In this document: piece after piece, positions 1 to 50,929 of the stretch | Layout of the letters: the number at the start of each line of letters is the position of its first letter | Numbering within the stretch: position 1 is the stretch's first letter | NCBI GenBank assembly: GCA_020201335.1 | Contig: JAIVGZ010000039.1 | Coordinates: forward strand, 1 to 50,929 | Origin: Natronospirales bacterium | GTDB lineage: Bacteria; Pseudomonadota; Gammaproteobacteria; Natronospirales; JAIVGZ01 | Reading direction: 5' to 3' | DNA length: 50,929 nt | Program-made: the position numbers and the translations under genes | Notes under the pieces: generated by a model | Seen by the model: only the letters and a program-made list of their open reading frames with translations | The model's database searches: none | Told to the model about the DNA's origin: nothing

Positions 1-1344
1 GCCCCGGCGCACCGCGTCGACCAAATCTTCGAGGTCCTGGTAAATCAGCCGGTCGGCGCCGATGATGCCGGCGACCTCATCCTCGCTGCGCCCGGCGGCG
101 ATCAGTTCGGACGCTGCCGGCATGTCGATACCGTAAACATTCGGGTATCGAACCGGCGGCGCGGCGGAAGCAAAATAGACTTTTTCTGCGCCGGCTTCGC
201 GCGCCATCTGGATGATCTGCTGGGAGGTCGTCCCGCGCACGATTGAGTCATCGACCAGCAGCACGTTCTTGCCGTGGAATTCCAGGTCGATCGCGTTGAG
301 CTTCTGGCGAACGGACTTCTGCCGCATCGTCTGCCCGGGCATGATGAAGGTACGGCCGATGTAACGGTTCTTCACGAACCCTTCGCGGTATTTGACGTCG
401 AGCAGGTTTGCGAGCTGCAACGCGCTCGTGCGGCTGGTGTCGGGGATCGGGATCACGACGTCGATATCGTGGTCCGGCCACTCGCGCATGATTTTCTCGG
501 CGAGTTTCTCACCCATGCGCAGCCGCGCCTTGTAGACCGATACACGGTCGATGATCGAGTCAGGGCGCGCGAAATAAACGTACTCGAAGATGCACGGGGT
601 GGACGCCGGCGCCTCTGCGCATTGGCGCGAGTGGAGCTTGCCGGCGAGGTCGATGAAAATGCCCTCGCCCGGTGCGACATCGCGGACCAGCGTGAACCCG
701 GCGGCGTCGAGGGCGACGCTCTCGGAAGCGACCATGTACTCGTTGCCTTCTGCGGTCTCGCGGACGCCGAACACGATTGGGCGGATGCCGTGCGGGTCGC
801 GGAACGCAACGATACCGTGTCCGGCAATCAGCATGATCACCGCGTAACCGCCGCGGCAGCGTCTGTGCAGCGCGGCGATCGCGTCGAATATCTCGTCGCC
901 ACCGATTTTCGCGCGGCCGCTGCGTGCGAGCTCGTGCGCGAATACGTTGAGGATGACCTCGGAATCGGACTCGGTGTTCAGGTGGCGCAAATCATCGCGG
1001 AACAGCGCTTCTTTGAGTTCGCGGGTGTTGGTCAGGTTGCCGTTGTGCGACAGCGCGATGCCGAACGGTGAGTTGACGTAGAGCGGCTGTGACTCGCTGG
1101 AATCCGAACTGCCTGCCGTCGGGTAGCGGACATGGCCGATGCCGGCGTTGCCGACCAGGCGCAACATGTCCTCTCGCTGGAACACATCGCGCACGAGACC
1201 GTTGTCCTTCCGCAGGTGCAGCCGGCCGCCATCGAAGGTGATGATTCCGGCGGCGTCCTGCCCACGATGCTGCAGCACGGTCAGCGCGTCATAGATCGCC
1301 TGGTTCACAGGACCCTGGGCGACGATTCCGACGATTCCGCACAT
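1..1344 (-). CDS. purF: Amidophosphoribosyltransferase PurF (partial, C-terminus outside window)
   Basis: Catalyses the first committed step of purine synthesis: PRPP plus glutamine to 5-phosphoribosylamine, in the cytoplasm. The protein begins M-C-G-I-V-G, exposing the Cys2 nucleophile of the class II glutamine amidotransferase domain. The later PRPP-binding signature VDDSIVRGT is near residue 360. The window shows 448 codons and the usual length is about 505, so roughly the last 60 residues lie beyond position 1. The ATG follows a clear GGAGG six bases upstream and lies 9 bp after cvpA, the usual gammaproteobacterial cvpA-purF order. No frame break is seen in the visible part. Confidence 0.97.
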
Positions 1345-1353
1345 TACAGCCTC

Positions 1354-1842
1354 CTACACCGTTGCGCCGATGTCCTGCGGCAGAAATCCGTGCATCCATG
1401 CGGCGAGCGGCTTCAGCACGCCGATCAATTGCGACTGGTGCCACCAGCCCTCGGACTCCAACCCGGCAAGCATGCCGAGCACCATCATCGCGGCGACCAA
1501 CGCGACACCGCGCGCAAATCCGAACAGCATCCCGATTACGCGGTCCGTGCCGGCCAACCCAGTGCTCTTGACCAACGCACCGACCAGGTGGTTCACCAGC
1601 GCGCCGGCGAGCAGCGCGCCGACAAAAATCGCAATGAACGCCGCGACCGAACGGACCACTTCCGACTCGGACACGAAGCCCAGGTGCGCCGCCACCGTAC
1701 CTGCAAAACTCAACGCAAGCCAGAATGCCAATACCCAAGCCGCCAGCGACAGCACTTCCCGGAAGAAGCCGCGCAGCAGGCTGATCAGCGTCGATACGGC
1801 GACGACCGCTAGTATCAGTACATCGACCCAGACCATCCGCAC
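1354..1842 (-). CDS. cvpA: CvpA family inner-membrane protein
   Basis: A 162-residue membrane protein of the CvpA family, named for its role in colicin V production and linked in other bacteria to envelope and bile-salt tolerance. It starts MRMVWVDVLI; a second ATG two codons in is equally usable. Hydrophobic segments at roughly residues 5-25, 28-50, 65-88 and 103-125 fit the four-helix family topology. It sits between dedD and purF as in Pseudomonas and E. coli and is probably cotranscribed with purF. A candidate -10 box lies just upstream of it. Confidence 0.93.
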   Translation of the reverse strand: MRMVWVDVLILAVVAVSTLISLLRGFFREVLSLAAWVLAFWLALSFAGTVAAHLGFVSESEVVRSVAAFIAIFVGALLAGALVNHLVGALVKSTGLAGTDRVIGMLFGFARGVALVAAMMVLGMLAGLESEGWWHQSQLIGVLKPLAAWMHGFLPQDIGATV

Positions 1843-1870
1843 CTGCCCCCGGCGCCGCTTGGCGCGCTAC

Positions 1871-1876
1871 ATTATA
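1871..1876 (-). promoter_or_regulatory. Candidate -10 box upstream of cvpA-purF
   Basis: On the minus strand a perfect TATAAT lies in the 40-bp gap between the dedD stop and the cvpA start, rare in such GC-rich sequence. I see no good -35 hexamer 16-18 bp upstream, so this is at best an extended or activator-dependent internal promoter. Confidence 0.35.
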
Positions 1877-1882
1877 AAGCGG

Positions 1883-2350
1883 CTACGGGTGTGGTACGAC
1901 CACCGGGCGTTCGCCGGTCGCTCGCTCGACCCGCGCCGCCAGCGCCACCGCACCCTCACGGTCCGCAGTCGGGCCGATGCGTACCCGATACATTGCACCG
2001 CTCGACACATCCACTCTTTGCACAAACACATCAAAGCCACGCGCCCTGAGCCGTTCGGCGAGCGCCTCGGCGTTGTCGGAAGCAGAAAAGCTGCCCAGCT
2101 GCACCGCCCAGCGGGCGCTATCGGGGACCGCAGCCGGCTCGGCACGCGCCGTCTCCGTACGGGCCGCGGGGACTGGCGTCGGAATCCTCGTTTCGGATAC
2201 GCGCGCCTCTGGAAGAGGCAGCGGGATTCCCTCGGACTGCGGCGGCGTCACACGGTTGACCGGTCCGTCAAGCACCATCGGCACGAAGATAACCGCGAGT
2301 CCGACCAGGACCGCGGTGCCGACGAGACGTTGTTTGAGCAGGGGATCCAC
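1883..2350 (-). CDS. dedD: DedD-like SPOR-domain protein
   Basis: A 155-residue bitopic inner-membrane protein. It has a short cytoplasmic N-terminus, a membrane span at about residues 9-27, a Pro/Arg/Glu-rich linker, and a C-terminal SPOR domain from about residue 80 beginning RWAVQLGSF. SPOR domains bind denuded septal peptidoglycan, and DedD acts late in cell constriction. The start is GTG. The gene lies 14 bp downstream of folC in the conserved folC-dedD-cvpA-purF run. It is shorter than E. coli DedD (about 220 residues) because the linker is short. Confidence 0.9.
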   Translation of the reverse strand: MDPLLKQRLVGTAVLVGLAVIFVPMVLDGPVNRVTPPQSEGIPLPLPEARVSETRIPTPVPAARTETARAEPAAVPDSARWAVQLGSFSASDNAEALAERLRARGFDVFVQRVDVSSGAMYRVRIGPTADREGAVALAARVERATGERPVVVPHP

Positions 2351-2364
2351 GCGCCGATTGTAAC

Positions 2365-3618
2365 TTAGACCGGCCGCATCGCCGCGGCCACCGTCAGGAA
2401 CGAGCCGAATACCACGATGCGGTCGTCGGGTGCCGCCAGCGCGCGTGCGCGTGCGAGCGCAGTTGGTACATCTATACAGGCCTCAATTGACCCGTGCAGG
2501 CCGGCACGGCCGGCGCGCGCGGCAAGTTCAGCGCCAGTTGCTGCGCGCGGGCCTTCAAGCCCGGCGAGCAGCCAGTGGTCGACTTCCGCATCGAGGGCCG
2601 CGAGCGTCGCTTCGACTTGCTTGTCCGCGAACATCGCGCACACCGCGAGCCGTCGGCCCGATACCGGTTCCGCAGCGAGCTGGCGCGCCAGCATCCGTGC
2701 GCCATCCGGATTGTGTGCGACATCGAGCACGATGCGCGGCGTGTCGGAAAGGCGCTCGAAACGGCCCCGCAGACGCGCCGATACCAAGCCGCGGGCGACT
2801 GCATCACGGTCGGGCGGGAACAAATCCGGCACCGCGTCGAGCGCGGCGAGCGCGGTCGCCGCATTACCGTATTGCATAAACCCGGGGAGGTTCGGCTGCG
2901 GCAGGTCGGTGTATTCCGTGTTAAGGCCGCGGAAGTCCCACGACCCATCGCCGTGTACCGTATGCCCGTAATGCCGGCCTGTCAGCACCAGGTGCGCGCC
3001 GATTCGCTCCACATGATCGAGTAGGCTCCGAGGTGGGTTCGGGTCGCCGCAGACTGCCGGCCGGCCGCTGCGGAAGATACCCGCCTTCTCGTAGCCGATT
3101 GCCTCTCGGTCGTCACCCAGCCACTCCGTGTGGTCGATCCCTACCGACACCACAACCGCGGCGTCGGCGTCGAGTGTGTTGGTGGCGTCGAGGCGCCCGC
3201 CCATACCGACCTCGAGCACAACCACGGTGCACCCGCTTTCACGGAAATGGTGTAGCGCGGCGAGCGCGCCGAACTCGAAATAAGTCAGGCTTTCGTCGCC
3301 GCGCGCACGGTCGACGGCTTCGAATGCCTCGCACAGTTCAGCGTCGCCGGCATCCACGCCGTCGACCACGATGCGCTCGTTGTATTCAATCAAATGCGGA
3401 GAAGTGAAAGTGCCGACGCGGTGCCCGGCCGCGCGCAGCAGTGCGGTCAACCATGCTGCGCACGAGCCCTTGCCGTTCGTACCGCCGACTGTGATTACGC
3501 GGTACGGCGGTTGCGCCAAACCCAGCGCGTCGCGTACCACTGCGACGCGTTCAAGACCTAGGTCGATAGCTTGCGGGTGCAGGCGCTCCTGCCACGCGAG
3601 CCATTCTGTGAGTGTCAC
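2365..3618 (-). CDS. folC: Bifunctional folylpolyglutamate/dihydrofolate synthase
   Basis: Adds glutamate to dihydropteroate and to tetrahydrofolate (folate pathway, cytoplasm). The 417-residue product is normal family length (E. coli 422). The P-loop VGGTNGKGS is near residue 45, followed by the FTSPHL motif, and the C-terminal Mur-ligase-like domain contains [10 protein letters not shown]. The start is GTG and overlaps the accD stop in a GTGA quartet, which indicates translational coupling to accD. Confidence 0.96.
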
Positions 3619-4484
3619 GCCGCCGGCGCGGGCTGGTTCGCAAGCATCGCCAGCAGGCCCGCGACGGTATCACGGAGGTCGCGACGGTCGACGATCATAT
3701 CGACTGCGCCGTGCTCAAGCAGGAACTCGGCGCGCTGGAACCCTTCCGGCAGCGTCTGCCGGACGGTCTGCTCAATCACGCGCGGTCCGGCGAAACCGAT
3801 CAATGCCTTCGGCTCGGCGATGATCACATCGCCTAACATCGCGAACGACGCGGACACACCGCCCATCGTCGGGTCGGTCAGCACAGAGATGAATGGGATG
3901 CCCTCGTCTGACATGCGCTTCAGTGCTGCGCTCGTTTTCGCCATCTGCATCAACGAGAACAATGCTTCCTGCATACGCGCGCCACCGCTCGCTGAGAAAC
4001 AAACGAGCGGGATACGCCGCTCAAGGCATACGCGGGCGCCGCGCACGAATCGCTCACCGACCACCGCGCCCATCGAGCCGCCCATGAATTCGAATTCGAA
4101 TGCAGCTGCGACGAGCGGGCTGCCTTTCAGCCGTCCCTCATACACGATCAGCGCGTCAGACTCGCCGGTTGCTTTCTGCGCCTGCACCAGGCGGTCACGG
4201 TACTTCTTCGAGTCTTTGAACTTCAGCGTGTCTACCGGCTGGATGTCGCCGGCGATTTCGGAACCGGAATCCGGGTCGAGGAACTGGTCGAGCCTCGCGC
4301 GTGCACGGATCCTCATGTGGTGGCTGCATTTCGGGCACACATCAAGGTTCCTCTCAAGTTCGGCCCGGTACAGCATAGCGTTGCAAACCGGGCATTTGAG
4401 CCACAGGCCCTCGGGGACCTGCTGCTTCTTGCCGCTGCCGTCCGTCTGGATGCGCGACGGGATAAGTTTCTGAAACCAGTTCAT
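3615..4484 (-). CDS. accD: Acetyl-CoA carboxylase carboxyltransferase subunit beta
   Basis: The beta subunit of the carboxyltransferase that makes malonyl-CoA for fatty acid synthesis, working with AccA. The product has 289 residues. An N-terminal zinc ribbon is visible with cysteines 31, 34, 50 and 53, followed by a crotonase-fold domain with the glycine-rich ASGGARMQE stretch and [12 protein letters not shown]. It overlaps truA upstream by ATGA and folC downstream by GTGA. In Pseudomonas trpF lies between truA and accD; here it is absent. Confidence 0.97.
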
Positions 4485-5248
4485 GTGCGGGTGGATGGTA
4501 AGCCGTAGTGGGTCGGGTACTCAACCGCCACGAGACACAGGCCCGCCGGAGAGGCAGTAGCAGCGGCCTTGCTGCGGTCGCGGCTCTCCAATACCTGCCG
4601 CAACCAGGCAGCGTCACGCTCACCATATCCGATCAGCATGAGCGAGCCGACGAGGTTGCGCACCATGTGGTGCAGGAACGCGTTCGCGTTCAAGTCGAAT
4701 ACGACCCTGTCGCCGACTCGACCGACTTCGAGCCGATGCATTGTCCGCACCGGCGTTTTTGCCTGGCAAGCCTGCGCGCGGAACGCGGAGAAGTCATGCT
4801 CACCGAGCAACGCTTGCGCTGCGTCGTGCATGCGCGGTACATCCAGTGGTCGGTGCTGCCAAGCGACACGGTCGTGGTCGATGCCCGGGCGGGTTGCGCG
4901 GTTGAGGAGTTCGTAGCGGTAGCTGCGAGACAGTGCATCGAAGCGCGCGTGGAAGGCGTCGGGAACCTGTTGCGCCCAAATCGCGGCGACGGTCCGCGGC
5001 AGGTTCGCGTTCGCGCCCAATACCCACGCCCAAGTTGTGCGCGGCGCATCGCTGTCAAAGTGCACGACCTGCCCGGTTGCATGCACACCCGCGTCGGTGC
5101 GGCCGGCGCAGACGACCTGCACCGGGTGGTTGGCGACGCTACTCAGCGCGCGCTCGACCGCCTCCTGGACCGTCGACTGGTCGGGCTGTACCTGCCAGCC
5201 GGCGAAAGCCGCGCCGTTGTACTCAATGCCCATCGCGTATCGGCTCAC
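4481..5248 (-). CDS. truA: tRNA pseudouridine(38-40) synthase
   Basis: Converts uridines 38-40 of the tRNA anticodon stem-loop to pseudouridine. The 255-residue product carries the TruA catalytic motif GRTDAGVHA with catalytic Asp52. Length is slightly below E. coli TruA (270). The stop overlaps the accD start (ATGA). The preceding gene ends 6 bp upstream, inside the same train. Confidence 0.96.
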
Positions 5249-5254
5249 CGCTCG

Positions 5255-5800
5255 CTACTCATGTGGGAGCGGATCTGTGATTCGCGATTCAATAAAATTG
5301 ATCACCGCCGCCGCCCTTCCAGTCAGCCGCGCCAGCGGTCCACCAGTTGTCGGGGCGGGTGTGCGTGCAATCAACGCTTGGACTTCCGGGACGGCATCCA
5401 GCGTCAGCACGAGGCGTTGTGCGAAGTGTTCGCTCTTGATACCCATATGGCGCAATGGTGCTAGCACGCGCGCCAGGCCGTCAGCCAGTGCTGTTGCTGG
5501 CAAGCCGTGGAGCGCGACGCGCACCGCGACGACCGCGCAGACCAGCACCGCGCCGCGCGCGAGCGCCTCGATCCAGCGAATGTCTTCACCCGGGGAAAGG
5601 AATGCGTACACGAGCACGATAGCGGCCAGCAACCAGCGGAGCTGCCAGACGCTGCGCCAAATCGTGCCACGCAGCGCCGCAGAAGCCGACGCCGTCACGA
5701 CGGCTGCGACCGCCAACGCGGCGAAGAGCGCTGCTGCCGGAAGGAACGGAAGCAGCGCCATCGTCGCAATCAACGCAAGGATTCGGTGCTGGACACGCAC
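5255..5800 (-). CDS. CbiQ/EcfT-like small membrane protein
   Basis: A 181-residue protein with four to five hydrophobic segments in its first 110 residues and an amphipathic C-terminal half. The pattern, especially the stretch around residues 110-145 (LAPLRHMG...), resembles the transmembrane subunit of energy-coupling-factor transporters (CbiQ/EcfT). No ATPase or substrate-binding partner is nearby and the paired Arg coupling motifs are not evident, so the function is unknown. The start is GTG, 3 bp after the fimV stop. The last codons (SRITDPLPHE) are read from a REP element, so the native C-terminus has been replaced or extended. Confidence 0.6.
   Translation of the reverse strand: MRVQHRILALIATMALLPFLPAAALFAALAVAAVVTASASAALRGTIWRSVWQLRWLLAAIVLVYAFLSPGEDIRWIEALARGAVLVCAVVAVRVALHGLPATALADGLARVLAPLRHMGIKSEHFAQRLVLTLDAVPEVQALIARTPAPTTGGPLARLTGRAAAVINFIESRITDPLPHE
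5262..5290 (+). repeat. REP element, hairpin type B
   Basis: Head TGTGGGAGCG, then a stem-loop of type B (arm GGATC, loop TGT, arm GATTCGC with one mismatch against the usual GCGAATC), then the CGCGATT tail. It overlaps the 3' end of the EcfT-like gene in antisense and encodes that protein's last ten residues. Confidence 0.85.
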
Positions 5801-5803
5801 CGG

Positions 5804-8440
5804 TCAGGAAATCAGCGCAAGCAGTTCCTGAGCTTCGCGCTTCTGGGCATCATCGCCGTCGGCCATGACTTCATCCAACAACGTGCGTGCGCCGTCGGCG
5901 TCGCCCATGTCGATGTAGGCACGTGCAAGGTCGAGCCGCGAATCGGGGGAGGCCGGTGCGTCGCCGCCGCCGTCGCCCTCAGCTTCGGCATCCTCGCCAA
6001 GCAGGGAGTCGAAGTCGAGCGACAGGTCGTCGCCGTCATCAGCCGCCGGCTCCGGTGCAGGCGCGGGAGTGCCGGCGTCGCCTTCGTCCGCGAACTGAGA
6101 CTCGACGACGCCGCTGTCTGGCTCCGCCTCAAGATCCGCGAGCGCCGCATCCAGGTCGAGGTCCATCCCGCCGTCGTCACCGTCCGAATCGACCTTGAAC
6201 TGCGTCGATTCGCTGGCAGGCTCGTTCAGGTCGATGGCCTGGGTCTCGCCTGCATCAATTTCTGGCGCATCGGCTTCTGGCGCATCGGCTGCCGGTTCTG
6301 CATCTGCCCCGGTATCGGTTTCGTATTCGAAGTCGCCGAGGTCGAACTCGAGGTCGTTCCCGGCTGGCGCCGCTTCGGCTGCAGGCTCTGCGGGTGCGTC
6401 CGATTCCGGCTCGCCGAGGTCGAATTCGCTCTCGAACTCTCCGGTATCGAGGTCGACCTCACCCCCGCTGTTTTCGCCGCCGCCTTCCAGGTCGAGGTCG
6501 ACGCCCGAACGGGTGCCGGTCGACCCCATATCGGAGAACAGCTTCTCATCGGCACTCATCTGCCGACCGAGAATCGCGACATTCGCCCACTCGCCCGCGG
6601 CTTCCAGTTTCGGACGCCCTTCGCGCGCGTGCTGGATGAACTCGGTTGGCTTGCCCCATGCAAAGTAGATTTCGAGGAGCTTCATCAGGAAATCGACGCG
6701 GTCCGGGTGCTGTTTGTACGCACCCTCCATCAAATCCGCCGCCTGGTCGTAGAGGCCGTACGCGAGATGGAAATCGGCTTCGGACGCCGGGTCCCCTTCA
6801 TCCAGCTTCATCACCGCGCTGGCATTCATCGCGTCGTCTTCTTCGGCGACCGGCTCCTCCGCTACGGGTGCCGGGGCGCCAGCAGACGCTGCGGCAGCCC
6901 CACCGCCTACAACCGTTTCCGCGCCTTCGTCTGCATCTGCATCCGACCCACCGCCGAGGACGGTTGCATCGTCGTCGCTATCTGCGTCTTCTTCTGCTTC
7001 ATCCGCGTCGGATTCAAGCGCATCGGTCGCGTCGGCTGCCGCGCGACGGCGGCGTAGCGCTGCGATTGCAATCGCGATCGCGATCACAATCAGCACGCCG
7101 AGCGCGCCGCCGATAACAAGTGGCTTTGTCAGCAGGCCGAGGAGACCTGGGTCTTCGTCCACCGGCGCAGGGCCGACGCGGCGTCGGTCAGCCGGACGCT
7201 CGGTCGCAGGCGCTTCTTCTGCCGGCGTTACTTCGGCCGGAGCCTCTTCCGCTGGGGCCTCTTCTGCGGGCACGGCTGTCGCTGGCTCATCCGTCGTGGC
7301 CGGCGTCGTATCGACGGGCGGAACGACTTCGACGGGCTGCACCGGCTCCGGGCGCTGACCAGTCAGCGCCTCGAGTTCCGCGTCGCGGATCTCGAGCATG
7401 CGGCGGAGCTCCTGGGTTTCGGCCTCAAGCTCAGCGAGGCGCGTCGCAAGTGCGCTGCGCGCTGCGCGTTCATCAGAAAGCTCGCCCCGTGTCGCGGCCA
7501 GCTCGCGCTGGAGTTCGGGGTCGGCGCCTGCAGTGCCTGCGGGGTCGGTACCGATTTCGCTGCCGGTCGGCGCGGTCAGGCGCAGACGGCTATCGCCGGC
7601 AGCCGGGCCGGCGTCGCTGACGCGAGCAAAATCTACCGCCTGACCGGAGCGCCACGCCTCGTTCTGGCGGGCGGCTTCGCGGAATGCATCAGCGGATGAG
7701 CGTCGCGTGATTTCATCGCGCGACGGAACGCGGAGCACGTATCCCGTCTTCAGATTATTGATGTTGCCGTAGAACGCGTCCGGGTTCGCCTCGAACAGCG
7801 CAATCATCATCTGTGATGTGGTGATGTCGGCAGATGGCTTCGCACGCTCAGCAATCGACCACAGCGTGTCGTCGCGCTGGACTGGACCAAATTCGCTGGC
7901 GCCGGGCCGCATCCGGTCGTCGGGGATACGCCCGTGCATCGGGGTCGGCAGCGTACGCTGCGACCGCGTGGCCTGTGCTTGTGTGGTGGGCTGCGTGGAT
8001 TCACGCGCGGGCTGTGCGGCGCGCACGGGCTCGACGATTGCGGGCATCATGACCGGCGGATCGAGCAACACCGTGTACTCGCGCAACAATCGGCCGCGCG
8101 CCCACGATGCTTCAATGAGGAAATTCAGGAACGGTTCGCGGACTTCTTCACGCGTGGTGACCTTTATGTACGGTTGGCCACCGTCGGTCTCAACTGAAAA
8201 ACGAAGCTGGGTGAGGATGAACGGGCGGTCGATGCCGACACGCGAGAACGATTCGGGCGGCGCGAGCCGGACCTGCAACGCGTCCAACTCGCCCGCGCGG
8301 ACGTTGGTGAGTTCAATCCTTGCCTCGAGCGGTTGATTCAACGCCGAATCGACGCGGACCTCTCCGAGCCCCAAGGCAAGGCCTGCCGCCGGGTACAGCA
8401 AGCACGCCAGCAGCGGCAAAATTGCGAGTTTTCGCAGCAT
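5804..8440 (-). CDS. fimV: FimV-like type IV pilus assembly / polar hub protein
   Basis: A large inner-membrane protein that binds peptidoglycan and organises the pole and type IV pilus assembly. The 878-residue product has a signal peptide (LLACLLYPAAGLALG), the conserved FimV N-terminal region beginning LGEVRVDSALNQPLEA, and a LysM domain near residue 190 (DDTLWSIAERAK). A coiled coil follows at about residues 320-360, then a Pro/Ala/Glu linker, one membrane span near residue 450, a very acidic cytoplasmic half, and the FimV C-terminal TPR-like motif (LDLARAYIDMGD). The ATG at 8440 was chosen because GGAG lies six bases upstream; an in-frame ATG at 8473 lacks this. Position after asd and before truA matches Pseudomonas. 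Confidence 0.93.
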   Translation of the reverse strand: MLRKLAILPLLACLLYPAAGLALGLGEVRVDSALNQPLEARIELTNVRAGELDALQVRLAPPESFSRVGIDRPFILTQLRFSVETDGGQPYIKVTTREEVREPFLNFLIEASWARGRLLREYTVLLDPPVMMPAIVEPVRAAQPARESTQPTTQAQATRSQRTLPTPMHGRIPDDRMRPGASEFGPVQRDDTLWSIAERAKPSADITTSQMMIALFEANPDAFYGNINNLKTGYVLRVPSRDEITRRSSADAFREAARQNEAWRSGQAVDFARVSDAGPAAGDSRLRLTAPTGSEIGTDPAGTAGADPELQRELAATRGELSDERAARSALATRLAELEAETQELRRMLEIRDAELEALTGQRPEPVQPVEVVPPVDTTPATTDEPATAVPAEEAPAEEAPAEVTPAEEAPATERPADRRRVGPAPVDEDPGLLGLLTKPLVIGGALGVLIVIAIAIAIAALRRRRAAADATDALESDADEAEEDADSDDDATVLGGGSDADADEGAETVVGGGAAAASAGAPAPVAEEPVAEEDDAMNASAVMKLDEGDPASEADFHLAYGLYDQAADLMEGAYKQHPDRVDFLMKLLEIYFAWGKPTEFIQHAREGRPKLEAAGEWANVAILGRQMSADEKLFSDMGSTGTRSGVDLDLEGGGENSGGEVDLDTGEFESEFDLGEPESDAPAEPAAEAAPAGNDLEFDLGDFEYETDTGADAEPAADAPEADAPEIDAGETQAIDLNEPASESTQFKVDSDGDDGGMDLDLDAALADLEAEPDSGVVESQFADEGDAGTPAPAPEPAADDGDDLSLDFDSLLGEDAEAEGDGGGDAPASPDSRLDLARAYIDMGDADGARTLLDEVMADGDDAQKREAQELLALIS

Positions 8441-8470
8441 CTCGGACTCCGTGACCCCATCCCCGCTTAA

Positions 8471-8487
8471 CATTGTCCTTCACAATG
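8471..8487. promoter_or_regulatory. Inverted repeat in fimV leader
   Basis: CATTGT-CCTTC-ACAATG, a perfect 6-bp inverted repeat with a 5-bp spacer, between the candidate fimV promoter and its ribosome-binding site. It could be an operator just after the start of transcription or a weak RNA hairpin. There is no T-tract, so it is not an intrinsic terminator. Confidence 0.4.
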
Positions 8488-8495
8488 CTCGGCTA

Positions 8496-8524
8496 ACTAT
8501 AGCTTATAGATGGCTTTTCACCAA
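8496..8524 (-). promoter_or_regulatory. Candidate sigma-70 promoter for fimV
   Basis: On the minus strand TTGGTG (8519-8524) and TATAGT (8496-8501) are separated by 17 bp. The -35 box lies inside the last codons of asd. Predicted start of transcription is near 8489, leaving a leader of about 50 bases. Confidence 0.45.
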
Positions 8525-9404
8525 TGTTTCCGCAATCTGGACCGCATTGAGGGCGGCGCCCTTCCTCACGTTGTCCGCGACGACCCACATCAGCAGGCCA
8601 TTTTCGCGGCTTGGGTCATCCCGGAGGCGCCCGACGAAAACCCCGTCATTGCTGGCCGCGTGGCCGACCGGCGTCGGATATCCACCGGGTCCCCGGGCGT
8701 CGACGACCACGACCCCCGGGGCCAGGGCCAGCAACTCACGGGCCCGCTCGGCCCCCAGCGGACGCTCCGTCTGTACCGATACCACTTCCGAGTGGCCAAA
8801 GAACACCGGGATGCGGACCGCGGTCGCGGCGACCGGCAAATCGGGGAGGTCGAGGATCTTGCGCGTTTCGCGCGTAATCTTCATCTCCTCGCGGGTGAAG
8901 CCATTCTCCTCAAATGCGTCGATGTGCGGAATCGCGTTGAACGCAATCTGCACCGGAAACGCTTCAGGCTCGCCCGCACCCTGGCCGTTCAACAGGCTGG
9001 CGGTCTGGCCGGCCAGTTCGTTGACGGCCGCGCGGCCGGCGCCCGACACCGCCTGATAAGTTGCGACGCCGACATGGCGCAGACCTGCGGCATCGGCGAG
9101 CGGCTTCAGCGCGACGACCAGTTGGATTGTCGAGCAATTCGGGTTCGCGATGATGCGCTTCGCGCGCCATCCGGCGATTGCGCCTGGGTTCACCTCCGGC
9201 ACGACCAACGGCACTTCGTCGTCGTACCGCCACCTTGAGCTGTTGTCGATCACGATACTCGAGGCGCGAACCTGCCGAGTTTTCACTTGCGAGCAGAAAT
9301 ACTTCGCCGAGCGGCAGCGTCGATGTAGCAAGCGCCTCAATCATCGCTTCACCGACGAGGCCGGTGGCGCCGAGGATGGCTATGTTGTATGTGCGTTCGT
9401 TCAT
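8504..9404 (-). pseudogene. asd: Aspartate-semialdehyde dehydrogenase, disrupted by internal deletion and frameshift
   Basis: Asd makes L-aspartate-semialdehyde for lysine/diaminopimelate, threonine and methionine, and is normally essential. The 5' part (ATG at 9404, MNERTYNIAILGATGLVGE, ending ...SENSAGSRLE) is in one frame. From about 9257 the protein continues in another frame (IVIDNSSRWRYDDEVPLVV) with the catalytic Cys motif NPNCSTIQ and runs to a TAA at 8504. In family members roughly 40-45 residues separate these two segments; here they abut, so about 130 bp is missing and the frame changes. A single-base error cannot explain it. It is either a true deletion, with another asd elsewhere, or an assembly fault. 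Confidence 0.85.
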
Positions 9405-9425
9405 ATGTCTGTGCCGATTTTGCAA

Positions 9426-9451
9426 ATCGCGGCCAGAGGGCCGCTCCCACA
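9426..9451 (-). repeat. REP element, hairpin type A
   Basis: Reverse-strand copy: head TGTGGGAGCG, stem GCGGCC, loop CTCT, stem GGCCGC, tail CGAT. It lies in the 59-bp gap between the MFS gene and asd. Upstream in-frame extension of asd through this element would only give REP-encoded peptide, so the asd start at 9404 is preferred. Confidence 0.88.
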
Positions 9452-9463
9452 CTGGTGCATCGA

Positions 9464-10579
9464 TTAAGCCTTTCTATACACCAGTAGTACGAAGGCGAGG
9501 GCGGCGGAGAGCGCCGACGCGATGAAAACCGCCGGCGGCGAGATGCCGTCCCACAGGTACCCGGCTGCAAGGCTGCCGAGCGCCGTCCCTACGCCAAATG
9601 TCAGGCTGGAGAACAGCGCCTGTCCCCTGCCCTGCAACCGTCCCGGGAAATACCGATGAACGAGTCCGATCGATACCGCGTGAAAGATGCCGAAGCTCGC
9701 GAGGTGTAGCGTCTGCGCAAGCGCGAGCGCCGCTATTTTATCAGCAAACGCGGCGATTAGAAGCCAGCGCACAACTGACAACCCGAGTGACCACGCAAGG
9801 AGGTGAACAGGCCGGAAACGAGCAAGCAGGCGGCCCATCAGGACGAAGACGACTATCTCTGCGACCACGCCAAGCGCCCACATCTGGCCGATTACCGTGC
9901 GCGTGTATCCGAGCCCCTCGAGGTACAAGCTGAAGAACGCGTAATAGGGGCCGTGCGCAAACTGAGCGAACAGCCCGATGGCGAACAAGCCCAGTACCTC
10001 TGGGCGGCGCAGCACGGACAGGAGCCCTTGCCCCGGCGCTTGGGCGTCCGGGTGGTCGCGCTCCGGTACCAACAGGCTGAATACGAACGCGCCGGCCAAG
10101 AGCGCCAGCGTCACCGGCAACAGCGCCTCGGCGCCCTGTTTGTCCAGCAGCGGTCCGACCCCGGCCACTGAAGCGATGAACCCGATCGAGCCCCACAACC
10201 GGATGCCGCCGTAGCGCTGTGCGCCCAGGTGGTTGAGCGCTGTCGCCTCGAACTGCGGCATCATCGCACTGAAGAAGAACGCCCACGACGCCAGCACCAG
10301 TACGAGCCACGCAAAGCCCGTTCCGCCCCACATGCCGACGAAGCAAATGCAGGTCATCAGCGCGGCGACACGGACGATGCGCATGCGGCGGCCGATGTGG
10401 TCGGCGTACCACGCGAGAAGGTTCGGTGCGACGATGCGCGCGCTGACCTGCAGCGCCATCAGGATGCCAATTTCCCGCGCCGAGTAGCCGGCGCCGGCGA
10501 GGTACAGGCCGATGTACGGGATCATCGCGCCTAACGCCGCAAAGTAAAAAAGGTATAGGCCTGCTAAACGGGCGTACAC
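9464..10579 (-). CDS. MFS transporter, 3-phenylpropionate transporter-like (MFS_1_like)
   Basis: A 371-residue integral membrane protein with about 12 hydrophobic segments. The N-terminus (YLFYFAALGAMIPYIGLYL) and the loop motif RYGGIRLWGSIGF are typical of the HcaT/MFS_1_like branch (PF12832). The substrate is unknown. The start is uncertain: GTG at 10579 gives a family-like N-terminus, while an in-frame GTG at 10618 would overlap aroC by 23 bp and add 13 residues. It lies directly behind aroC in the same train. I see nothing that ties it to aromatic compounds beyond this neighbourhood. Confidence 0.82.
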   Translation of the reverse strand: MYARLAGLYLFYFAALGAMIPYIGLYLAGAGYSAREIGILMALQVSARIVAPNLLAWYADHIGRRMRIVRVAALMTCICFVGMWGGTGFAWLVLVLASWAFFFSAMMPQFEATALNHLGAQRYGGIRLWGSIGFIASVAGVGPLLDKQGAEALLPVTLALLAGAFVFSLLVPERDHPDAQAPGQGLLSVLRRPEVLGLFAIGLFAQFAHGPYYAFFSLYLEGLGYTRTVIGQMWALGVVAEIVVFVLMGRLLARFRPVHLLAWSLGLSVVRWLLIAAFADKIAALALAQTLHLASFGIFHAVSIGLVHRYFPGRLQGRGQALFSSLTFGVGTALGSLAAGYLWDGISPPAVFIASALSAALAFVLLVYRKA

Positions 10580-10595
10580 CGTGATCAACAGTGGG

Positions 10596-11657
10596 TCATA
10601 GATTCTGCGCGCGGTCACGCAGCCAGTGGTCGGCAAGCACGAGCAGCAGCATCGCCTCGGCGACCGGCACAGCGCGGATACCGACGCACGGGTCGTGGCG
10701 CCCGGTGACTTCGACTTCGGTCGCGTTACCGTCCGTGTCGACGGTGCGCGCTGGCTGGCGGATGCTCGACGTCGGCTTGACCGCGATCGATACCTCGATC
10801 TCCTGCCCGCTCGACACGCCGCCGAGGATGCCGCCGGCGTTGTTGGAAACGAAACCCTCTGGCGTGAGCTCGTCGCGGTGCTCACTGCCGGGCTGTTCGA
10901 CGGAACGGAACCCCGCGCCGATCTCGACGCCCTTCACAGCGTTGATACCCATCATCGCGTGCGCGATGTCGGCATCGAGGCGGTCGAACACCGGCTCGCC
11001 GAGACCGGCCGGCACGCCGCTGGCGACGATGCCGACGCGCGCACCTGCGGAGTCGCCGCGTTTGCGCAGCGCGTCCATCCACGCCTCAAGCTCCGCGACG
11101 CGGTCTGGTTCGCCACAGAAGAACGGGTTCTCATCCACCACGGCCCAATCCGTCGGTCGCGCAAGCGGGTGGGGGCCGAGTTGCGCGAGCCATCCGTGCA
11201 CCGCAATGCCGACGCGTTCCGCCAACAGCTTACGGGCGACGGCACCGGCGGCGACGCGCATCGCCGTTTCGCGCGCCGACGAGCGACCGCCGCCACGCGG
11301 GTCACGGATACCGTATTTCTTCCACCATGACCAGTCCGCGTGCCCGGGTCGGAACTTGTCGGCGAGCGGCGCGTAATCGCGGCTGCGCGCATCGACATTC
11401 TCAATCAGAAGTGCAATCGGTGCGCCGGTCGTCACGCCTTCATAGGTACCGGAAAGAATGCGTACCGTATCGGGTTCGCGCCGCTGGCTGGTGTGGCGAC
11501 TCTGCCCCGGCCGACGCCGGTCGAGGTCGGGTTGGATGTCGGCCTCCGTGAGCGCGAGCCGCGGCGGACAGCCGTCTATTACGCAGCCGATTGCCGGCCC
11601 GTGACTCTCGCCGAAAGTGGTGACGACGAACAAACGGCCGATGCTGTTGCCGGACAT
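10596..11657 (-). CDS. aroC: Chorismate synthase
   Basis: Final step of the shikimate pathway: EPSP to chorismate, using reduced FMN. The 353-residue product shows the family signatures [17 protein letters not shown] at the N-terminus and [19 protein letters not shown] near residue 125, with [18 protein letters not shown] before it. The length is normal (about 355-363). The start codon overlaps the prmB stop by one base (TGATG), the common prmB-aroC arrangement. Confidence 0.97.
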
Positions 11658-12571
11658 CAGCGCGCGCGCCTTACAGTCGCGATGTGGGCACGGTGCGCCG
11701 CGAGCCCGGCTGCGTCGATTACGAACACGCCATCACCACCGCGCTCAAACTCGACCCAGGACAGCGGCAGGTCCGGGAGCAGCGCTGCAAGCGCCGGTGC
11801 GCTGGCGCCGACTTCGCAGACCAGAACGCCGCTCTCCGTCAGGTGGTCTGGCGCTTCGGCGAGGATGCGCAGCGCGATGTCCAGGCCGTCGGCGCCGGCG
11901 GTCAGCCCGACTTCCGGCTCATGGCGGAACTCGTCAGGCAGCGCGGCCATCTCTGCGGCATCGACATAAGGCGGGTTCGTGACGATCAAGTCGTAACGCT
12001 CGCCTGCGTGCGCGGCGAATATGTCGGAATGGAACAGGCGCAAGCGGTCGCCGACGCGATGGCGCGCGACATTCAAGCGCGCGACTTCGAGCGCGGGCTC
12101 TGAAATATCACTGGCATCGACGGTCGCTTCGGGGAACGCGAGCGCACATGCGATTGCGATGCAGCCGCTGCCGGTGCACAGGTCCAGCACGCGCTCGACG
12201 CCATCAGGATCCACCCATGGCTCGAAACGCTGCTCAATCAACTCCGCGACCGGAGAGCGTGGTACCAGTACGCGCTCGTCGACGGTGAACGGCAAGCCGC
12301 AGAACCATGCGGTGCCGGTCAGATACGCCGCCGGATTACGGCTGCTGATGCGTTTTCGGATCAGGTCCACGACCGCGCCAATTTCTTCGGCGGTCAGCGC
12401 GGCACCGTACAGCGGCGCAGGGATGTCCGAGCGTATGTGGAGCGCATGCAGCACGAGGTGCGCAGCTTCATCGACCGCGTTGTCGGTGCCATGACCGAAG
12501 AACAGGCCAGCCTCGCCGAAACGGCTCGCGCCCCACCGAATCAGGTCATTGATCGTCTTGAGGTTCTCCAC
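11657..12571 (-). CDS. prmB: Ribosomal protein uL3 N5-glutamine methyltransferase
   Basis: Methylates a glutamine of ribosomal protein L3. The 304-residue product has an N-terminal helical domain with the PrmB-specific [18 protein letters not shown], an SAM-binding glycine motif [13 protein letters not shown] near residue 140, and the catalytic NPPY at about 206-209. A GTG at 12571 is chosen; E. coli PrmB has about ten more residues before the matching LxTI, so the start is not too early. The open frame continues upstream over the divergent SCO1 gene but that part is antisense shadow. Only 27 bp separate this start from the divergent SCO1 start. Confidence 0.94.
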
Positions 12572-12598
12572 GGCGCAATGATAAGCGATAATCCACGG

Positions 12599-13237
12599 AT
12601 GAAATTCAAGCTGTTGTTGGCGGCCGTGATGGTCGCCGCCCTCGCCGCGGGGTTCTGGTTCGCGCAGCAGCAGCGCGCGGGCGCGGTTGCCGAACCTGAC
12701 ACGGATGCCGTCATCCTCGTCCAGCCACGCGACCCGGGGACGTTCCGGCTCGTCGACCACCGTGGCGATGCGTTCACGCCGGCCGAAGTTACCGGTCAGT
12801 GGACGCTCTGGTTTTTCGGCTTCACGCACTGTCCCGACGTTTGCCCGATGACCCTCACCACGCTGAATCTCGTCGACCGCGCGCTTGCCGACGCCGGGGC
12901 GGTCCGACCGCAGGTGGTGATGGTCAGTGTCGACCCGGCGCGCGACAGCCCGGAGAAGCTGGCTGAGTACGTGCCGTATTTCAACGAAGCATTCGTCGGC
13001 GTGACCGGCGACGCTGGGCAGATTCGCGAACTGACTGAGCGCGTCGGGATTCTGGTGCGGTACATCGCGCAGGATGACGACGCGTACACTGTCGACCACG
13101 GCGCGGCATTGCTGCTGACCGGACCCGATGGAAATGTTCGCGCGCTCTTCCAGGCGCCGCACGACCCGCACCGGTTGGCGCGCGACCTGGCCGAATTGAT
13201 TCCATGGTTTGAAAGAAAAGACGAGGCAGGAACATGA
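12599..13237 (+). CDS. SCO1/SenC/PrrC family copper chaperone
   Basis: Membrane-anchored periplasmic thioredoxin-fold protein that helps insert copper into the CuA site of cytochrome oxidase. The 212-residue product has an N-terminal anchor (residues 4-22), the copper-binding CxxxC (THCPDVCP, Cys78 and Cys82) and the distal copper ligand His167 in VDHGAALL. An in-frame ATG at 12578 would add seven residues. The stop overlaps the following PCuAC start (ATGA), so the two copper genes are translationally coupled. Confidence 0.93.
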   Translation: MKFKLLLAAVMVAALAAGFWFAQQQRAGAVAEPDTDAVILVQPRDPGTFRLVDHRGDAFTPAEVTGQWTLWFFGFTHCPDVCPMTLTTLNLVDRALADAGAVRPQVVMVSVDPARDSPEKLAEYVPYFNEAFVGVTGDAGQIRELTERVGILVRYIAQDDDAYTVDHGAALLLTGPDGNVRALFQAPHDPHRLARDLAELIPWFERKDEAGT

Positions 13238-13656
13238 AAGGAATGATGATTGGTTTGCTGATGGCACTTGCCGCGACGCCTGCGTTCGCGCAGGCCCCTG
13301 TCGCCGCGACCGACGCATGGGTACGCGCGCCGGCGCCTGGGGTCCCGATGACGGCAGGGTATGTGACGCTGCACAACTCAACCCGCCGGGCCATCAAGCT
13401 GACCGCAATCGAGAGCTCGCGCTTCGAGCGCATCGAGCTGCATCGCAGCCTCGTGGTGGACGGCGTGTCACGCATGGAGCGGGTGCAGGAGATCGTGGTT
13501 CCGCGTCGCGGCGAAGTCGCGCTGGAACCGGGCGGGCTGCACATGATGCTGGTCCGTCCAATCGGCTCGGTGCGCGACGGTGACTCGGTCGACCTGGTGC
13601 TCAGCTTTGACAACGGATGGTCGCTGGAACTGACCGTACCGGTACGGCGCCAGTAA
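13234..13656 (+). CDS. PCuAC-family periplasmic copper chaperone
   Basis: A 140-residue secreted protein with a signal peptide ending ATPAFAQ at about residue 20. It contains the copper(I) motif H-x10-M-x21-H-x-M: His70, Met81, His103 and Met105 are all present at the correct spacing. PCuAC proteins hand copper to SCO1 or directly to the CuA centre of terminal oxidases, and the overlap with the SCO1 gene supports that role here. No oxidase subunit is in the window. Confidence 0.93.
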   Translation: MKGMMIGLLMALAATPAFAQAPVAATDAWVRAPAPGVPMTAGYVTLHNSTRRAIKLTAIESSRFERIELHRSLVVDGVSRMERVQEIVVPRRGEVALEPGGLHMMLVRPIGSVRDGDSVDLVLSFDNGWSLELTVPVRRQ

Positions 13657-13666
13657 AGTGGAGCGT

Positions 13667-14551
13667 ATGTACACGCCATCCGGCGACCTGCTCAGTGACC
13701 TCAGCCGGGTGTTGCCTATGTACGCGCTGCCGCACCACGCGCTGTCGCGTATCGTGCATCGCATAACGCGCTCGAAGAATCCCGCAGTAAAGGACTACCT
13801 GATCCAGAAGCTTATCCGCCATCACCGCATCAAGCTGGACGATGTAATCGAGCCAGACACATCCAAGTACGAGAGCTTCAACGCGTTCTTCACGCGCGGG
13901 CTCAAGCCCGACGCGCGGCCGCTGACCCAGGAGGCGGACGGTATCGCGTCACCGGTCGACGGCACGGTCAGCCAGGCCGGGCGGATATCGAGCAGCCGTG
14001 TCTTTCAGGCGAAGGGGCATGACTTTTCGGTGGTCGAACTGCTCGGCGGCCTGCCGAGCGCCGCCGCACCGTTTTACGATGGGATATTCACCACGCTGTA
14101 CCTGGCGCCGCGCGACTACCACCGCATCCATATGCCGTTCGGCGGCACGCTGAAGCGGATGACCCACATTCCGGGTCGCTTGTTTCCGGTCCACCCAGCA
14201 TCGGTCCGGCGTGTCCCGCGCCTGTTTGCACGCAACGAGCGCGTCGCGTGCATCTTCGATACCGATGCCGGTCCGATGGCCGTCGTGCTCGTCGGCGCAC
14301 TATTCGTCGGCAGCATCGAGACGGTGTGGGCCGGCGAAGTGACGCCGCCAATGGGCAGCAAGGTCACGCACACCACCTACTCCGGCGACGAAGCGCTCTA
14401 TTTGAAGAAAGGCGACGAGCTGGGCCGCTTCAACATGGGTTCAACCGTAATCGTGATGTTCGGCCGCGACCGCGCCGCCTGGGTAGACGCGCTGGTCGAC
14501 CAGACCAGACTACAGATGGGTGAGCTGATTGGCCGCGCGCGGCGACCCTGA
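13667..14551 (+). CDS. psd: Phosphatidylserine decarboxylase proenzyme
   Basis: Makes phosphatidylethanolamine from phosphatidylserine at the inner membrane, using a pyruvoyl group formed by self-cleavage. The 294-residue proenzyme contains the FNAFFTRGLKP motif, SPVDGTVSQ, the YHRIHMPF segment, and the cleavage site MGST with Ser259 as the future pyruvoyl residue. A GTG three codons earlier (13658) is an alternative start. It follows the PCuAC gene by about 10 bp and converges on msrC. Confidence 0.96.
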   Translation: MYTPSGDLLSDLSRVLPMYALPHHALSRIVHRITRSKNPAVKDYLIQKLIRHHRIKLDDVIEPDTSKYESFNAFFTRGLKPDARPLTQEADGIASPVDGTVSQAGRISSSRVFQAKGHDFSVVELLGGLPSAAAPFYDGIFTTLYLAPRDYHRIHMPFGGTLKRMTHIPGRLFPVHPASVRRVPRLFARNERVACIFDTDAGPMAVVLVGALFVGSIETVWAGEVTPPMGSKVTHTTYSGDEALYLKKGDELGRFNMGSTVIVMFGRDRAAWVDALVDQTRLQMGELIGRARRP

Positions 14552-14553
14552 AC

Positions 14554-15003
14554 CTACATCAGTAATTGCGCGATGCGCTCGAGGCCTGCCCGCTCGACGG
14601 CGGTGAAGCGCGCGGGGACCGGGCTGTCGACATCCAGCACGCCGACCAGCGCACCGTCGCGCAACAGAGGAATCACAATCTCGGACCTCGAATCGGCATC
14701 GCACGCGATGTGCCCGGCGAACGCGTGTACATCATCGACTACCACCGTTTCGCGTTTCGCCGCAGCGGTCCCGCACACGCCCTTCCCCAGCGGAATGCGC
14801 ACACACGCGGGCTTGCCCTGGAATGGGCCGACCACGAGTTCGCCGTCCTTCAGCAAGTAAACGCCGACCCAGTTCACCTCGGGCAGCGCGTGGAACAGCA
14901 GCGCCGACAGGTTCGCCGCGTTGGCGATGAAATCGGGTTCGCCGGCGACCAGGCTCCGGGCCTCGGCGAGCAATTCGTCCCAGAAAGCGGAGTCGGAGGG
15001 CAT
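14554..15003 (-). CDS. msrC: Free methionine-(R)-sulfoxide reductase (GAF domain)
   Basis: Reduces free methionine-R-sulfoxide. The 149-residue single GAF domain has the three redox cysteines of the fRMsr family: Cys67 (GKPACVRIP), Cys77 (GKGVCGTAA) and Cys101 (HIACDADSRSE), followed by the SRSEIVIPL motif. The ATG at 15003 overlaps the upstream gene's TAA by one base (TAATG). An in-frame extension upstream lies within the neighbouring gene and is not needed. Confidence 0.93.
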   Translation of the reverse strand: MPSDSAFWDELLAEARSLVAGEPDFIANAANLSALLFHALPEVNWVGVYLLKDGELVVGPFQGKPACVRIPLGKGVCGTAAAKRETVVVDDVHAFAGHIACDADSRSEIVIPLLRDGALVGVLDVDSPVPARFTAVERAGLERIAQLLM

Positions 15004-16004
15004 TAGCAGCGGCCGCGGATGATGATGTCGCACAGCCGCGCGTCGACCCAGCTGTGCGGCCCGACGCCGGTCATGAAACCACAGTGGCCGCCGTGCGGAT
15101 GCACTTCGAGGTGGAAGTGACCACCGCTGCGGAGACCTGCGAAGTCTGCCGCCGGAATGATCGGATCGTCCGCGGCGGTGATGACCGTCAGCGGCTGCGT
15201 CGCTCCTTCAAGCATCCCGCGGTTGAGCGCGTAGCCGGCGAAGTAGTCATCGACCGTGCGGAATTCTCCGAACTTGTCGACCAGGTGCGCGGTCATCTCG
15301 CGCAGGTCGGTCATGCGCATCACTTCGCTGAAGTCGAACAGGTGCGGGTGCGCCGCCTGCTTGCGCGCGAGTGAGCGGCGCCACTTGCGTAAGAAGTACC
15401 ACCTATAGATGAACAGGCCGCGCTCCATCGCGAGGTAGCTGTTCGCGGGGTCAACGACCGGCGACACTGCAACCGCGTGCGTGAGCTCAAACCCGGCGGC
15501 GGGCGCGCGGTCGGCGATGCGGACGGTAAAGTTACCGCCGAGCGACCAGCCCGCCAGGTACAGCGGACGGCCGGGGTGGGCGCGCGCGATTGCCGCAACC
15601 GCGCCGACCGCCTCATCCAGCCGGCAGGAGTGGAAAATCTCCTCGTTCAAGTGGTGTGTATCGCCATGGTCACGCAGATTCAAACGCACGACCTCCGCAC
15701 CTTCGCGGTGGAGCGCAGCAGCCGCCGCCAGCAGGTACGACGACTCGGCGCTACCTTCCCAGCCATGTATCAATACGACGAGCGGCGTGCCGGGACCGGC
15801 GTCAGGCTGGCGGGCGTGCGACGCGAGCAGGCGCACACCGTCCCCGCATTCGATCAAACTCGATGTCGACGCCGCGCGGAGCGCGCTGGAGTCGACCAGT
15901 ACTTTGCGCAGGGTGGCGCTCGCCAACAGCGACTGCAGATGGGGATTGGCAAGCCAGCCCGGAGGGTTGAATGGCGCAGGGATTTCAGTCGCCTGTGTGT
16001 TCAA
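15003..16004 (-). CDS. YheT-like alpha/beta hydrolase
   Basis: A 333-residue alpha/beta hydrolase of the YheT/EMB8 family. Visible features are the N-terminal PPGWLANPHLQSLLAS, the oxyanion loop LIHGWEGS, the nucleophile elbow GWSLGGNF with Ser, a late Asp in ADDPIIP and the terminal His in HPHGGHCGF. The substrate is unknown; an esterase or lipid-related role fits its place behind the lipid-transport genes. The start is uncertain. The TTG at 16004 is used here because it overlaps the preceding lipoprotein gene by only 20 bp. Confidence 0.83.
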   Translation of the reverse strand: MNTQATEIPAPFNPPGWLANPHLQSLLASATLRKVLVDSSALRAASTSSLIECGDGVRLLASHARQPDAGPGTPLVVLIHGWEGSAESSYLLAAAAALHREGAEVVRLNLRDHGDTHHLNEEIFHSCRLDEAVGAVAAIARAHPGRPLYLAGWSLGGNFTVRIADRAPAAGFELTHAVAVSPVVDPANSYLAMERGLFIYRWYFLRKWRRSLARKQAAHPHLFDFSEVMRMTDLREMTAHLVDKFGEFRTVDDYFAGYALNRGMLEGATQPLTVITAADDPIIPAADFAGLRSGGHFHLEVHPHGGHCGFMTGVGPHSWVDARLCDIIIRGRC

Positions 16005-16590
16005 CGCAGAACTCCGCGAGGTCTGCGAGGAATTGCGCCAGCGCACGGTCGGCGGCAGCCGCGCCGTTCACAGGCCCCTCGCCGGCGATCTCCCGGTACT
16101 CGAACAGGCGCGTCGCGACCACGCGCCGGTCTTCGTACCCGCTCAGCTGCACGCGGACAACGAGTTCCAGCACATTCGGTTCGTACCGGTAATCGTGCAG
16201 CAGCTTCACCACTTCCATGTCGAGACGCAGGTCGGCCAGCGCCGGCGACGGTGATGTAACGATGGCGGCAAATCGCCCACTTCGGTCAAGCGCGCGCGTC
16301 GTGGCCGGCTGCAGCATCCGCGATGGTTCGGCGGTCCACTCGTGCCGGCCGTAATACTCGAGCTGCCGGTCGCCCTGCATGTAGGCGATGCGCGGCGTCG
16401 AATAGCCGGGCACCGTGCGCGGGACGGCAACCAGCAGCGTCAACGGTGTTGCAGGGGACTGCGCGATTTCTGCGCCAGCGCCGTCAAGGTACAGCCGTGT
16501 GATTTCGGGTGTGTTCGGCCGTGAGAGGGTCCCGCACGCGGACAGCAGCGCGAGCGCCAGCAAGGCCAGGATCGGTGCGTAGCGATTCAT
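15985..16590 (-). CDS. ABC-type transport auxiliary lipoprotein (PqiC-like)
   Basis: A 201-residue lipoprotein with signal peptide and lipobox LLSAC (Cys19), followed by the ABC_trans_aux fold (PF03886). By analogy with PqiC it would sit at the inner leaflet of the outer membrane and dock the MCE tunnel. The start overlaps the end of the MCE gene by one base (TGATG), making it the fourth member of the transporter operon. Residue 20 is Gly, not Asp, so sorting to the outer membrane is expected. Confidence 0.85.
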   Translation of the reverse strand: MNRYAPILALLALALLSACGTLSRPNTPEITRLYLDGAGAEIAQSPATPLTLLVAVPRTVPGYSTPRIAYMQGDRQLEYYGRHEWTAEPSRMLQPATTRALDRSGRFAAIVTSPSPALADLRLDMEVVKLLHDYRYEPNVLELVVRVQLSGYEDRRVVATRLFEYREIAGEGPVNGAAAADRALAQFLADLAEFCVEHTGD

Positions 16591-17552
16591 CAGCGTTCTC
16601 CGGGGCCAGCGCGCCGCTCGCGCCGGCCATGCAACAACAGTGCGGGGTCGTTTTCGAGGTCTTCAACAAAACGTTGCAGGCTCGCGCTGATCGCGCGCAG
16701 GTCGGTCAATACGTCGGCCGCCTGTGGCGCGAGGTGCTGCGAAACATTGCGGACTTCCGCCCGCGTCTCGCGCATCGCGCCTGCGAATTCGTCGCCGGCC
16801 TCACCCAAAGTGACGGTGAGCGCTTCGACGCGCTCCGCCATCGCGGGCAGCCGCGCGCTCGCGTCCGCGACATTGCTGATGAGCGCATCGAGGTTCTCGG
16901 CGTTGTTTGACAACGTTTGCGCGACCGCGTGCAGCGACTGCAGCGACTCGCTGAGGAGTTCGGTGTTTTCGTCGGTAAGGATCCGGTCGAGCCGCTCGGT
17001 GAAGTGTCGGATGTTCACCAGCGTCGCGCGGAAATCCGTCGCGGTCTCTTCGTCCAGGAAACCGGACAGTGAATCGGAGACCTTCTCGATGTTCGTGAAC
17101 AATGTTGACGCCGCCGCGTCGAGACGTGCGAGCAGCGACGGCCCGGTCTCGATGACCGGGTAAGGCGAGCCCGGCGTTGCGTACAAGCGCGCGGACTCGC
17201 GCGTGCCACCGGTCAGGTCGATGTACGCGATGCCCGTCAGGCCCTGTAACGAAAGGATCGCGAGCGAGTCGGTCTTTACCGGCGTGCCGTGCGTAATCGC
17301 CATCAGGAGGCGCACCTCATCTGGGTTATCCGGGCGCAGCGATATTTCGCTGACATAGCCGACATCCACGCCGCGGTATTTGACGGGCGCGTTGACGTTT
17401 AGGCCGGATACCGATTCGCTCACATAGGCGAGGTAGAAGTTGTGCTGCTCGCGGCCGAGGCCGGTGGTCAGCCACAAGATGCCGGCGACGAGCGCGATGG
17501 TAAGCACGACGACGAACGCGCCGACTGCGGTGTAGTTCACCCTTGTTTCCAT
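16590..17552 (-). CDS. MCE-domain protein (MlaD-like)
   Basis: A 320-residue protein with one N-terminal membrane span (residues 11-30), one MCE domain with the typical VNAPVKYRGVDVGYV, and a long helical C-terminal region (about 150-300) with heptad-like spacing. Such proteins form hexameric rings or needles that carry lipids across the periplasm. It overlaps the ATPase gene by 16 bp. The long helical tail resembles LetB/Pqi-type or mycobacterial MCE tails more than the short E. coli MlaD. Confidence 0.9.
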   Translation of the reverse strand: METRVNYTAVGAFVVVLTIALVAGILWLTTGLGREQHNFYLAYVSESVSGLNVNAPVKYRGVDVGYVSEISLRPDNPDEVRLLMAITHGTPVKTDSLAILSLQGLTGIAYIDLTGGTRESARLYATPGSPYPVIETGPSLLARLDAAASTLFTNIEKVSDSLSGFLDEETATDFRATLVNIRHFTERLDRILTDENTELLSESLQSLHAVAQTLSNNAENLDALISNVADASARLPAMAERVEALTVTLGEAGDEFAGAMRETRAEVRNVSQHLAPQAADVLTDLRAISASLQRFVEDLENDPALLLHGRRERRAGPGER

Positions 17553-18310
17553 TGATTCTCCTTTGCCATCCGTCCGCGCGGGCCGTGAAAATATTCGCGG
17601 ACCTCGGGTTCATCGGCTGCCGCAACCTCGGCGACCGGGCCGACTGCGACCGCCTTCGCGCGGGCAAGGAACATCACCCGATCCGCAATGCGCCACAACG
17701 AATCCAGGTCGTGCGTCACGAATACAATCGTCAAACCCATCGCATCGCGCAGGCGGACGACGAGGTCGTCGAACGCTGCCGCGCTGACCGGGTCGAGCCC
17801 TGAGGTCGGCTCATCGAGGAACAGGAGCTCCGGGTCGAGGGCCAGCGCGCGCGCCAAAGCAGCGCGCTTCAGCATGCCGCCCGACAGTTGCGCCGGGTAC
17901 TTCCACGCGGCCGCCGGGTCGAGCCCAACCATGCCGACGCGCAACCGCGCGAGTTCGACCATATCGTCGTCGGCGAGGTGGGTGTGCTCCCGCATCGGAA
18001 ACACCACATTCTCAAGCACGGTCAGACCTGAAAACAGCGCGCCATGCTGGAATAATACTCCGCATCGGCGACGGATTTCGGTGAGATCCCGCTCATCTGC
18101 GCCCGCCATCTCGTGTCCAAGCACCTTGACCGAGCCCTCGGTCGGGTCCTGGAGCATCAGCATCTGCCGCATCAGGGTCGTTTTGCCTGACCCGGACCCT
18201 CCGACAATCGCAAAAATTTCGCCTCGCTCGACCGTGTAGTCGATGCCGTCGTGGATCCAGGTATCGCCGAAACGAAGCCGGAGGTTGCGGACTTCGATGA
18301 CGGGTTCCAT
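17537..18310 (-). CDS. ABC transporter ATPase (MlaF-like)
   Basis: A 257-residue ABC ATPase with Walker A GGSGSGKTT, a Q-loop in GVLFQHGALF, signature LSGGMLKR and Walker B LLFLDEPTSGLDP. LSGGM and the QHGALF segment are characteristic of the MlaF/Mkl group that energises MCE lipid transporters. It overlaps the permease stop by one base (TGATG) and the MCE gene start by 16 bp. Confidence 0.93.
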   Translation of the reverse strand: MEPVIEVRNLRLRFGDTWIHDGIDYTVERGEIFAIVGGSGSGKTTLMRQMLMLQDPTEGSVKVLGHEMAGADERDLTEIRRRCGVLFQHGALFSGLTVLENVVFPMREHTHLADDDMVELARLRVGMVGLDPAAAWKYPAQLSGGMLKRAALARALALDPELLFLDEPTSGLDPVSAAAFDDLVVRLRDAMGLTIVFVTHDLDSLWRIADRVMFLARAKAVAVGPVAEVAAADEPEVREYFHGPRGRMAKENQWKQG

Positions 18311-19416
18311 CAGAGCCCCAGCATGCTGAACGTGACGGAAAAGATCGCGTCCGCGACGATGATCAGAAACAGCGAGTGGACCACGCTACGGGTTACCTGA
18401 TGGCCAACCGAATCCGCGCTGGTCCCGACCTGGAAGCCTTGGTGGCACCCGACGCTCGCAATCAGTAGCGCGAACACCGGCGCCTTGCCGATGCCGGTCA
18501 GGTAGTCGGAGAGGTCGACCGCCGCGAGGAAGCGGTCGATGAAGTCGTTGAAGCTGACCTCCAGCATCGTCTGCGCCATCACCATACCGCCGAACACACC
18601 GAAGATGTCGGCAAACACCGTCAAGAGCGGCATGATGATGATAAGCGCTACAACCCGCGGCAGCGCAAGCATCTCCATCGGCGACACGCCGATCGTGCGC
18701 AGCGCGTCAATTTCGTCGGTGACCTTCATCGTACCGATCTCGGCCGTAAATGCAGAACCGGTGCGGCCAGCGACGATAATCGCCGCGAGCAGCGGCCCGA
18801 ACTCTCGCAACACCGCGATACCGATTAAATCCGCGATGAAGATGTTCGCGCCGTAATCGGCGAGCTGCACGCCCGCCTGGTATGCGACCACGATGCCGAT
18901 CAGAAAGCTGAGCAGCGCGAGGATTGGCAGCGCGCCCCACCCTGCGGTCTCGAATACATGCAGCATCGGCTTCCAGCGCAGCCGCGAAGGTTGCGCGAAC
19001 GCGCGCACGGCGGTGACGGACAGTTCGCCGATGAACGCGAGGAACAACTGCGCTTCGATAACGAACGCGTGAGACGCCTCACCGACGCGGTGCAGGAAGC
19101 CGTGTTCCGCAGGCGGGGCCGCCGGTGCAATCTCCGCTAACTCCGCCACCTGGCGGTACAGCGCGTCGAACTCGCTGCGCAGGCCGTGCGGCTCGACCGC
19201 GTTTCGCTTCGCGACGCGGTGCAGCGCGAGTGCGCCAGCGGTGTCCAGCGCCTCAACGGCGCTTGCGTCCAGCGCGGACGCGCCGCCCTTCGTACCGTCG
19301 AGCGTCTTGCGGAATGCCGGGGTCAGTGCGTCAAGCAGCCAGCGTCCCGCAGCGACGAGCGTTGCGCCGCTGTCGGCGGTGTCGAGGGTAGGAGGCTGGC
19401 GTGGCGTTTCGGACAC
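18310..19416 (-). CDS. MlaE-family permease with fused N-terminal STAS-like domain
   Basis: A 368-residue permease. The first 100 residues are soluble and STAS-like, containing LDASAVEALDTAGALAL, equivalent to a fused MlaB. The MlaE domain follows from about residue 130, with an amphipathic elbow helix and five membrane spans, and conserved REFGPLLAAIIVAGRTGSAF and EIGTMKVTDEIDALRTIG. No separate mlaB or mlaC is present. The start is GTG. It lies 34 bp after epmA with a REP element between them. Confidence 0.92.
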   Translation of the reverse strand: MSETPRQPPTLDTADSGATLVAAGRWLLDALTPAFRKTLDGTKGGASALDASAVEALDTAGALALHRVAKRNAVEPHGLRSEFDALYRQVAELAEIAPAAPPAEHGFLHRVGEASHAFVIEAQLFLAFIGELSVTAVRAFAQPSRLRWKPMLHVFETAGWGALPILALLSFLIGIVVAYQAGVQLADYGANIFIADLIGIAVLREFGPLLAAIIVAGRTGSAFTAEIGTMKVTDEIDALRTIGVSPMEMLALPRVVALIIIMPLLTVFADIFGVFGGMVMAQTMLEVSFNDFIDRFLAAVDLSDYLTGIGKAPVFALLIASVGCHQGFQVGTSADSVGHQVTRSVVHSLFLIIVADAIFSVTFSMLGL

Positions 19417-19442
19417 CGTTACATAATACCCACAGGAAAGAA

Positions 19443-19469
19443 ATTGCGAATCACAGATTCGCTCCTACA
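19443..19469 (-). repeat. REP element, hairpin type B, overlapping the 3' end of epmA
   Basis: On the minus strand: head TGTAGGAGCG, stem GCGAATC, loop TGT, stem GATTCGC, tail AAT. The head and first arm are read as PVGANL followed by TGA, so the element provides the last six codons and the stop of epmA. Confidence 0.88.
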
Positions 19470-20419
19470 GGAGGCCCGAATGCGGTCACTTGGGCGATTG
19501 AGGTGGCGCCTAGCGCGAGCATCACGACCCGGTCGAAGCCGACCGCGACGCCGGCACAGCCGGGCAGCCCTGCGTCAAGCGCGGCGAGCAAGGCTTCGTC
19601 AACCGGCATAACCGGCATCCCGGCGGCCGCGCGCGCCGCGTTGTCCGTATCGAAGCGCTGCCGCTGCTCGGCGGCGTCTGTCAGCTCGTGGTAGCCGTTC
19701 GCGACCTCGACGCCATCGATGAACAATTCAAATCTACCGGCGAACGCGGGGTCTTCATCGCGCAACCGAGCGAGCGCGGCTTGCGCGGCCGGATAGTCGG
19801 TGACAAAGCACGGGCCGTTGTGCCCGAGTGTCGGCGCGACGACCACACCCATCACGAGGTCGTGCCATGCCGCGTCGGGCATCTGTTCCGGGAATGATGC
19901 GCCTGCATCGATGAGTATGGACGCGCAGGTAGATGGCGTTGCGGCGGTGAACGCTACGCCTGTCGCGCGCTCGAACGCTGCAGCGTACCGGATGCATTCA
20001 ATCGGCCCGATCGCTCGGTGTCCGTCGAATAGCATGCGCACCAGCGCATCAACCTCGTCGATCAGTTGCGCATCGTCCCATCCGATGCGGTACCACTCGA
20101 GCAGCGAGAACTCCGGGCAGTGCACGCGTCCCGCCTCGCCGTCACGTAACACGCGTGCGAGCTGCCAGCAGTCGCCGTAGCCGGCGGCGAGCAGTCGCTT
20201 CATCGGGAACTCAGGGGAGGTCTGCAGCCAGCGGCCGCCGGCGCCGGCAACCTCGGTGTACAAACTGGCTATGTGTGGGTCGGTTGGCGCAGCAGCCGCC
20301 AGTGCAGGCGTCTCGACCTCAAGTGCGCCGCGGGCGTCGAAGAATGCGCGTGTACGCCTGAGGAGCTCCGCGCGATGCGCGAGCGCGGCGCGCGTTGCCG
20401 TCGGCCGCCAACTGGCCAC
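19451..20419 (-). CDS. epmA: Elongation factor P--(R)-beta-lysine ligase EpmA (GenX/PoxA)
   Basis: A stand-alone lysyl-tRNA-synthetase-like enzyme that attaches (R)-beta-lysine to EF-P. The 322-residue product shows class II motif 2 (FRxE-like LARVLRDGEAGRVHCPEFSLLEW), the TSPEFPMKRLL segment, and motif 3 GVAVGFDRVVMLALG. No anticodon-binding domain is present, as expected. The GTG start matches the family N-terminus (VASWRPTA; E. coli MSETASWQPSA). It lies 10 bp behind efp. The C-terminal PVGANL comes from a REP element rather than the family's usual ending. Confidence 0.95.
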   Translation of the reverse strand: MASWRPTATRAALAHRAELLRRTRAFFDARGALEVETPALAAAAPTDPHIASLYTEVAGAGGRWLQTSPEFPMKRLLAAGYGDCWQLARVLRDGEAGRVHCPEFSLLEWYRIGWDDAQLIDEVDALVRMLFDGHRAIGPIECIRYAAAFERATGVAFTAATPSTCASILIDAGASFPEQMPDAAWHDLVMGVVVAPTLGHNGPCFVTDYPAAQAALARLRDEDPAFAGRFELFIDGVEVANGYHELTDAAEQRQRFDTDNAARAAAGMPVMPVDEALLAALDAGLPGCAGVAVGFDRVVMLALGATSIAQVTAFGPPVGANL

Positions 20420-20429
20420 GCCGGAAACC

Positions 20430-21002
20430 TTATTCCTTCGCCGCGCGGCCCACGTACTCGCCAGTACGCGTATCGACACGGACGAGTTCCCCCTGGTCAA
20501 CGAACAGGGGTACGCGCACCACGGCGCCGGTCTCGAGCTTGGCCGGCTTGCCGCCACCACCCGAAGTGTCGCCACGCACGCCGGGGTCAGTCTCGACGAT
20601 TTGCAGGATCACATGGTTCGGCGGGCTGACCGACAGCGGCGCGTTGTTCCACAGCGTCACCGTGCAAACGTCGTTCTCCTTCAGCCAAGGCAGCGCTTCC
20701 TCGACCGATGCGCGCTCCGCGGCGAACTGCTCGAAGCTGTCCGGCTTCATGAAGTGCCAGAACTCGCCGTCGGTGTACAGGTACTGCATCTCGGTGTCGA
20801 CCACATCGGCGGCCGGTAGCGACTCCCCCGACTTGAACGTCTTCTCGAGCACACGGCCGGTCTTCAAATTACGCAGCTTGACCCGGCTGAACGCCTGACC
20901 CTTGCCGGGTTTCACGAATTCGTTCTCGATGATCGCGCAGGGGTCCCCGTCGAGCATCAGTTTGAGGCCGGAACGGAATTCGTTGGTACTATATGTGGCC
21001 AT
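20430..21002 (-). CDS. efp: Translation elongation factor P
   Basis: Relieves ribosome stalling at polyproline stretches. The 190-residue protein has the KOW-like domain I with the modification loop KPGKGQ; Lys34 is the residue beta-lysylated by EpmA. Domains II and III follow (S1-like, ending RTGEYVGRA). The operon partner epmA lies just downstream and epmB is divergent, so the whole basic lysine-modification pathway clusters here; the hydroxylase EpmC is not seen. Confidence 0.97.
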
Positions 21003-21032
21003 GTCGTCACTCACCGGGAAAACAGGTCGCAT

Positions 21033-22043
21033 ATGATACCGGTAAGCGATGCCGCATGGCAGACGCCTCGCTGGCAAAGCGAGCTCGCCGACGCAATTAC
21101 CGACCCGGCGGAACTCCTCGCACTGCTCGACCTGGATGCTGCGCTGCTGCCTGCAGCCCTGCAGTCTGCGGCAGCATTTCCGTTACGCGTCCCGCGCGGC
21201 TTCGTCGCCCGGATGCGCACCGGCGACCCGCACGACCCACTGCTCCGGCAGGTCCTCCCAATCGCCGACGAGCTCGCGACAATACCCGGCTATGTCGAGG
21301 ATCCACTTGAGGAAACCGCCGAGCTCCCGGACGACGGTGTACTCCGCAAATACGACGGCCGGGCGCTGGTCGTCACGACCGGCGCGTGCGGGGTCCACTG
21401 CCGGTACTGCTTCCGACGCCACTTCCCCTATTCCGACACGCGCGCCGCCTCCGACGGCTGGCAGCCGGTGCTGGCGCGTTTCGCGGCCGACCCGAGCCTC
21501 GCTGAGGCGATCCTGTCCGGCGGCGACCCGCTGACGCTGTCCGACCGGCGACTGGCGCTGTTGGTCGAAGGACTCGGCGCGGTCCCGCACCTGCGCAGGC
21601 TGCGCATCCATACGCGCCAGCCGGTCGTGCTGCCGACACGCATCGACGGGCAGTTGTTGCGTTGGCTGCGCGCGACGCGCCTCGAGACTGTTGTCGTTAT
21701 CCATGCGAACCACCCCGCTGAAATCGATCAAGCGGTCCGTGACGCGCTCGCGGCGCTGCGCGACGCGGGCGCGACGCTGTTGAACCAGTCGGTTCTGTTG
21801 CGAGGCGTCAACGATTCGGTACCGGTGCTGGCGGAGCTGTCCGAGGCATTGTTCGGGGCAGGCGTGCTGCCCTACTACCTGCACCTGCTGGACCCGGTTG
21901 CGGGCGCCGCGCATTTTGACCTCCCTCTCTCCACCGCACATGCGCTGCACGGTGGATTGCAGCGCCGGCTACCCGGTTACCTGGTGCCACGCCTGGTTCG
22001 TGAAGTTGCCGGCGAACCGATGAAGACGCCGGTGTACGCATGA
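21033..22043 (+). CDS. epmB: EF-P (R)-beta-lysine modification protein EpmB (lysine 2,3-aminomutase-like)
   Basis: A radical-SAM, PLP-dependent aminomutase that makes (R)-beta-lysine for EF-P. The 336-residue protein carries the cluster motif Cys119-x3-Cys123-x2-Cys126 ([16 protein letters not shown]), SGGDPL after it, and a C-terminal [16 protein letters not shown] with the PLP-lysine region near the end. It is divergent from efp, with only 30 bp between the start codons. The stop overlaps the next gene (ATGA). Confidence 0.95.
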
Positions 22044-24046
22044 CCGGCGACATCCGCATGCTGGTAGTTTCGCCGGCGCCGGAACTTGCGTCGCGCGTCA
22101 ACAGCGCGCTGCGCGGTGCCGGCCTGATCGCACAGGTCGAATGGTCGCGCGACGACAAAGACGCCGTCGGCCTGCTCGAATCACCGAACTATGACCTGGT
22201 GTTCTGCGACCTCCCGAAAGTCGCGCCACAAAAGGTGGTCGCCGCGGCGGCGAAGCACGAGCCGCCGCTACCCGTAATCGGCCTCGCTGACGAAATCAGC
22301 GACGAACTGATGGATTCGGGTCTGAAAGCTGGGCTGCGCGACCTCGTCATTTGCAGCCGGGCGACCCAGCTCGCGATGGTCACCCGCCGCGAACTCGGCG
22401 CGCTCGCGGCGCAGCGTGCACTGACGACCGCGCACGAGAGCGCCGCGGCCGCATCGCGCGAGCGCGATACGATGTTCGCGCAGAGCGGTGATGCGTTGGG
22501 GCGCGTCGACGACGGCATTCTTATTGAAGCGAACGGCGCCTGGCGCGAACTGTTCGGCGACGACAATGCGCAGCACGGTACACCGCTGATGGATCTTTTC
22601 GACCGCGACTCGCGCACGACGCTTAAAGCGGCTTTGCGCAAGGGTACCGCCGAGTCGATGGAGCTTGTTGCCGTCGGCAGCGATGGTTTGTCGCTCCCGG
22701 TCGGCGTGTCGGTGCGCATCGTACACGCTGTCGCCGGCGACTTGATCGAAATCGCGATTCGCAGCGGACGCGGACAACGCACGCTCGCCGAGGAGCTGGA
22801 GCGCGCGCAGCGGCAAGATGCCGAGACCGGCCTATTGAACCGTAATGCGTTCCTCGAAGAATTACCGCAACACCCGGAAGACACGCTGATACTGATACGC
22901 ATCGACCAGTTCGCACGTGTCGTCGAGCAGATGGGCGTGATTGGCAGCGACTCCGTCGCCGTGCAGTTCGCAAAACTGATGCACGGGCGCGCGGCCGGGG
23001 GCGCACTGGCCGGACGCCTCGAAGGCTCGATGTTCTCGCTGTTGATGCGTGCGGGTAAGGACGGGGCCATCGCCTGGTGCGATGGATTGCGCGAAGCACT
23101 CGGCAAAACCGCATTCGAGCACGGCGGCCGTTCGACGCCACTCACGGCGTCGTTCGGCATCTGCTTGCCGGACACGGGCGAGCCGCTGCAGCGGTTGGAC
23201 CACGCGCTTGCCGCGGTCCGCGCTGCGCGGACCGGCGGCGGTAACCGGGTCGAGGTATTTACGGTCGCGCAACCAGTGGCCGAAGCCGAGCCCGCGATCC
23301 CGGATGCCGAGTGGGCAGACCGGATCAAGCGCGCGCTGATGAAAGGCCAGTTCCGCTTGGCGTTCCAGCCGGTGGCGAGCCTGCACGGTGAAACCAGCGA
23401 GGCGCACGATTCGTTGCTCCGCCTGATAGACCCTGAACAGGGCGAGGTCCTACCCGGCGAGTTCCTGCCCGCAGCGCAGCGGTCGGGTTTGATGACCGTG
23501 ATTGACCGCTGGGTCATCAACGAGGCATTGAAGACGCTCGCCGACCCGGCGCACCGGCGCAAGGGCACGCTGCTGTTCGTACGCCTGTCCGACGATTCGC
23601 TTAAGGACGCGACGCTCCTCAAGTGGCTGGAGCCCAAAATCAACACTGCAAAACCCGCCGAACGCCACCTCGTGTTCGAGTTCAGCGCGCAGCAGGCAGA
23701 AAAGTGGCTGAAGGAGAGCCGCGCGCTCGCCGAAGCGCTCAAGGCGCTGGGTTGCGGAATCCTCCTTGGGCGCGCGGGCGCGAGCGCCGCATCCGCACAG
23801 CTGCTGCAGCACCTGCCGCTCGACTACGTGAAGTTCGACGTCTCCGTGTTCGATGGGCTCGCACGCGACCAGGCACGGCAGGAAGCGGTCAAGGAGATGC
23901 TGGAACAGGCCCGGGAGCGGAAAATCCTCGCTATCGCGCCCGGCATCGAGGACGCGAACACGATGGCGCTGCTATGGCAGCTGGGCGTCGACTTCGTGCA
24001 GGGCAATTACCTGCAGGAGGCGGAGGTCGTGATTGGGGACGGCTAA
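22040..24046 (+). CDS. FimX-like protein: REC-like, PAS, degenerate GGDEF and degenerate EAL domains
   Basis: A 668-residue multidomain c-di-GMP protein. The order is a receiver-like domain (1-125), a PAS region (about 140-250), a GGDEF domain (about 265-410) and an EAL domain (about 425-665). The GGDEF motif is replaced by LEGSM near residue 327. The EAL signature is replaced by DSLLRL near 457. The C-terminus QGNYLQ is characteristic of FimX. Both enzymatic sites look dead, so it should act as a c-di-GMP receptor, most likely controlling type IV pili; this fits fimV being nearby. It overlaps epmB by 4 bp. Confidence 0.82.
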   Translation: MTGDIRMLVVSPAPELASRVNSALRGAGLIAQVEWSRDDKDAVGLLESPNYDLVFCDLPKVAPQKVVAAAAKHEPPLPVIGLADEISDELMDSGLKAGLRDLVICSRATQLAMVTRRELGALAAQRALTTAHESAAAASRERDTMFAQSGDALGRVDDGILIEANGAWRELFGDDNAQHGTPLMDLFDRDSRTTLKAALRKGTAESMELVAVGSDGLSLPVGVSVRIVHAVAGDLIEIAIRSGRGQRTLAEELERAQRQDAETGLLNRNAFLEELPQHPEDTLILIRIDQFARVVEQMGVIGSDSVAVQFAKLMHGRAAGGALAGRLEGSMFSLLMRAGKDGAIAWCDGLREALGKTAFEHGGRSTPLTASFGICLPDTGEPLQRLDHALAAVRAARTGGGNRVEVFTVAQPVAEAEPAIPDAEWADRIKRALMKGQFRLAFQPVASLHGETSEAHDSLLRLIDPEQGEVLPGEFLPAAQRSGLMTVIDRWVINEALKTLADPAHRRKGTLLFVRLSDDSLKDATLLKWLEPKINTAKPAERHLVFEFSAQQAEKWLKESRALAEALKALGCGILLGRAGASAASAQLLQHLPLDYVKFDVSVFDGLARDQARQEAVKEMLEQARERKILAIAPGIEDANTMALLWQLGVDFVQGNYLQEAEVVIGDG

Positions 24047-24047
24047 T

Positions 24048-24073
24048 ATCGCGGCCGGAGGGCCGCTCCCACA
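24048..24073 (-). repeat. REP element, hairpin type A
   Basis: Reverse-strand copy with head TGTGGGAGCG and stem-loop GCGGCC-CTCC-GGCCGC, tail CGAT. It fills the gap between the convergent FimX-like and htpX genes, where the stable hairpin could end transcripts from both sides. Confidence 0.88.
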
Positions 24074-24079
24074 CGGCAC

Positions 24080-24961
24080 TTAACTGGCGCTTTTCAGCGC
24101 CGCAATCCGCTCGCTCAATGGCGGGTGGCTCATGAAGAACCGCCTGAACCCCGAGCTGATGTTGCCGCTGATACCGAACGCCGCGAGCTGGTCAGGCAGG
24201 TCACGGTGCGCGCCGCCACGCAGCTTCTCGAGTGCAGCAATCATCTTCTGACGGCTGGCGAGCTTCGCGCCGCCCGCGTCCGCGCGGAACTCGCGGTGCC
24301 GCGAGAACCACATCGTGATTGCGCTGGCGAGTATCCCGAACAGAATCTGCGTGATGAATGCGACGATGTAGAAGCCCGGCCCATGGCCACTCTCCGTCTT
24401 GAACACCGCACGGTCGACGACATGTCCGACCACGCGCGACAGGAAGATCACGAAGGTGTTCACGACGCCCTGCACCAGCGCCATCGTCACCATGTCGCCG
24501 TTCGCAATGTGGCTGACTTCATGCGCCAGAACCGCCTCAACCTCTTCCGACGTCATCTGCTGCATTAGTCCGGTCGACACGGCCACCAGCGCCTTGTTCT
24601 TGTTCCAACCGGTGGCGAACGCGTTCATTTCCGGCGCCTGGTAGATTGCAACCTCCGGCATACCGATGCCGGCGGCGTTCGCTTGCCGCCGCACGGTCGA
24701 CACCAGCCACGACTCCTGCTCGCTACGCGGGTTCGTGATGACCTGCGCGCCGACCATGCGCTTCGCCGACCACTTGGAGATCAGCAGCGAGATGAACGAG
24801 CCGGTGAACCCGATTACCGCAGAGAAGGCGAGCAGCGCCCCGAGGTCGAGCCCGACGCCCTGCTCGTCCAGGTAATGGCCGACGCCGAACACGCGCATCA
24901 CGATGAACAGGACCGCGAGGACCGCGATGTTGGTAAGCAGGAAAAGTCCGAGTCGTTTCAT
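24080..24961 (-). CDS. htpX: Membrane metalloprotease HtpX
   Basis: Zinc-dependent inner-membrane protease of the M48B family that acts in membrane-protein quality control with FtsH. The 293-residue product equals E. coli HtpX in length. It has two N-terminal membrane spans, the zinc motif HEVSH near residue 140, two more hydrophobic segments, and the downstream glutamate ligand in EFRADAGGA. The ATG is used; an upstream in-frame TTG is too close to the AAGGAG site. Confidence 0.96.
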
Positions 24962-25012
24962 GTTCGTTCCCAAGCTCCTTTAGTCTCAGTCATCAATATG
25001 CAGGTCGAAAGG

Positions 25013-27271
25013 TCAGTTTTCAATACGGCCGACGCTCAACGCCTCCACCGTCCGCCACCCTCTCGGCAACAGCGTTCCGCGACGCCCGCGCTCGCCGCGG
25101 TACGCGTCGAGGTCCTTCGGCTTCAGCTGCATATGCCGTTGACCGCTCCAGACGACCAAAGTTTCGCCCGGTGGCACCGCGGCGACCGCCACCACCCACT
25201 CGCTGCGCTTTCCACCCTTTGCCGGCGGCAGCGCCATGATCTTGTTGCCCTTGCCGCGCGCGAGCGCCGGCAGTTCGCCGACCGGAAAGACCAACAGTTT
25301 GCCAATGTTACTGACGGCGACCAATTGCGCGGCATCCGGATCCGCAACCCATGCCGGCGGCAGTACGCCAGCACCCTTCGGCACCGTCAGCACCGATTTC
25401 CCGCTGCGGTTGCGCGTCAGGCACTCGCCAAGCGTGCCGACAAAGCCGTATCCGGCGTCGCTTGCGAGTACCCAGCGCCCGGATTCTTCGCCACACATCA
25501 CCCCGCGGAAGGTCGCGCCGTCCGGGGGATTCAGGCGACCGGACAGCGGCTCGCCGAGTCCACGTGCCGACGGAAGCGAATGCGCAGGCAGCGCGTACGC
25601 GCGGCCGGTCGAGTCCAGGAAAGCGGCCAACTGGTTGGTGCGGCCGAGCGCAGCGGCGAGGAAGCCGTCACCGGCACGGTACTGCAACTCCCTCGGCTCG
25701 AGGTCATGCCCCTTCGCTGCGCGCACCCAACCGCGCTCCGAAAGCACGATTGTGACCGGCTCGCTCGCAACAAGCTCTGTCTCGTCGAGCGCCTTCGCGG
25801 CGGTACGCTGCACGACCTGCGCGCGACGGTCATCCCCGTAGGTCTCCGCGTCTGCCTTCAATTCGTTCTTCACCAGCGTCTTCAGCCGACGGTCCGAGCC
25901 GAGCGTCTCGCGCAGCGCGTCGCGTTCGGTCGAAAGCGCATCTTGCTCGCCGCGGATCTTCATCTCCTCAAGCTTCGCGAGGTGGCGCAGCTTTAGCTCG
26001 AGTATCGCCTCGGCCTGGGTGTCGCTGAGCTTGAAGCGTTTCATCAGCACTGGCTTCGGCTGGTCTTCGCGCCGGATGATCGCGATCACTTCGTCGATGT
26101 TCAGGTACGCGACCAGCAAGCCGTCGAGCACCTCGAGCCGGCGCAGCACGCGACCGAGCCGATGCTCGAGGCGGCGGCGTACCGTGGCGACCCGGAACTT
26201 CAACCATTCGGACAACATGTCCTTCAGGTTGTGGACACGCGGACGGCCGTCGAGGCCAATCACGTTCATGTTCACGCGGTAGGTGCGTTCGAGGTCCGTC
26301 GTCGCGAACAAATGGTCCATCAGTTGGGCGAGGTCGACCCGGTTCGAGCGCGGCACCAGCACCAGCCGGGTCGGGTTCTCGTGGTCGCTCTCGTCGCGGA
26401 TGTCCTCGACCATCGGCAGCTTCTTGTTCCGCATCTGCGCGGCCACCTGCTCGAGGATCTTCGCGCCGCTGACCTGGTACGGGAGCGCCGTGACCACGAC
26501 CGCACCGTCCTCAGTCTCCCAGCGCGCGCGGGCGCGGATGCTGCCGCCGCCGGTCTCGTACACCTGCGCCAGCTCGTCGGCGGATGAGATGATTTCAGCG
26601 TCTGTCGGGAAGTCGGGGCCCAGCACGTGTTTGCGCAAGTCAGCGACCGTGCTCTTCGGGGCGTCGAGCAATTGGATGCAGGCGGCCGCGACCTCGCGCA
26701 GGTTGTGCGGCGGGATGTCGGTCGCCATGCCGACCGCAATGCCGGTCGTGCCGTTCAGCAGTACGTTCGGCAGGCGAGCCGGCAGTACTTTCGGCTCTTC
26801 CAGCGTACCGTCGAAATTCGGCTGCCACTCGACCGTGCCCTGCGCGAGCTCCGACAGCAGCACTTCCGCGTAGCGCGACAGCTTCGCTTCGGTGTAACGC
26901 ATCGCAGCAAACGACTTCGGGTCGTCGGACGAGCCCCAGTTACCCTGACCATCAACCAACGGATACCGATAGCTGAACGACTGCGCCATCAGCACCATCG
27001 CTTCGTAGCACGCGCTGTCGCCGTGCGGATGGAATTTACCGAGCACGTCACCGACGGTGCGCGCCGACTTCTTCGGCTTGGCTGCCGCGTTCAACCCCAG
27101 CTCGGACATCGCGTACACGATGCGGCGCTGCACCGGCTTCAGCCCATCGCCGATGTTCGGCAGCGCCCGATCGAGGATCACGTACATCGAGTAGTCGAGG
27201 TACGCTTTCTCGGCGAATGTCCGCAGCGGGGTTTTTTCCGGTGCGTCGAAGTCGAGTTCTATTGTGGACAT
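25013..27271 (-). CDS. parC: DNA topoisomerase IV subunit A
   Basis: The breakage-reunion subunit of topoisomerase IV, which unlinks daughter chromosomes. The 752-residue product matches E. coli ParC in length. The catalytic Tyr126 lies in [10 protein letters not shown]. The quinolone-resistance region reads [12 protein letters not shown] with Ser86 and Glu90, i.e. wild-type residues. The C-terminal half has the GyrA/ParC beta-pinwheel repeats. It follows parE by 50 bp with a REP element in the gap. Confidence 0.97.
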
Positions 27272-27292
27272 GTGAAACCCCTACAGGAGAAT

Positions 27293-27319
27293 TGTGGGAG
27301 CGAATCTGCGATTCGCGAC
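27293..27319 (+). repeat. REP element, hairpin type B
   Basis: Head TGTGGGAGCG, stem GCGAATC, loop TGC, stem GATTCGC, tail GA. It lies between parE and parC, opposite in orientation to both genes. Confidence 0.87.
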
Positions 27320-27321
27320 CA

Positions 27322-29840
<2,519 letters not shown>

Positions 29841-29898
29841 AACAACCTCCGAATCTGGCGAACGGCGAACGGACCTTTTTCCGGGGGCGTCCAAAAGG

Positions 29899-29947
29899 AA
29901 TCGCGAATCACAGATTCGCTCCCACAGGCCAGAGGGCCGCTCCTGCA
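29899..29947 (-). repeat. Tandem REP pair, type B plus truncated type A
   Basis: Two reverse-strand copies in a row: type B at 29899-29926 (stem GCGAATC, loop TGT, stem GATTCGC, head TGTGGGAGCG) and type A at 29928-29947 (stem-loop GCGGCC-CTCT-GGCC with head TGCAGGAGCG and without the CGAT tail). They occupy the gap between the Fe-S gene and DUF3501. Confidence 0.85.
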
Positions 29948-29952
29948 TTCCA

Positions 29953-30723
29953 TTAGATACCGTACGCCAACCTGAGCAGCTTGAGTGGATGTTGTGGTGC
30001 AGAACCGTCATTAAGTCCATGCGCGATCTGTGTGCCGGCCATCGGGCAATCAGAAGCGTAATGGTCGGCCTCAGCGTTCGCCACGCGGTTGAACACCGGT
30101 TTGCCGATTTTCATCGCGGTAGCGTGCGTCTCGCTCTTCACCGCGTAGGTGCCGTCGTGGCCCGAACAGCGCTCAATCGGCTCGACGACGGTGTCCTGCA
30201 CAAGCTGCAGCACTTCGCGCGTCTTCAGGCCGATGTTCTGCACGCGCAGGTGGCACGCGACGTGGTAGCTGACCTTGCCGAGGGCCGTGGTGAAATCGGT
30301 GCGTAACTTGCCCGCACGGTGGCGCAGCATCAGGTACTCGAACGGGTCGAACATCGCGTCGCGGACCTTCGCTACTTCCGGGTCCTCCGGGAACATCAGC
30401 GGCAATTCCTGCTTGTACATCAGCACGCACGACGGTATCGGCGCGACAAGGTCGAAACCGTCGTCGACCAGCTTAGCGAGGCGCGGGATGTTGAACTCCT
30501 TGAGCGCCCGCACCGACTCCAGGTCCCCGAGTTCCATCTTCGGCATACCGCAGCAGCGTTCGTCCGGCGTCAGCACCATCTGGATGCCGTTGTGCTCGAA
30601 CACGGCGACCAGGTCCTCGCCGATGTCGGGCTCATTGCGATTGCAATAGCAAGTCGAGAACAGCGCGACCTTACCGGTCGTTTCGCCGGCGGGCTCCGGC
30701 ATTCCACGGATGCGGTGGAACAT
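29953..30723 (-). pseudogene. CCG-domain iron-sulfur protein, 3' fragment (heterodisulfide-reductase-like)
   Basis: The C-terminal 256 codons of a heterodisulfide-reductase-related protein. Two CCG-type cluster domains are seen: CYCNRNEPD to ERCCGMPKME, and HVACHLRVQNIG to ERCSGHDGTYA. The second has CSG instead of CCG, which is usual for this family. An ATG at 30723 (MFHRIRGM) could start it, but that start lies inside the preceding 5' fragment in another frame. In full-length homologs about 85-90 residues connect this part to the N-terminal ferredoxin-like part; these are missing. It may still be expressed by coupling, but I treat it as a broken gene. Confidence 0.7.
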
Positions 30724-31006
30724 ACGGACACTTCGTCATGTAGCACATGTCGCAGAGGTAGCATTCGTCGATGACCTTCCAGTAGTCGTCGCGCGCGACC
30801 CCATCGACTTCCATCGACTTAGAACCGTCGATCAGGTCGAACAGCGTCGGGAAACTGTTACACAGCGAAAAGCAGCGGCGACAGCCGTGGCAGATGTCGA
30901 ACACCCGCTCAAGCTCGCCGAACAGTTTTCCCTCGTCGTGGAAATCCTTGTTCTGCCAGTCGAGCGGGTGCCGGGTCGGCGCGTCGAGGCTACCTTCGCG
31001 AGACAC
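30671..31006 (-). pseudogene. Iron-sulfur protein, 5' fragment with two 4Fe-4S motifs
   Basis: The N-terminal part of the same protein, from a GTG at 31006. It holds two 4Fe-4S binding motifs, CHGCRRCFSLC near residue 40 and CYLCDMCYMTKCPYVPP near residue 82. After PHPWN the frame runs into nine unrelated residues and stops at 30671. In relatives that motif is followed by a segment like (N/D)FPHLMLR; here the sequence jumps directly to the region before the first CCG domain in another frame. The start lies 6 bp after the rubrerythrin stop, so the two are cotranscribed. Confidence 0.72.
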
Positions 31007-31012
31007 GCGCGG

Positions 31013-31432
31013 TCAGGCGTCGAGGCTGTCGAGCGCCTTCTGGAAGCGGTTCGCGTGCGAGCGTTCCGCCTTGGCGAGCGTTTCGAACCAGTCGGCGATT
31101 TCGTCGTGACCTTCATCACGGGCGGTCTTCGCCATACCCGGGTACATGTCGGTGTACTCGTGGGTCTCGCCGGCAATTGCCGCCTTCAGGTTGTTGTCCG
31201 TCGGGCCGATCGGCAGGCCGGTCGCCGGGTCACCGACCGCTTCGAGGTATTCGAGGTGGCCGTGTGCATGGCCGGTCTCGCCTTCCGCGGTCGAACGGAA
31301 CACGGCTGCGACATCGTTGTAGCCTTCGACATCGGCCTTCGATGCGAAATACAGGTAGCGGCGGTTCGCCTGCGACTCGCCTGCGAACGCGTCTTTGAGG
31401 TTCTGCTCGGTCTTGCTGCCTTTCAAGCTCAT
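31013..31432 (-). CDS. Rubrerythrin-like diiron protein without rubredoxin domain
   Basis: A 139-residue four-helix ferritin-like protein, probably a peroxide reductase. Diiron ligands are visible in AGESQANRRY, EGETGHAHGH (ExxH), AGETHEY and KAERSHANRF (second ExxH). The C-terminal rubredoxin-type Cys4 domain of classical rubrerythrin is absent, so an outside electron donor is needed; the neighbouring Fe-S protein is the natural candidate. The ATG at 31432 follows GGGGGAG; an in-frame ATG seven codons earlier would place that site inside the gene. Confidence 0.9.
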   Translation of the reverse strand: MSLKGSKTEQNLKDAFAGESQANRRYLYFASKADVEGYNDVAAVFRSTAEGETGHAHGHLEYLEAVGDPATGLPIGPTDNNLKAAIAGETHEYTDMYPGMAKTARDEGHDEIADWFETLAKAERSHANRFQKALDSLDA

Positions 31433-31454
31433 TTGAATCTCCCCCTGGGTCAAT

Positions 31455-31469
31455 TTAGACGGAGTCTAA
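31455..31469. promoter_or_regulatory. Candidate operator of the rubrerythrin operon
   Basis: TTAGAC-TCC-GTCTAA, a perfect 6-3-6 palindrome lying about 2-16 bases after the predicted transcription start and before the ribosome-binding site. Its place suggests a repressor site. It does not match the Fur, PerR, OxyR or IscR consensus spacing well, so the regulator is unknown. Confidence 0.5.
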
Positions 31470-31477
31470 TATCAGGA

Positions 31478-31506
31478 AATCTACCGCTCGACGGGTCGGT
31501 AGTCAA
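31478..31506 (-). promoter_or_regulatory. Sigma-70-type promoter for the rubrerythrin operon
   Basis: On the minus strand TTGACT (31501-31506) and TAGATT (31478-31483) are 17 bp apart, a good match in spacing and sequence. Predicted start of transcription is near 31471, giving a leader of about 40 bases that holds the palindrome. Confidence 0.6.
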
Positions 31507-31531
31507 CCTGAGTGCCGTACACTTCACGCAC

Positions 31532-31786
31532 ATGGCCAAAACCAAAGACAAAGACGCGCCGGATTTCGAGAAATCACTCGCTGAGCTCGAACAACTCGTC
31601 GAAACGATGGAAAGCGGCGACCTGCCGCTTGACGAAGCGCTACGCCATTTCGAACGCGGCATCGCGCTGACGCGTCTGTGCCAGGCTGCGTTGAAGCAGG
31701 CGGAACTCAAAGTCGAGCAGCTGCTCGAGAAAAACGGTCGCGCGGAACTCGTACCGCTCGACCCGGACCAGGCCGACGACGACTGA
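31532..31786 (+). CDS. xseB: Exodeoxyribonuclease VII small subunit
   Basis: The small subunit of exonuclease VII, which degrades single-stranded DNA with XseA. The 84-residue helical product shows the family pattern FEKSLAELEQLVETMESGDLPLDEALRHFERG. The open frame extends far upstream over other genes; the ATG at 31532 gives normal length. Its stop overlaps the ispA start (TGATG), the usual xseB-ispA-dxs layout. xseA is not in the window. Confidence 0.95.
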   Translation: MAKTKDKDAPDFEKSLAELEQLVETMESGDLPLDEALRHFERGIALTRLCQAALKQAELKVEQLLEKNGRAELVPLDPDQADDD

Positions 31787-32652
31787 TGGATTTTTCAGAC
31801 CGGGTGGGCGAATACCAGGCCCGGGTCGAGGCCGCGATGGACCGCTGGCTACCAGACCCGGACGTGTCACCTGCCCGCCTGCACCAGGCAATGCGTTACG
31901 CAGTGCTCGGCGGAGGCAAGCGCGTACGACCTTTGCTGATTTATGCAACCGGCGAGACCTTGGGCATCCCGGCGGCGCAACTGGATTCGGCTGCCGCTGC
32001 GGTTGAGATGATTCACGCCTACTCGCTGATCCACGATGACCTGCCCGCGATGGACGACGACGACTTGCGCCGCGGCAGGCCGACCTGTCACCGCGCCTAC
32101 GACGAAGCGACCGCGATCCTTGCCGGTGACGCGCTGCAGGCGCTCGCACTTGAAGTACTCGCGGCAGATGCGCACCTCACAATGGTCGGCCTTCTCGCGC
32201 GAGCGAGCGGTTCACGCGGGATGGCCGGCGGACAGGCGCTCGACCTCGACGCGGAAGGCCAACTGTTGACGCTCGAGGAACTCGAAGCCGTGCACGCGCT
32301 TAAGACCGGCGCGCTGATCGTCGCCAGCGTATTGCTGGCAGCGGATGCTGCAGCGGACCTCGCGCCGGAACACCGTGATGCGCTCGCACGCTTCGGCACG
32401 GCCATCGGACTCGCGTTCCAGATTCGTGATGACATTCTGGATGTCGAAGGTGACACCGCGGTACTCGGCAAGCAGCAAGGTGCCGATGCGCGGCTCGCCA
32501 AATCGACCTTTCCTGCGCTACTCGGTCTGGATGGCGCAAAACGCCGCGTCGAAGAAGCGAAAGCGGACGCACTCGCAGCGCTCGCACCTTTCGGCGACGA
32601 CGCGGAGCCGTTGCGCTGGCTGGCGAGTTACATCGTCGACCGAAACCACTAA
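31786..32652 (+). CDS. ispA: Farnesyl diphosphate synthase
   Basis: Condenses IPP with DMAPP and GPP to farnesyl diphosphate for quinone side chains and undecaprenyl phosphate. The 288-residue product shows the first aspartate-rich motif DDLPAMDDDDLRRGRPTCH with the insertion typical of bacterial short-chain synthases, and the second motif DDILD. It begins MDFSDRVGEYQ at an ATG overlapping the xseB stop. Confidence 0.96.
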   Translation: MDFSDRVGEYQARVEAAMDRWLPDPDVSPARLHQAMRYAVLGGGKRVRPLLIYATGETLGIPAAQLDSAAAAVEMIHAYSLIHDDLPAMDDDDLRRGRPTCHRAYDEATAILAGDALQALALEVLAADAHLTMVGLLARASGSRGMAGGQALDLDAEGQLLTLEELEAVHALKTGALIVASVLLAADAAADLAPEHRDALARFGTAIGLAFQIRDDILDVEGDTAVLGKQQGADARLAKSTFPALLGLDGAKRRVEEAKADALAALAPFGDDAEPLRWLASYIVDRNH

Positions 32653-32678
32653 TGTAGGAGCGGTGCTCCGCACCGTAC
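32653..32678 (+). repeat. REP element, hairpin type C
   Basis: Head TGTAGGAGCG, stem GCGGTGC, loop TCC, stem GCACCG, tail TAC. It starts immediately after the ispA stop codon, between ispA and dxs. Confidence 0.85.
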
Positions 32679-32689
32679 GAAGTAGCTCC

Positions 32690-32719
32690 TTGAAGAGAGG
32701 GCCCTCCACCGGGGATAAT
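32690..32719 (+). promoter_or_regulatory. Candidate sigma-70 promoter for dxs-folE2
   Basis: TTGAAG (32690-32695) and GATAAT (32714-32719) with an 18-bp spacer, followed by a leader of about 20 bases before the dxs ATG. It would let dxs be transcribed separately from xseB-ispA, beyond the REP hairpin. Confidence 0.5.
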
Positions 32720-32745
32720 AGCGGGCTTGCCTCCCAGGACCGCCG

Positions 32746-34611
32746 ATGACAGTTGACCCCGACCAGTTCCCGCTGCTTTCGCGTATCGATGCGCCCGCGG
32801 ACCTGCGTGCGCTGCCCGAATCGGAACTGTTGCAGGTTGCGCGCGAACTGCGTGGTTACCTGGTCCACGCTCTGAGCCACGGCGGTTGCCATTTCGCCGC
32901 GAACCTCGGCACCGTCGAGCTGGCCGTCGCACTGCACTACGTCTATGACACGCCACGCGACCGCCTGGTCTGGGACGTTGGTCACCAGGCGTACCCGCAC
33001 AAGATACTGACGGGCCGCCGGGACCGACTGTCGACGATTCGTCAGCGCGGTGGGCTTGCGCCGTTTCCGACCCGCACGGAAAGCGAGTACGACACATTCG
33101 GGGTTGGGCATTCATCGACTTCCATCAGCGGCGCACTCGGCATGGCGATCTCGGCGTCGCTGCAGGACAGCGAGAATCGCGCGGTCGCGATCATCGGCGA
33201 CGGTGCGATGACGGCCGGCATGGCGTACGAGGCCCTGAACCACGCGGGCGCCCTCGACGCAGACATCCTCGTCGTGTTCAACGACAACGACATGTCGATT
33301 TCACCGAATGTCGGCGCGCTGTCGAATTACCTTGCAAAGATGCTGTCCGGGAAGCTGTACGCGAACCTGCGCGAGGGCAGCAAGAAGGTGCTGAGCCTGA
33401 TGCCCACGGTGTGGGAGCTCGCACGCCGCTCGGAAGAGCACATGAAAGGCATGATGCTCCCGGGCACGCTGTTCGAGGAGTTCGGAATGAACTACATCGG
33501 GCCGGTCGATGGGCACGACCTACCGACGCTCGTCGCGACCCTGAAGAACGTGCGCAAGCTGCGCGGCGCGCAGTTTCTCCACGTAGTTACGCGCAAGGGT
33601 AAGGGCTATCCGCCGGCCGAGGCGGACCCGGTGCAGTGGCACGCGCCCGGCGCGTTCGACCCCGAGAGCGGCACGCTCAAGCCCAAAGCAAAGGGCAAGA
33701 CAACCTACACCCAGGTGTTCTCAGAGTGGGTCTGCGATATGGCGGAAGCTGATCCGCGGCTGGTCGCAATCACACCGGCGATGCGCGAAGGCTCGGGCCT
33801 CGTAGAGTTCGAGCAGCGGTTCCCCGACCGTTACTTCGACGTCGGGATTGCAGAACAACATTCAGTCACGCTCGCGGCGGGCTTCGCGTGCGAGGGTTCG
33901 AAGCCGGTCGTCGCAATCTACTCGACATTCCTGCAACGCGCGTACGACCAGCTGGTCCATGACGTGGCACTGCAGAACTTGCCGGTGCTTTTCGCCATCG
34001 ACCGCGCGGGCGTCGTCGGCCCCGACGGTCCGACGCACGCGGGCAGCTTCGACCTGACCTTCCTGCGCTGCATACCGAACCTCGTAATCATGGCGCCCGC
34101 CGACGAGGCAGAGTGCCGTGCGATGCTCACAACCGGGTTCCGACACGATGGCCCCGCCGCGGTACGGTATCCGCGCGGAAGCGGACCCGGCGCCACTGTG
34201 CCGGCAACGCTCGAGGTGATCCCCATCGGCAGCGCGGAGACCCGGCGGCGTGGCCGGCGCATTGCGCTGCTCGCGTTCGGCAGCGTCGTGGCGGCAGCAG
34301 CTGAGGCGGCCGAGACGCTCGATGCCACGTTGGTGAACATGCGTTTCGTGCGGCCGCTGGACGAGGCGACACTCGCTACGGTCATCGCCGAGCACGAATT
34401 GCTGGTCACCATCGAGGACAACGCAATTGCCGGCGGCGCCGGCAGCGCGGTCAATGAATGGCTTGCGCGCAACGGCCATACCGCGGATATCATGAACCTC
34501 GGCCTGCCGGACCGCTTTCTGGAACACGGCAGCCGTGAACAGCTGCTGGCAGACGCCGGCATCGACGCGGCCGGGATTGTCGCGTCCATCCGCAAGAGAG
34601 GCGTGCTATGA
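32746..34611 (+). CDS. dxs: 1-deoxy-D-xylulose-5-phosphate synthase
   Basis: First enzyme of the non-mevalonate isoprenoid pathway: pyruvate plus glyceraldehyde-3-phosphate to DXP, with thiamine diphosphate. The 621-residue product matches E. coli (620). The ThDP-binding segment starts [36 protein letters not shown] and the transketolase C-terminal domain follow. The stop overlaps folE2 (ATGA). Confidence 0.97.
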
Positions 34612-35414
34612 GCACTGTAGTGAAGAAGTCGAAGACGATCGAAGATGTACAGAGCAAGGCCGATACCCGCCGCATCCGCATCAACAAGGTGGGCGTGAAG
34701 GACATCCGCCATCCGGTACGCGTTGCGGACCGCGCCGGCGACGAGCAACACACCGTCGCAACCTTCAACATGTACGTTGACCTGCCACAGGATTTCAAGG
34801 GCACGCACATGTCGCGCTTCGTCGAGATCCTGAACAACCACGAACGCGAAATCACGGTGAAGTCGTTCCGCGAGATGTTAAAGGAAGTCACCGAGCGCCT
34901 TGGCGCTGAGTCCGGCCACGTTGAGATGCGCTTTCCGTACTTCGTCACCAAGGAAGCGCCGGTGTCGAAGGTGCGCAGCGTGCTCGACTACGATGTATCG
35001 TTCCTTGGCGAGTGCGTCGACGGCGAGACGATTATCTGGTTAAAGGTGGTCGTGCCCGTAACCAGCCTGTGTCCATGCTCAAAGCAGATTTCGGATTACG
35101 GCGCGCACAACCAGCGCTCCCACGTCACGGTGCTGGCGCGCACGCGCGGCTTCATCTGGATTGAAGAGATCATCGACCTCGTTGAGGCCGAGGCATCATG
35201 CCAACTCTACGGGCTGCTGAAGCGCCCAGACGAGAAATTCGTCACCGAGCGCGCGTACGACAACCCGAAGTTCGTCGAGGATATGGTGCGCGACGTCGCG
35301 GTGGTGCTGAACGCCGATGAGCGTATCCGGGCATACACGGTGGAGTCCGAGAACTTCGAGTCAATCCACAACCACTCGGCATACGCCTTGGTCGAGCACG
35401 ACAAAGACCGTTGA
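34608..35414 (+). CDS. folE2: GTP cyclohydrolase IB (FolE2)
   Basis: Converts GTP to 7,8-dihydroneopterin triphosphate for folate (and queuosine-type) synthesis. The 268-residue product is the FolE2 type, not FolE: the signature [19 protein letters not shown] contains the catalytic cysteine pair Cys155/Cys157, and the C-terminal [10 protein letters not shown] is present. FolE2 does not strictly need zinc and in many bacteria replaces FolE or backs it up in zinc shortage. It is translationally coupled to dxs. I see no Zur-like box in the 90 bp before dxs. Confidence 0.94.
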
Positions 35415-35556
35415 AGATGTCGGCGACGCCTGCCGGCGCGCCTCCACGCTTATCAAAAAATGCGATTTTTGATTCGCTTCGCCGCTACGCGGCGGGCATT
35501 CTAATCAATCCTGATTGTCTTGTGCTTATTAGACAGGCCGCCTGCCGGCGGCGCGC
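35415..35556. other. Intergenic hairpin region between convergent folE2 and kinase genes
   Basis: No gene. It holds an AT-rich palindrome AAAAAT-GCG-ATTTTT near 35455-35471. A stem-loop CGCCGC-TAC-GCGGCG lies at 35480-35494 and a stem-loop GCCGCC-TGCC-GGCGGC at 35537-35552. Between them is a short CAATC-CT-GATTG stem followed by T-rich sequence. Together with the adjacent REPIN this is probably a transcription-stop zone for both genes. None is a textbook intrinsic terminator with a clean T-tract. Confidence 0.5.
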
Positions 35557-35638
35557 ATCGCGGCCAGAGGGCCGCTCCCACATTCGGGCTCATGCCGAGG
35601 TGCATGGAGAAATGTGGGAGCGGCCCTCTGGCCGCGAT
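35557..35638. repeat. REPIN: two type A REP elements as a perfect inverted pair
   Basis: Left arm 35557-35584 and right arm 35611-35638 are perfect reverse complements over 28 bp, with a 26-bp spacer. Each arm holds the head (A)TGTGGGAGCG, stem GCGGCC, loop CTCT, stem GGCCGC and tail CGAT. This is the classic REP doublet thought to be the unit mobilised by RAYT transposases. No RAYT gene is present in the window. Confidence 0.9.
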
Positions 35639-35651
35639 TCTCGACGCCGAT

Positions 35652-36914
35652 TTACTTCTGCGCTGAGCGCGCCAGTCGTTCGACCAGAGTCTTTAAGAAT
35701 ACGCGCGTGAACTTCAGCTGCGTGGCTACCGACATCTGCTCTAAACGCGATGCCCGCAGCTTCAAGAGATTCGATGGCTGTAGCGCGCCGATCGATGCGG
35801 TGCGCGGCAGACCGACGAGCGCCATCTCGCCAAAGCAGTCGCCGGGTGCCAGCGACGCGATGCGGGTGCCGCCGCGCCAGACTCCCGCCTCGCCCGATAT
35901 GAACACGTAGAAACAGTCGTCGACATCGCCCTCCGTGACGATGACATCACCGGTCGACGCCTGCATCCAATCGCTGCCGCGGATGATTTCCCACGCTTCT
36001 TCATAACTGAAATCCTTGAAGAAGCTGAGCTCACTGACCATCGCGTAGCGTTCCTGCTCCGCAACCTCAGAAACGAGGCGCTCGAGCTCGCTGCCGGCGA
36101 GCGACAGCTCGGTCGCCATCGCGAGCGCGTTGCTGTAGCGCGCCTTCAGGTCCTTGCACAGCGCCTTGGTGGCGATCTTGTCGACGAGCGGCGGCACTTC
36201 CGCGCGGTAGGCCGACGGCGGCTCGGGTGTCGCGTTGATGATCTGCCAGACGAGCTCCGACAGGCTGCCACCTTTGAACGGACGGCGTCCACTCAGCAAT
36301 TCGTACATCACAATGCCGAGCGAAAAGATGTCGGATTGCCCGGTGACGCGTCCGCCCTGGGTCTGCTCGGGGGACATGTAGCTTGGTGAGCCCATCACCC
36401 CACCAACCTCTGTCGTGTCGGCCGCGGCATCCTGCGCGATACCGAAGTCACAGATGTAAAGTTCGCCGGCTGCGGTCAGCAACAGGTTGCCGGGCTTGAT
36501 GTCCCGGTGGACGACGCCGTGCCGGTGCGCGAAGTCGAGCGCGCGCGCGGCCTTGAACATCAGGCGGATCACTTCCTGTACCGGCATCAGCGATTCGGGG
36601 CGCACGTAGGCGCTCAGCGGCTTGGCGTCACCCAGGTACTCCATTACGAGGTACCAACGGTCGCCCTCCTCGCCGGCGTCCAGGATCGGCAGGATGTTCG
36701 GGTGGCGCAGCTTCCCGGCAGTGCGTGCCTCGTTGAAGAACATCTTCCGGCGCACTTCGCTGGTGACCTGGTCGGAATGCTGGGGCGTGAACAGCTTCAC
36801 TGCGACCTCGCGGCCGATGAACGGGTCTTCGCACAGGTAGACGACCGCCTGCGTGCCGCGACCAATCTCGCGGCGGACGGTGTACTTCCCGATTTGCTCC
36901 GGTAAATCTTGCAT
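35652..36914 (-). CDS. Serine/threonine protein kinase with C-terminal cyclic-nucleotide-binding domain
   Basis: A 420-residue soluble protein. The Hanks-type kinase domain spans about residues 8-275: glycine loop GRGTQA, Lys40, catalytic loop HRDIKPGN (137-144), DFG at 156-158 and GSPSYMSPEQ. All catalytic residues are present. A cyclic-nucleotide-binding domain follows (about 295-415) with the phosphate-binding cassette FGEMAL (361-366) and Arg371 in PRTAS, so cAMP or cGMP binding is plausible. No membrane span is seen. The ATG directly abuts the pgpA stop (TGA then ATG), at the end of the riboflavin/thiamine train. Target and ligand are unknown. Confidence 0.9.
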   Translation of the reverse strand: MQDLPEQIGKYTVRREIGRGTQAVVYLCEDPFIGREVAVKLFTPQHSDQVTSEVRRKMFFNEARTAGKLRHPNILPILDAGEEGDRWYLVMEYLGDAKPLSAYVRPESLMPVQEVIRLMFKAARALDFAHRHGVVHRDIKPGNLLLTAAGELYICDFGIAQDAAADTTEVGGVMGSPSYMSPEQTQGGRVTGQSDIFSLGIVMYELLSGRRPFKGGSLSELVWQIINATPEPPSAYRAEVPPLVDKIATKALCKDLKARYSNALAMATELSLAGSELERLVSEVAEQERYAMVSELSFFKDFSYEEAWEIIRGSDWMQASTGDVIVTEGDVDDCFYVFISGEAGVWRGGTRIASLAPGDCFGEMALVGLPRTASIGALQPSNLLKLRASRLEQMSVATQLKFTRVFLKTLVERLARSAQK

Positions 36915-37409
36915 TCAAAACATCCTTTCTATCAATGTCGCCGTCAACGCGGCAAACGCACCAGCCAACACGCCGGCAACGAGGTCATCCGCCATCACAC
37001 CCAAGCCGCCGTTCCAGCGCCGCTCTGCGGCACCGACCGGCCACGGCTTCGCGATGTCGAGCACGCGGAATGCAACGACTGCGAGTATCACCGCGAGCCA
37101 ACCCGGCCCCGCCAGCCACAGCGCGAGCCAAACGCCTGCGAATTCATCCCACACAATCGCCGGATGGTCGTCGACACCCAAGCGCACGACCGCGCGGTCA
37201 CAGAGCCAGACGCCAAACACACCGGCGACCACGGCGACGAGCCCCTGCGCGACCCAAGGCAGCGCAGCGAACATGCCGACCCACAACACGGCGGCGAGTA
37301 GCGTACCCGCCGTACCCGGCGCGCGCGGCGCAAGCCCGCTGCCGAATCCGCATGCGACCAGCAATACCGGGTCACGCAGGTCACGCCATGCGGGTGCAGG
37401 AACGTTCAC
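36915..37409 (-). CDS. pgpA: Phosphatidylglycerophosphatase A
   Basis: Dephosphorylates phosphatidylglycerophosphate in the inner membrane. The 164-residue protein has three to four hydrophobic segments and the PgpA motifs GFGSGLAPRAPGTAGTL and the acidic DDHPAIVWDEFAGVW, and ends with GVMADDLVAGVLAG. The GTG start overlaps the thiL stop (GTGA). Order thiL-pgpA is conserved in gammaproteobacteria. Confidence 0.95.
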   Translation of the reverse strand: MNVPAPAWRDLRDPVLLVACGFGSGLAPRAPGTAGTLLAAVLWVGMFAALPWVAQGLVAVVAGVFGVWLCDRAVVRLGVDDHPAIVWDEFAGVWLALWLAGPGWLAVILAVVAFRVLDIAKPWPVGAAERRWNGGLGVMADDLVAGVLAGAFAALTATLIERMF

Positions 37410-38332
37410 CCGAAATGCTCGTAGCCTGCCGCGGTAACTTTCACCGGCCGCCCGGTGCCGTCGACGCAGCGTACGCCGCGCTCGGCTTCTACCGTGCCGA
37501 TGCGCGTCACGCTGTGCGCAGCCAAGCCCGGCAACGCTGCTGCGGGCAGCGCGAACAGCAATTCGTAATCATCACCACCTCCGAGCATCATTTCCGTCGT
37601 GCCGCCGCTCGCCGCGAAGCGCTCCGAGCGCGGCAGCTGCTCGATCTCAACTGTCGCGCCGAGGCCGTCCGCCTCGATCAGTTTTCGAAGGTCGGACAGC
37701 AAGCCATCCGACACGTCGATCGCAGCGTGCGCGATGCCGCGCAATGCGAGCCCGAGCGCGACGCGCGGCTCCGGGAGGTCGAGTCGTGCTGCCAGCTCGA
37801 CATCCCGAACGCCACCGGCGCGCCATTGTGCAAGCGCGAGCGCTGCATCGCCGAGCGTGCCGGAAACGCACAATGCGTCACCGGGCCGCGCGCCTGCGCG
37901 CCGCAATGCGCCACCGGCCGGGACCTGCCCAAGCGCCGTCACCGAAACCGTCAGCGGTCCGCGGGTCGTGTCGCCACCGACCAGCATTACCTCGAAGCGG
38001 GTGGCCAATTCTGAGAACCCCGTCGCGAATTCGCGAAGCCATGCTTCGTCCGCTTCGGGCAGTGTCAGCGCCAGCAGCGCCCATCCGGGCTCAGCGCCCA
38101 TCGCTGCCAGGTCCGAGAGATTGACGGCCAACGCCTTGTGGCCGATAGCCGAAGGTGCGGTACCGTCCGGAAAGTGGACGCCCGCTACCAGCGTGTCTGC
38201 ACACACTACCAGTTCGTGGCCGGAACGGGGTTGCAGAACCGCAGCGTCGTCACCGATACCGAGCGCGACATCGTCGCGCGGTGCGCCGGTTTTACCCGTG
38301 ATGAGCTTGATGATTTCGCGTTCGGACAGCAT
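37406..38332 (-). CDS. thiL: Thiamine-monophosphate kinase
   Basis: Phosphorylates thiamine monophosphate to the diphosphate cofactor. The 308-residue product shows LGIGDDAAVL near the N-terminus, CADTLVAGVHFP, the KALAVNLSDLAAMGAEP motif and GGDTTRGPL, all typical of ThiL in the AIR-synthase superfamily. It is separated from nusB by 92 bp that hold a composite REP block. Confidence 0.95.
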   Translation of the reverse strand: MLSEREIIKLITGKTGAPRDDVALGIGDDAAVLQPRSGHELVVCADTLVAGVHFPDGTAPSAIGHKALAVNLSDLAAMGAEPGWALLALTLPEADEAWLREFATGFSELATRFEVMLVGGDTTRGPLTVSVTALGQVPAGGALRRAGARPGDALCVSGTLGDAALALAQWRAGGVRDVELAARLDLPEPRVALGLALRGIAHAAIDVSDGLLSDLRKLIEADGLGATVEIEQLPRSERFAASGGTTEMMLGGGDDYELLFALPAAALPGLAAHSVTRIGTVEAERGVRCVDGTGRPVKVTAAGYEHFG

Positions 38333-38359
38333 CGAGGGATGATACCGCGCCGCATCTAC

Positions 38360-38422
38360 TGTGGGAGCGAATCTGCCATCGCGGTGCGGAGCACCGCTCC
38401 CACACGGAGCACCGCTCCCACA
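38360..38422. repeat. Composite REP block: type B (+), type C (-), partial type C (-)
   Basis: At 38360-38382 a plus-strand head TGTGGGAGCG with a half-stem GCGAATC whose second arm is lost. At 38378-38404 a complete minus-strand type C element (GCGGTGC-TCC-GCACCGC). At 38405-38422 a truncated second minus-strand copy that repeats the head and one arm. It ends 2 bp before the nusB stop codon. Confidence 0.85.
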
Positions 38423-38424
38423 CT

Positions 38425-38865
38425 TCAGCCTTTGGAGGCCTCGGTATTACGCAAGGTGCGGGCTGCCTTATCGACGACGGCATTGATGAACTTGTATGAC
38501 TGGTCGGCACCGAACATTTTGGCGAGCTCGACCGCCTCGTCGACTACGACCCTGTACGGAACCTCGAGACGGTCGCGCAGTTCCGCGGTCGCGAGCAACA
38601 GGATTGCGTGTTCTACAGGGTCGAGCTGCACCAGTGGGCGATCGAGCAACGGACCGATTTCCGCCTCAAGCGCCTCGCGGTCGTCGCACGAAACTGTGAC
38701 CATTTCGCGAAAAAAGTCCAGGTCCGCGCGTCCGGTGTTGCGGCCTTCAATAAACTGCCGGATGACTTCCGCCGGCGCAGCGGCGCCGACCAGGTACTGG
38801 TACACCGCCTGCACGGCCAGCCGCCGCGCACGGCTTCGTGCACGGTTGAAAGAACCTTCAGACAT
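38425..38865 (-). CDS. nusB: Transcription antitermination protein NusB
   Basis: Binds BoxA RNA with NusE (S10) to promote antitermination of rRNA operons. The 146-residue all-helical product has the family pattern RARRLAVQAVYQYL, LDPVEHAILLLATAEL and VVDEAVELAKMFG. It overlaps ribH by 8 bp. Confidence 0.96.
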   Translation of the reverse strand: MSEGSFNRARSRARRLAVQAVYQYLVGAAAPAEVIRQFIEGRNTGRADLDFFREMVTVSCDDREALEAEIGPLLDRPLVQLDPVEHAILLLATAELRDRLEVPYRVVVDEAVELAKMFGADQSYKFINAVVDKAARTLRNTEASKG

Positions 38866-39337
38866 CGAGCCGCCGCAGCACGTCGATCATTTCGAGTGCG
38901 GCGAGCGCGGCCTCGGCGCCCTTGTTCGCGGGCCCGTCGACTGCCCTTGCGCGCGCTTGCGCGTCGTCATCGCAGGTCAGCACGCCGAACGCTACCGGCA
39001 CGCCGAATTCTTGCTGCACCTGCATCAAACCAGTCGCGCAACCGTCGCACACGTACTCGAAGTGTGGCGTACCACCGCGGATGACCGCGCCGAGCGCAAT
39101 CAGCGCGTCGAAGCGGTCCTGGTCTGCGAGGTGTGCCGCCGCGAGCGGGAGTTCCCATGCGCCCGGCACGCGCACGACCTCCACCTGCTTGGCGTCGATG
39201 CCGTGTGCGTGCAGTGTATCGAGCGCGCCGGCGAGCAGCTTGTCGACGACCGACGCGTTGTAGCGCGCCGCGACGATAGCGATGCGCGCACCGCTAAGCT
39301 GCCAGCCGTCATCTGACCCCGGCCTCTCTTTGCTCAT
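38858..39337 (-). CDS. ribH: 6,7-dimethyl-8-ribityllumazine synthase
   Basis: Penultimate step of riboflavin synthesis. The 159-residue product shows ARYNASVVDKLL, the substrate-binding VPGAWELPLAA, ALGAVIRGGTPHFEYVC with the catalytic His, and VAFGVLTCDD. The ATG overlaps the upstream stop (ATGA). Confidence 0.96.
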   Translation of the reverse strand: MSKERPGSDDGWQLSGARIAIVAARYNASVVDKLLAGALDTLHAHGIDAKQVEVVRVPGAWELPLAAAHLADQDRFDALIALGAVIRGGTPHFEYVCDGCATGLMQVQQEFGVPVAFGVLTCDDDAQARARAVDGPANKGAEAALAALEMIDVLRRLDV

Positions 39338-40440
39338 TTTTCCTCCGGTGGTACGTATTCAACGATTTCGAGCCCGAAACCTGAAATGCCGTGCATGCGT
39401 TTCGGCGCCGACAATACACGCATTCGTTGCACGCCGATATCGGCGAGAATCTGTGCACCTACACCATATGTACGCAATACCGCAGTGTCGTCACCCTCTG
39501 CGACCCCGGGGTGCTCGTCCCCGAAGCGCTGCACCAGCGCCGCGTCGGTCTCTTGCCCACGCAACACCACCACGACGCCGCCGTCAGCGGCGACCCGTCG
39601 CATCGCCGCCCGCACCGGCCAACCGAGTTCGTCCGACACGACGCCGACATCGGACAGCGTGTTCTGCACGTGCACGCGTACCAGCGTGGGCGCAGCCGGG
39701 TCGATAACGCCACGCACGAGTGCCACCTGCACGGAGCCGCCGACGAGGTCACGGTAAGCGATGGCGTGGAAAGGTCCGAACTCGGTCTGCATCTCACGCT
39801 CGGCCAGCCGGGTGATGCTGCGTTCGCGGCCGAGACGCCAGCGGATCAGGTCCGCGATCGTGCCGATTTTAAGTTTGTGGTCGCGAGCGAAACGCACCAG
39901 GTCCTCGCCGCGCTTCATCGAACCGTCGTCGTTGACGATTTCGCAGATGATTGCTGCCGGTGCGAGGCCGGCGGCACGCACGAGATCCACCGACGCCTCG
40001 GTATGGCCGGCGCGGCGCAGCACGCCGCCTTCCGCGTAGCGCAACGGGAAGATGTGCCCGGGTCTGGAGAAATCTGCGGGGCGCGCTGTCGGATCGGCGA
40101 GTGCGCGGATCGTGCGTGCGCGGTCGGCTGCGGATATGCCGGTCGTGGTGCCGTGCACATAGTCGACGGACACGGTGAACGCGGTCCGGTGCGACTCCGT
40201 GTTCTCCGCGACCATCTGCGGCAGGCGCAGCTCTTCAAGGCGCTCACGCGTCATCGGCTGGCAGATGATGCCGCTGGTGTATCGCACGACGAATGCGACT
40301 GCTTCCGGCGTAACCTTTTCAGCCGCCATGATGAGGTCGCCCTCGTTCTCACGACCTTCATCGTCCATCACGACGACCATGCGGCCGGCCTGCAGCTCGG
40401 CGATCAGGTCCTCGGTGCGGTCCACTGAGGCGGCGTTCAT
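39334..40440 (-). CDS. ribB: 3,4-dihydroxy-2-butanone-4-phosphate synthase with degenerate GTP cyclohydrolase II-like domain
   Basis: A 368-residue two-domain protein. The RibB domain (1-205) is intact: DDEGRENEGD at 26-35 and RAGHTEA at 143-149, so it should make the four-carbon unit for lumazine. The C-terminal domain (from about 217) is RibA-like but the zinc/catalytic region, normally RVHSEC plus a CDC motif, reads RVHVQN at 255-260 with no cysteines. It is therefore not an active GTP cyclohydrolase II, resembling the RibBX type. A true RibA must be elsewhere. It overlaps ribE and ribH by ATGA. Confidence 0.93.
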   Translation of the reverse strand: MNAASVDRTEDLIAELQAGRMVVVMDDEGRENEGDLIMAAEKVTPEAVAFVVRYTSGIICQPMTRERLEELRLPQMVAENTESHRTAFTVSVDYVHGTTTGISAADRARTIRALADPTARPADFSRPGHIFPLRYAEGGVLRRAGHTEASVDLVRAAGLAPAAIICEIVNDDGSMKRGEDLVRFARDHKLKIGTIADLIRWRLGRERSITRLAEREMQTEFGPFHAIAYRDLVGGSVQVALVRGVIDPAAPTLVRVHVQNTLSDVGVVSDELGWPVRAAMRRVAADGGVVVVLRGQETDAALVQRFGDEHPGVAEGDDTAVLRTYGVGAQILADIGVQRMRVLSAPKRMHGISGFGLEIVEYVPPEEK

Positions 40441-41039
40441 GCGTCGTTAGTCCCTTGCATCAGGCGCTCCACATAGCGCGCAATCATGTCCACTTCCAGG
40501 TTAACCGTGTCGCCGGGCCCCAGCACGCCCAGCGTTGTGTTTGCCAGCGTGTGCGGCACGAGGTTCACTTCGAACTCCGACCCATCGACCGCATTGACCG
40601 TAAGGCTCGCGCCGTCGATGCACACCGACCCCTTCCGTGCGATGTAGCGCGCGAGTTCCGAAGGCGCGCGCACGCGCAATAGCCGCGACTCACCGGCATC
40701 GTCGAGCGACAGCACTTCTCCTACCCCGTCAACGTGCCCGCTGACCAAATGACCCCCTAGCGGCATCGTGGGCATCAGCGCGCGTTCCAGATTCACCGGC
40801 GTGCCGGCGGCAAGCGCGGCGAGCGTGGTTGCCGCGAGGGTCGCGCCCGACACATCGGCGGTGAAGCGTGTGCCGTCACGCCGCGTCACGGTGAGACAGA
40901 CGCCGCTGACCGCAATGCTGCCGCCGACCGGCACCGCCTCCAGCGGCAATTCGCCCGCGTCGACCTCCACCCCGATGCCGTCTTCGTTCGGTGTGCGGGT
41001 GGTGACGCGGCCGACTGCTTCTATGATGCCGGTGAACAT
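40437..41039 (-). CDS. ribE: Riboflavin synthase (alpha chain)
   Basis: Dismutates two lumazines to riboflavin. The 200-residue product starts with the diagnostic [10 protein letters not shown] and contains two lumazine-binding repeats, each with a VSGVCLTV- or IDGASLTV-like motif, and GGHLVSGHVDG. The ATG at 41039 overlaps the ribD stop by one base (TGATG); an open frame further upstream is not needed. Confidence 0.96.
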   Translation of the reverse strand: MFTGIIEAVGRVTTRTPNEDGIGVEVDAGELPLEAVPVGGSIAVSGVCLTVTRRDGTRFTADVSGATLAATTLAALAAGTPVNLERALMPTMPLGGHLVSGHVDGVGEVLSLDDAGESRLLRVRAPSELARYIARKGSVCIDGASLTVNAVDGSEFEVNLVPHTLANTTLGVLGPGDTVNLEVDMIARYVERLMQGTNDA

Positions 41040-42136
41040 CAGCGCACGGCCGCGGTGATTCGCCAATCGTCGCCCACCTGGCGCACATCGCTGATGTCGA
41101 GTCGGCGACCCGCGCTCATGTGCGGTAGTGGCGGCATGGCGAACAAGGCGCGCGCGCTCGAGCCAAGCAACATCGGCGCGAGATAGATGACCAGCTCATC
41201 AATCATGCCGGCATCCAGCAGCGCACCGTTCAGCGTTGCGCCCGCCTCGACCAGAACCTCGTTGAAGTCCTGCGCGGCTAGCCAGCCGGCAACCGCATTG
41301 AGGTCAATCCGACCGTCGGCGAGTTTCGGCAAGCGTACGACCGTCGCGCCGGCCTGGCTAAGCCTGCGCACGCGCTCGAAGTCGTCGTGCGCGGTCACGA
41401 CGAACACCGCCCCGCCTTCGGCGAACAATTTGGCGTCCGGCGGGCAACGCAATGACGGGTCAAGCACGATGCGTGCCGGCTGCCGCCATTCGCCTTCCAT
41501 GCGTACGGTGAGCCGCGGGTCGTCGGCCAGCACCGTGCCGATACCGGTGAGGATTGCCGATGCGCGTGCCCGCATGTGCTGCACCTCAGTACGCGAATCC
41601 TTGCTGCTGATCCAGCGGCTCTCGCCACTAGCAAGCGCGGTGCGGCCATCCAGCGACGCGGCACACTTGACCGTGAACCACGGGCGGTTCTCGGTATGGC
41701 GCTTCAGGAAGCCACGGTTCAGCGCCGCCGCCTCGGCCGCGAGCAGACCGTATCCGGTCTGAATGCCGGCCTGCTCCAGTACCGCAAGCCCTTTGCCAGA
41801 CACGAGCGGGTTTGGGTCGACAATCGCCGCGACGACGCGTGCGACGCCGGCCTGCACCAATGCCTGCGCGCACGGACCAGTGCGGCCTTGGTGCGCACAC
41901 GGCTCGAGGTTCAGGTACGCGGTCGCTCCACGCGCTGCGTCTCCAGCGGCTGCGAGCGCGTGGATCTCCGCGTGCGGCGTACCGGCCTGGCGGTGCCAGC
42001 CCTCGCCGACGACTTCCCCATTGCGCACCAGCACGCAACCGACCAATGGGTTTGGGTCGGCGGTGTACGCGCCCTGCTCCGCAAGCTCCAGTGCGCGCGC
42101 CATCCAGCGTTGATCTTCAGTCGTGAAGTCGGTCAT
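41039..42136 (-). CDS. ribD: Bifunctional deaminase/reductase RibD
   Basis: Deaminates and then reduces the pyrimidine intermediate of riboflavin synthesis. The 365-residue product has the zinc deaminase site His55-Ala-Glu57 with Cys80 and Cys89 ([11 protein letters not shown]) and a C-terminal DHFR-like reductase domain ([31 protein letters not shown]). It overlaps nrdR by ATGA. Confidence 0.96.
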
Positions 42137-42639
42137 TTCCCGTCGTCCGGCAACAGTGGTATCTGTGCGCGCGGCACGGCGTCGCCCGCCGCGCGCTCCA
42201 ATCGCTCAATTTCATCGCGGAACGCCTCAATGTCCTGGAAGCTCCGGTACACCGACGCGAACCGCACGTACGCAACCTGGTCGATATCGCGCAGTTCATC
42301 CATCATCCACTCACCGACCTGCAACGACGGCACTTCGCGCTCGCCGGCCGCTCGCAGCTTGTGCATCACATGCGTGACTGCCGCCTCGACGCGTTCCGCG
42401 CCGACCGGCCGCTTCTCAAGCGCGCGCATCAGGCCGGTGCGCAACTTGCTCTCGTCGAACGGCACGCGCCGTCCATCCTGCTTGATGATGCGAGGCATCA
42501 CCAGCTCCGCACTCTCGAATGTCGTGAACCGCTCGTTGCAGCGTACGCATTCGCGGCGACGCCTGACCTGCTCGCCCTCCGCCGCGAGGCGCGAGTCGAT
42601 CACCTTCGTGTCGTCATTGCCGCAGAACGGGCAATGCAT
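42133..42639 (-). CDS. nrdR: Transcriptional repressor NrdR
   Basis: Nucleotide-sensing repressor of ribonucleotide reductase genes. The 168-residue product has a zinc ribbon with Cys3, Cys6, Cys31 and Cys34 and an ATP-cone domain starting at about residue 49 ([21 protein letters not shown]). It lies 3 bp after glyA and overlaps ribD. Confidence 0.97.
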
Positions 42640-42642
42640 GGC

Positions 42643-43899
42643 TTAGCGACGGTAAACCGGGAAGCGCGAGCAGAGCTCGCTCACCTGCTCGCACACCCTC
42701 GCATTCACGGTGTCGTCTTCAATCTCGTCGAGCAAGTCGCAAATCCATCCGGCAACCGCACGTACCTCGGTATCGCCGAAGCCGCGCGTGGTGACCGCCG
42801 GCGTACCAAGACGCAGGCCCGAAGTCACGAACGGCGACCGTGGGTCGTTCGGCACCGCGTTCTTGTTCACGGTGATGTGCGCACGCCCGAGCGCCGCGTC
42901 CGCGTCCTTACCCGTTATATCCTTGTCGATGAGATCGACGAGGAACAGGTGGTTGTCGGTGCCGCCGGATACAATCTTGTAACCGCGAGCGAGTAACACA
43001 TCCACCATCGCGCGAGCGTTCGCCACCACCTGCTGCTGATAAGACTTGAACTCCGGCTGCAGCGCCTCGAGGAACGCGACTGCCTTCGCCGCGATCACGT
43101 GCATCAGTGGGCCACCCTGGATGCCGGGAAATACGAGCGACGACAGCTTCTTCTGGATCGCCTCATCGGCGCCGGCGAGGATTACGCCGCCGCGCGGGCC
43201 ACGCAGAGTCTTGTGCGTGGTCGAGGTCACGACGTGTGCGTGTGGCACAGGGTTCGGGTACACATCCGCGGCGACGAGCCCCGCGACGTGTGCCATGTCG
43301 ACCATCAGGTAGGCACCGACCGAATCGGCGATCGCACGGAAGCGCGCCCAGTCGATTACGCGCGAGTATGCCGAAAAGCCGCCAATCAGCATCTTCGGCT
43401 TGTGCTCGCGCGCCAGTGCCTCTACCGCGTCGTAGTCGATTAGGCCGGTTGCCTCGTCGATGCCGTATTGGACCGCATTGAAAATTTTGCCGGACAGGTT
43501 TGGGGCCGCGCCATGCGTTAGGTGGCCGCCGTGGGCAAGGCTCATGCCGAGGATTGTGTCGCCCGGGTTCAGCAACGCGAAGAACACTGCCTGGTTCGCC
43601 TGGGAGCCGGAATGCGGCTGCACGTTCGCGTAAGCGGCGCCGAACAGCTGCTTGGCCCGGTCGATTGCGAGCGATTCCGCGACATCGACGAATTCGCATC
43701 CGCCGTAGTAGCGCTTGCCGGGGTAGCCCTCGGCGTACTTGTTGGTCAGCACCGAGCCCTGGGCCTCCAGCACCCGCGGGCTCGCGTAATTCTCCGATGC
43801 AATCAGCTCGATGTGTGCTTCCTGGCGACGGTTCTCGTTCTCGATGGCCTCGGCCAATTCGGGGTCGAATCCGGCGATGCGCTGGTCGGGGCTGAACAT
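42643..43899 (-). CDS. glyA: Serine hydroxymethyltransferase
   Basis: Interconverts serine and glycine and supplies one-carbon units. The 418-residue product (E. coli 417) has the PLP-binding lysine near residue 230 in [12 protein letters not shown], plus [13 protein letters not shown] and [11 protein letters not shown] near the N-terminus. The ATG at 43899 gives [12 protein letters not shown]; the open frame runs on upstream over the neighbouring gene but that part is shadow. It heads the nrdR-rib-nusB train. A weak TAAAAT at 43929-43934 might serve as -10. Confidence 0.96.
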
Positions 43900-43982
43900 G
43901 CGGTGGCTCCGTTCTCGTGGAACCGGGGATTTTAAAGGATTGGCGGGGCTTCTGCCGCGCGTATCGCGATTGGTTGGCGGTT

Positions 43983-44936
43983 TTAAGCCTGGGGCGTTTC
44001 CAGCAGCGCCTGCAACACCGCAGTCCAAGCGGCGCCGATGTTCGCGCGGTCGTACCCACCACCGCCGAGCGCAAGTACGCGGCCCTGCGCGTGGCGATTC
44101 GCAAGCTCGGAAAGGCGACGCGCCGCATGGGCGTGCGCGGCGCTTGAGTATGCGAGGTGCGTCAGAGGGTCGCCGGCGACGCTGTCGGCGCCGCACTGCA
44201 GGATGATGAATTCCGGCCGGTGCGCGTCCAGGATTGCCTCGACGCGTTCCCATGCCTCCAGAAACGCTGCGTCGTCGGCGCCAGGCGGCAGCGCGATATT
44301 GAGCTTGGTACCGACGGCATCACCGGTGCCGGTTTCCTCGGCGTGACCGGTGCCGGGAAAAAGGAAGCGCCCGTCTTCGTGGATATCCGCGAATATCACC
44401 GCAGGGTCCGATTCGAACGCGTAGAAGACGCCGTCGCCGTGGTGCGCATCGATATCTACATAGGCGACGCGTTCCAGGCCGTGATGGCACCGCAGCCTTT
44501 CGATCGCGACGCCGCAATCGTTGTAGATGCAGAACCCGGACGCGTGGTCCCGGCCCGCGTGGTGCAGCCCGCCGATCGGGACCATTGCACGAATCGCATC
44601 GCCGGCCATCAGCGCATCGACCGCGGCAACCGTCGTCCCGACGACCCATTCGGCAGCCTCCTCGAGTCCCCGTTCGGCCGGCGTGTCGCCTTCGTCCAGG
44701 AAGCCGGTGCCCTCGGCGCACCGGGCCCGCACGAAATCGACATAGCGGCGCGTGTGGAACAACAGCAGATTGTCGTCGGTCGCGCGCTGCGGCGTGCCCG
44801 GCAGCGCGAGGGCGTCGAGCCCCTGCCGGCGGGCCTGGCCCATGAACGCTGCCTGCCGGTCGCGGCCAAACGGGTGGCCGGCACCGAATCCGTAGGACGC
44901 GAGCGGGTCGCCGGTATAGAGCAGGACGGGAGTCAT
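43983..44936 (-). CDS. Histone deacetylase superfamily protein (AcuC/HDAC-like)
   Basis: A 317-residue zinc-dependent deacetylase fold. Visible catalytic elements are the paired histidines in [19 protein letters not shown], the metal-binding [10 protein letters not shown], the third metal-ligand region [13 protein letters not shown], and the glycine-rich LALGGGGYD. Bacterial members deacetylate proteins, polyamines or acetoin-related substrates; I cannot say which. The ATG at 44936 gives [12 protein letters not shown]; an ATG three codons earlier is possible. It is divergent from rimB with only 22 bp between starts. Confidence 0.88.
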
Positions 44937-44958
44937 CGCGGACATGCTAGCATTCGGC

Positions 44959-45432
44959 ATGCCATCTGAATCGCTGCTGGTCGGCTGGCGCGAGTGGGTC
45001 GCGCTGCCGGAACTCGGGATAGAAAGAATCAAGGTCAAGGTCGACACCGGCGCGCGTACATCGGCGCTGCACACCTTCGCCGTTGAACCGTTCCAGCGCG
45101 ATAAGCAGCTCTGGGTGCGGTTCGGTCTCCACCCGCGCCAGGATTCGGACACGACAGAGCAGTGGTGCGAGGCACTTGTACTCGACCAGCGCCCGGTCAC
45201 TGATTCCGGTGGCCACACCGACGAGCGCTACGTGATTTACACGCCAATCGCGCTCGGCGGCCGTAGCTGGTCTATCGAGGTGACATTGGCGGCCCGCGAT
45301 ACAATGCGCTTTCGCATGCTGCTCGGGCGCACAGCAATGCAAGGCCAAGTCCATGTGGACCCGGCGGCTTCATTTCTGGCGAGCGAGCCGGGTGACGGCG
45401 CCGACGACGACGCAAGTTCAGAGGAAACCTGA
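44959..45432 (+). CDS. rimB: RimB-like retropepsin-type (ATP-dependent zinc protease family) protein
   Basis: A 157-residue protein of PF05618, with [13 protein letters not shown] at the start and the aspartic-protease-like motif [12 protein letters not shown] near residue 30. In Pseudomonas this gene (rimB) is cotranscribed with rimK and modulates its glutamate-ligase activity on ribosomal protein S6. Its stop overlaps the rimK start by one base (TGATG), supporting the same partnership. ATG at 44959 preferred; one at 44944 lies in the divergent gene's start region. Confidence 0.85.
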
Positions 45433-46550
45433 TGAGAATAGCAATCCTTTCGCGCAACCCGCGGCTTTATTCGACCCGGCGGCTCATCGAGGCCGCGACC
45501 GAGCGCGGCCACGAAACGCGCGTGCTTGACCCGCTGCGTTGCTACATGAACGTCGCGACCAGCCATCCCGAAATCCATTTCCGCGGGCAGAAAATCGAGG
45601 ATTACGACGCAGTAATCCCCCGCATCGGCGCATCGATCACGTTCTATGGGACCGCGGTGCTCCGGCAATTCGAGATGCTCGGCACCTTCCCGCTGAACGA
45701 GTCGGTCGCAATCAGCCGCTCCCGAGACAAGCTGCGCTCGATGCAGCTCCTGTCGCGCAAGGGCATCGGCATGCCTGTCACCGGCATCGCGCACTCCCCC
45801 GACGACACCGACGACCTCCTTAAGCTGGTCGGCGGCGCACCGGTGGTAATCAAGCTGCTCGAGGGCACGCAAGGCGTCGGCGTTGTGCTCGCTGAGACGC
45901 GCCAGGCGGCGGAGAGCGTGATCGACGCATTTCGCGGCCTTAACGCGCACTTCCTCGTGCAGGAATACGTGAAGGAAGCTGGCGGCGCCGACATCCGCTG
46001 CTTCGTCATCGACGGCAAGGTTGTCGCGTCGATGAAGCGGCAGGGCAAGGAAGGTGAGTTCCGCTCGAACCTGCACCGCGGCGGCAGCGCCGAGCTGGTG
46101 CGTATCACCCCAGTCGAACGCGCGACCGCCGTGCGAGCGGCGGCGGCGGTCGGCCTCAACGTCGCGGGCGTCGACATCCTGCGCTCCCGGCACGGGCCGG
46201 CGGTGCTGGAAGTCAATTCTTCGCCCGGCCTTGAGGGCATCGAGAACGCGACGAAGAAGGACCGCAATCCACGGCGACGAAATAAACGGCATCGAAATCA
46301 TCCGTCGGCTGCTCAGCCTGCCGCAGCTGAAGCGCATGCGAGGCACGCTGCTCGCCGTGCCGATCGTCAACATCTTCGGCGTACTGCACCAGACCCGGTA
46401 CCTGCCCGACCGGCGGGACCTGAACCGGAGCTTTCCGGGCTCAGAGCGCGGCTCGCTCGCTGCGCGGCTCGCATACGTATTCACGCACGCGGTGCTGGCG
46501 CACGCGTCACACGCGATCGACCTCCATACGGCAGCCGCGCATCGCACTAA
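45432..46550 (+). CDS. rimK: RimK-type ATP-grasp ligase with aberrant C-terminal tail
   Basis: Glutamate ligase that modifies ribosomal protein S6. The first 277 residues are normal Rim[19 protein letters not shown], the ATP-grasp lid [37 protein letters not shown], and the metal-binding [12 protein letters not shown]. After ATKKD (about 46260) the family's last 20-25 residues are missing and the frame continues as a basic, low-complexity tail of 95 residues read out of frame from the next gene. The ATP-grasp core is intact, so some activity is possible. The scar is described with the next entry. Confidence 0.82.
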
Positions 46551-47148
46551 TCTTCCGCAGGTGCGCGCGAACCTGGACGACCCCGAGGTCCTGCGCCTCG
46601 CGCAGGCGTTTTCCGCACCGGTGATCGTCAACTCGAACCTTCGCGACGGCTCGCTGCGGGCCACCGCGATGGAACGGAATATCCCAGTACTCCTTTACGA
46701 GGCGGGCGAGGCCCTGCGCTTCGACGAGGAAAGCATCGCCATCGGGGTACGCGGCATCGTCGAAGTCATGCGCACGCTCGGGATGCTGCAGGCGCCGTCC
46801 CGCAAGCGCCCACCCGCCAACCCGGTGGTGGTCGAGCAATCCAGCTGGGCGCGGGCCCCGGCGAGCGGCATCCTGCGCGCCGCGGTCGGCGTCGGTGAGC
46901 GCGTGGCCAACGGCCAGATGCTCGGCCTCATCAGCGACCCGTTCGGGGAGAGCGAACTTAGCGTGGCCGCGCCGTTCGGCGGTATCGTCATCGGCCGCAC
47001 ATTACTGCCGCTGGTCCACGAGGGCGACGCGCTGTTCCACGTCGCTCGCGTGAGGCGGGCCGGCGAAGCCGTCGCGCGGATGGAAGCGCTCGCAAGCGAA
47101 AATGACGAGGAAGACCTGCGCCAGCCGGACGACCTGCCCATCGTTTAG
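46264..47148 (+). pseudogene. AstE/aspartoacylase-like metallopeptidase, N-terminus deleted
   Basis: Succinylglutamate desuccinylase/aspartoacylase-family (M14-like) protein commonly found beside rimK. The reading frame enters at [15 protein letters not shown], whose HxxE provides two zinc ligands; [14 protein letters not shown] (third ligand) and the catalytic Glu in LYEAGEALRF follow. The first 55-60 residues of the family, including the start codon and ribosome-binding site, are absent, and the coding sequence is fused directly to truncated rimK in another frame. About 240-270 bp appear missing. No plausible start codon precedes the zinc motif, so it is probably not made. Confidence 0.78.
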
Positions 47149-47152
47149 CACG

Positions 47153-47158
47153 TATAAT
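47153..47158 (+). promoter_or_regulatory. Candidate -10 box upstream of ettA
   Basis: Perfect TATAAT eight bases before the ettA ATG. The predicted start of transcription falls at or one or two bases before the ATG, so this mRNA would be leaderless or nearly so. No strong -35 is visible. Confidence 0.4.
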
Positions 47159-47166
47159 CCGCGCCC

Positions 47167-48680
<1,514 letters not shown>

Positions 48681-48727
48681 ATCGCCTCTGGTATCCTCAT
48701 CGGTGTAATCACCCGGGGAGAACATCC

Positions 48728-50929
48728 ATGCTCCGCTCGACAATCGCGGCATTCGCCGCGCTGCTGCTGTCATTCGCCGTGTCCGCCGAAGTTCCGACCT
48801 TCGCCGAGGTCTCCGGACACGAAATCGCTGAACGCATTTCAACTTCGAACGAAGTGGAAGCGTACCTGCAGCGCCTCGCCGAAGCGTCGCCGCGCGTCAC
48901 CTACCAGCGGCAAGGGCGCTCGTGGGAAGGCCGCCCGCTGATGCTCGCGGTCGTCACCTCGCCGGGCAACCATGCGCGCATCGACGAAATCATGGACATC
49001 GCGCGCCGGCTCGACGACTCGCGCCTGCGGGCCCCGACCGCCGCCGAGATTCGGCGGCAGCCAGTGATCGTCTGGCTCGGCGGCTCGATCCACGGCTTTG
49101 AACTCTCCGGTACCGAAGGACTGCTGCTACTGCTCGACCACCTGACGACGCGCGACGATGCCGACACGCGCACGCTGCTCGACAACACGGTCGTGCTCGT
49201 CGACCCGATGTTGAACCCCGACGGCCGCGATGCGTTTGCGCACCGCAACCACAAGGCGCTCGGCCGCTTCGTCACCGCCGATCGCAACGACTGGTCGAAC
49301 GACTTCACTTCGTGGGAAGCGCTCACCTACCGCGGCGGTCACTATTTCTTCGACACAAACCGCGACTGGTTCGTGCACAGCCAGCGCGAGACGCGCGAGC
49401 GCATGCCGACCTTCCGCTCGTGGCGGCCGCAGGTCGCAGTCGACCTGCATGAGATGGGGCCTGACAACGAGTTCTTCTTCGACCCGCCGACCGAGCCGAG
49501 TGCGCCGTACTTCCCTGCATACGCGACTGAGGGCTTCGAGCTGTTCGGCCGCGCGTACGCGGCGGCGTTCGACGAGGCGGGCTTCGACTACACAACGCGC
49601 CAGTTTTACAACTACTTCTACCCTGGTTATACGACCTCGTGGACCAGCTACCAGGGTGCGATCGGGATGCTGTACGAGCAGGGTTCGTCGCGCGGGCTTG
49701 CGCTCGAGCGCAGCGACGGCTCGGTGCGCACGCTGCTCGACGCCGCAACACAGCAGTACACCGCTGCGCTGACGGCGCTGCGTGCATCATCGTCGAACCG
49801 TGCTCAGTTGCTCGACCGCTATGCGGCGGGCGGGCGCGATGCGCTTGCTGACGGCGAGCGTGGCACCCGCCGCTATGTCATTGCGCCCGGCGGCGACCCG
49901 CTCCTCGCGGACGAACTTGCGGCGGCATTGGAACGCAACGGCATCGAAGTCCAGGTCACGACCGCACCAGCATCGCTGCGCGGCATCCGTGGCGAACTGC
50001 CTGCGGGCACGCTTGTGGTTGACGCCGCGCAACCGCGGAACCGTTTGGCGCGCACGCTATTGGAGCGCCACCTGCAGTTGCCGGATGCATTCCTCGCGGC
50101 GGCGCGCGCAAGGCTCGAGCGTAACGAGAATCCAAGGTTCTACGACATCACCGCGTATTCCTTACCGCTTCTGTTCGGCCTCGATGCGGCCACCAGCGCC
50201 GACGGCCGCGCTTTGCAGACGACACGCTGGCAACCTCGCGAGGTGGGCGCTGTGCCCGAAGCCGCGTATGCGTGGCTGATCGACGGACGGCAGGCGGCGT
50301 CCGCCGCAGCCGCGGCGTTGCTGCGCCGCGACGGCATCCGGGTGCGCATCGCGCCGGACCCGTTCACGCACGGCGGCCATGACTTCGGTAGCGGTACAGT
50401 CATCGTGCGCGCCGGCGATGACGGCACACACGCGCGCCTCGGCGTGCTCGCAGCTGAATACGGGCTGGAAGTCCGGGCAGCAGCGGGCGGCCTCGCCGAG
50501 CGCGGTCTGCCGGCGCTGAGCGCCGGCGAGATGTTCTCGCTGCGGCCACCTGAAGTTGCGCTGGTCGGCGACCACCCCGTCCACGCACAGTCGTTCGGTT
50601 GGGCGTGGCACGCACTCGACGCGCAGTACGGCATCCCGACTACGGTGCTCCGCACCCGCTCGCTCGGCGGCACACCGCTCGAGCGCTTCACGACGTTGAT
50701 CCTGCCGGCTCTGACCCAGGAGGGCGAGCTCACCCGCATGCTCGGGGACGACGGTATTGGGCGCCTGAAGCGCTGGGTCAACGACGGCGGCACGCTTGTT
50801 GCGATCGGCTCCGGTGCCGATTGGGTCCAGAAGACGCTCGAGCTCGCGCAGCTGCGCGACTGGTACGAGGTCAATAAATCGGGTACCGGTGACGATGCCG
50901 TGCAGCAGATGCGCATCTCCGTGCCGGGT
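48728..50929 (+). CDS. M14-family zinc carboxypeptidase, secreted (partial, C-terminus outside window)
   Basis: At least 734 residues. A signal peptide ends at about FAVSA (residue 20). The M14 catalytic domain has zinc ligands His122 and Glu125 in SIHGFELSG and His241 in DLHEMG, at normal spacing. NRDWF and LYEQGSSRG fit the M14 substrate pocket and catalytic Glu region. After about residue 400 a long second half resembles a class I glutamine amidotransferase-like (ThuA-type) fold, as in large secreted M14 peptidases of Xanthomonadales-type bacteria. A ribosome-binding GGGGAG lies upstream of the ATG. The frame is open to the window's end. Confidence 0.88.
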   Translation, partial: MLRSTIAAFAALLLSFAVSAEVPTFAEVSGHEIAERISTSNEVEAYLQRLAEASPRVTYQRQGRSWEGRPLMLAVVTSPGNHARIDEIMDIARRLDDSRLRAPTAAEIRRQPVIVWLGGSIHGFELSGTEGLLLLLDHLTTRDDADTRTLLDNTVVLVDPMLNPDGRDAFAHRNHKALGRFVTADRNDWSNDFTSWEALTYRGGHYFFDTNRDWFVHSQRETRERMPTFRSWRPQVAVDLHEMGPDNEFFFDPPTEPSAPYFPAYATEGFELFGRAYAAAFDEAGFDYTTRQFYNYFYPGYTTSWTSYQGAIGMLYEQGSSRGLALERSDGSVRTLLDAATQQYTAALTALRASSSNRAQLLDRYAAGGRDALADGERGTRRYVIAPGGDPLLADELAAALERNGIEVQVTTAPASLRGIRGELPAGTLVVDAAQPRNRLARTLLERHLQLPDAFLAAARARLERNENPRFYDITAYSLPLLFGLDAATSADGRALQTTRWQPREVGAVPEAAYAWLIDGRQAASAAAAALLRRDGIRVRIAPDPFTHGGHDFGSGTVIVRAGDDGTHARLGVLAAEYGLEVRAAAGGLAERGLPALSAGEMFSLRPPEVALVGDHPVHAQSFGWAWHALDAQYGIPTTVLRTRSLGGTPLERFTTLILPALTQEGELTRMLGDDGIGRLKRWVNDGGTLVAIGSGADWVQKTLELAQLRDWYEVNKSGTGDDAVQQMRISVPG

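Follow-up and report, generated by a model that had tools for sequence, protein, structure and literature searches.

The window analyzed here, a stretch of 50,929 bases that forms the entire contig C48 of genome G000, carries on its minus strand an asd gene (about 9403-8507) that is broken into two reading frames meeting at 9251-9263. In bacteria with diaminopimelate in the cell wall asd is essential. The locus raises the question whether the organism has lost part of this gene or whether the break arose during assembly.

Structure of the asd break

The upstream part of the gene (9251-9403, minus strand) extends from the NADP-binding GATGLVG motif to LEYR and matches positions 1-46 of the 121 in PF01118 and 3-56 of the NCBIfam model PRK14874. 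Its translation, NERTYNIAILGATGLVGEAMIEALATSTLPLGEVFLLASENSAGSRLEYR, represents the NADP-binding end of the protein and closes with SAGSRLEYR. The downstream part (8507-9262, minus strand) lies in another frame, begins with SIVIDNSS and reads SSIVIDNSSRWRYDDEVPLVVPEVN, with NPNCSTIQ further on and LVKSHL at the end. It contains the NPNCST active-site motif and the dimerization domain, covering PF02774 completely (1-184 of 184) and scoring 328.1 bits with asd_B, while its match to PRK14874 (82-344) takes in some out-of-frame padding before the join. With E-values of 4e-106 and 6e-13 against Asd families, the similarity of the pieces is more than chance. Two elements of a functional asd_B enzyme are thus present, the GATGxVG NADP-binding motif in the 5′ piece and the NPNCS active-site cysteine motif with the PF02774 dimerization domain in the 3′ piece, but a single continuous frame including the LFSAGG region was not found. 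The gene is flanked by an MFS transporter family gene on one side and by an open reading frame on the other that we read as fimV-like.

The extent of the loss is directly visible in comparison with related genomes. Among 101 asd loci, 11 fitted a narrow motif pattern, and alignment with these intact relatives left 39 columns empty in the window gene. With a wider pattern, to which 13 of the 101 loci gave no match, the distance from GATG to VIDN was 82 codons (246 nt) in 86 of the 88 loci measured and 83 codons in the other two. In the window this distance is 118 nt, which gives a net loss of 128 nt, or 42 codons and two bases, located at the join (9251-9263, minus strand). The preliminary description had reported that a segment ending in SAGSRLE meets IVIDNSS in a different frame with about 40-45 conserved residues skipped, and both observations are borne out. 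By our reading as many as about 10 bases could be shared between the two sides of the join. Further disabling mutations, as would mark a natural pseudogene, were not found in asd; both pieces are free of stop codons and score as normal Asd.

The pristine state of both parts would be compatible with their production as one protein through ribosomal frameshifting, or with a split enzyme. However, the approximately 42 missing codons include the LFSAGG stretch that is conserved in intact relatives, and because these codons are absent no recoding could restore a normal enzyme. The chance that such a mechanism operates is negligible.

Search for a second asd and for pathway genes

The preliminary description also offered a second asd as an explanation. 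In the assembly of G000 (1.83 Mb, 77 contigs, 84.75% complete), PF02774 matches once, at the window gene, so that another asd dimerization domain is directly seen to be lacking there. PRK14874 matches the two window pieces and gives one additional weak match, which we take for ArgC. A search with the missing asd segment alone gave no match in G000, but it was run without a positive control and shows little. Because about 15% of the genome is missing, a working copy could lie in the unassembled part and the window gene could be its decaying duplicate. This would leave the other joins described below unexplained, and we regard it as extremely unlikely.

Other steps of the same pathway are represented by aspartokinase on C31 and dapB on C60. 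The assembly gave no match for homoserine dehydrogenase, the enzyme acting on the product of Asd, which by itself counts against an artefact. It gave none for rpoB either, and the rpoB search missed this gene in 8 of 20 genomes, G000 included. As rpoB is missing too, the absence of homoserine dehydrogenase points to plain incompleteness.

Further joins in the same contig

Inspection of coding frames pointed to three more joins in the window. In a gene for an Fe-S oxidoreductase with a cysteine-rich domain (join at 30640-30780, minus strand), the open reading frame 31012-30674 is joined to that at 30735-29956 with a change of frame and a loss of about 280 nt. The distance from KCPYVPPH to (K/H)VALF is 61 nt in the window and 339 nt in locus L201, the one relative where it was measured exactly; five others have a similarly long segment after KCPY. 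At the boundary between rimK and a succinylglutamate-desuccinylase-like (deacylase) gene (46255-46270, plus strand), about 235-270 nt are absent. Here rimK leaves its family at model position 277 of 300, the following gene begins at AIHGDEING without its N-terminus, and the SPGLEG-to-HGDE distance is 49 nt as compared to 284-319 nt in all six relatives examined. In ettA (47986-47994, plus strand) the first piece matches the family profile up to position 277 and the next, in another frame, from position 326 onward. At the syntenic locus of six relatives the MQAELE and EA(N/K/R)G motifs are 50 residues apart, and the net loss in the window is 151 nt.

All joins on the contig are free of N. By our reading those whose limits can be set (ettA, rimK and asd) are close to blunt, with about one shared base in ettA and at most about two in rimK. 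There is no decay beside the joins: 18 of 20 other window open reading frames that were scanned match their families essentially end to end, one of the remaining two having no match and the other being a GGDEF/EAL protein with matches at the domain level only. A CTCGAG sequence found at both the asd and the ettA join was considered as a shared motif and dropped, as the window contains 39 copies of it and the other two joins have none. Any other finding on this window that involves the regions 30640-30780, 46255-46270 or 47986-47994 should regard them as suspect.

Joins on other contigs

The same type of defect is directly seen in unrelated genes elsewhere in G000. An acetoacetate-CoA ligase gene on C77 (L131:4252-6398) shows a jump in the profile match from position 475 to 499/500 with a change of frame and a loss of about 100 nt, and pntA on C45 (L124:18856-19812) has lost about 70 residues (about 210 nt) in frame relative to 4izh. 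This brings the total to six joins, with losses of 128, about 280, about 235-270, 151, about 100 and about 210 nt, and the frame is changed at four of the five that lie within one gene. The defect is not everywhere, as carB and valS are unbroken, and so are two more long genes that resemble those of aminoacyl-tRNA synthetases.

A codon-frame scan covered 235,627 bases of G000 outside the window, of which 2,935 belong to a contig that reads N throughout, and flagged 10 candidates there and one in the window. The scan is weak in that it flagged only one of the four known window joins. No candidates appeared in 400,000 bases of the relative G001, a contrast that we do not use as proof because of the lower G+C content (0.59) and possibly weaker coding signal of that genome. 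Family scans of ten pairs from 13 candidate sites identified one true join (the acetoacetate-CoA ligase), seven pairs without a family match and two pairs of ordinary neighbors, namely Ku/LigD and pntA/pntB, with the internal loss in pntA itself. The genes for Ku and LigD, the bacterial end-joining proteins, overlap and appear complete (L126:473-3759, on C55).

The same genes in related genomes

A match to asd was obtained in 29 of 30 genomes, G000 included, and only in G000 were abutted halves found inside a contig. For ettA, 13 relatives have a full-length gene, and partial copies occur in G015 and G018. RimK reaches model position 291-298 in all 15 relatives with a match, compared to 277 in the window. 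Relatives are intact at the genes that are broken on the window contig, as would be expected for an artefact.

In five relatives (G006, G014, G015, G017 and G026) asd is cut at contig ends. These ends fall in the first 130 residues of the protein, at about 36, 48-87, 51, 89 and 130 (L023, L024, L026, L029, L030 and L031), and in several further relatives asd lies close to a contig end. That contig ends fall inside asd in these genomes is possibly a coincidence. In G006 the cut spans residues 48-87 and falls between two contigs, near the segment missing here, and it was considered whether the assembler leaves a fixed k-mer signature. This idea was dropped because the other joins lose different lengths.

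Origin of the joins

From its assembly figures and the nature of its relatives, G000 is taken for a metagenome bin. Runs of N occur in 3 of 20 sampled stretches, with lengths of 25, 55, 78 and 158 nt, and resemble scaffold gaps whose length was estimated. They lie in a gene that is pilV-like by eye (L119:10732-10786), where a proline/glutamine repeat tract ends (L119:15630-15654), within an Nramp-type transporter gene (L121:5837-5994) and in an unnamed gene (L122:1207-1284). With frames chosen by eye, the frame is not kept across two of the three N runs that could be placed in frame, which is how gaps with only an estimated length would behave. The run in the Nramp gene could not be sized against a solved Nramp structure, as the part after it gave no match. 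The joins cannot be put down to a simple stripping of every N from the scaffolds, since other parts of the bin still contain N runs.

In view of the above, the break in asd is very probably an artefact of assembling this bin, in which contig ends, or the edges of a scaffold gap that was closed badly, were put together with the intervening sequence left out. Such a step would drop roughly 100-280 nt that are present in the real genome and, at asd, would leave two otherwise undamaged parts of the gene, each in its own frame. Six clean losses without N and without other decay, together with N runs elsewhere of which two of three are off frame, are what abutted ends or misclosed gaps are expected to produce. 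The nearly blunt joins are more easily explained by abutted ends than by a collapse at repeats. We infer that the step at fault was scaffolding or gap closing; a literature search on gap-closing errors found no matching paper. The suggestion of an assembly error in the preliminary description is supported because unrelated genes on this and other contigs carry similar N-free losses. Counting against an artefact is that the joins contain no N, so that some step must have given seamless sequence, and a molecule with a real deletion would look identical.

A real 128-nt deletion allele in the sampled population should be considered for the same reason. Cells carrying it would use imported diaminopimelate and amino acids, or live beside sisters with the intact allele. 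The up to about 10 bases that may be shared at the asd join and the presence of Ku and LigD, which could make near-blunt deletions, are consistent with this. However, it requires that about six unrelated conserved genes suffered fresh, similarly sized deletions at the same time without any other decay, it conflicts with the established essentiality of asd where the wall contains diaminopimelate, and aspartokinase and dapB are retained. A deleted allele, also proposed in the preliminary description, found no positive support and we consider it very unlikely. Even more far-fetched is a population in which asd, ettA, rimK and further genes have truly undergone clean deletions, for example through Ku/LigD end joining, and which survives by cross-feeding in place of making diaminopimelate itself.

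In the organism asd is most likely intact, and the break, although real in the sequence, very likely has no counterpart in the cell. The earlier term deletion scar is probably wrong as biology, and as biology the break is probably without importance. It does call for caution, because conserved genes in this bin lack about 100-280 nt with neither a visible seam nor any N at the join, and reads are needed before gene loss or auxotrophy is claimed from it.

Comparison with known systems

The window gene resembles Asd of the asd_B type (TIGR01296 / PRK14874) in its GATGxVG and NPNCST motifs and its full dimerization domain, and the closest solved relative of its C-terminal part is 2qz9. It differs in lacking 128 nt after LEYR and in the change of frame, which leave no complete product readable. 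According to Cooley and Wright 2024 (PMC11017572), assembly errors account for many apparent pseudogenes in bacteria and inflate pseudogene counts. The frame-broken genes in this draft assembly are similar to the spurious pseudogenes described there; the present case may differ in the size of the losses, about 100-280 nt.
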